A program made the translations under genes and the position numbers. Under the pieces are notes generated by a model. It saw nothing but the letters and a program-made list of their open reading frames with translations. It was not told where the DNA came from and did no database searches. Shown piece by piece: positions 1 to 38,331 of a stretch of DNA of 38,331 nt. The DNA comes from Gemmatimonadales bacterium (GTDB lineage: Bacteria; Gemmatimonadota; Gemmatimonadetes; Gemmatimonadales; JACORV01): positions 1-38,331 of the forward strand of contig JAUYOW010000187.1 of NCBI GenBank assembly GCA_030697825.1. The letters run 5' to 3'. Positions within the stretch are counted from its first letter, which is position 1. Every line of letters starts with the position of its first letter.

Positions 1-564
1 GAATTCTTCATAAACCTTAGCGGACAGGATTTCCCCCTCAAGTCGCAGACGCACATCCAAGACTTTCTTCGCCGCAATAGAGGAAACGATTTCATCCGCG
101 TGGCTAACCAGCGCACCTTCCGTCCTGACACACTATCTCGAATACAGAACCATGTTACCGAGTTCGGCAACAGGATCCTACGCATTCCTATCAGGCGACC
201 GTATCTTCGAGTGGGGACGCCTTCTATCGGAACTCAGTGGATGATCTTGAGCCGGAAGTTCTGTGAATTTGTCTGCTACAGCCCTGAGGTCGAAAGGTTC
301 AAGAGATTCTATCGGCACACCTTCATATCGGATGAAGGATTCTTTCAGACGGTAATAATGAATACCAGTTACCAGGGAACTATCGTGAACGACGATAAAC
401 GGACCATTGACTGGGTGCCGCTAGGAATAATCAAGTTACGTCCCAGAGACTTCACATCCAACGACGCCGATTTCTTGATGGCAAGTCCAGGCTTGTTTGC
501 CCGCAAATTCGACGTAACCGTTGATGGAGGCATCTTGAGTATCTTGGAGGCAAATCTATCGTAG
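1..564 (+). CDS. Glycosyltransferase family 14 (core-2/I-branching type), 5'-truncated by the window edge
   Basis: The reading frame is open from base 1, so this is the C-terminal 187 residues of a larger protein. The fragment begins with the FINLSGQDFPLKS stretch typical of the GT14 'Branch' family. It continues with GTQWMILSRKFCEFV, then TFISDEGFFQTVIMNT, and ends with SPGLFARKFD. In this family these segments form the sugar-nucleotide and acceptor-binding part of beta-1,6-N-acetylglucosaminyltransferase-like or xylosyltransferase-like enzymes. In bacteria such genes usually lie in polysaccharide or O-antigen clusters; the acceptor here cannot be told. Base composition is about half A+T, quite unlike the strongly G+C-rich genes that follow. 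Codon use also differs (ATA, AGA, TTA and AAT are frequent), which suggests horizontal acquisition. An ATG-like GTG lies at 100, but homology clearly extends upstream of it. Confidence 0.85.
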   Translation, partial: EFFINLSGQDFPLKSQTHIQDFLRRNRGNDFIRVANQRTFRPDTLSRIQNHVTEFGNRILRIPIRRPYLRVGTPSIGTQWMILSRKFCEFVCYSPEVERFKRFYRHTFISDEGFFQTVIMNTSYQGTIVNDDKRTIDWVPLGIIKLRPRDFTSNDADFLMASPGLFARKFDVTVDGGILSILEANLS

Positions 565-568
565 CCGT

Positions 569-623
569 TTTGCCTTATCACGGCGAGGCGCCAACGCCGT
601 GATCGCCGGATCGCGCCCAATAC
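569..623. repeat. Inverted repeat / hairpin after the glycosyltransferase gene
   Basis: A perfect 8-bp stem TCACGGCG / CGCCGTGA (578-585 and 595-602) encloses a 9-nt loop 14 nt after the glycosyltransferase stop. Outside it, TTGCCTTAT (569-577) can pair, with one mismatch, with ATACGGCAA further downstream. There is no T-run, so it may be a rho-independent-like stop without a U tract or simply a boundary structure between the A+T-rich gene and the G+C-rich chromosome. The rest of 565-669 holds no gene that I can support. Confidence 0.45.
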
Positions 624-669
624 GGCAAGGGACGTAGAACATGGTCAACGTTTCCGAGCGCAGCAGCCG

Positions 670-1425
670 ATGAGCCAGCCCGCCCAGGCCCCATCCCTCG
701 ATTCCCGCCACCAGTACCGGCTCGCGCTTGCCATGCTCGCGGCCGCCGCCCTGGCGTGGCTCTGGACGCTCTCCCACCGTACCATGGCGATGAGCATCCC
801 GGCCTTCGTCGCGGCGTGGACCGTGATGATGGCCGCGATGATGCTCCCCTCGCTCGTGCCCAGCGTGCTCCTCTTCCAAGCGGCCTCGCGCTCGCGCGCG
901 CCCTTCGGCTACCGGACCGCGCCGAGCCCGGTGTTCGTTGCCGGCTACTTCGCGGCGTGGGCGCTGATCGGTGCGACTGTCGCGGTCGCGGGCGACCTCG
1001 CGGGCCCGGTGCCCCCAAGCTGGCAGAGCGGCGTCGTCGGTTCGGCGCTCATCGTTGCCGGCGCGTACCAGCTCACCCGCCTCAAGGCCTGGTGCCTCGG
1101 CCACTGCCGGAGCCCCATGCACTTCTTCATGGAGCACTGGAAGGACGGCCCGCTCGGCGCCCTGCGCCTCGGCGCCCATCACGGCCTCTACTGCGTGGGC
1201 TGCTGCTGGGGGCTCATGGTCGCGTTCATCGCGCTCGGCATGATGCGGCCGGCCTGGATGGGGCTGATCGCGCTGGTGATATTGCTGGAGAAAACGGCGC
1301 CGAGTGGTCAGCGGCTGGCCCCGCTCATCGGAATGGGGTTTATTCTGGCCGGCGCCCTGGTGGCGCTCGATGTGCTGCCGGCGCTGGATGCGATGATGGG
1401 AGGGATGCATGGCGAAGCCCGCTAA
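670..1425 (+). CDS. DUF2182 multi-pass membrane protein
   Basis: This 251-residue integral membrane protein has about six hydrophobic segments. It carries the family signatures WTVMMAAMMLPS (about residues 51-62), LKAWCLGHCRSP (about 138-149) and the Cys-rich GLYCVGCCWGLM (about 174-185). These mark DUF2182 (PF09948), described as a predicted metal-binding membrane protein. The Cys, His and Met-rich positions inside membrane segments suit binding of a soft metal such as copper, but that is inference. The stop lies inside the next gene (17-nt overlap), so the two are probably translated together. The pairing with DUF1326 is a recurring genomic partnership. No promoter is obvious upstream. Confidence 0.85.
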   Translation: MSQPAQAPSLDSRHQYRLALAMLAAAALAWLWTLSHRTMAMSIPAFVAAWTVMMAAMMLPSLVPSVLLFQAASRSRAPFGYRTAPSPVFVAGYFAAWALIGATVAVAGDLAGPVPPSWQSGVVGSALIVAGAYQLTRLKAWCLGHCRSPMHFFMEHWKDGPLGALRLGAHHGLYCVGCCWGLMVAFIALGMMRPAWMGLIALVILLEKTAPSGQRLAPLIGMGFILAGALVALDVLPALDAMMGGMHGEAR

Positions 1426-2023
1426 GTGGAGCCTCAAGGTGGAGCACCTGATGGCATGCAACTGCAACTACGCCTGCCCCTGCTCCTTCGACGCCAGGCC
1501 CACGTTCGGCACCTGCGAGGCCTCGACGGCCACGCGCATCGTGAAGGGGAAGGTGGACGGGGTGACGCTCGACGGCCTCAAGTGGGCCTTCGTGGCCAAG
1601 TGGCCGGGCCCCTTGCACGAGCTGCACGGCAGAGGGGTCGTGTTCCTCGACCACCGGGCCAGGGGGGCGAAGCGCGACGCCCTCGAGCGGGTGGCCACGG
1701 GCAAGGCCGGCGGCCCGTGGGGGATCTTCATGTCCACGGTAACCGACGGCTACCAGGTGCGGACGGCGGGCATCGAGTTCAAGGTCGCCGGCAAGAGGAG
1801 CCACTTCCGCGTCGTGGGGGCCACCGAGGTCGCCTTCGAAAGCATCAAGAACCCGCTGACTGGGGCGGACTACCCGGCGATCGTGCTGCTGCCCGCGGGG
1901 CTCCTCACGAAGAAGGAGGAGATCTTCGCCGCCAAGACCATGTGGGTCAAAGCCGACGGGCTCGACTTCAGCTACCCACAGCGCAACGCGCTCGTCTTTA
2001 CGACGACGTGGCGCGGCCCGTGA
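1409..2023 (+). CDS. DUF1326 domain protein, partner of the DUF2182 membrane protein
   Basis: This 204-residue soluble protein matches DUF1326 (PF07040). The N-terminus has the dense cysteine motif MACNCNYACPC (about residues 15-25) followed by FGTCEA, which looks like a metal or redox site. The rest is a beta-rich domain ending in FSYPQRNALVFTTTW, also typical of the family. It begins 17 nt before the end of the DUF2182 gene with an ATG preceded by GGGAGGGATGC, a good ribosome-binding site inside the upstream gene. The two proteins probably act together at the membrane, with the DUF1326 protein as a likely metal-binding partner. No biochemical function is assigned here. Confidence 0.85.
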   Translation: MAKPAKWSLKVEHLMACNCNYACPCSFDARPTFGTCEASTATRIVKGKVDGVTLDGLKWAFVAKWPGPLHELHGRGVVFLDHRARGAKRDALERVATGKAGGPWGIFMSTVTDGYQVRTAGIEFKVAGKRSHFRVVGATEVAFESIKNPLTGADYPAIVLLPAGLLTKKEEIFAAKTMWVKADGLDFSYPQRNALVFTTTWRGP

Positions 2024-2027
2024 AGGG

Positions 2028-2537
2028 GTGACGACGGGCCCCAGGACGGGCGCCACCTCCGTCCTCGATGCGGGGCGCGTGGTGGGGAGGCTCCGCGATG
2101 CGCGGGCGCGTGGCGCCCGACGGCGAGAGCTGCTCTGGCTCGCGGCCCGAGCGATCCGCGAGGCGGGACCGCCCTACACTTCCGTTTACCTCTATATGCT
2201 CCACGGCGACGAACTGGTGCTCGAAGCGCACGACGGTCGGGGCACGGACCACGTCCGCATTCCCGTGGGGCGCGGCGTGTGCGGCACCGCCGCGGCGGAG
2301 CGGAAGGACCAGAACGTGCCGGACGTGTCCGCGGCGGGCAACTATCTCGCCTGCAACCTCGACACCAGGTCCGAGCTCGTCGTCCTGATCGAGCGCGGCG
2401 ACACGATCCTGGGCCAGATTGACGTGGACTCCGACGTTCCCGCCGGCTTCTCCGATGTGGAGCACGCCGCGACGCGGGAAGTCGCCGACGCGCTCGGCGA
2501 GCTGCTCAAGGCGGCGGCCGGGACGGCGCGTGCCTAG
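2028..2537 (+). CDS. GAF-domain protein, free methionine-(R)-sulfoxide reductase-like
   Basis: This 169-residue single GAF domain resembles fRMsr (YebR/MsrC type), which reduces free methionine-R-sulfoxide. The block RIPVGRGVCGTAAAE and the later YLACNLDTRSELV align with the two conserved cysteine regions: Cys85 and Cys109 are 24 residues apart, as the second and third cysteines of E. coli fRMsr are. The first cysteine, expected 10 residues before Cys85, is His75 here. It could be an fRMsr that uses a simpler disulfide cycle or a GAF protein with another ligand. The start taken is GTG 2028, directly after an AAGGGG sequence; later in-frame GTG codons are possible. It lies 4 nt after the DUF1326 gene. 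Confidence 0.7.
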   Translation: MTTGPRTGATSVLDAGRVVGRLRDARARGARRRELLWLAARAIREAGPPYTSVYLYMLHGDELVLEAHDGRGTDHVRIPVGRGVCGTAAAERKDQNVPDVSAAGNYLACNLDTRSELVVLIERGDTILGQIDVDSDVPAGFSDVEHAATREVADALGELLKAAAGTARA

Positions 2538-2997
2538 GCGGAACTCGCAGGAGTTCCACGGCATCCGGCTGGCGCTGGAGGAGGCTCAGGCCGCGGCCGC
2601 CGACGGCGAAGCGCCGGTTGGCGCGGTCCTCATGCGCGGTGCGGAGATCCTTTCGCGCGGCCGCAACCGCATGCGCGCGACCGGCGACCCGCGGCAGCAC
2701 GCCGAGGTCGGGTGCCTCGACGCGGCGGTCGCGGCCGGATGCCGGGGCCCCGACGCATTCGCGGGCGCGACGCTGTTCGTGACGCTCGAGCCGTGCTCGA
2801 TGTGCGCCGGCGCCATCGTGCTGGCGCGGGTGCCTGGCGTGGTCTTCGGCGCGTGGGACCCGAAAGCGGGGATGGCCGGGTCGCTGCACGACCTGCTGCG
2901 GCATCCGAGGCTGAACCACCGCTGCGAGGTCGTGGGCGGCGTACTGGAGCAGGACTGCGCGGAGCTCCTCAAGGCCTTCTTCGCCGAGCGCCGCTGA
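2530..2997 (+). CDS. tadA: tRNA-specific adenosine deaminase (TadA family)
   Basis: This is a 155-residue CDA-fold deaminase. The zinc site is complete: His57 and Glu59 in HAEV, and Cys89 and Cys92 in EPCSMC. GEAPVGAVL and the FGAWDPKAGMAGS stretch also fit TadA, which converts A34 to inosine in tRNA-Arg(ACG). The frame is open further upstream, but that part only shadows the GAF gene. The GTG at 2530, which overlaps the end of the GAF gene by 8 nt, gives the normal TadA N-terminus. The tRNA substrate gene is not in the window, although two tRNA-Ser genes follow at once. A related nucleoside deaminase is a less likely alternative. Confidence 0.88.
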   Translation: MPRRNSQEFHGIRLALEEAQAAAADGEAPVGAVLMRGAEILSRGRNRMRATGDPRQHAEVGCLDAAVAAGCRGPDAFAGATLFVTLEPCSMCAGAIVLARVPGVVFGAWDPKAGMAGSLHDLLRHPRLNHRCEVVGGVLEQDCAELLKAFFAERR

Positions 2998-3022
2998 GCG
3001 AGGACGGGGTTGCACTCGCTGG

Positions 3023-3052
3023 TTGAAACAGGCCCCGTCAACCCACTAGCTT
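3023..3052 (+). promoter_or_regulatory. Probable promoter of the tRNA-Ser genes
   Basis: TTGAAA (3023-3028), an 18-nt spacer and TAGCTT (3047-3052) place a start near 3059, just before the mature tRNA at 3064. The -10 has G and C in its middle, as do the other promoters in this window. Confidence 0.55.
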
Positions 3053-3063
3053 TCGGCGCCGCT

Positions 3064-3150
3064 GGACAGGTGGCCGAGTGGTTGAAGGCGCCGGTCTCGA
3101 AAACCGGTGGGCCCGTAAGGGTCTCGTGAGTTCGAATCTCACCCTGTCCG
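3064..3150 (+). tRNA. tRNA-Ser (anticodon CGA)
   Basis: An 87-nt class II tRNA. The acceptor stem GGACAGG (3064-3070) pairs with CCTGTCC (3143-3149), with discriminator G3150. The anticodon stem CCGGT/ACCGG encloses the loop CTCGAAA, with anticodon CGA at 3098-3100. The long variable arm GGGCCCGTAAGGGTCTC and the TTCGAATC T-loop are typical of tRNA-Ser. CCA is not encoded. It reads UCG codons. Confidence 0.96.
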
Positions 3151-3158
3151 TGTCAGCA

Positions 3159-3258
3159 GGCACAGGCGCACAGCCGTACAGCGCACAGGCGCACGGGGGC
3201 ACGGTTGTCCGGGGCGCCAACTCCGACTGTGCTCCCGTGCGCCCGTGCCCTCTGTGCC
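3159..3258. repeat. Large inverted repeat with internal direct repeat between the two tRNA-Ser genes
   Basis: The spacer between the tRNAs can fold on itself. AGGCGCACGGGGGCAC (3187-3202) matches the reverse complement of 3229-3244 at 14 of 16 positions. GGTTG and CAACTCC extend the stem inward, and GGCACAG (3159-3165) pairs with CTGTGCC (3252-3258) on the outside. The 12-mer GCACAGGCGCAC occurs twice on the left arm (3160-3171 and 3183-3194). It has no coding potential that I believe. It could be a REP-like palindromic element, a processing signal of a tRNA precursor or a terminator. Confidence 0.65.
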
Positions 3259-3266
3259 CTCTTTCT

Positions 3267-3354
3267 GGATGGGTGGCCGAGCGGTTTAAGGCGCACGCCT
3301 GGAGAGCGTGTGGGCCCCAAAAGGGCCTCGTGGGTTCGAATCCCACCCCATCCG
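3267..3354 (+). tRNA. tRNA-Ser (anticodon GGA)
   Basis: An 88-nt class II tRNA. Acceptor stem GGATGGG (3267-3273) pairs with CCCATCC (3347-3353), with discriminator G3354. Anticodon stem CACGC/GCGTG encloses the loop CTGGAGA, with anticodon GGA at 3301-3303. It has a long variable arm and a GTTCGAATCCC T-arm. CCA is not encoded. It reads UCC and UCU. No separate promoter is seen, so it may be co-transcribed with the upstream tRNA-Ser. Confidence 0.96.
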
Positions 3355-3366
3355 TTCACCCCCGCG

Positions 3367-3395
3367 TTGATTGCGGCGCTCGCTTGCCTTACCTT
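3367..3395 (+). promoter_or_regulatory. Probable promoter of pyrRBC
   Basis: TTGATT (3367-3372), a 17-nt spacer and TACCTT (3390-3395) predict a start near 3402, only about 5 nt before the pyrR ATG. The mRNA would be almost leaderless, leaving no room for a pyr attenuator. The -10 is identical to that of groES. Confidence 0.6.
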
Positions 3396-3406
3396 TCGGC
3401 CTCGAT

Positions 3407-3960
3407 ATGCCGCATGAAGAGCGCCAGCTCATCCTGGACGACCGCGCCCTCGCGCGCACGCTCCACCGGATGGCGCAGGACATTCTGCGGCAGACCCCCG
3501 ATCCCATATCGCTGGTGCTCATCGGCGTACAGCGCCGAGGCGTGGAGCTGGCCGCGCGGCTGGCGACCGAGGCGCGCACCCAGTCCGGGATCGAGGTGCC
3601 GAGGGGCGCCATGGACATCACACTCTATCGCGACGACCTCGAAGCCGTCGGGCCGCGTCCCCTGGTGGGCCCCACGCACCTGCCGGTGGACTTGGGCGGC
3701 CGACACGCGTGGATCGTGGACGACGTCCTCTTCACGGGGCGCACGGTGCGGGCGGCGCTGGATGAGCTGGCGGACTTCGGGCGTCCGGCGCGCATCGGGC
3801 TCGCGGTGCTGGTGGACCGGGGCGGGCGCGAATTGCCGATCCAGGCGGACGTGGTCGGCGAGCGGGTGCCGACCGGACCGCGCGACCGGGTGGAGGTGTT
3901 CGTGAAGGAGCTGGACGGACGCGATGCGGTGGAAGTGGTCCGCGGCGCGAAGGTGGGTGG

Positions 3961-3964
<4 letters not shown>
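3407..3964 (+). CDS. pyrR: PyrR: bifunctional pyr regulator / uracil phosphoribosyltransferase
   Basis: This 185-residue PyrR-family protein begins [15 protein letters not shown]. It carries the PRPP-binding loop [18 protein letters not shown] at about residues 102-119 and a basic [11 protein letters not shown] segment near residue 140. In Bacillus-type bacteria PyrR binds pyr mRNA and also makes UMP from uracil and PRPP. The ATG at 3407 gives the family N-terminus; an upstream in-frame codon would only extend into the promoter. pyrB starts inside its stop codon (GTGA), and the short leader has no attenuator. RNA-based control of this operon is therefore doubtful, and the salvage activity may be the main role. 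Confidence 0.92.
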
Positions 3965-6218
<2,254 letters not shown>

Positions 6219-6231
6219 GGCGCGCCGCGGC

Positions 6232-6876
6232 GTGAACCGGCTCGAGGCAGCGCGCGGCATCTGCCGGGTCGGCCGGCGGCTGATGGAGCGCGGGTTGATC
6301 GCCGGGACCGACGGGAACATCGCCGTCCGGCTCGCGGGTGACCGAATCCTCGTGACGCCCAGCGGGTACGCGAAGGGCGAGCTCGCGCCGGATGACCTGG
6401 TCGAAGTGGACCTCGCCGGCAACCACCTCCGCGGATCGAACCGGGCAAGCTCCGAACTCGGCATGCATCTGGTTATTCTTGGGGTGCGGCCGGAGGTGGG
6501 CGCCGTGGTACACGCGCACCCGCCGACGGCGACCGGGTTCTCGATCGCCGGACTGACGCTCGACGAGGGCGTGATCCCGGAACTGGTCGTCCAGGTGGGG
6601 CCGGTGCCGCTGGTGCCCTACGCGATGCCGGGCACGCCGGACCTGGGTGAGACCGTCGGGCCGTACGCGCGGGGGCACGACGCGCTGCTCCTCGCCAATC
6701 ACGGCGCGGTGACGATGGGACGGACGCTGGACGAGGCGCATCACCGCATGGAGAGCCTCGAGCATTCCGCCCGGATCCTTCTCGCTGCCCGGTTGCTGGG
6801 TCGCGTCGAGCGGCTTCGGCCGGATGACGTGGCGCGGCTGCTGCGGCTGCGCGGGCTGAGTGAAACGGAGATGTGA
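6232..6876 (+). CDS. Class II aldolase/adducin family protein (fuculose-phosphate aldolase-like)
   Basis: A 214-residue class II aldolase fold. TDGNIAVRL and VTPSGY form the substrate phosphate site. SSELGMH carries the catalytic acid, HAHPP the first two zinc histidines and LLANHGAV the third. The family splits sugar phosphates such as L-fuculose-1-phosphate or L-ribulose-5-phosphate (an epimerase variant), or acts on methylthioribulose-1-phosphate; the substrate cannot be told from sequence. It begins at a GTG 13 nt after pyrC and probably belongs to the same transcript. The C-terminal extension VERLRPDDVARLLRLRG resembles a short helical tail found in some bacterial members. Confidence 0.85.
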   Translation: MNRLEAARGICRVGRRLMERGLIAGTDGNIAVRLAGDRILVTPSGYAKGELAPDDLVEVDLAGNHLRGSNRASSELGMHLVILGVRPEVGAVVHAHPPTATGFSIAGLTLDEGVIPELVVQVGPVPLVPYAMPGTPDLGETVGPYARGHDALLLANHGAVTMGRTLDEAHHRMESLEHSARILLAARLLGRVERLRPDDVARLLRLRGLSETEM

Positions 6877-6878
6877 CC

Positions 6879-7844
6879 ATGAGCCGAAAGAGCCGCACCA
6901 CAACGTCGGGGGTGGAGCGCCTCCTGGAGCAGCGTCGGCTGTTCCAGGATTGGCTCACCAAGCTCTCTGGCGGCGCCGGCGAGACGATGCCGGGACACGT
7001 CGTCGAGAAGGTGCGCAACGACTACCGCGCCCGCCTCGCTGAGGTGATGACCGAGCTGGCGCAGCACGACGACTCCATCCGCCAGGCACTCGCCGAGGCA
7101 CAGGGCCGCCACGAGTCGATGGAGCGGCAGCAACAGGCGGCCAAGGACGAGCTGGCGGAGGTGCGGCTGCGCAAGCAGGTGGGCGAGCTGGACGATGCCG
7201 TCTTCAAGGAGATCAACGCGCGGCTCAAGGGCACTATCGACGAAACCTCGAAGGATCTGGCTGCCTCGCTCCGGGACATCGAACGTTACGAGGAGATCAT
7301 CGAGCTGATCGCGGCCGAAGGCGTCCCCGCGGCGCCGGTCGCCACGTCGGCCGCGGCCGCAGCGGCTCCCGAACCAGCTCCCGCCCCCGCCGCGCCGGTC
7401 GCCGAGCCGGCAGTTGCGGCTCAGGGCTCGGAGAGTGAAGAGGCGCCGGAGCACCCAGCCTCGCAGATCGACGCGCTGGAGGAGATGGCGTTCATCCGGT
7501 CGATGACGGGCGTGATGGCGCCGCCCCAGCGCCCGTCCAGGCCGGTCGGCAGAGTTGCCGAGCCGGAGCCGCAGGCCTCACCGAAAGCGGCCCCCGAGCC
7601 GGCGGCCGCGATCGTAGCGCCTCCCGCGGAGATGCAGGTCGTGCGGGACCAGGCGTTTGAGGAACCCGAGGCGTCGGTCGAGGAGCGGGGGTCGAAGCAA
7701 GTCGCAGGGACGGTCCGGCGCTCGGAGGACGCGCGTGCGGCGCAGGCCGAAGGGAAGGCGCTGGTATGCGGCGAGTGTGGTGCGCCGAACCTGCCGACAG
7801 AATGGTACTGCGCGAAGTGCGGGGCGGAGCTCTCGGCCTTCTAG
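6879..7844 (+). CDS. Coiled-coil protein with C-terminal zinc ribbon, function unknown
   Basis: I do not recognise a named family. The 321 residues fall into three parts. Residues 1-150 are charged and helical (RLLEQRRLFQDWL, EAQGRHESMERQQQAAKDEL) and should form a coiled coil. Residues about 151-290 are a low-complexity Ala/Pro/Glu linker. The last 25 residues hold a zinc ribbon with Cys297, Cys300, Cys311 and Cys314 (CGECG and CAKCG). The ATG at 6879 has the ribosome-binding site GAAACGGAG 8 nt upstream; a GTG at 6873 is the alternative. It follows the aldolase by 2 nt and meets rpsT tail to tail, sharing the CTAG at the stops. Confidence 0.75.
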   Translation: MSRKSRTTTSGVERLLEQRRLFQDWLTKLSGGAGETMPGHVVEKVRNDYRARLAEVMTELAQHDDSIRQALAEAQGRHESMERQQQAAKDELAEVRLRKQVGELDDAVFKEINARLKGTIDETSKDLAASLRDIERYEEIIELIAAEGVPAAPVATSAAAAAAPEPAPAPAAPVAEPAVAAQGSESEEAPEHPASQIDALEEMAFIRSMTGVMAPPQRPSRPVGRVAEPEPQASPKAAPEPAAAIVAPPAEMQVVRDQAFEEPEASVEERGSKQVAGTVRRSEDARAAQAEGKALVCGECGAPNLPTEWYCAKCGAELSAF

Positions 7845-8083
7845 CTCTGCTTCGCCAGCTTCTTCATGAGGCGCGACTTCCTGCGCGCCGCCGCGTTCCG
7901 ATGGATCTGTCCCTTGCGGGCTCCGCGATCGAGCGTTTTGATCGCTTCCGCGACCGCCACGGGCGTCAACTCGGCCCGGGCCTTCTTCACCGCGGTCTTG
8001 ATGGTCGAACGCTCGGCGCGGTTGTGCTTGGTCCGCTTCCGGGCCTGGCGCATCGCCTTCTTGGCAGACTTGATTCGGGGCAC
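7841..8083 (-). CDS. rpsT: 30S ribosomal protein S20
   Basis: This 80-residue, very basic protein (MPRIKSAKKAMRQARKR, then AARRKSRLMKKLAKQS) is S20, which binds 16S rRNA in the small subunit body. The start is GTG (8083 read on the minus strand), preceded by AGGAG. Weak non-ATG starts are known for rpsT in enterobacteria and serve autoregulation there; whether that applies here is unknown. Its stop overlaps the stop of the zinc-ribbon gene on the other strand. Its promoter shares a -35 box with the protease gene. Confidence 0.96.
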   Translation of the reverse strand: MPRIKSAKKAMRQARKRTKHNRAERSTIKTAVKKARAELTPVAVAEAIKTLDRGARKGQIHRNAAARRKSRLMKKLAKQS

Positions 8084-8131
8084 TGCGTCTCCTGATGGGT
8101 TGAAAAGCGATTCAACTCTTGAACCGCATTG

Positions 8132-8160
8132 AGCTTAGCCGGAGCCCGGCCTTTTGACAA
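8132..8160 (-). promoter_or_regulatory. Probable rpsT promoter
   Basis: On the minus strand, TTGTCA (8160-8155), a 17-nt spacer and TAAGCT (8137-8132) predict a start near 8126, about 42 nt before the GTG. Five bases of its -35 are also part of the plus-strand -35 of the protease gene. Confidence 0.65.
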
Positions 8161-8182
8161 CCCTTCCAAGCGCCGCTAGGTT
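8154..8182 (+). promoter_or_regulatory. Probable promoter of the site-2 protease/scpAB operon
   Basis: TTGACA (8154-8159), a 17-nt spacer and TAGGTT (8177-8182) predict a start near 8189, about 33 nt before the GTG at 8222. It is divergent from, and overlaps, the rpsT promoter. Confidence 0.65.
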
Positions 8183-8221
8183 GCTCCGCTTCACGCTTGC
8201 CGAAAGACCCGCGAGCCCGAC

Positions 8222-8893
8222 GTGTCGCATTTCATCCTTATTTTTCCCGTCCTGCTATTCTCATTCGTTGCGCACGAGTACGCGCATGTCTGGGCGGCGC
8301 TCAAGCAGGGGGACGACACGGGCTACATGCTCGGCCGGCTGACGCTCAACCCGCTGCCGCACCTCGACCCGTTCATGAGCATCATCGTCCCGATAGGTCT
8401 CTACGTCATGACCAATGGGGCGTTCACGTTCGGTGGGCCGAAGCCGGCGCCGGTCACCCCGAGGAACTTCCGGAACTACCGCCGGGGCGACCTAGTCGTC
8501 TCGTCGGCCGGCGTCATCATGAACCTGATCCTCGCCTTGGTCTGCGCGGGCGTCTTCGTGCTGATCGGATTCGTGGGCGCGGAGGTGGGCGCGCTCCGCG
8601 GGTTGATGGGCACGCTTCAGACGATGGTGAGCTTCGGCGTGTGGTTCAACATCCTGCTCGCGTTCTTCAACCTCATTCCTATCCCACCGCTCGACGGCTC
8701 GCGCCTGCTGTACCACGCCCTGCCGCCGGCGTGGGGCGCGCGCTACCGGCAGCTCGGCGGCTTCGGGTTCATGCTCCTGATGGCGACGTTCTTCGTGCCC
8801 GGGTTCTGGAACGTGTTGCTCTGGCCGGTGGGTATGGTGACGACGACCGTGCAGTCCGCCATCGGCGCCTACAGCCTCCCGATCGTCCCGTGA
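8222..8893 (+). CDS. Site-2 protease family (M50B) membrane metalloprotease
   Basis: This 223-residue membrane protein has the zinc motif HEYAH near residue 18 in the first membrane segment. The second motif, NLIPIPPLDGSRLL (about residues 150-163), supplies the third ligand. There is no PDZ domain. This is the short YwhC-like group of intramembrane proteases, with substrates unknown. The start is GTG 8222 with a weak ribosome-binding site. scpA starts inside its stop codon (GTGA). A short M50 protease gene upstream of scpAB is a common arrangement in bacteria, so it is likely co-transcribed rather than functionally tied to condensin. Confidence 0.88.
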   Translation: MSHFILIFPVLLFSFVAHEYAHVWAALKQGDDTGYMLGRLTLNPLPHLDPFMSIIVPIGLYVMTNGAFTFGGPKPAPVTPRNFRNYRRGDLVVSSAGVIMNLILALVCAGVFVLIGFVGAEVGALRGLMGTLQTMVSFGVWFNILLAFFNLIPIPPLDGSRLLYHALPPAWGARYRQLGGFGFMLLMATFFVPGFWNVLLWPVGMVTTTVQSAIGAYSLPIVP

Positions 8894-9642
8894 CCGTGAC
8901 CGCCTCGATCCCCGGGGCGGGCGGGCCGTCCGACGGCGGCGGGTTCGTCGTCACGCTGGATCGGTTCTCGGGGCCCCTGGACCTCCTGCTGCACCTCATC
9001 CGGCGCGAGGAGATCGACCTCTGGGACATCCCGATCGCGCGGATCGCCGACCAGTTCCTCCGGGTGATCCACGACCTCGGGCTGAACGAGGCGGCGGAGT
9101 ACCTCGAGATGGCCGCGCGGCTGGTGCGCATCAAGGTGCAGATGCTGCTGCCGCGCCGCGGCGACGAGGAGCCGTGGGAGGACCCGCGCCACGAACTGGT
9201 GCGCCGCCTCCTGGAGTACCAGCAGATCCGCGAGGTGGTGGATTGGCTGGAGCGGGCCGCGCGGCGTCGCGCCGAGCGCTACGGCCGCGGCTGGGTGCCC
9301 GCTGCGCCGGACGCGCCGCCGCCGCCGCTCGCTTTCAGCATCGAGGAGCTGGTCGAGGCGGTCGAGCGCGTCCTGGCAATGTTCCCGGACGCCGTGATCC
9401 ACCGGGTCCTGCCGCATCCGCTCGACGTTGAAGGCGCCACGCGCCGCGTGCTCGACATGCTCGATGCCCGGCCGTCGTTCGGGTGGCGCGACCTGTTCGG
9501 AACGGCGCCCAGTATAGCGGACATCCTGGCGTCGCTGGTCGCGTTGCTCGAGTTGGCGCGTAGCGGCACCCTGACCCTTTCCCAATCCCGTCCCTTCACC
9601 TCTTTCTCGATCGATCGTGGACCAGCGTACCAGGCTGCTTGA
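8890..9642 (+). CDS. scpA: Segregation and condensation protein A
   Basis: A 250-residue kleisin. The N-terminal domain has the family mark LDRFSGPLDLLLHLIRREE and IDLWDIPIARIADQFL. The centre is LEMAARLVRIKVQMLLPRR, and the C-terminal winged helix ends in LLELARSGTLTLSQSRPF. It bridges the SMC heads and carries the ScpB dimer in chromosome compaction. The frame is open far upstream through the protease gene, but the GTG at 8890 that overlaps the protease stop gives the normal N-terminus. It overlaps scpB by 26 nt. Confidence 0.94.
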   Translation: MTVTASIPGAGGPSDGGGFVVTLDRFSGPLDLLLHLIRREEIDLWDIPIARIADQFLRVIHDLGLNEAAEYLEMAARLVRIKVQMLLPRRGDEEPWEDPRHELVRRLLEYQQIREVVDWLERAARRRAERYGRGWVPAAPDAPPPPLAFSIEELVEAVERVLAMFPDAVIHRVLPHPLDVEGATRRVLDMLDARPSFGWRDLFGTAPSIADILASLVALLELARSGTLTLSQSRPFTSFSIDRGPAYQAA

Positions 9643-10159
9643 AGCGGCGCTCTTCGCGGCGCCAAGACCCCTCGCGCTGGACGAGCTGCACGGGCTCGAT
9701 CCCGAGGCGACCGAGGCCGATTGGCGTCGCGCCGTCGAGGAGCTGCGCGACCACTACGACGCCGGCGGGCACGGCGTCGAGGTGGCCGCCATCGCCGACG
9801 GTTGGCAGATCCTTACGCGGCCGGTCTTCGCCGAGGCGATCGAGCGCGCGGCCTTCGCGTCCCGGCCCGTCAAGCTGTCGGGCGCGGCGCTCGAGGTCCT
9901 GGCGATCATCTCCTACCGGCAGCCGGTCGGTCGCGCGGAGGTCGAGGAGATCCGGGGAGTGTCTTCGGGCGGCGTGCTCAGGCTGCTCCAGGAACGCGGC
10001 CTGATCGAAGTCGCGGGCCGCTCCGAAGGGCTGGGCAGGCCGCTGCGGTACGCCACCACGCCGCTCTTCCTAGAGCACCTCGGCCTCGGCGACCTGGCCG
10101 ACCTGCCGCGTACCGACGAGCTGGCCGTGGCGCTGCGGCCACCGCAGCCGGAACCGTGA
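9617..10159 (+). CDS. scpB: Segregation and condensation protein B
   Basis: This 180-residue protein has two winged-helix domains. LEAALFAAPRPLALDEL opens the first. The second carries LEVLAIISYRQPVGRAEVEEIRGV, the ScpB signature, followed by LLQERGLIEVAGRSEGLGRPLRYATT. It forms a dimer on ScpA in the SMC-ScpAB complex. The GTG at 9617 lies inside scpA, and the rluB-like gene starts at its stop (GTGA), so the trio is coupled. Confidence 0.94.
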   Translation: MDQRTRLLEAALFAAPRPLALDELHGLDPEATEADWRRAVEELRDHYDAGGHGVEVAAIADGWQILTRPVFAEAIERAAFASRPVKLSGAALEVLAIISYRQPVGRAEVEEIRGVSSGGVLRLLQERGLIEVAGRSEGLGRPLRYATTPLFLEHLGLGDLADLPRTDELAVALRPPQPEP

Positions 10160-10899
10160 CCCCGATCCGCCTCGCGCGGTTCCTGGCGCGGGCGGGCGTG
10201 ACATCGCGGCGGGGTGCCGCGGACCTGGTGCGCACCGGCCGCGTCGCCATCAACGGCACTCCGCCGCGCGGGCCGGGCGACCCGGTGGATCCGGAGGCCG
10301 ACCGTGTCACGCTGGACGGTAAGCCGCTGCGCCTGCCGGACCAGGCGTGGATCGCCCTGAACAAGCCGCCGGGATCGGTGACCTCACGCCGGCCGTCGGT
10401 GCGCTTCCCGAGCGTTTTCGATCTGCTCCCCGGCGCGTCTCCGTCCCTGGTGGCGGTGGGTCGGCTGGACGTGCTGTCCGAGGGGCTCCTACTATTCACC
10501 ACCGACGGCGAGCTGGCCGGACGGTTGATGCACCCCCGCTGGCAGGTGCCACGCACCTACCGGGTCTGGGTGTCGGGCAGGCCACGCGTATCGGAGCGGG
10601 AGGCGCTCGCCAACGGCGTTCCGGTGGAGGACGACGTTCCCGTACGGCCGCACGCGTGGCGCTTTCAGCCCGATGCCAAGGGCGGACGGCTCGAGGTGCA
10701 GCTGGGTGAGGGACGCTCGCGCATCGTGCGTCGCATGGCCGCCGCCCTGGGGCTCGGCGTGCGGCGATTGGTCCGCGTGGGATACGGCCCGATCACGTTG
10801 GGTGCGCTCGAGCCGGGCGGATCCCGGCCGCTCGCGCCGGGCGAGATTGAGGCGCTGTACGGTACGGTTGGCCTGAGGCCTCCCGCGAACGCTTCATAG
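10156..10899 (+). CDS. rluB: RsuA/RluB/RluE/RluF-family rRNA pseudouridine synthase
   Basis: A 247-residue protein with an N-terminal S4 RNA-binding domain (RLARFLARAGVTSRRGA, about residues 5-21), then the synthase domain. The catalytic aspartate is in AVGRLDVLSEGLLLFTTDG, and TYRVWV and SRIVRRM follow. A gene of this family after scpB is the usual order and most often is RluB, which modifies 23S rRNA near the peptidyl transferase centre. RsuA-like specificity cannot be excluded. The GTG at 10156 overlaps the scpB stop; a longer frame upstream only shadows scpB. Confidence 0.88.
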   Translation: MTPIRLARFLARAGVTSRRGAADLVRTGRVAINGTPPRGPGDPVDPEADRVTLDGKPLRLPDQAWIALNKPPGSVTSRRPSVRFPSVFDLLPGASPSLVAVGRLDVLSEGLLLFTTDGELAGRLMHPRWQVPRTYRVWVSGRPRVSEREALANGVPVEDDVPVRPHAWRFQPDAKGGRLEVQLGEGRSRIVRRMAAALGLGVRRLVRVGYGPITLGALEPGGSRPLAPGEIEALYGTVGLRPPANAS

Positions 10900-10913
10900 G
10901 GAAAGCGAGCCGC

Positions 10914-12557
10914 ATGGAACTGCAGGGGTCGTCCATCATGATCCTCGGTGGGAGCGGGCTGGTCGGCCGCGCGGTGGCGCGCCGGCTCCTCGATTGCCGC
11001 CCGAAGACGATCGTCCTGGTGGCGCTAAACGAGCGGGAGACCGAGGAGACGGCTGAGAGTCTCCGTCCCCGCGCCGGAGACGCCGTGATCGTGACGGAGT
11101 ACGGGAACGTCTACCTGCCCGCTACGCTCGCCCGGCTCGACCGCGCCACTTTGCTCGACGATCCGGCGCGGCGCCGCCTGATGGTGGACGACGTCTACGG
11201 CGACCTCACGGAAGAGTTGCTGACGCGCAGCTTTCTGGTGCAGCTGCTCGAGAAGTACCGGCCCGACGCCGTGGTGGATTGTGTCAACACCGCGACGGCG
11301 TTCGCCTATCAGGACGTCTACCGTTCGTCGCGCGATCTGATCGCGGCGTGCGACAAGGGCGGCGCCGACCAGGCCGCCGTCGAGCGCCACATCCTCACCC
11401 AGCCCATCCCGCAGCTCACCCGGCACATGCAGGTCCTGGTCGAGGGGCTGCGCCGTTCGGGCACGCGGGCCTACGTGAAGATCGGCACCAGCGGCACCGG
11501 CGGGATGGGCTTCAACATCCCCTACACCCACTCGGAGGAGCGGCCGTCCCGCACGCTGCTCACCAAGTCGGCGGTCGCGGGGGCGCACACCCTGCTGCTG
11601 TATCTTCTCGGGCGGACTCCCGACGCTCCCGCCACCATAGAGATCAAGCCGACCGCCGCGATCGGGTGGCGCGAGATCGCGTTCGGACCGGTGCGCCGCG
11701 CCGGCCTGGAGATCGGGCTGGTGGACTGTCCAGCGCCGATCCCGCTCGGGCGTGCCTTCGACGGCGAGCCGGTGTGGGTGGACCTTGGCCGCCCGCTGGA
11801 ATCGGTGTACGTCAACATGGGCGAGAACGGGCTCTTCGCCAACGAGGAGTTCGCTACCATCACCGCCCTCGGCCAGATGGAGTTCATCACGCCGGAGGAG
11901 ATCGCAGACCACGTGTTGATGGAGCTACAGGGCCGGCCCACTGGGCGCGACGTGATCGCGGCGCTGGACGGGGCCACGGCAGGGCCGACCTACCGCGCGG
12001 GGATCCTGCGGGGGGCCGCGATGCGGCGGCTGCAACAGCTGGAGTCGCAGAGCGGGGTGCGGTCGATCGCCTTCGAGATGCTGGGCCCGCCGCGTCTCAC
12101 CAAGCTGCTGTTCGAGGGCTATCTGCTCTCGCGCCTGTTCGCCAGCGTGTCCCAGCTCGCCGCGGCGGATGCCGCGCGGGTCGGCCGCGACGAGGAGGAG
12201 CTGCTCCAGCGGGACGGCCTCCTTCGCGCCGAGATCATCTCGGTCGGCATCCCGATCGTCAGCCCGGACGGCGCCCACGTCCGACGTGGCCCGCGCGTGG
12301 TGGTGCCGCCTTCGGACGGCGATCCGCTCGCGGCGGCCGCGCGCGGGTGGGTAGACCTGCGGCCGGCCAACTGCACGCTGTGGATCGAGCGCGCGCGGCG
12401 GATCGTCGCCCAGGCCTCCGACCGCGCCACCGGCCGGCGCGGCTCCGGGAGCGACGAGGACTGGAACTCGATGGAGCCGGGTGATCCGATAGTTCCGTGG
12501 CGCATGGCGACCTGGGTGTTCCGGTACGAGGACCGGGGAGAGCGCACCAAGCGCTGA
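10914..12557 (+). CDS. NAD(P)-binding Rossmann-fold (SDR-like) protein of unknown function
   Basis: A 547-residue protein that opens with a dinucleotide-binding loop (MILGGSGLVGRAVARRLL, residues 9-26), as in extended short-chain dehydrogenases. Later segments include VVDCVNTATAFAYQDVY, AYVKIGTSGTGGMGFN, PYTHSEERPSRTLLTKSA and SVYVNMGENGLFANEEFA. The TGGMG.N..Y stretch sits where SDR active sites lie, but no clear YxxxK is visible. The C-terminal third (after about residue 370) is not SDR-like and contains RRGPRVVVPP and LRPANCTLW. I do not know a substrate. It has a good ribosome-binding site and lies 14 nt after rluB and 3 nt before the HEAT gene, within one long transcript. Confidence 0.7.
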   Translation: MELQGSSIMILGGSGLVGRAVARRLLDCRPKTIVLVALNERETEETAESLRPRAGDAVIVTEYGNVYLPATLARLDRATLLDDPARRRLMVDDVYGDLTEELLTRSFLVQLLEKYRPDAVVDCVNTATAFAYQDVYRSSRDLIAACDKGGADQAAVERHILTQPIPQLTRHMQVLVEGLRRSGTRAYVKIGTSGTGGMGFNIPYTHSEERPSRTLLTKSAVAGAHTLLLYLLGRTPDAPATIEIKPTAAIGWREIAFGPVRRAGLEIGLVDCPAPIPLGRAFDGEPVWVDLGRPLESVYVNMGENGLFANEEFATITALGQMEFITPEEIADHVLMELQGRPTGRDVIAALDGATAGPTYRAGILRGAAMRRLQQLESQSGVRSIAFEMLGPPRLTKLLFEGYLLSRLFASVSQLAAADAARVGRDEEELLQRDGLLRAEIISVGIPIVSPDGAHVRRGPRVVVPPSDGDPLAAAARGWVDLRPANCTLWIERARRIVAQASDRATGRRGSGSDEDWNSMEPGDPIVPWRMATWVFRYEDRGERTKR

Positions 12558-12560
12558 GCC

Positions 12561-14078
12561 ATGGACGTCAAGCCGATTGAATCCGTGCTCGCGGAAGTGG
12601 GCAAGGCGTTTCGGCTCTGCCGGTTCTACCCGTCGTCCCATCCGTCGGTGCAGCAGGCGCTGTCCGAGTTGTCCGCCTCGCTCCCCTCGCTCACCAACGT
12701 CGGAGTCGTAGAGCTTCGCATCTCCCCGACCGGCTTCCTCCTCGGCGCCACCCCCGTCGCGCCGCGCAACCCGCCCGTCCAGGAGCTGGCCGGGCTGCTG
12801 TACGCGCAGGGTCACTGCGCCCTGGAGATCGAGCCCGGCGTCACCGCCGACGAGTTCGCCGCGCTGATCCAGATGGTCGGCGGCGCCGGCGCGAAGTCCA
12901 TGCAGTCCATGGGTGTTCACACCCAGCTCCAGACCCTCCCGCACATCCGGCTGGAGCAGGCGGTGCGCAAGTCGAGCTCGAGCCAGCGGCCGTCCGCCGC
13001 AGGGACCGGTTCGAGTGCGGCGGCCATGGCGGAAGGCCCGTCCCTGGGCCGGCGCTCCACCGGAGTGTTCCGCCCCGACGCGTTGCCACCCGAGATCGAA
13101 GCGCCGCGTCTCATCACGTTGGTCGAGCTGGCCGCGCCGGCTGAAGCGCCGCGCATGCTCGCGCGCCTCGGCGAAGTCGCCCAGGACCTCGCCGCCAGCC
13201 GTGACGTCGTTGGCTTCGCGAAGGCAGCGCGTGCTCTCGCCCGCGCCGCCGCCGCCGACGGCCCCCCGGAAGTCGTCGAGGCCGCCCGGCGGGCTATGGA
13301 GGCGTGCGTCACCGACGCGACCACCGGGTCTCTGATCTCGCGCCTCGAGGACTCGAAGCTCCCGGCCGACGACCGGGACGCGCTCGTCCAGGTCCTCGGC
13401 GCCCTCGGCGCTCGGGTCGTCCCCCTGGTCGCCGATTCGTTCCTGAGCGTGGTCACCCAGGAACAGCGCGACGTGCTCCTTGCGGTCGTGCGGCTGGCGG
13501 GCGAGGCGGCCATCGCGCCGATAAGCGCCCGTATCGCGGCGGAGCCGCGGGCGGAAGCGGCCCGCGCGTACGCGGTCTTTCTCGGAGTGATCGAGAGTCC
13601 TACCTCGGTGCCGGTACTAGGCACTCTCACCGAGCACCTGGACGCCGGAGTCCGCGCCGCCGCTATCGCCTCGCTGGCGCGGATCGGCGGGCCCGAAGCG
13701 AATCGCCACCTCGTCCACGCGCTTCGCGACGCCAGTCCCGCGGTCAGGGCGGAGGCCGCACGGGGCATCGCCTGGACCGGCGACCGCTCGGCGTCGGGGA
13801 TAGTCATGGCGCGCCTCAAGGACGAGACCGAGGCCGAGGTGGTCGTCCCACTGCTCGAAGCGCTCGGCCACCTCAAGGAGACCCGCGCCGTGTCGTTGCT
13901 CTCGGACCTCGCCAGCGGCGTTAGCGGCGTCTTCCAGCGGCACCCGGTGGCAGTGCGCGCGGCTGCCATCAGAGCCCTCGGGCAGATCGGATCGCCGGAA
14001 GCGCGCGCCGCCGTCGAATCGCACCGGGGCGATCGCACTCCCGAACTCAAGGCGGCGGCGGAAGAGGCGCTGAAGTGA
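12561..14078 (+). CDS. HEAT-repeat protein with N-terminal Y-x-x-x-H-P module
   Basis: This 505-residue protein has no assigned function. Residues 1-110 contain AFRLCRFYPSSHPSVQQAL, then ELRISPTGFLLG and LEIEPGVTADEFAALI. The same pattern recurs at the starts of the products at 24785 and 27023. A Ser/Gly-rich linker follows at about residues 130-165. The rest is alpha-helical, with clear HEAT repeats from about residue 350: LDAGVRAAAIASLARIGG, SPAVRAEAARGIAWTG and HPVAVRAAAIRALGQIGS. HEAT arrays generally act as protein-binding scaffolds. It sits between the Rossmann-fold gene and mutL. No catalytic motif is seen. Confidence 0.8.
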   Translation: MDVKPIESVLAEVGKAFRLCRFYPSSHPSVQQALSELSASLPSLTNVGVVELRISPTGFLLGATPVAPRNPPVQELAGLLYAQGHCALEIEPGVTADEFAALIQMVGGAGAKSMQSMGVHTQLQTLPHIRLEQAVRKSSSSQRPSAAGTGSSAAAMAEGPSLGRRSTGVFRPDALPPEIEAPRLITLVELAAPAEAPRMLARLGEVAQDLAASRDVVGFAKAARALARAAAADGPPEVVEAARRAMEACVTDATTGSLISRLEDSKLPADDRDALVQVLGALGARVVPLVADSFLSVVTQEQRDVLLAVVRLAGEAAIAPISARIAAEPRAEAARAYAVFLGVIESPTSVPVLGTLTEHLDAGVRAAAIASLARIGGPEANRHLVHALRDASPAVRAEAARGIAWTGDRSASGIVMARLKDETEAEVVVPLLEALGHLKETRAVSLLSDLASGVSGVFQRHPVAVRAAAIRALGQIGSPEARAAVESHRGDRTPELKAAAEEALK

Positions 14079-14097
14079 CCGCTGCGTGGAGCGAGTG

Positions 14098-15885
14098 ATG
14101 GCCCGGCGCCGGATCGCGATCCTCCCCGACAACGTCTCCAACCGCATCGCCGCGGGTGAGGTGGTCGAGCGTCCCGCCTCGGTCGTCAAGGAGCTGCTCG
14201 AGAACGCCCTCGACGCGGGTGCGCGCGCGATTGCCGTCGAGATCGAGTCCGGCGGCAAGAGTCTCATCCGCCTGGCCGACGACGGCGAAGGGATGGCGAG
14301 GGAGGACGCGCTGCTCGCCCTCGACCGGCATGCCACCAGCAAGGTCCGCACCGCCGACGACCTGGTCGGCGTCGCGACCTTCGGCTTCCGCGGCGAGGCG
14401 CTGCCCAGCATCGCGGCCGTTTCGCGCTTCGAGATGGAAACGGCCACCGACGACGAGCCCGTGGGGACGCGCATCGCCTCCGCCGGCGGCCTCGTCTCCG
14501 CGGTCGAGGACGTGACGCGCCAGCGCGGGACGACCGTCACCGTGCGCTCGCTGTTCTACAATACGCCGGCCCGCCGCAAGTTCCTCCGCTCCGCGCGGAG
14601 CGAGGCCCGCGCCTGTGCGGACGTAGTGACCACCCTCGCGCTCACCATGCCCGCGCTGGGCCTGACCCTCCTCGCCGACGCCCGTCGCGTCGTCGAGGCG
14701 CTGCCGGCGACCTCGCTCGGGGCGCGGGTCGCACAGCTCCTGGGGCACCGGCTTGCCGCCACGCTTGTGCCGGTCGAATGGGAGCAGAACGAGATCCGGG
14801 TGAGCGGGCTCGCCCAGCGTCCGGCGGACGCGGCTCCGGGCGGCCGCAGCGTGTATCTCCTGGTCAACGGGCGGCCGATCCGCGACCACTTCCTCGTGCG
14901 CGCCGCGGAGCGCGGTTATCGCGCGACGGTCCCCGCCGGCAGCCGCCCGAGTCTAGTGCTCGCGCTCTCCGTCCCTGCCGCGGACCTGGACGTCAACGTG
15001 CATCCGGCGAAGCTCGAGGTTCGGTTCCGCGACCGGTTCGCCGTGGAGGCCGCGGTCGAGGAAGCGCTGCATCGCGCTCTGGGCGAGCTCGTGGCGGCGG
15101 CTCCGTTCGGAAGCGCGGCGCTGCCCTGGGAACACCGCGCAGTCCCGCTTCCATCATACGGGGCGCCGGATGCGTCGCTGCATCGGGCCGCCTCGGCCGA
15201 CCTCTTCGCCAGCGGGGCGGGGGAAGCGACGACTCCGGCTGAGCCGACGACCGGCGTCGCGGACGAGGAGGTCCTGCCGCGCGAGTCGGGCGCGCCGCCC
15301 GCGCGCGCGGCGGTCGGACTGCGCATCGTAGCTCAGATCCATCAGGCCTACGTTCTGGTCGAGAGCGCGCAGGGGCTGCTGATCGTGGACCAGCATTCGG
15401 CTCACGAGCGGATCCTTTACGAACGGACGATGGGCGCGCTCGAGTCCGGCGCGGCTGCGTCGCAGAAGCTCCTCTTCCCACTCACCATCGAGTTCCAGCC
15501 CGCCGAGCTCGACGCGATCGATGCCCACCGGGAGCTGCTCGAGCGACTCGGTTTCGAGCTGGAGCCGTTCGGCGGTCGCGCAGTCGCCGTGCAGGCCGCC
15601 CCGGCCCCGCACCCGCGCTTCGACGCCGAGCGTTGCCTCCGGGAGGTCGTGGCTGACCTGGCCGGCAACCGCTTCGGCGGGCTAGCCAACCGTCTCGAGC
15701 GCTTCGCGGCGACCTTCGCCTGCCGGGCCGCGATCAAGGCGGGCCAGCCCCTCACGCGCGAGGAGATGGACGAGCTGGTGCGCCGTCTCTTCTCCAGCGA
15801 GCTTCCCGCCCACGATGTCCACGGCCGTCCGACGATCGTCCAGCTGCCGTTGGCCGAGCTGGAGCGCCGGTTCGGCAGGCGCTGA
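14098..15885 (+). CDS. mutL: DNA mismatch repair protein MutL
   Basis: A 595-residue protein with the GHKL ATPase motifs IAAGEVVERPASVVKELLEN, DDGEGM, TFGFRGEALPSI and GTTVTVRSLFYNTPAR. A Pro-rich linker follows, then the dimerisation domain. The endonuclease metal motif is present as DQHSAHERILYE (from Asp431) with Ala replaced by Ser, and ACRAAIKAG and ERRFGR are also there. The Cys of the usual CPHGRP is Asp573 (HDVHGRP). MutL couples MutS mismatch recognition to repair. The ATG at 14098 has GGAGCGA 3 nt upstream; GTG 14086 would add four residues. miaA follows, as in many bacteria. Confidence 0.95.
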   Translation: MARRRIAILPDNVSNRIAAGEVVERPASVVKELLENALDAGARAIAVEIESGGKSLIRLADDGEGMAREDALLALDRHATSKVRTADDLVGVATFGFRGEALPSIAAVSRFEMETATDDEPVGTRIASAGGLVSAVEDVTRQRGTTVTVRSLFYNTPARRKFLRSARSEARACADVVTTLALTMPALGLTLLADARRVVEALPATSLGARVAQLLGHRLAATLVPVEWEQNEIRVSGLAQRPADAAPGGRSVYLLVNGRPIRDHFLVRAAERGYRATVPAGSRPSLVLALSVPAADLDVNVHPAKLEVRFRDRFAVEAAVEEALHRALGELVAAAPFGSAALPWEHRAVPLPSYGAPDASLHRAASADLFASGAGEATTPAEPTTGVADEEVLPRESGAPPARAAVGLRIVAQIHQAYVLVESAQGLLIVDQHSAHERILYERTMGALESGAAASQKLLFPLTIEFQPAELDAIDAHRELLERLGFELEPFGGRAVAVQAAPAPHPRFDAERCLREVVADLAGNRFGGLANRLERFAATFACRAAIKAGQPLTREEMDELVRRLFSSELPAHDVHGRPTIVQLPLAELERRFGRR

Positions 15886-15922
15886 ACGCCTTTCCCTCTT
15901 CAACCTTCAACGTCTTTTTCAC

Positions 15923-16873
15923 TTGAACGCTCTTCTCGTCCCGGTTATTGCGGGCCCCACGGCCGTCGGCAAGACGCGGGTCGCGACCGCGCTGGCGCGC
16001 CTCGTCGAAACCGAGATCGTCTCCGCCGACTCGCGCCAGGTCTATCGGCGTCTCGACATCGGCACCGCGAAACCGGCGGCCGGCGAGCGGGCGGCGGCGC
16101 CCTATCACGGTCTCGACTTGGTGGAGTCCGGAGAGCGTTACTCCGCCGGGCGCTTCGCGCGGGATGCTACCGGGTGGATCGCCGGGATCGCCGCACGCGG
16201 CCGCCTCCCGCTGATCGTCGGCGGGACCGGGTTCTACCTGCGCGCTCTGTTCGAGGGTCTGTTCGAGGAGCCGGCGATCGATCCGGCGCGTCGCGAGCGC
16301 CTGCGGCTGGCCCTTGCCCGCCTTCCCGCTGAAGAGGTCGCCCGCTGGGCCAAGCGGCTGGACTCCGGGTTTCAGGGAGGGGGAGCGCCGCGCGCCGCGC
16401 GCGCCACCGAAGTGGCGTTGCTCACCGGACAGCCTCTCACGGCGCTCCAGCGGGCCGGCCCCGCAGCGAAGCCCGCGCTGGCCCCCTGGTACGCGCTCCT
16501 CACCCTGCCGCGCGCCGTCCTGGCGGGGCGCATCGCCGCCCGCACCGAATCCATGCTCGCCGCCGGCCTGGTGGAAGAAGTGCGGGCGCTGCTGCAGGCC
16601 GGAGTGCCGAAGGGAGCGCCGGGGCTCACCGGCGTCGGATACCGCGAGGCGATCCGGCACCTCGAGGGTCGGCTCGACGAAAGCGGGCTGGCCGCTGCCA
16701 TCGCCCAGGCGACGCGACGCTACGCCAAGCGACAGGAGACCTGGTTCCGCCACCAGCTCGCGGGTCAGGTGGTGCGGTTCGATGCCTCGCTGGAGCCGGA
16801 AACGCTGGCGCGCGAGGTCCTCTCCAGGTATCGTGCGGCACTCCGGACCTTGGAACCGGATCACGCATCCTAA
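15923..16873 (+). CDS. miaA: tRNA dimethylallyltransferase
   Basis: A 316-residue protein with the P-loop IAGPTAVGKT, SADSRQVYRRLDIGTAKP, VGGTGFYLRAL, GYREAIRHL and the C-terminal RRYAKRQETWFR. It adds a dimethylallyl group to A37 of tRNAs that read UNN codons, which include the tRNA-Ser type encoded at 3064. The start chosen is TTG 15923 (LNALLVPVIAGPT), which gives the usual distance to the P-loop; no ribosome-binding site is clear. The 37-nt gap after mutL contains the short direct repeat CTTCAACCTTCAAC. Confidence 0.94.
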   Translation: MNALLVPVIAGPTAVGKTRVATALARLVETEIVSADSRQVYRRLDIGTAKPAAGERAAAPYHGLDLVESGERYSAGRFARDATGWIAGIAARGRLPLIVGGTGFYLRALFEGLFEEPAIDPARRERLRLALARLPAEEVARWAKRLDSGFQGGGAPRAARATEVALLTGQPLTALQRAGPAAKPALAPWYALLTLPRAVLAGRIAARTESMLAAGLVEEVRALLQAGVPKGAPGLTGVGYREAIRHLEGRLDESGLAAAIAQATRRYAKRQETWFRHQLAGQVVRFDASLEPETLAREVLSRYRAALRTLEPDHAS

Positions 16874-16874
16874 C

Positions 16875-16899
16875 CAGCTAACGGCCTACAGCCAACGGC
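16875..16899 (+). repeat. Imperfect direct repeat between miaA and bshA
   Basis: CAGCTAACGGC and CAGCCAACGGC lie 14 nt apart in the 34-nt gap. They differ at one base. No function is apparent. Confidence 0.4.
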
Positions 16900-16907
16900 T
16901 CTTTCCC

Positions 16908-18020
16908 TTGCGCATCGGCATCGTTTGCTATCCCACCTACGGCGGCTCCGGCGCCGTCGCGACCGAGCTGGGCCTCGCGCTCGCCGAGCGCGGGCACGAG
17001 GTGCACTTCATCTCCTATGCGCTGCCGTTCCGGCTGCGGTTCAGCGAGCGGGTCACCTTCCATGAGGTGAAGATCGGGTCCTACCCGCTCTTCGAGCACC
17101 CGCCGTACTCGCTCGCACTCGCCGTCATGCTGCACGAGGTGGCCGTGAAGGCCCGCCTCGACGTGATCCACGCGCACTACGCCATCCCGCACGCCATTTC
17201 CGGATGGCTCGCCAAGCAGCTCCTCGCCGACGAGCGGCCGCTACCGATCGTGACGACGCTGCACGGCACCGACATCACGCTGGTCGGGCAGGACCCATCG
17301 TACTACACGATCACCAAGTTCTCCATCGAGCAGTCGGACGCGGTCACGGCGGTCTCCGCATACCTTCGCGATGAGACTTACCGGGCGTTCGGCTGCACCG
17401 GCTGCGGGATCGAAGTCATCCCGAACTTCGTGAGGCTGGACCAGTTCGCGCCCCCGAAGGAGCGGTGCACCATCTTCCCTCCGGGCGAGAAGGTGCTGAT
17501 GCACATTTCGAACATGCGCCCCGTGAAACGCGTGCTCGACGTGGTGCGGATCTTCGACCGGGTGAATGCGCGGCTGCCTTCTCGCCTCATCATGGTGGGC
17601 GACGGGCCCGACCGCGACGCGGCCGAACGCGAGGTGGAAAGGCTCGGACTCGCGCCGCGCACTCGGTTCCTGGGCAAGGTCGAGGACGTGGCCGACGTGC
17701 TGCGCTGGGCTGACCTCTACCTCCTGCCCAGCCAGAGCGAGTCGTTCGGGCTGTCGGCCCTGGAGGCGCTTGCCACCGGCGTGCCCGTAGTGGGTCATCG
17801 GGTCGGCGGCCTTCCGGAAGTCGTGCGGCACGGGGTCGACGGCTTCCTGGGCGATGTGGGCGACATCGACGGGCTGGCCGCGGGCGCCATTGATCTGCTG
17901 GCCGACGATGCGCGATGGCGCGCGGCGTCGGCGGCCGCGCGGGTCCGCGCGGCCGACTTCGCCACGGAGCGCGTGGTGCCCCGGTACGAAGAGATCTATG
18001 CCGCCGTCGTGGATCGCTAG
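16908..18020 (+). CDS. bshA: BshA: N-acetyl-alpha-D-glucosaminyl L-malate synthase
   Basis: A 370-residue GT-B (GT4) glycosyltransferase. It starts LRIGIVCYPTYGGSGAVATELG, which is the BshA signature, and continues with DVIHAHYAIPHA, TTLHGTDITLVG, VIPNFV, SNMRPVKRVLDV, VGDGPDRDAAE and LLPSQSESFGLSALEA. It joins UDP-GlcNAc to L-malate, the first step of bacillithiol synthesis. The later enzymes BshB and BshC are not in this window. The TTG at 16908 gives the family N-terminus; the longer open frame upstream shadows miaA. The 3' end overlaps the prenyltransferase gene by 23 nt. Confidence 0.92.
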   Translation: MRIGIVCYPTYGGSGAVATELGLALAERGHEVHFISYALPFRLRFSERVTFHEVKIGSYPLFEHPPYSLALAVMLHEVAVKARLDVIHAHYAIPHAISGWLAKQLLADERPLPIVTTLHGTDITLVGQDPSYYTITKFSIEQSDAVTAVSAYLRDETYRAFGCTGCGIEVIPNFVRLDQFAPPKERCTIFPPGEKVLMHISNMRPVKRVLDVVRIFDRVNARLPSRLIMVGDGPDRDAAEREVERLGLAPRTRFLGKVEDVADVLRWADLYLLPSQSESFGLSALEALATGVPVVGHRVGGLPEVVRHGVDGFLGDVGDIDGLAAGAIDLLADDARWRAASAAARVRAADFATERVVPRYEEIYAAVVDR

Positions 18021-18828
18021 CGCCTCAGAGCTCGTCCGACTGAAGAACCTCCTGCTGGCCGCGGCCGGCGTCGCGATCGGGGGCACGCTGGCGCTGGGGC
18101 GGCCCGCCGTGCCCGCCGCGTTGCTCTGGGCCATGGTTTCGGCCGTAGGACTGGGCGCGGCAGGCAACACCGCGAACGACCTTTTCGACCTCGAGGTTGA
18201 CCGCGTCAACCGCCCGGACCGGCCACTGCCGGGCGGCGCCGTGTCCCATGTGGCGGCGCTCGTCATCGGCGGCGTAGGCGGCGGCCTCGGCCTGTTCGCG
18301 GCGTGGTGGGTGGGGGAGCCCGTGTTCGGGATCGGGCTCGCGGCGCTCGCCGTCATGCTCGTGTACTCGCCGCTGCTCAAGCAGCGTGGCCTGTTGGGCA
18401 ACCTGGCCGTCGCCGCGGTGGCGAGCCTGCCGCTGATCTACGGCTCGGCCGCCGTGGGTTCGTGGCGTACGGGCCTGGTGCCGTTCGCGCTTGCCGCGCT
18501 GCTCCACTTGTCGCGCGAGATCGTCAAGGACCTCGAGGACGTGCCCGGCGACCGGGCCGGCGGCCGGCGCACCTTGCCCATCGTCCTGGGGGAACGCGCC
18601 GGCTTCGTGGCGGCTGCCGCTAGCCTCGTGGTGTTCGTACCGGTCTCGCTCGCGCCGTGGGTCGCCGGCTGGTACGGCCGGCGCTACGGTTTCGCCGCGC
18701 TCGCGCTCGACGCCGGAGTATGCGTCCTGATCGTGCGCCTGCTGAGCCGGCGCCTGGAGGGCGCGCGCGCCGCGCTCAAGGTCGCCATGGCACTCGGCCT
18801 CATCGCCTTGTTCTGGGACCGCCTGTGA
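17998..18828 (+). CDS. UbiA-family prenyltransferase
   Basis: This 276-residue membrane protein has about eight or nine hydrophobic segments. The first Asp-rich motif is NDLFDLEVDRVNRPDRPLP (about residues 61-79), and the second is REIVKDLEDVPGDR (about 172-185). Both bind prenyl diphosphate through Mg2+. The pattern is close to the geranylgeranylglycerol-phosphate geranylgeranyltransferase-like branch. Substrates could be quinone precursors or lipids; the sequence does not decide. The ATG at 17998 lies inside the 3' end of bshA. The stop overlaps a 17-codon ORF (GTGA) that leads into uppP. Confidence 0.87.
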   Translation: MPPSWIASASELVRLKNLLLAAAGVAIGGTLALGRPAVPAALLWAMVSAVGLGAAGNTANDLFDLEVDRVNRPDRPLPGGAVSHVAALVIGGVGGGLGLFAAWWVGEPVFGIGLAALAVMLVYSPLLKQRGLLGNLAVAAVASLPLIYGSAAVGSWRTGLVPFALAALLHLSREIVKDLEDVPGDRAGGRRTLPIVLGERAGFVAAAASLVVFVPVSLAPWVAGWYGRRYGFAALALDAGVCVLIVRLLSRRLEGARAALKVAMALGLIALFWDRL

Positions 18829-18878
18829 ATCGCTTTGACGGGTTGCTCCGCCACCTTCGCGCCCTCGCCGCCCCATGA
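18825..18878 (+). CDS. 17-residue mini-ORF bridging the prenyltransferase gene and uppP
   Basis: A GTG overlapping the prenyltransferase stop (GTGA, 18825-18828) opens MNRFDGLLRHLRALAAP and ends at a TGA that overlaps the uppP ATG (ATGA, 18875-18878). Both junctions are 4-nt overlaps, the same form that joins real genes in this window. It may only keep ribosomes moving into uppP, or make a small amphipathic peptide. There is no homology evidence. Confidence 0.4.
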   Translation: MNRFDGLLRHLRALAAP

Positions 18879-19666
18879 CTCAGTGGTTGGAAGTCATCAT
18901 CCTGGGGATCATCGAGGGGATCACGGAGTTTCTGCCGATCTCCTCGACGGGTCACTTGCTGATAGCGGAGCAATGGCTCACCTACCGTCAGTCCGATGCC
19001 TTTCTCGTCATCATTCAGGGTGGGGCGGTAGCGGCGGTGCTGCTGATCTTCAAGGAGCGGCTGAAGCAACTGTTCTTCGAGTGGCGGGAGCCGGCACCGC
19101 GGGATTATCTCCTCAAGCTGGCCGCGGCGTTCTTCATTACCGGCCTGGGCGGGCTGGCGCTCAAGGCGCTCCACTTCGAGCTACCGGAGACGGCGACCCC
19201 GGTTGGAGTGGCGTTGCTGGTGGGGGGAGCGCTATTCCTGCTGGTTGAACGCCGGCTGCGCGGCCGGATGGCCAGCGACGCGATCACTTGGTCCATGGCC
19301 GCCGCGATCGGCTTGGCTCAGTTGGTCGCCGCCGTATTCCCCGGCACCTCCCGCTCCGGCGCGACGATCCTGATCGCGCTGGCGATGGGGTTGAGCCGGC
19401 CGGCCGCCATCGAATTCACGTTCCTGCTTGGAGTGCCCACCTTGCTGGCGGCGGGCGCGCTGAAGATCGTCTCGCACCTTCGCTATCCGGACGGCGAGGC
19501 GCTGGACTGGGGCATGCTGGCGCTGGGCATCATCGTGTCCGCCGTGACAGCGTTCGGGGCGGTGAAATGGCTGCTGCGCTACGTGCAGTCCCACACCTTC
19601 GAGGGTTTCGGCTGGTATCGCATTGGGGTGGGGGTGGCCGTCCTGCTGTCCATCCTGCTGCGATGA
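18875..19666 (+). CDS. uppP: Undecaprenyl-diphosphatase
   Basis: A 263-residue polytopic membrane protein. EGITEFLPISSTGHL (about residues 14-28) and FPGTSRSGATI (about 154-164) are the two conserved active-site motifs of the BacA/UppP family. It recycles undecaprenyl diphosphate to the monophosphate carrier used for peptidoglycan and other envelope polymers, and raised levels give bacitracin resistance. It is coupled by ATGA to the mini-ORF and is followed after 16 nt by birA. Confidence 0.95.
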   Translation: MTQWLEVIILGIIEGITEFLPISSTGHLLIAEQWLTYRQSDAFLVIIQGGAVAAVLLIFKERLKQLFFEWREPAPRDYLLKLAAAFFITGLGGLALKALHFELPETATPVGVALLVGGALFLLVERRLRGRMASDAITWSMAAAIGLAQLVAAVFPGTSRSGATILIALAMGLSRPAAIEFTFLLGVPTLLAAGALKIVSHLRYPDGEALDWGMLALGIIVSAVTAFGAVKWLLRYVQSHTFEGFGWYRIGVGVAVLLSILLR

Positions 19667-19682
19667 ACGGGCCGCGCCGCTG

Positions 19683-20408
19683 GTGACCTACGACGGGCTG
19701 GACGAGCGCTCGCTCGCGCGGCTCCTGGCGGCGCCGCTCGTGGTGGCCCGGTCCACTCTCCCCTCCACGCTCGATCTCGCGCACGAGCTGGGCGCGACCA
19801 ACGCGCCTTCGGGATCCGTCGTGCTCGCCGACGAGCAGACCGCGGGGCGCGGCCGCCAGGGACGCACCTGGCACTCGCCCGCTGGAGCGGGCGTCTGGAT
19901 GGCGGTGCTGCTCAGGCCCGCTCGGCCACCGCGGGGCGGCGCGCTGGCGATCCGCGCGGGGCTGGCACTGGTGGAAGCCGTTGCCGAAGCCGCCCCGGAG
20001 TTGGCGCCCCGCCTCAAGTGGCCGAACGACCTGATCGTTGCGGGGCTCAAGGCGGGCGGCGTCCTGTGCGAGGCCCGCTGGTCCGGGGATCAGCTCGGGT
20101 GGGTAGCGGTCGGCATCGGGATCAACGTGAAGGGGTCAGTCGCGGCGGCGGTGCGTGACCGCGCCATCGCGCTGGCCGACGTCGCGCCGGGCGTGACGCG
20201 GCTGGGACTCGCCACGGCGCTGGTCCCTCGGGTAGCCGGGCTCGGCGCATTGCCGCCGGAGCTGGACCAGGCCGAGCGGGAGCGGTTCGTGGCGGTATCC
20301 TGGAGCGGCGGGGCGGGCGAGCCCCAGGCGGTCGGGCTCGACTCGGACGGCGCCCTTCTGGTTCGTGCGGCGAACGGCGAGCTTGACCGCCGGGTCATCG
20401 CGTCCTAG
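19683..20408 (+). CDS. birA: Biotin--[acetyl-CoA-carboxylase] ligase, monofunctional
   Basis: A 241-residue protein. The biotinyl-AMP loop GRGRQGRTWHSPAGAG (about residues 58-73) and KWPNDLIVAGLKAGGVL (about 119-135) are intact, followed by GIGINVKG. There is no N-terminal helix-turn-helix, so it is a ligase only and not the E. coli type of repressor. It biotinylates the carrier protein of acetyl-CoA carboxylase. The GTG at 19683 gives a compact N-terminus; the open frame upstream shadows uppP. Its stop codon TAG is also the start of a probable coaX -10 box. Confidence 0.92.
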   Translation: MTYDGLDERSLARLLAAPLVVARSTLPSTLDLAHELGATNAPSGSVVLADEQTAGRGRQGRTWHSPAGAGVWMAVLLRPARPPRGGALAIRAGLALVEAVAEAAPELAPRLKWPNDLIVAGLKAGGVLCEARWSGDQLGWVAVGIGINVKGSVAAAVRDRAIALADVAPGVTRLGLATALVPRVAGLGALPPELDQAERERFVAVSWSGGAGEPQAVGLDSDGALLVRAANGELDRRVIAS

Positions 20409-20411
20409 CCT
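20383..20411 (+). promoter_or_regulatory. Possible internal promoter for coaX
   Basis: TTGACC (20383-20388), a 17-nt spacer and TAGCCT (20406-20411) predict a start near 20418, only about 3 nt before the coaX ATG. The elements lie within the end of birA, and the -10 includes its stop codon. Confidence 0.45.
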
Positions 20412-20420
20412 TTGCCTCCC

Positions 20421-21206
20421 ATGCTACTGGCCCTCGACGTCGGAAACACCGAGATCACCATCGGGCTCTTCGCCGCCGCGGAGCTCGAGCGCAGCTGGCG
20501 CATCATGACCCATCCGGACCGCACGCCGGACGAGTGGGCGGCGCTGTTTCGCGCCCTCTTCGGCCAGGCCGGGCTCGACATCACGGAGGTCGATGGAAGC
20601 ATCGTCGCTTCCGTGGTTCCGAACACGACCGACGCGATCGCCGACGGATTGCTCGACGCGACCGGCACGACGCCGGTGATAGTGGGACCCGACTCACCGC
20701 TGCCCATCCGGCTGGACGTCGAGGAGCCGCAGACGGTGGGGGCGGACCGCATGGTGAACACGATCGCCGCGAGCCGGCTCTTCCGCGCCGACACCATAGT
20801 CGTGGACTTCGGCACTGCGACGACGCTCGATTGCATCACCAAGGACGGCCGGTTCCTGGGCGGGATCATCGCGCCCGGGATCAAGACCGCGGGGGAGAAC
20901 CTGGTGCGCCGCGCCGCCAAGCTCTCGGCCACCGAGCTCACCCCGCCCACCAAGGCGCTGGGCCGGCGCACCGAAGACTGTATCCGCGCGGGAATCATCT
21001 TCGGCGCGGCGGACGCGGTGGACGGCATGGTGCGGCGCCTCAAGGCCGAGTGGCCGACGCGCGACGTTCCGCGGGTCATCGCGACCGGCGGCTTCGCGGC
21101 GCTGGTCGCCAAGTTCTCCTCCGAGATCGAGGAGGTGCACCCCGACCTCACGCTGCAGGGGCTCCGGATCGCCGCGGAGCTCATGGAGGGGAAGGGAAAG
21201 GCGTGA
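20421..21206 (+). CDS. coaX: Type III pantothenate kinase
   Basis: A 261-residue ASKHA-fold kinase. MLLALDVGNTEITIGLF carries the phosphate loop, VGADRMVNTIAA and VVDFGTATTLDCI are the pantothenate and metal sites, and GGIIAPGIKTAGENL and ATGGFAALV complete the family pattern. It phosphorylates pantothenate in CoA synthesis and is insensitive to CoA feedback in characterised members. ATG 20421 is preferred to TTG 20412 because MLLALDVGNT is the family start. The stop overlaps the start of a decayed gene (GTGA). Confidence 0.95.
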   Translation: MLLALDVGNTEITIGLFAAAELERSWRIMTHPDRTPDEWAALFRALFGQAGLDITEVDGSIVASVVPNTTDAIADGLLDATGTTPVIVGPDSPLPIRLDVEEPQTVGADRMVNTIAASRLFRADTIVVDFGTATTLDCITKDGRFLGGIIAPGIKTAGENLVRRAAKLSATELTPPTKALGRRTEDCIRAGIIFGAADAVDGMVRRLKAEWPTRDVPRVIATGGFAALVAKFSSEIEEVHPDLTLQGLRIAAELMEGKGKA

Positions 21207-21407
21207 CCGCTGACGCGCGCACGCGCAACGCCTGGCGGCGGGCCGGCTACCGTCTCCTGCCCGGCGAACAGTTCTCGTACCTACTGCACCTGCGCCCCGC
21301 CGAGTGGCCCATCATGGCGGCTCGCACGGCCGGCGCCCCCGGCGCACCTGCTCGCGTTCTCGCTGGCGTACCTCGCTGGCGGCCAGCTGCTCGCCTTTGC
21401 CGGGTAG
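21203..21407 (+). pseudogene. Truncated, frameshifted membrane-protein remnant (UbiA-like N-terminus?)
   Basis: A GTG overlapping the coaX stop opens VTADARTRNAWRRAGYRLL, then EQFSYLLHLRPAEWPIMAA. After about residue 46 this frame becomes implausible. From 21342 the +1 frame reads AHLLAFSLAYLAGGQLLAFAG and stops at 21407. The LHLRPAEWPI stretch before a hydrophobic helix resembles starts of UbiA-type prenyltransferases, from memory only. The original frame runs on to a stop at 21424. I read it as the first 65 or so residues of a lost gene with one frameshift. Confidence 0.5.
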
Positions 21408-21465
21408 CCCTTCGGTGGTGCTAAACTTTTGCCGATAAACGATTTACGCTGGCGGAGCTGCGGAC

Positions 21466-21494
21466 TTGACAGGGCCGCCATTCACTCGTACCTT
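21466..21494 (+). promoter_or_regulatory. groESL promoter
   Basis: Consensus TTGACA (21466-21471), a 17-nt spacer and TACCTT (21489-21494) predict a start near 21501, just before the CIRCE element. This is a vegetative, sigma70-type promoter, as is normal for HrcA-controlled groE operons. Confidence 0.8.
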
Positions 21495-21505
21495 CCGCGC
21501 TTCGA

Positions 21506-23543
<2,038 letters not shown>

Positions 23544-23558
23544 CCCAGACTAGCCCAG

Positions 23559-23590
23559 GGTTGCAGGGTTGCAGGGTTGCAGAGTTGCAG
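23559..23590 (+). repeat. Tandem octamer repeat (GGTTGCAG x4)
   Basis: Three exact copies of GGTTGCAG and a fourth with one change (AGTTGCAG) follow groEL. Just before them TAGCCCAG is also duplicated (23541-23548 and 23551-23558), so the groEL stop TAG itself is part of a duplication. Likely replication slippage; no function is known. Confidence 0.85.
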
Positions 23591-23617
23591 ACAGTTAGCA
23601 GGTATAAGGAGACAGGG

Positions 23618-23641
23618 CGGCCCCGGTGAGTTCCGGGGCCG
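23618..23641. terminator. Probable terminator hairpin between groEL and the convergent DUF1028 gene
   Basis: CGGCCCCGG and CCGGGGCCG form a perfect 9-bp stem with loop TGAGTT. Only a short TTT lies downstream. It sits in the only gap between two convergent genes and can serve both strands. Confidence 0.7.
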
Positions 23642-23652
23642 TCGCGTTTCCA

Positions 23653-24705
23653 CTATGGCCGACGCCGAGGCGGGGGGGGTGGCATGGGCGTCGTCGCCTC
23701 GCGCACGATCCGCGCGATCGTTGTCGAATCCGCGCCCAAGAGTCCGACCCTCGGTAGTCTCCACAACAGCGTTGCCCATCCGGAATCCTGCGCGAACGCC
23801 CGCCTGAACAGCGGGATCGCCTCATCCACGCGCCCACGGTGCGCCAGCGTGACCGCCCGCCAGTAGACCAGCTCTCCGTTCACCGCGCTGTCGGGCAGCA
23901 GAGCTTCAGCGGCAGCGTACGCCGCGACCGCCGAGTCGATCTGGTTCTTCGTCAGGTAGTCATCGCCGGCGGTGGCGTGGCGGTAGGCGCGCGCCACGCG
24001 CAGCAACCGCCGCAGCTCGACGATAGGCTGGCGGCTGTCCTCGACCCTGAGGTCGAAGATCCGGTCCCAGGGTGGTAGCGAGCGGTCACCGCTCACCACC
24101 ACGAGCGCGGCGGACTGCATCCCCCGGATGTCACCGCCCTCGCGCTGTGCCGCTTCGAGCGCGGCGAGCAGGCGATCCGCGAGATCGCCGCGCGCCGCCT
24201 CGAACGCCCGCGCCATCGCATCCCACACTGTGTTCCGCGCCATCAGGTTCGCCTGCGCGGCGAACCAGCGGCCCACGCGACCACCCGCCTCGGGAATGTT
24301 TCGCTGACCGGTGAACGACGCCGGGTTCCCCCGTGCGTCGATCATCCCCACTTGCCGCACCGCGGAATCGGGGTCCGCGGCCAGCAGCGCGCGGAGCGCG
24401 AGCGGCGCCATCACTCCGGTGCGCATCAGGGCGAGCCCGCGAGGGCCGTAGGCGGGGTTCACAAAAGACTGGGTCGCGACCGCGCCCACGCCCGGCTCCG
24501 CCCAGCTCACGATGCTCCCCACGGAGAACCAGTGCGACTGCACCGCCACGCCTATCTGGCCCGTCGCGGAATCCACGGCCACGATGGAGAACGTGTGCAC
24601 GGGGCGGGTCGGGCGCGGCTGCTGCGCGGCCGCCGTCGGTAGCGGTGCGGCGGCCAGAGCCAGGGCCAAAAGGCGCGGGACGGAGGCACGAACGGCGGAC
24701 GGCAT
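23653..24705 (-). CDS. Secreted DUF1028 protein with TPR-like tail
   Basis: A 350-residue protein. Residues 1-27 are a signal peptide (VPRLLALALAAAPLPTAAA, likely cleaved before QQ). The DUF1028 domain (PF06267, related to Ntn hydrolases) begins HTFSIVAVDSATGQIGVAVQ and includes SVGSIVSWAEPGVGAVATQS and NPAYGPRGLALM. The family activity is not established here. After about residue 245, helical repeats such as SAVAAYAAAEALLPDSA and YWRAVTLAHRGRVDEAIPLF resemble TPRs. The ATG at 24705 has GAGGAGCC 7 nt upstream; an open frame 75 codons longer has no signal peptide at its start and is rejected. It is divergent from the HEAT-like gene. Confidence 0.85.
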   Translation of the reverse strand: MPSAVRASVPRLLALALAAAPLPTAAAQQPRPTRPVHTFSIVAVDSATGQIGVAVQSHWFSVGSIVSWAEPGVGAVATQSFVNPAYGPRGLALMRTGVMAPLALRALLAADPDSAVRQVGMIDARGNPASFTGQRNIPEAGGRVGRWFAAQANLMARNTVWDAMARAFEAARGDLADRLLAALEAAQREGGDIRGMQSAALVVVSGDRSLPPWDRIFDLRVEDSRQPIVELRRLLRVARAYRHATAGDDYLTKNQIDSAVAAYAAAEALLPDSAVNGELVYWRAVTLAHRGRVDEAIPLFRRAFAQDSGWATLLWRLPRVGLLGADSTTIARIVREATTPMPPPPPRRRP

Positions 24706-24747
24706 TCCTGGGGGCTCCTCTGAACGGGTCGGAACGAGTCTGCACGC

Positions 24748-24777
24748 GTGACGACGGCACCGCAAGCAGCTTATCTT
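24748..24777 (+). promoter_or_regulatory. Possible promoter of the HEAT-like/HD-GYP pair
   Basis: GTGACG (24748-24753), 18 nt and TATCTT (24772-24777) would start transcription near 24784, next to the GTG at 24785. That would give a leaderless mRNA. The -35 match is only 4 of 6. Confidence 0.35.
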
Positions 24778-24784
24778 GGAACCC

Positions 24785-25162
24785 GTGTCGGACCCGTCGG
24801 TACCCCCGTCAACGGCTGCCGGCCCAGCCGCCGCCAGCCCACGCCAGTCCGCACCGGCGCGAGCGGCCCTTCCGCGCGAGCTGCCGGACTTCCTGATCGA
24901 GTTCTCGATCGCGTTGCACAAGCACGCCATGTACCCCGGTGGCCATCCGACGCTCGGGCCGGCCGCCGAGAACGTCGCCGCCCGCCTCTCGGGGCTCCTG
25001 GCGGAGCGGGGTACGCTCGCGCTCGGCGTGGCGCGAGACCAGCTGGTGATCGAAGGCGTCGCGACGGACCGCCGGAACCCGGTGCTCCGCGACCTCGCCG
25101 AACGGCTTCACCGGCACCACCTCGGAAGCGGTGTCGTTCGCCCGCGGAGTGACGTGGGATGA
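24785..25162 (+). CDS. N-terminal part of a HEAT-like protein (Y-x-x-x-H-P module), separated from its remainder by a frameshift
   Basis: This 125-residue reading frame ends 32 nt inside the next one. After a Pro/Ala-rich start it has ELPDFLIEFSIALHKHAMYP, then GGHPTLGPAAENVAARL, LALGVARDQLVIEG and PVLRDLAERLHRHHLGS. These are the first two thirds of the module that also begins the products at 12561 and 27023. The final part of the module, VSFARGVTWDELEEALKML, is read in the +1 frame from 25131. The natural product is therefore one protein of about 750 residues. The start is GTG 24785, or TTG 24776. Confidence 0.7.
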   Translation: MSDPSVPPSTAAGPAAASPRQSAPARAALPRELPDFLIEFSIALHKHAMYPGGHPTLGPAAENVAARLSGLLAERGTLALGVARDQLVIEGVATDRRNPVLRDLAERLHRHHLGSGVVRPRSDVG

Positions 25163-27026
25163 GCTGGAGGAAGCGCTCAAGATGCTCGCCGTGGACGCGG
25201 ACCGCGGTGGCGAACCGTTGGGCCTGCGGCCGCTCTCGCGCATCGCGACCTGGCCGCACCTCAGGCTTCATCCGCTCACCTACGACCGCCTCGAGCTGGT
25301 GGGCAACGAGGATGGATCCGAGGGTGATTTCACGGGCGGCCGCGGCGCCCAGCTCTGGGTAGGCTTGGCCCGCGCGGCGCTGGCGGCGGAGGGCGTAAAG
25401 GATCTGGCGCCGGAGCCGCACGCGTTCCGGATGGAGGCCGCGATCGACTCGGCGTCCGAGAAGTCGAAGCCGCTTAGCGATGAGGAGATAGAGGCGGCGG
25501 TGGCGAATCCGCTGGCCGGGGCGCCGTTGGAGGTGGCTCCGGCCGAGCCTGCGGCCGTGGCGAAAGCGATCGAGAGCCACGAGCGCGGCACGGCCTACGA
25601 CCAGGTCATCGTCGGCTACCTGCTCCAGATCGCGGAGGAGCTGAAGACCGCGGGTGGAGCCGGGGCGGTCGCCCTCAAGAAGAAGATGAGCCGCCTCGTT
25701 ACGGCACTCGATCCCGGCACCCTCGAGCGGCTGCTCGACATGGGCGGCGACCTTTCCCAGCGGCGCCAGTTCATACTCGACGCCTCGCAGGGGATGGCGG
25801 TGGATGCCGTCGTGGACCTGGTGCGTGCGGCCTCGGGCACGGGCGCTCCTATCAGCCAGGCGATGCTACGGATGCTCGGCAAGCTCGGCCACCACGCCGA
25901 GCGCGGTCCCGCGCCTCGCCGCACGATCGCCGAGGCGGGGCTGCGAGACCAGATCGCAGAGCTCGTTCAGGGGTGGGCGCTCGCCGACCCGAACCCCGAC
26001 GGCTACGCGACGGCTCTGAAGAAGATGTCTCAGGCGGCGCCGACGCTCGTGACGGCGCAGGAGGCGCGGTTCATTCCGGAACCCGAGCGAATCGTGCAGA
26101 TGGCCTGCGAGAGCGGCGCCGCGGGCCCGCCGGTCACGCGCGCCGTCGACGACCTCCTGGTGGCCGGCCGGCTCGGGACCGTCCTCGAGTTCCTCGAGCG
26201 CGCGCCGCGCCAGAGCCCCGCCATCGAGCTCATCCGCGGCCGGGTGGTGAACCCCGAAACGCTGAAGTTGATCCTCTCGGCGCAGCCGGTGGACTTCTCG
26301 CTGGTGGATCAGCTTCTCGCCGCGCTCGATGCCGAGGCGATCACCCCCATGCTCGACGTGCTGGCGGAGTCCGAGTCGCGCCAGGTGCGTCGTGGCCTGA
26401 TCGACCGGCTGCTGAAGTCGGGGGATGCGATGGGCCCGTTCCTCGCGCCCCGGCTCGCGGACGAGCGCTGGTCTGCGGTCCGGAACATCCTCTATCTCGC
26501 GGCCGAGCTTCCGGAGAGCCCGCCGGGCTTCGACGCGACGCCGTTCCGGCAGCACGCCGACGCGCGGGTCCGCCGCGAGGCTTTGCGGGTGCTGTTCCGG
26601 CACCCGCAGGAGCGGACCCGGGCGCTCTGCACCGCGCTGGCGGACGAGGACCCACGCATGAAGCGGCTGGCGCTCTCCGCGGCGAGCGAGGGCGGGTGTC
26701 CGGAGCCGGCCGTGCCGCTCGTGGTCGCGATCGCCTCCGACGACGAGCAGGACACCGAGCTTCGCGTGCCGGCCATCCGCGCGCTCGCTACCCACGGGGG
26801 CCGGCTCGCCCTGGACGCGCTGCTCAAGCTGACCGAGATTCGCCGTCGCAGCTTGCTGGACGCGATGAAGGGCACGTCGGCGACGCCGGAGTTTCTCGCC
26901 GCCCTCGGCGCGCTCGGGGGCTTCCTCGGAGACCGGCGCGCGCGCGAACGGCTCGAAGCCGCGGCCCGCGCCAAGGATGCGGCGGTCGTGCGGACCGCCA
27001 ACCAGGCCCTCAAGGGATCCCCGTGA
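25131..27026 (+). CDS. HEAT-like repeat protein, main part after the frameshift
   Basis: A frame of 631 residues. It starts with the end of the Y-x-x-x-H-P module (GVTWDELEEALKML). A helical region with LLQIAEELKTAGGAGA and ERLLDMGGDLSQRRQF follows, then VRRGLIDRLLKSGD, DARVRREALRVLFRHP, PRMKRLALSAASEGG and LRVPAIRALATHGG, which are HEAT-type helix pairs. No catalytic motif is seen. The GTG at 25131 is the first start in this frame but falls in the middle of the module, so independent translation is unlikely to be natural. It is joined to the HD-GYP gene by GTGA, which points to a joint role. A similar, shorter scaffold lies at 12561. Confidence 0.75.
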   Translation: MSFARGVTWDELEEALKMLAVDADRGGEPLGLRPLSRIATWPHLRLHPLTYDRLELVGNEDGSEGDFTGGRGAQLWVGLARAALAAEGVKDLAPEPHAFRMEAAIDSASEKSKPLSDEEIEAAVANPLAGAPLEVAPAEPAAVAKAIESHERGTAYDQVIVGYLLQIAEELKTAGGAGAVALKKKMSRLVTALDPGTLERLLDMGGDLSQRRQFILDASQGMAVDAVVDLVRAASGTGAPISQAMLRMLGKLGHHAERGPAPRRTIAEAGLRDQIAELVQGWALADPNPDGYATALKKMSQAAPTLVTAQEARFIPEPERIVQMACESGAAGPPVTRAVDDLLVAGRLGTVLEFLERAPRQSPAIELIRGRVVNPETLKLILSAQPVDFSLVDQLLAALDAEAITPMLDVLAESESRQVRRGLIDRLLKSGDAMGPFLAPRLADERWSAVRNILYLAAELPESPPGFDATPFRQHADARVRREALRVLFRHPQERTRALCTALADEDPRMKRLALSAASEGGCPEPAVPLVVAIASDDEQDTELRVPAIRALATHGGRLALDALLKLTEIRRRSLLDAMKGTSATPEFLAALGALGGFLGDRRARERLEAAARAKDAAVVRTANQALKGSP

Positions 27027-28258
27027 GCGAACCCGCCGCCGAAGCCATCAAGTTCCTCACCTCGTTCGCGCAGGCCCTCGCGACGATGACGCTCTACGCC
27101 GATGGCCACCCGGCCCGGGAAGGGATCATCGACACCGCGTACGAGAACCTGCGGGCCGTACAGGCGATCGACCGGCGGGCGTCGTTCTCGTTCCTCGGCG
27201 ACGAGGTGGTGCTCGGCCAGAAGCCGTTGCGCGAGCTGCGCGGCTGGGACTGGAGCAACCGCCTGGCCGGCGCGGGCATCCAGCGGCTCCAGTTCGAGAC
27301 CGAAGTGACCCGCGAGGAGTTCGAGAGCTTCATGAGCGAGGTGCTGGCACGGCTCACCCTGTCGACCCTGCAGCAGGGCGGCGGCGGTGAGCACGTCGCG
27401 GGCCCCATCCGGTTCGGATCCGTCGGCATCAAGGAGCTGATGTCCGAGCCCGAGATCGCCGCCGTCTCGTCCGCGCTCTCGCTCAACGAGGAGGCCCAGA
27501 CGGTCCAGTGGCTGCACGAGGAAATGGCGGGCGGCAAGAACCTGCCTCTCGCGGAGGCCGAGGCGGTCGTCCGTTCGCTCGCCGCGGCGATGCACGGGGA
27601 CCAGGAGATGGTCCTGCCGCTGCTCCAGATCCGCCGCTACGACGAGTACACCACGACGCACTCGCTCAACGTCTGCGTGCTGGCGATGGGGCTCGCGGAG
27701 TGGATCGGCCTGGGCGCGCGCGACGTTCGCGCCTTCGGGGTGTCGGGACTGCTGCACGACATCGGCAAGACGAAGATCCCGAGCGAGATCCTGAACAAGG
27801 CGGGCCGCCTCGAACCTCACGAACGGGAGATCATGAACCAGCACCCGATCTTCGGGGCGCGGATCATCATCGAGTCGGAGGAGAAGCTGGACCTCGCCGC
27901 GGTGGTGGCGTACGAGCACCATATCATGATCAACGGCGGCGGCTACCCGAAGCTCGAGTACCCGCGTGACTGCCACCAGGGCTCCAAGCTGGTGCACGTG
28001 TGCGACGTGTACGACGCGCTGCGCACCAACCGCCCCTACCGCGCAGCCTGGCCCGCGCCCAAGGTGCTGGCGTATCTGGAGGAGCGGGCCGGCACCGAGT
28101 TCGACCCGGACATCGCGCGTTCGTTCGCGAAGATGATGTCGGAGTGGGAGCCCAAGGCGGCGCAGATCGAAGAGCCCGCATCGGAGGCGGCGGCCGCGAC
28201 GGCCGCCCTTCCCGCGGCGACGCCCGCGGAAGGTTCAGCGCCGGCGGGGCAGGGCTAG
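27023..28258 (+). CDS. HD-GYP domain phosphohydrolase with N-terminal Y-x-x-x-H-P module
   Basis: A 411-residue protein. Residues 1-110 are the shared module (MTLYADGHPAREGI, SFSFLGDEVVLG, FETEVTREEFESFM). The HD-GYP domain follows: His213 in TTTHSLNV, His245-Asp246 in LLHDIGKTKIPSEIL, HPIFGARII, His299-His300 in EHHIMINGGGYP with GYP at 307-309, and CDVYDALRTNRPYR. The metal ligands look complete. HD-GYP enzymes hydrolyse c-di-GMP, and some hydrolyse cGAMP; the loop between HH and GYP is not the usual HHE-type, so the ligand is open. The Ala-rich tail overlaps the minus-strand gene by 24 nt. Confidence 0.9.
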   Translation: MSEPAAEAIKFLTSFAQALATMTLYADGHPAREGIIDTAYENLRAVQAIDRRASFSFLGDEVVLGQKPLRELRGWDWSNRLAGAGIQRLQFETEVTREEFESFMSEVLARLTLSTLQQGGGGEHVAGPIRFGSVGIKELMSEPEIAAVSSALSLNEEAQTVQWLHEEMAGGKNLPLAEAEAVVRSLAAAMHGDQEMVLPLLQIRRYDEYTTTHSLNVCVLAMGLAEWIGLGARDVRAFGVSGLLHDIGKTKIPSEILNKAGRLEPHEREIMNQHPIFGARIIIESEEKLDLAAVVAYEHHIMINGGGYPKLEYPRDCHQGSKLVHVCDVYDALRTNRPYRAAWPAPKVLAYLEERAGTEFDPDIARSFAKMMSEWEPKAAQIEEPASEAAAATAALPAATPAEGSAPAGQG

Positions 28259-29053
28259 CGAGAGCTGGAGCGCCGGGGTGCCGACGTCGATGGACGCCGT
28301 CGGCACGTCCTGAGCGGCGACCACGATCCGCCCGCAGAAGGTGGAGCCCTGCAGGGATCTCTCGACCTCGCGGAGCGCCAGGTCGGGACGATTGCAGCGA
28401 TCCGAGAGGTGCGCGAGCACCACCGTCCCCAACTCGGGGTGGGCCGCCTCGGCCACCAGCAGTGCCGCTTCCCGGTTGGACAAGTGGCCTCCGTGTCCCG
28501 CGATGCGCGAGCGCACCGACGCAGGATAGGCGCTTGCCCGCAACATCACTTCGTCATGGTTCGCTTCCACCACCAGCGCATCCAGCCCGCGGAGAGCGTG
28601 CCGGAGCGCCGACGTCGCGGAACCCACGTCGTAGGCCACGCCGAGCCGCCGGCCGTCGGCGTCCTCCACGACGATCATCACCGGGTCGGCGGCATCGTGC
28701 GCGGTCGGGTACGCGGTGACGCTGAACGGGGCGACGACTACGGGCCTGGAGGCCCGGAGTGGCACCGCACTGCCGTTCCTGGGCAGCCTCCCCACGAGGG
28801 CGGTCAGGGTCCCCGGGCTGGCGAGCACCGGCACGCCCCAAACGGCGGCGGCACGCGGAGCGCCGCGCGCGTGATCGCCGTGCTCGTGCGTCAGCACGAT
28901 GGCGCGCACCAGCGACGGGTCACAGCCGGCCGCGGCACAGCGCCCGAGGAGGTCCTTGAAGGAGAAGCCGGCGTCAACGAGCAGGGCGGCGCCGTCCGAC
29001 TCGACGAGGAGCGCGTTGCCGCGACTCCCCGAGCCGAGGACGGTCAGTCGCAT
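28235..29053 (-). CDS. MBL-fold metallohydrolase, WalJ/YycJ type
   Basis: A 272-residue metallo-beta-lactamase-fold protein. It starts MRLTVLGSGSRGNALLVE, with LLVDAGFSFKDLL, the metal motif LTHEHGDHARG, then YDVGSATSAL and VVEANHDEVML, and RIAGHGGHLSN near residue 190. This is the YycJ/WalJ pattern; family members are thought to act in DNA repair as 5' exonucleases, or are linked to cell-wall signalling. The ATG at 29053 overlaps the end of the upstream nucleotidyltransferase gene by 10 nt. The 3' end overlaps the convergent HD-GYP gene. Confidence 0.88.
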   Translation of the reverse strand: MRLTVLGSGSRGNALLVESDGAALLVDAGFSFKDLLGRCAAAGCDPSLVRAIVLTHEHGDHARGAPRAAAVWGVPVLASPGTLTALVGRLPRNGSAVPLRASRPVVVAPFSVTAYPTAHDAADPVMIVVEDADGRRLGVAYDVGSATSALRHALRGLDALVVEANHDEVMLRASAYPASVRSRIAGHGGHLSNREAALLVAEAAHPELGTVVLAHLSDRCNRPDLALREVERSLQGSTFCGRIVVAAQDVPTASIDVGTPALQLSLALPRRR

Positions 29054-30270
29054 TCGCCGCGCCCGGTTGCCGCCCGCCAGACCGCCTTGAGATAGGATCG
29101 CGTCGCCTCGTCCACCGTGACGTCGCGACGCGGCATCACTCGCTCGGCGATCTCCACGAACCGTTGGCACGAGAGCACGTCGGCCGGCTCATCCGTCCCC
29201 CAGGCGAACGGCGGGACGACGGGCTCGGGGCGTCGCGAACCGAAGACATTGGCGCCAGTACCGATCGCGCAGCCGGTGGGCAGCATCGTGCCGATCGCGG
29301 TCTTCACGTGGTCGCCGACGAGCGAGCCGAGGAACGTGAGGCCGGTCTCGTGTTTCGTGCCGCCCAGGGTGAGCCGCACCGGGCCGTACGTGTTCTTCAG
29401 GTTCGAGGTGATCGTGCCGGCGCCGAGGTTGGCCCAGCGGCCGATGATCGAGTGCCCCACGAAGCCGTCGTGCGACTTGTTCGCGTACCCGAGGAAGATC
29501 GTATTCGAGACCTCGCCGTGCACGACGCACTTCGGGCCGAGGCTCGACTCGCGGATCTGTCCGCCCACGATGCGCGTCCCCGGTCCGACCACGAGCGGAC
29601 CGGCTAGTCGCGAGAAGGTGCGGATCTCCGCCCCCGACTGGATCCAGATCGGCCCGTTCCGCAGGTCGAACACGACCTGCGGTTCGACCTGCACCCCATC
29701 CTCCACTATCAGCCTTGCAGCGTCTCCCATGACCGTGGATCCGGGGGGCACCTGGGTGGGGAGGTGGCTGCTCAGCACCAGTGCGAGGTCGCTGTGGAGG
29801 GTGGGGACCAGGTCACCGACGACCTCCCAGACGCCGCGGAGCAGCTTGCCGCGTAGCGCGACCGAAGGCCGGGATGCGTCGATCCCCGCGGGGCCTGGCC
29901 AGGACGTTCCCGCCGGGAGAAGCGCGCCGACCGTGGCGCCGGCACCGTCAGTCAGTCGGAACGGCCCGCTTCCCGACGACGCGAAGCCCGTAGCGAAGTC
30001 CTGCTCCACGTTGAACGCGAACGACGAGCGGAGATAGAGCCGGGCGCCGTCCGCGGTGGTCGCGGGAACGACGGGCGGCGCATCAGGCTCGGTGAAGCCG
30101 GCCAGGTGCGCGGCGCCGACGTGTCCGGCGATCTGGAACCCGGCCCGCTCGACGCGCTCCCTCAGCGTCCAGGCCCCGTAGCGCAGCTCGCCGATCGGCC
30201 GGGAGTTGGAGAAGGGCAGGAAGCGCGGCGCGTCCGCCGGGTCGTCGTACAGGTAGAGCCGCATCGTCAT
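29044..30270 (-). CDS. GlmU-like sugar nucleotidyltransferase/left-handed beta-helix protein
   Basis: A 408-residue protein. The N-terminus MTMRLYLYDDPADAPRFLPF and RPIGELRYGAWTLRERVE matches the NTP_transf_4 type (PF13562) of GlmU-like proteins. It lacks the GxGxR nucleotide loop of classical pyrophosphorylases. From about residue 190 there is a hexapeptide-repeat beta-helix (VIVGPGTRIVGGQIRESSLG-like turns, VSNTIFLGYANKSHDGFVGH, WANLGAGTITSNLKN), very like the acetyltransferase half of GlmU. An acyl- or nucleotidyltransferase for a sugar phosphate is likely. The ATG overlaps the manC stop (ATGA). Confidence 0.82.
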   Translation of the reverse strand: MTMRLYLYDDPADAPRFLPFSNSRPIGELRYGAWTLRERVERAGFQIAGHVGAAHLAGFTEPDAPPVVPATTADGARLYLRSSFAFNVEQDFATGFASSGSGPFRLTDGAGATVGALLPAGTSWPGPAGIDASRPSVALRGKLLRGVWEVVGDLVPTLHSDLALVLSSHLPTQVPPGSTVMGDAARLIVEDGVQVEPQVVFDLRNGPIWIQSGAEIRTFSRLAGPLVVGPGTRIVGGQIRESSLGPKCVVHGEVSNTIFLGYANKSHDGFVGHSIIGRWANLGAGTITSNLKNTYGPVRLTLGGTKHETGLTFLGSLVGDHVKTAIGTMLPTGCAIGTGANVFGSRRPEPVVPPFAWGTDEPADVLSCQRFVEIAERVMPRRDVTVDEATRSYLKAVWRAATGRGECD

Positions 30271-31304
30271 GCGCCGCGGTCTCCAGCCAGCTCGTCCGGC
30301 AGCCGCGCCAGCAGCTTCTTGAGGTAGGGCGCGCGCGCTCCGGTCGTGACGAGCGTGATGCCGCGCGAGCGAACCACGACCACGTCGGTGAGTCCGTCCA
30401 CCACCGTCGTCCCCTCCTCGCTCCACACCACGCAGTCCGCCGCGTCCACGACGTGCGCGTCGCCCACCACCACGTTCCCGGCGCCATCGGCAGTGCGGAT
30501 GCGGCGGAGCGCGGCCCAGGATCCCACGTCGTCCCAGCCGAAGTCCCCCTCCACGACCGCCCCGCGCGCTGTCCGCTCGAACAGGCCGACGTCTATGCTC
30601 ACGGGCTTCACGGCGGCGTACATCGCCGCGACATCGCCCCGGACCAGCGCCTCGAGGCCGCCGGCCAGCTCCGGCGTGTGAGCGCGGACTTCCTCGCGAA
30701 AGCGCTTCGCCGTCCAGGCGAAGAGCCCCGTGTTCCAGAGCGCGCCGTCTGCGATGAGCGCCAGGGCCTGCGCGGCGCTTGGCTTCTCGACGAAACGCGC
30801 GATGCGCCGGCCCGCGCCGTCGATCGCGGGCCCCGGCACGATGTAGCCGTAGCCGATCTCGGGCCTGGTCGGCCTCGCTCCGACCGTGACGACCGCGTCC
30901 GCGCTCTCGGCCAGGTCGAGCGCGGCCGTGGCCGCGGCCCGGAACGCGTCCGGCGCTTTCACGGTCCAGTCGGCGTGGAGCGAGAGGACCGTGGCGGACG
31001 GGTCGCGTGAGGCGGCCAGGGCGGTGGCCCAGGCGAGCGCCGGCGCCGTGGACGCGGCGAACGGTTCGGCCAGCACCTGGTCGGGCGGCACCGCGGGAAG
31101 CGCGGCCCGGATCGCCGGCGCGAGCACCCCCGACGTGACGACCAGCACGCGCTCGGCCGGTACGAGCGGCAGCACCCGCTCGACCGCCTCCACCAGCAGC
31201 GGTTTGGGGCCCGCGAGCGGGAGCAGCTGCTTGGGCCGTTGCGCGGTGGACAGGGGCCAGAACCGCGAGCCCACCCCGCCGGCGAGTACCACCACCCAGC
31301 GCAC
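30267..31304 (-). CDS. manC: Mannose-1-phosphate guanylyltransferase
   Basis: A 345-residue protein, the length of the enzyme without the fused isomerase domain. It has VLAGGVGSRFWPLSTAQRPK at the N-terminus, EIGYGYIVPG, ARFVEKPSAAQA, LWNTGLFAW and GDFGWDDVGSWAAL. It makes GDP-mannose for exopolysaccharide, lipopolysaccharide or glycoprotein glycans. It starts 1 nt after the receiver-domain gene and is joined by ATGA to the nucleotidyltransferase gene, so control by the upstream signalling genes is possible. Confidence 0.93.
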   Translation of the reverse strand: MRWVVVLAGGVGSRFWPLSTAQRPKQLLPLAGPKPLLVEAVERVLPLVPAERVLVVTSGVLAPAIRAALPAVPPDQVLAEPFAASTAPALAWATALAASRDPSATVLSLHADWTVKAPDAFRAAATAALDLAESADAVVTVGARPTRPEIGYGYIVPGPAIDGAGRRIARFVEKPSAAQALALIADGALWNTGLFAWTAKRFREEVRAHTPELAGGLEALVRGDVAAMYAAVKPVSIDVGLFERTARGAVVEGDFGWDDVGSWAALRRIRTADGAGNVVVGDAHVVDAADCVVWSEEGTTVVDGLTDVVVVRSRGITLVTTGARAPYLKKLLARLPDELAGDRGA

Positions 31305-31305
31305 C

Positions 31306-31710
31306 CTAACCGTCCAGAGTGTCGGGCAGCGGCTCGTCGCCCATGATGGCGGAGATCTGTCGGAAGAGTTTCTTGGGCGAGAACGGCTTGGTGAGGAACG
31401 CCGCGGCGCCGAGCGCCTTGGCGCGCTCAGCGTGTCCAGTCTCGCCCGCCGCGGTCAGCACCACGAACGTCGTGGCCTTGAAGTGCGGGTCTTCGCGCGC
31501 TTCCTCGATCACATCGAGGCCGGACATTCCCGGCATGTTCACGTCCACGAGCACGCAGTCCACGTCGGGATTGTCCCTCAGGAAGGCGAGGCCCGACGGG
31601 CCGTCGCCGGCGATCGAAACGCGATATGGCCCGCGCTCGAACTGCATCCGAACGATGCGTCCGATGAAGGGTTCGTCGTCGATGACGAGGAGGTGATGCG
31701 GCGTGCTCAC
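31306..31710 (-). CDS. Single-domain response regulator (CheY-like receiver)
   Basis: A 134-residue receiver with no output domain. The acidic pair lies in LLVIDDEPFIG (residues 7-17), the phospho-acceptor in VLVDVNMPGMSG (about Asp53-55), Thr/Ala in VVLTAAG and the conserved Lys in FLTKPFSPKKLF. It probably acts by protein contact. It follows the Roadblock gene by 5 nt and precedes manC by 1 nt. No kinase is adjacent; an orphan sensor kinase lies on the other strand at 34059. Confidence 0.93.
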   Translation of the reverse strand: MSTPHHLLVIDDEPFIGRIVRMQFERGPYRVSIAGDGPSGLAFLRDNPDVDCVLVDVNMPGMSGLDVIEEAREDPHFKATTFVVLTAAGETGHAERAKALGAAAFLTKPFSPKKLFRQISAIMGDEPLPDTLDG

Positions 31711-31715
31711 TCCCG

Positions 31716-32069
31716 TTACAGCAGCCCGGCGATCTCCGCGCGGAATCGGGCGAGATCGTAGAGCAGAGGGCCGATGTTGGTGCGCGTCCGCATCATCACC
31801 AGGAGCTTCGCGTCGGCTGAGAGGTTGGCGACGACGGCGAAGCCGGACGCGTACTCGAGGACGCCGGTGGCCAGCGAGCCCTTCGCGGCGCTCTGGCCGA
31901 GCTGGTCACACGCCTGGACTATGTTCGGAATGAGCGCGGCGAGGAGATCGGTGTCGGCGCCGTTCCCGGCGCGGCTGTCGATGGGGAGCCCATCGTTCCC
32001 CAGGATGATCACCGCCTCGACGCCATCGCGCCGGCCCAGCGCTTCGACGACGTCGCGGATGGTCGCCAT
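31716..32069 (-). CDS. Roadblock/LC7 domain protein (MglB-like)
   Basis: A 117-residue single Roadblock/LC7 domain: VVEALGRRDGVEAVIILGND, GLPIDSRAGNGADTD, then GVLEYASGFAVVANLSADAK and LLVMMRTRTNIGPLLYDL. In bacteria such proteins work with small Ras-like GTPases of the MglA type in polarity and motility, or regulate two-component signalling. No GTPase gene is in the window. The ATG at 32069 has AAGGAG upstream. It is the first gene of the minus-strand operon. Confidence 0.88.
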   Translation of the reverse strand: MATIRDVVEALGRRDGVEAVIILGNDGLPIDSRAGNGADTDLLAALIPNIVQACDQLGQSAAKGSLATGVLEYASGFAVVANLSADAKLLVMMRTRTNIGPLLYDLARFRAEIAGLL

Positions 32070-32106
32070 GCCGCTCCTTGGGAGTGAATGGGGGTTAGGG
32101 CGTCAT

Positions 32107-32135
32107 ATCGTAGGCCCGAAGCGGGCCTCTGTCAA
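32107..32135 (-). promoter_or_regulatory. Promoter of the Roadblock-receiver-manC operon with an inverted repeat in the spacer
   Basis: On the minus strand, TTGACA (32135-32130), a 17-nt spacer and TACGAT (32112-32107) predict a start near 32100. The spacer holds a perfect palindrome, GGCCCG-N3-CGGGCC (32113-32127), directly between -35 and -10. That is a common operator position. Confidence 0.7.
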
Positions 32136-32148
32136 GCACATTCGCCCG

Positions 32149-32178
32149 TTGACACCGGCTTCGCAAGTCGTCTATTCT
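32149..32178 (+). promoter_or_regulatory. Promoter of the lipoprotein-serS operon
   Basis: TTGACA (32149-32154), 18 nt and TATTCT (32173-32178) predict a start near 32185, about 8 nt before the ATG at 32193. It is divergent from the Roadblock promoter, with 13 nt between the two -35 boxes. Confidence 0.65.
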
Positions 32179-32192
32179 TCGCCGCTTAAGCT

Positions 32193-32783
32193 ATGTCCGA
32201 CCATTCACGGAGCAGCAATCCCGGCCGGCTGCGGCCCGCCCTGCTCGCCCTCGCCCTCGGAATCTCCGGGTGCGGCGACCCGCTCACGCTCCCGCCCGCG
32301 ACCCAGGAAACGGTGGAACTCAGCTTCACGCTGTACGCGCTGACCAACACTCCCGTCGGGACCCCGTCGGCCTACAACATGGTCACGCCGGCGACGGTCC
32401 GGACCGACCGGTCGATCGACCTCGACTTCGCGGTGGACATGGTGGGCGGCGCCGCTGGGGATTCGACCGTCGTGATCATCCCGCGGGGCGCGCTGGGCTT
32501 CCAGCTGGACGGCGGCGTGCAGCGGGCGACAGCGCCCTTCGACTCGATCGCGCTGGCTCCGGTCTCCGGGTACGTGGAGGACGCGCCGCTCCCGGTGGAT
32601 TCCGGCGACGTGGTACTGGTGGCCTCGCGCCGGCAGCCGTGCAACTTCGGCATCAATCGCCCCCACTATGCCAAGCTGCGTGTCGAGTCGGTGAACCGCG
32701 CCCAGCGTTCGGTCGCGTTCAAGATCCGCATCGACCCCAACTGCGGCTACCGCGGCCTCGCGCCCGGCATCCCCTCGAACTGA
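32193..32783 (+). CDS. Putative lipoprotein, function unknown
   Basis: A 196-residue protein. The N-terminus has a basic start, a hydrophobic run and a lipobox, ALALGISGCG, with the lipidated cysteine at about residue 27. The mature part is beta-rich and contains TVVIIPRGALGF, SIALAPVSGY and AFKIRIDPNCGY, with two further cysteines that could form a disulfide. I do not recognise a family. It overlaps serS by 1 nt (TGATG), so it is probably in the same operon as serS without a shared function. Confidence 0.75.
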   Translation: MSDHSRSSNPGRLRPALLALALGISGCGDPLTLPPATQETVELSFTLYALTNTPVGTPSAYNMVTPATVRTDRSIDLDFAVDMVGGAAGDSTVVIIPRGALGFQLDGGVQRATAPFDSIALAPVSGYVEDAPLPVDSGDVVLVASRRQPCNFGINRPHYAKLRVESVNRAQRSVAFKIRIDPNCGYRGLAPGIPSN

Positions 32784-34078
32784 TGATCGATCCCCGCGTC
32801 TTCCGTGACGCGGAGGCCTTTGAGGCCGCACGCGAGCGGCTCGCGCGCCGCGCGATGGGACCGGACCTCGACTCGCTGCTAGGCGAGCTGCGCGCTCAGG
32901 CCGACCGGCGGCGCCGCGCCATCGCGGAAGCGGACGCGCTGAAGGGCGAGCAGAACGCGAAGAGCCGCGAGGTGGGCGAGCGGAAGAAGCGAGGCGAGGA
33001 CTCGAGCGCCCTGCTCGCCGAGCTGTCCGGGCTCTCGCAGCGGGTGCGCGCGGCCGAGGCCGCGGCCCGCGAGGCCGACGCGGCGTTCGTGGAGAAGCTG
33101 CACTTCGTCCCCAATCTCCCCGCCGCCGACGTTCCCGCGGGCGACGCCGCCCCCAACGAGGTGGTCCGCAGCTGGGGCGAGCCGATCCCGCACGACCCGT
33201 CGCGCCGGCCGCACTGGGACCTCGCCAAGGACCTCGGCATCATCGACTTCGAGCGCGGCACCAAACTCTCGGGCTCCGGGTTCCCGCTCTACGTAGGGCT
33301 GGGGGCGCGGCTCGAGCGCTCCCTGATCAACTATCTGCTCCAGCTCCAGGCGCTCGAGCACGGGTACACCGAGGTATCGCCGCCGCTGCTCGTCACGCGC
33401 GAGACGATGACCGGCACCGGCCAGCTGCCGAAGTTCGAGGAAGACCTCTACCGGGCCGCGCCCGACGACCTGTTCCTCATCCCCACCGCCGAAGTGCCGG
33501 TGACCAACCTGCACCGCGGTGAGATCCTGATGGGCGAGGAACTGCCGAAACGCTACGTCGCCTACACGCCGTGCTTCCGGCGCGAAGCGGGAGCGCACGG
33601 CGCCGACACCCGCGGCATCCTTCGGGTCCACCAGTTCGACAAGGTCGAGCTGGTCTGGTTGACGCGACCTGACGCCAGCCTGGCCGCGCACGAGGATCTC
33701 ACCCGTCACGCGGAGACAGCGCTGCAACGCCTCGGCCTGGCGTACCGCGTGGTGCGCATCGCGGCGCGCGACCTGGGATTCGCCAGCCACCGGCAGTACG
33801 ACCTCGAGGCGTGGGCGCCGGGAGTGGGGAAGTGGCTCGAGGTGTCGAGTTGCAGCACCTACGCCGACTTCCAGGCGCGGCGAATGGACATCCGCTTCCG
33901 GCCCGGGCGCGGGGCCAAGCCCGAGTTCGTCCACACGCTGAACGGCTCGGCGCTCGGCCTGGCGCGGACCCTGATCGCCGTGCTCGAGACGTATCAGGAG
34001 CCGGACGGTGGCGTGCGCATCCCGCCGGCGCTCGTCCCGCTGATGGGAGTGGACCGCATTGGCCGCGGCGCCGCGTGA
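32783..34078 (+). CDS. serS: Seryl-tRNA synthetase
   Basis: A 431-residue class II synthetase. Residues 1-110 form the antiparallel coiled-coil arm (ALLAELSGLSQRVRAAEAAA) that grips the long variable arm of tRNA-Ser. The catalytic core has IPTAEVPVTNLH, motif 2 YTPCFRREAGAHGADTRG, EVSSCSTYADFQARR and motif 3 LNGSALGLARTLIAVLET. It charges the tRNA-Ser species encoded at 3064 and 3267. The start ATG 32783 gives MIDPRVFRDAEAF; the open frame upstream shadows the lipoprotein gene. Confidence 0.96.
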   Translation: MIDPRVFRDAEAFEAARERLARRAMGPDLDSLLGELRAQADRRRRAIAEADALKGEQNAKSREVGERKKRGEDSSALLAELSGLSQRVRAAEAAAREADAAFVEKLHFVPNLPAADVPAGDAAPNEVVRSWGEPIPHDPSRRPHWDLAKDLGIIDFERGTKLSGSGFPLYVGLGARLERSLINYLLQLQALEHGYTEVSPPLLVTRETMTGTGQLPKFEEDLYRAAPDDLFLIPTAEVPVTNLHRGEILMGEELPKRYVAYTPCFRREAGAHGADTRGILRVHQFDKVELVWLTRPDASLAAHEDLTRHAETALQRLGLAYRVVRIAARDLGFASHRQYDLEAWAPGVGKWLEVSSCSTYADFQARRMDIRFRPGRGAKPEFVHTLNGSALGLARTLIAVLETYQEPDGGVRIPPALVPLMGVDRIGRGAA

Positions 34079-35237
34079 GGCTGGAAGAACAGCGGTAAGC
34101 CCGCGCACCGTGTGGGCCCTGGCGGTGCTCGCCGCGGCGCTCACCATCGTTTTCGCCGCGGTCGTGGCGCGCCACCTCACGCGCGACGCGCGGCGCGCCT
34201 CCCGCATCTACGCCAGGGTATTCGCCGGACAAGCGGATCCCCGGGAAGGCGCCGCGACCGAGGCGCTCCTCGCACTCGCCTCCGAGATCCGCGGCGAAGG
34301 GATCCCCATCGTAGTGACCAACGCCTCGGGCGTCGCCACCGACACCGCCAACCTCCCGCGGGCCATGCCGCTCGACTCGCCGGAGCTGCGGGCGTTCGTC
34401 GCCCGGCTCGACCGCGTGAATCCGCCCGTGCAGGAGCCCACGGTGGGCACCATCCACTTCGGGTCACCACCCGTGCGCGCCTATCTCCGCCTGGTGCTGG
34501 GACTCGAGCTGGCCGCGCTGCTGGCGGTGTTGGCGGCGGGGATGATCGCCTACCGGGCGGCGGTGCGCGCAGCGCGCGACCGGGTGTGGGTCGCGATGGC
34601 GCGAGAGTCCGCTCACCAACTCGGCACGCCGCTCAGCTCGTTGGCCGGCTGGATCGAGCAGCTGCGCGGGCCCGGGGGAGGCCCCGCGGCGGAGATCGCC
34701 GAGCACCTCGCCGCCGACTACGACCGCCTCGACCGCGTCTCCCGCCGCTTCGAGCGGATCGGGCAGCCGCCGCGGCGCGAGCGGCTGGACCTGGGCGCCC
34801 TCGCCGAATCGGTGGCCGCATACTTCCGGCCCCGGCTCCCCCACCGGGCCAACCGGATCGCGCTCGAGGTCCGCCTGGAGAGCGGGGCGCCGGTCGCCGA
34901 AGGCGATCCGCTGCTGCTCGAGTGGGCGGTGGAGGCGCTCGTGAAGAACGCGGTGGACGCGCTGAAGGGACGCGGCGGCGCCATCACCATCACCGTCGCC
35001 GACGAGCCGGACGCGGTCGTGCTCGCCGTGGCCGACGACGGGCCGGGCGTCCCGCGCGAGGTGCGGCATACGCTCTTCGATCCCGGCGCGACGACCAAGA
35101 CCGGCGGCTGGGGACTCGGCCTGGCGCTGGCGCGGCGGATCGTCGAGGAGAGCCACGGCGGGCGCATTACGCTGGAGCCCGTCGCCGTCGGCGCTCGCTT
35201 CGCGATGCGTCTCCCGCGCGCCGGAGGGACGGCGTGA
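34059..35237 (+). CDS. Membrane sensor histidine kinase (orphan)
   Basis: A 392-residue protein. TM1 is at about residues 17-38 (TVWALAVLAAALTIVFAAVV), a periplasmic segment of about 100 residues follows, and TM2 is at about 143-165. The phospho-acceptor is in ARESAHQLGTPLSSL; HQ replaces the commoner HE. The N box is ALVKNAVDALKG, the G boxes DDGPGVP and GGWGLGLALARRIVEE. There is no HAMP domain. The start is TTG 34059, overlapping serS by 20 nt; GTG 34110 is an alternative. No response regulator adjoins it on this strand. pcrA starts at its stop (GTGA). Confidence 0.87.
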   Translation: MAAAPREAGRTAVSPRTVWALAVLAAALTIVFAAVVARHLTRDARRASRIYARVFAGQADPREGAATEALLALASEIRGEGIPIVVTNASGVATDTANLPRAMPLDSPELRAFVARLDRVNPPVQEPTVGTIHFGSPPVRAYLRLVLGLELAALLAVLAAGMIAYRAAVRAARDRVWVAMARESAHQLGTPLSSLAGWIEQLRGPGGGPAAEIAEHLAADYDRLDRVSRRFERIGQPPRRERLDLGALAESVAAYFRPRLPHRANRIALEVRLESGAPVAEGDPLLLEWAVEALVKNAVDALKGRGGAITITVADEPDAVVLAVADDGPGVPREVRHTLFDPGATTKTGGWGLGLALARRIVEESHGGRITLEPVAVGARFAMRLPRAGGTA

Positions 35238-37468
35238 TCGACGTTTCGCTCAACGACGCCCAGCGCGAGGCGGTCGCGCACGTCGAGGGGCCGATGCTCG
35301 TCCTGGCGGGCGCGGGCTCGGGCAAGACGCGGGTCCTTACCGTGCGACTCGCCCGCCTCCTCGACCAGCACGGCGTGGACCCGCGGCGCGTGCTGGCGGT
35401 CACCTTCACCAACAAGGCGGCGGCGGAGATGAAAGGCCGCGTAGCCACCCTCCTGGGCCGCGCTCCCGACGGCCTGTGGATCGGGACCTTCCACGCCGTA
35501 TGCGCCCGGCTCCTGAGGCGCGAGGCGCCGCACCTCGGCTTCACGCGGACCTTCACCATCTACGACGAGGACGACAGCGAGTCACTCGTCCGCCGCGTGA
35601 TAGACGATATCGGCCTGCCGCCGAAGCTGTACCCGGCGAGGGCGGTGCGGTACGAGATCTCCCGCGCCAAGAACGCGATGGTGAGCCCCGAGGCGTACGC
35701 CGCCGAAGCGCTCGATCCATGGCACGCGAACGTGGCCCGCATCTACGGCGCGACGGTACGCGCCCTCAAGCGCGCCAACGCGATGGACTTCGACGACCTG
35801 CTCCTCCACCCGCTCGAGCTGTTCCAGGCGCATCCCGAGCGGCTCGCGGACTACCGGTCGCGGTTCCAGTTCCTCCTGGTGGACGAGTACCAGGACACCA
35901 ACCGCGCCCAGTACCGGTTCCTGCACGCCCTCGCGGGCGGGCACGGCAACCTCTTCGTGGTGGGCGACGATGACCAGTCCATCTACGGCTGGCGCGGCGC
36001 CGACCTCCGGAACATCCTCGAGTTCCAGCGCGACTTCGCCGGAGCACGGCTGGTGCGGCTCGAGGAGAACTACCGCTCGACCCGCCCCATTCTGGACGCG
36101 GCCAACAGCGTCATTTCGGCCAACGTCGGACGGCTTGGCAAGACGCTGCGCACCATACGCGGGGATGGGGAACCGCTCACGCTGCTGCGCGCGGCCGACG
36201 AGCGGGACGAGGCGGAGTGGCTGGTGCGCGAGTTCGCCCAGCGGGCGCGGCGAGGCGAGCACGCCTTCGACGAGATGGCGGTACTGGTGCGGACCAACGC
36301 CCAGACCCGCGCCTTCGAGGAGGAGCTGCGGCGCGGCGGCATCCCCTACCGGGTGGTGGGCGCGGTCAGCTTCTACCAGCGGCGCGAAGTGAAGGACCTG
36401 CTCGCTTACTTGCGACTGATCGTGAACCCTGACGACGACGAGGCGTTCCGCCGCGCCATCGCGGTGCCGCGGCGCGGGATCGGCGAGACGAGCCTGGTCG
36501 CGCTCGGGACCTGGGCCACGAAGTGGGGATGGTCGCTGGCACGGACGGCGGCGGCGGCGGGACGGGTGCCCGACCTCCGGGCGAAGGCGCGGGAAGGATT
36601 GGAGTCGTTCGCCGCGGAGCTGGAAGTGATGTCGCGTGAACTCGCGCCGCTCCAGCCGTCCGAGGCGCTCCGCGGCATCGTGGCGCGGCTGGGCTACGAC
36701 GGCTTTCTGCTCGGTGAGGACGAGACCGGCCCCGAGCGCCTGGAGAACGTTAACGAGCTCATCAACGCCGCCGCTGCATGGTCGGAGGAGTGGGGTGCGG
36801 TCACCGAGGAGGAGGGGCTCCCGCTGGAGCGATTCCTCGCGCAGGCCGCGCTCACCACCGGCGCCGACGAGGAGGACGGCAGCGGCGTGACGATCATGAC
36901 CCTGCACGCCGCCAAGGGGCTGGAGTTCCCCGTGGTCGCGGTGGCGGGGATGGAGGAAGGCCTGTTCCCGCTCTCGCGAGCCGACACGGCGGAGGGGGTC
37001 GAAGAGGAGCGCCGGCTCTGCTACGTGGGCATCACTCGCGCCAAGGACAAACTGTTCCTTTCCTACGCGAGGGCAAGGCGGCGTGGCGGCAGCCTGATGC
37101 CGTCCGCGCCCTCGCGTTTCCTCGACGACGTGCCGCCGTCGCTGGTTGAGGAGAAGGTGACGCGGCCTTCGTGGAGCATGGTGCGGGAACCGCGGCGCGG
37201 GCCGTCGCGCGAACCGGCGCGCACCTCATCGCCCGCTACCTTGGCGCTCGTCACGGAGATGGAGCACCAGGAGGCCGAGCGGAACGACGACGCGCCGCTC
37301 TACCGGCTCGGCGAGCGGGTGCGCCACCGCCGCTTCGGCGGCGGAACCATAAAGCACGTGGCCGGACGCGGCCGCGATCTCAAGGTGCAGGTGGAATTCG
37401 ATGACGAGAGCGTCGGGTTGAAGCAGCTGCTTGCGGCGTATGCGGGACTCGAGAAGGAATGGGAATGA
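35234..37468 (+). CDS. pcrA: ATP-dependent DNA helicase, PcrA/UvrD type
   Basis: A 744-residue superfamily 1A helicase. It has LNDAQREAVAHVEGP (Q motif), AGAGSGKTRVL (Walker A), FTNKAAAEMKGR, GTFHAVCARLLRR, LLVDEYQDTN (Walker B), VGDDDQSIYGWRGA, LEENYRS, TIMTLHAAKGLEFPVVAVAG and ERRLCYVGITRAK. The C-terminal RLGERVRHRRFGGGTIKHV is the Tudor-like end found in PcrA, which can contact RNA polymerase. It unwinds DNA 3'-5' in nucleotide excision repair and in removing RecA or stalled complexes. GTG 35234 overlaps the kinase stop; the long frame upstream is a shadow of the kinase gene. Confidence 0.93.
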   Translation: MIDVSLNDAQREAVAHVEGPMLVLAGAGSGKTRVLTVRLARLLDQHGVDPRRVLAVTFTNKAAAEMKGRVATLLGRAPDGLWIGTFHAVCARLLRREAPHLGFTRTFTIYDEDDSESLVRRVIDDIGLPPKLYPARAVRYEISRAKNAMVSPEAYAAEALDPWHANVARIYGATVRALKRANAMDFDDLLLHPLELFQAHPERLADYRSRFQFLLVDEYQDTNRAQYRFLHALAGGHGNLFVVGDDDQSIYGWRGADLRNILEFQRDFAGARLVRLEENYRSTRPILDAANSVISANVGRLGKTLRTIRGDGEPLTLLRAADERDEAEWLVREFAQRARRGEHAFDEMAVLVRTNAQTRAFEEELRRGGIPYRVVGAVSFYQRREVKDLLAYLRLIVNPDDDEAFRRAIAVPRRGIGETSLVALGTWATKWGWSLARTAAAAGRVPDLRAKAREGLESFAAELEVMSRELAPLQPSEALRGIVARLGYDGFLLGEDETGPERLENVNELINAAAAWSEEWGAVTEEEGLPLERFLAQAALTTGADEEDGSGVTIMTLHAAKGLEFPVVAVAGMEEGLFPLSRADTAEGVEEERRLCYVGITRAKDKLFLSYARARRRGGSLMPSAPSRFLDDVPPSLVEEKVTRPSWSMVREPRRGPSREPARTSSPATLALVTEMEHQEAERNDDAPLYRLGERVRHRRFGGGTIKHVAGRGRDLKVQVEFDDESVGLKQLLAAYAGLEKEWE

Positions 37469-37478
37469 CGGAGGTCTC

Positions 37479-37781
37479 ATGTCCGTAACCCGTGACCAAA
37501 TCCGGAAGATCGCCGACCTGGCGGAGCTCGGGGTCGACGATGCCGCCGCGGCCGAGCTCGAGAAACAGCTGTCGCGCATCCTCGACTACGTGGCTCAGCT
37601 GGCGGAGGTGCCTAACGACGGCGACGGCGTCCGCGACGAGCGGTCGGTGCGCCTGCGGCGCGACGATATCGCGCCGGATCCGCTGCTCAGCGACCCCCAG
37701 GACTTCGCGCCCGCGTTCAAGCAGGGGCTGTTCCTAGTGCCTCGGCTGGGCGAGCTGGACCGTGGCGAGGATGCCCCGTGA
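37479..37781 (+). CDS. gatC: Aspartyl/glutamyl-tRNA amidotransferase subunit C
   Basis: A 100-residue protein. [35 protein letters not shown] and the C-terminal [14 protein letters not shown] are typical of GatC. It wraps around GatA in the GatCAB complex, which makes Gln-tRNA-Gln or Asn-tRNA-Asn from mischarged tRNA. The ATG at 37479 has GGAGGT 3 nt upstream. The stop overlaps the gatA GTG (GTGA). Confidence 0.93.
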
Positions 37782-38331
37782 CCGACTTCCGCGGGGCGGC
37801 GCTCGCCGCCGCGGTGAGGATCGCCGAGTGTGAGGCGAAGGGCACGCACGCGTTCGTCGAGTGGTCCGAGGAGGCGCTCGTCGGACAGGCGGATGCGCTT
37901 ACCGCGGAGGGCGCCGGCGGACCGCTTGCCGGCCAGGTCGTCGCGGTCAAGGACGTCATCGCCGACCGCATCCATCACACGACCGCCGGCTCCCGGATCC
38001 TGAAAGGCTGGCGCTCGGCGTTCGAGGCGACCGCAGTGAAGCGGCTGCGCGAGGCCGGCGCCATCATCGCCGGGAAGACCAACTGCGACGAGTTCGCGAT
38101 GGGTTCGTCAAACGAGAACTCCGCCTACGGGCCGGCGCGCAACCCGCACGACCTCGAGCGCGTGCCGGGCGGGTCAAGCGGCGGCTCGGCGGCGGCGGTG
38201 GCGGCCGGGGAGACGGTCTACGCCCTCGGCTCCGATACCGGCGGCAGTATCCGCCAGCCGGCCGGTTTCTGTAGTGTAGTCGGCCTGAAACCGACCTATG
38301 GCCGCGTCAGCCGCTACGGTTTGGTCGCTTT
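37778..38331 (+). CDS. gatA: Aspartyl/glutamyl-tRNA amidotransferase subunit A, 3'-truncated by the window edge
   Basis: The frame from GTG 37778 is open to the last base (184 codons). The amidase triad is visible: the Lys in [10 protein letters not shown], the cis-Ser in [13 protein letters not shown] and the nucleophile Ser in [13 protein letters not shown], followed by [36 protein letters not shown] is also characteristic. It releases ammonia from glutamine for the transamidation by GatB. The remaining part, and probably gatB, lie beyond the window. Confidence 0.95.

Follow-up and report, generated by a model that had tools for sequence, protein, structure and literature searches.

The results of this work suggest that positions 8132-8182 of the window (by which we mean the whole stretch of 38,331 nucleotides analysed) probably hold two real housekeeping-sigma promoters that share a single -35 box, descend from a pair with separate boxes, and would be engaged by RNA polymerase in one direction at a time. 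Sequence comparison gives good support to the existence of the two promoters, to the separate boxes of relatives and to the absence of a block of DNA from the shared-box loci; the start sites, the sigma factor and the mutual exclusion at this locus we infer. In the explanation proposed here, rpsT (on the minus strand) and S2P-scpA-scpB (on the plus strand) would each be read from a promoter of their own, back to back, and in the ancestral pair each promoter would have had its own -35 box, usually with 12-15 bp between the two. Loss of the DNA carrying the rpsT -35 box would then have left rpsT to use the S2P box, TTGACAA, from which its -10 box is exactly 17 bp away, this direction of change being the one that the comparison favours. 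With a single box left, RNA polymerase could bind there in one orientation at a time only and, if such exclusion affects expression, the better-occupied promoter would lower the other passively, without any regulator.

The features of the region are listed in Table 1. The start codons of rpsT and S2P are divergent with 138 bp between them, and therefore both promoters should lie inside this short region, unless one of them is hidden within the divergent neighbour. It contains one TANNNT per strand, each exactly 17 bp from TTGACAA, and the inner edges of the two -10 boxes are 39 bp apart (8138-8176). The initial annotation had described this geometry, with TTGACAA serving both strands through 17-nt spacers to TAGGTT (plus) and TAAGCT (minus), and it proved exact to the base and was also recovered by script. 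The -35 hexamers of the opposite strands overlap at five of their six bases, so the two are overlapping divergent promoters in the sense of sharing DNA; they are not bidirectional promoters of the shared -10 kind, in which the -10 elements overlap and starts lie 7-25 bp apart. Downstream on the plus strand, the GTG start of scpA overlaps the stop codon of S2P (8890-8893), for which reason S2P, scpA and scpB are read as one operon, presumably co-transcribed, and the arrangement suggests that translation of S2P and scpA is coupled. The rpsT leader (8099-8125) carries GTTGAA, TTCAA and TTGAAC motifs which could pair, a similar set being present at locus L002, and leader control of S20 through them is possible. 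Elsewhere in the genome (G000:C191:590-1177) lies another site-2-protease-like gene, with 34% identity to the S2P at rpsT and with no rpsT detected in the 1.8-kb stretch around it.

Table 1. Coordinates in the window of the rpsT/S2P-scpAB features and of a second back-to-back promoter pair.
Feature	Positions	Strand	Details and basis
Shared -35 box TTGACAA	8154-8160	.	TTGACA (8154-8159) for S2P on +; TTGTCA (8160-8155) for rpsT on -; sequence
-10 box TAGGTT, S2P-scpAB promoter (predicted)	8177-8182	+	Spacer 17; sequence
-10 box TAAGCT, rpsT promoter (predicted)	8132-8137	-	Spacer 17; sequence
rpsT, ribosomal protein S20, start codon GTG	7841-8083	-	Pfam PF01649 (Ribosomal_S20p), E 1e-18
AGGAG, likely Shine-Dalgarno of rpsT	8089-8093	-	5 nt before GTG; sequence, putative function
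S2P, site-2 protease family (Peptidase_M50)	8222-8893	+	Pfam PF02163, E 1.3e-15
scpA (SMC_ScpA)	8890-9642	+	Pfam PF02616, E 1.1e-22 on 8938-9639
scpB (SMC_ScpB)	9617-10159	+	Pfam PF04079, E 4.9e-47
TTGACA-N17-TACGAT	within 32107-32178	-	Before roadblock/LC7 gene, then response regulator
TTGACA-N18-TATTCT	within 32107-32178	+	Before 196-aa protein without Pfam match, then serS

Measured against the E. coli consensus, the signals are modest. Both -10 boxes match TATAAT at three of six positions, which is not close to it, and this is why a generic promoter/terminator scan requiring at least 4/6 per hexamer and 9/12 in all reported no promoter at the site. Rfam models at gathering thresholds gave two tRNAs only and nothing at this locus, and a literature search returned no paper on transcription start sites and promoters of Gemmatimonas. 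Even so, the pattern TTGACA-N{12..22}-TANNNT occurs 52 times in this organism's own genome compared to 8 times for the reversed pattern, with spacers of 16-18 in 44 of the 52 matches and of exactly 17 in 23. Such an excess, together with the spacer peak, indicates that this type of promoter is a real signal in the organism, and one of the sigma-70/A kind, with a TTGACA-like -35, a TANNNT -10 and 16-18 bp between them. The complete two-sided pattern with a shared box is found once in the 3.37-Mb genome, at rpsT/S2P, its reversed form being absent. The E. coli -10 consensus may in fact be the wrong yardstick for these genomes, because the -10 boxes of relatives are mostly of the TANNTT form (28/34 matches on the S2P side and 26/40 on the rpsT side) and four or more of the six TATAAT bases are present in 8/34 and 15/40, respectively.

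If both promoters are real, they should leave a trace in related genomes, and such a trace is seen. S2P and rpsT were searched for in 61 genomes (60 relatives and the own genome) and matched in 57, some of the matches being weak or partial, and 58, respectively. S2P adjoins rpsT in 49 of the 58 genomes and is divergent from it in all 49; at the nine remaining rpsT loci the divergent neighbour is scpA in eight and, in G030, an ABC-transporter-like gene as judged by eye. Promoters were sought in the stretch between the start codons as a -35 box starting with TTG and having at least five of the six TTGACA bases, a spacer of 16-18 and TANNNT; pairs were counted when divergent and non-crossing, the tightest being taken, and first-order Markov copies of each region served as control. 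An S2P-side promoter is present in 34 of the 49 intergenic regions, compared to 0.5% of the resampled copies, and an rpsT-side promoter in 40, compared to 0.6%. A divergent pair of both is present in 32 regions and in none of 19,600 Markov copies, the relatives not being independent of each other, and 17 regions have no pair detectable with these box definitions. In the 32 pairs, own genome included, the two -35 boxes are 12-15 bp apart in 22, at least 32 bp apart in seven, and one and the same in three. Conservation, which the initial annotation had put forward as a check, thus extends to the two promoters and not to the sharing of a box, as 29 of the 32 pairs keep theirs separate. Where S2P does not adjoin rpsT, both promoters are found at two of the nine loci (G014, gap 12; G027, gap 14), one side at four and neither at three, so that the pair seems, on this thin evidence, to accompany rpsT and the scpAB operon whether the protease gene is present or not.

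The family to which the genome belongs shows both layouts side by side. Six of its seven genomes have the rpsT/S2P locus, the seventh (G003) giving no rpsT match and only a weak, partial match to S2P. TTGACAA is present at all six loci, and so is the S2P-side -10 box at N17, reading TAGGTT in five and TACGTT in one. It is used by both promoters in three of the six: the own genome (G000), G001 and G004. In the other three (G002, G005 and G006) rpsT has a -35 box of its own, TTGACT, 14 bp from that of S2P. Exactly the three shared-box loci lack, under three alignment settings, a 21-bp block that holds this separate rpsT box in the others. As all six loci carry TTGACAA, the order suggested is one in which the future shared box was present before the separate rpsT box was lost. 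The figure of 21 bp lends no separate support to helical phasing, being what results when a 14-bp gap closes up into a shared box.

Could the minus-strand hexamers be chance matches, with only the S2P promoter real and rpsT starting elsewhere? We think this quite unlikely. TTGTCA is admittedly one base off the -35 consensus, TAAGCT is a three-of-six match, and their shared use is confined to three genomes. Against it, the minus strand of the 138-bp region offers no other TANNNT, and G001 and G004 keep theirs at 17 bp from the shared box despite diverged spacers, of whose 17 bases only eight or nine agree in any pairwise comparison of the three shared-box loci. The distance from the rpsT -10 box to the start codon is also alike in the two layouts (36-48 at the three loci with one box, 43-44 at the three with two). 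Still less probable, to the point of being very improbable, is that TTGACAA is mainly an operator for a regulator of both genes, its likeness to a -35 box being secondary. The sequence is a near-palindrome (TTGWCAA, symmetric except at its centre), it is kept at the three family loci where rpsT uses another -35 box as well as at those where it does not, and in Acinetobacter a single repressor repeat overlaps both -35 boxes of the divergent umuDAb and ddrR genes, according to the part of the source available (PMC7273328). Yet on each strand the sole -10 candidate lies 17 bp from it, and the palindrome is not kept outside the family, because the S2P -35 box of other families reads TTGACA, TTGACT or TTGACC. 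Two promoters sharing one -35 box remains our preferred reading of the site.

How often the boxes merged can be approached with a tree of five proteins (PyrC, SerS, S2P, S20 and ScpA; 12 genomes, 1390 columns, SerS missing for G001). In it G000 pairs with G001 (98/98), G002 is sister to both (100/99), and G004 branches outside the others (85/91). A single clade for the three shared-box genomes is rejected (p-AU 0.000577, at a cost of 50 log-likelihood units), this group having been named after the trait was seen. The single-gene trees disagree with one another: that of S2P joins G001 with G002 (82%), and the place of G004 varies. The fewest changes of box layout on the tree are two, whether the family alone is scored or the outgroups G010 and G013 are added; for the outgroups G009 and G016 no promoter pair was detected, and the minimum is also two when these are scored as having separate boxes. 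The shared box thus looks like a merger of the conserved back-to-back pair, and one that probably occurred twice in the family, two mergers being the simplest reading because the outgroups G010 and G013 have separate boxes (gaps of 13 and 47). A history of one merger and two reversals is possible.

The exact shared geometry is not confined to this locus. It occurs at 40 places in 36 of the 288 genomes of the order, compared to one place for the reversed pattern and six, in the same genomes, when the minus-strand -10 box is moved by 5 bp; each orthologue counts as a separate place in all these figures, several of the 40 matches are orthologues, and some lie outside clear divergent gene pairs. 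A second type of shared -35 locus (L119-L128 except L124), of the form ACTTTTGACAAT, is found in genus g8 in all ten genomes searched. In nine aligned copies the boxes are kept by construction, having been found by pattern, and bases in common extend beyond the pattern, with a largely variable spacer on the plus side. Pfam places one g8 copy upstream of dnaE and a second upstream of a his gene (PRA-CH/PRA-PH); other flanks were judged by eye.

A looser layout, in which two TTGAC boxes face each other at a distance of 0-30 bp and one -10 box is present, gives 264 matches in the 61 genomes compared to 19 for the reversed pattern, two-sided sites counting twice. Among the matches listed (150 of 264, all from family f3) the gaps peak at 2, 8, 12-14 and 20-21. 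One universal spacing of facing -35 boxes was nevertheless rejected, because these peaks come at least partly from orthologous loci; in the own genome the 23 GTCAA..TTGAC places (11 for the reversed control) have spread gaps with none preferred. Examples in G044 are found at dnaA (gap 2), smpB (gap 8) and a roadblock gene (gap 14), and those with gaps of 1 and 9 in the same genome have no clear gene identity. The dnaA example (L136, G044:C4:59300-62300) has TTTTCCACA inside the promoter, upstream of the gene, where the facing boxes are 2 bp apart. TTTTCCACA, which we take to resemble a DnaA box, is present in 17 of the 18 gap-2 matches among the matches listed. The window itself holds a second back-to-back pair, with -35 boxes 13 bp apart (Table 1), and pairs of this kind also occur at a roadblock gene in G044 (assigned by Pfam) and in G050 (gap 18, judged by eye).

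Overlapping divergent promoters of several kinds are already known. In the lambda PR/PRM type the -35 boxes are separate and close, which is the layout of the 22 pairs with gaps of 12-15 bp, and such separate boxes may let two polymerases bind at once. A -35 box has room for a single sigma region 4, so that, unlike lambda PR/PRM, the shared box at rpsT/S2P should not admit two polymerases, and binding would be exclusive by geometry. Warman et al. reportedly described in 2021 bidirectional promoters with a shared, symmetric -10 element. As far as the available parts of two sources go, such promoters are common, their start sites lie 7-25 bp apart (PMC10268837) and, just like the rpsT/S2P site, they offer polymerase a symmetric element in two exclusive orientations (PMC12825309; PMC10268837). 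At rpsT/S2P, on the other hand, the shared element is the -35 box, the -10 boxes are separate, the predicted starts are about 65 bp apart and conserved genes lie both ways. The Pc and Pr promoters of pLS20 also overlap divergently and polymerase is taken to occupy only one of them; the reading favoured by the authors, in the part of their paper available, is that one -10 lies on the other's -35, and the switch is driven by a regulator, Rco (PMC4207663). At rpsT/S2P it is the -35 boxes that fall together, and there is no known regulator. At umuDAb/ddrR, too, the two -35 elements overlap with one short inverted repeat, with the difference that a dedicated repressor binds the repeat and that the accessible text treats joint repression, not polymerase competition (PMC7273328). 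No description of a -35 box shared between conserved housekeeping operons was found in the literature searched, which was covered in part and with few subscription journals.

The initial annotation went further and held that the two operons should compete. Comparison upholds its two back-to-back promoters of housekeeping type with one -35 box between them, but competition is not established, as it presupposes that polymerase sits at one or both promoters for much of the time. The rival with the same anatomy and a different consequence, namely that both promoters are real and the shared box is neutral compaction, with occupancy too low for mutual disturbance and nothing regulated, comes not far short of an even chance. 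In E. coli, at promoters where the -10 is the shared element, lowering the strength of one direction changed the other little and raising it greatly reduced the other, competition being slight at basal strength, according to the part of that study available (PMC12825309). By analogy, any effect at rpsT/S2P would hinge on the activity of the rpsT promoter. Judged by the E. coli consensus the two -10 boxes are weak, and among close relatives both layouts are found next to the same genes, which is what one would expect if either is workable. On the other side, S20 is a ribosomal protein, and thus its promoter is likely to be busy in growth, and the spacing of 12-15 bp in 22 of the 32 pairs is one that a wholly neutral arrangement would not have to keep, although these sequences are related and not independent.

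What is at stake is the role of polymerase competition where promoters overlap, which may be a means of gene regulation or may only come along, harmlessly, with genome compactness. Relatives having the same two genes behind either separate or shared -35 boxes amount to a natural experiment on this question, which the second shared-box locus, present in all ten g8 genomes searched, makes testable at more than one place. It is hard to refrain from the wider idea, which we hold to be rather unlikely, that bidirectional promoters with a shared -35 form a class which arose repeatedly in the order by merging and was kept as a passive either-or choice between housekeeping operons. If true, the rpsT/S2P-scpAB locus would trade the synthesis of a ribosomal protein against chromosome condensation.
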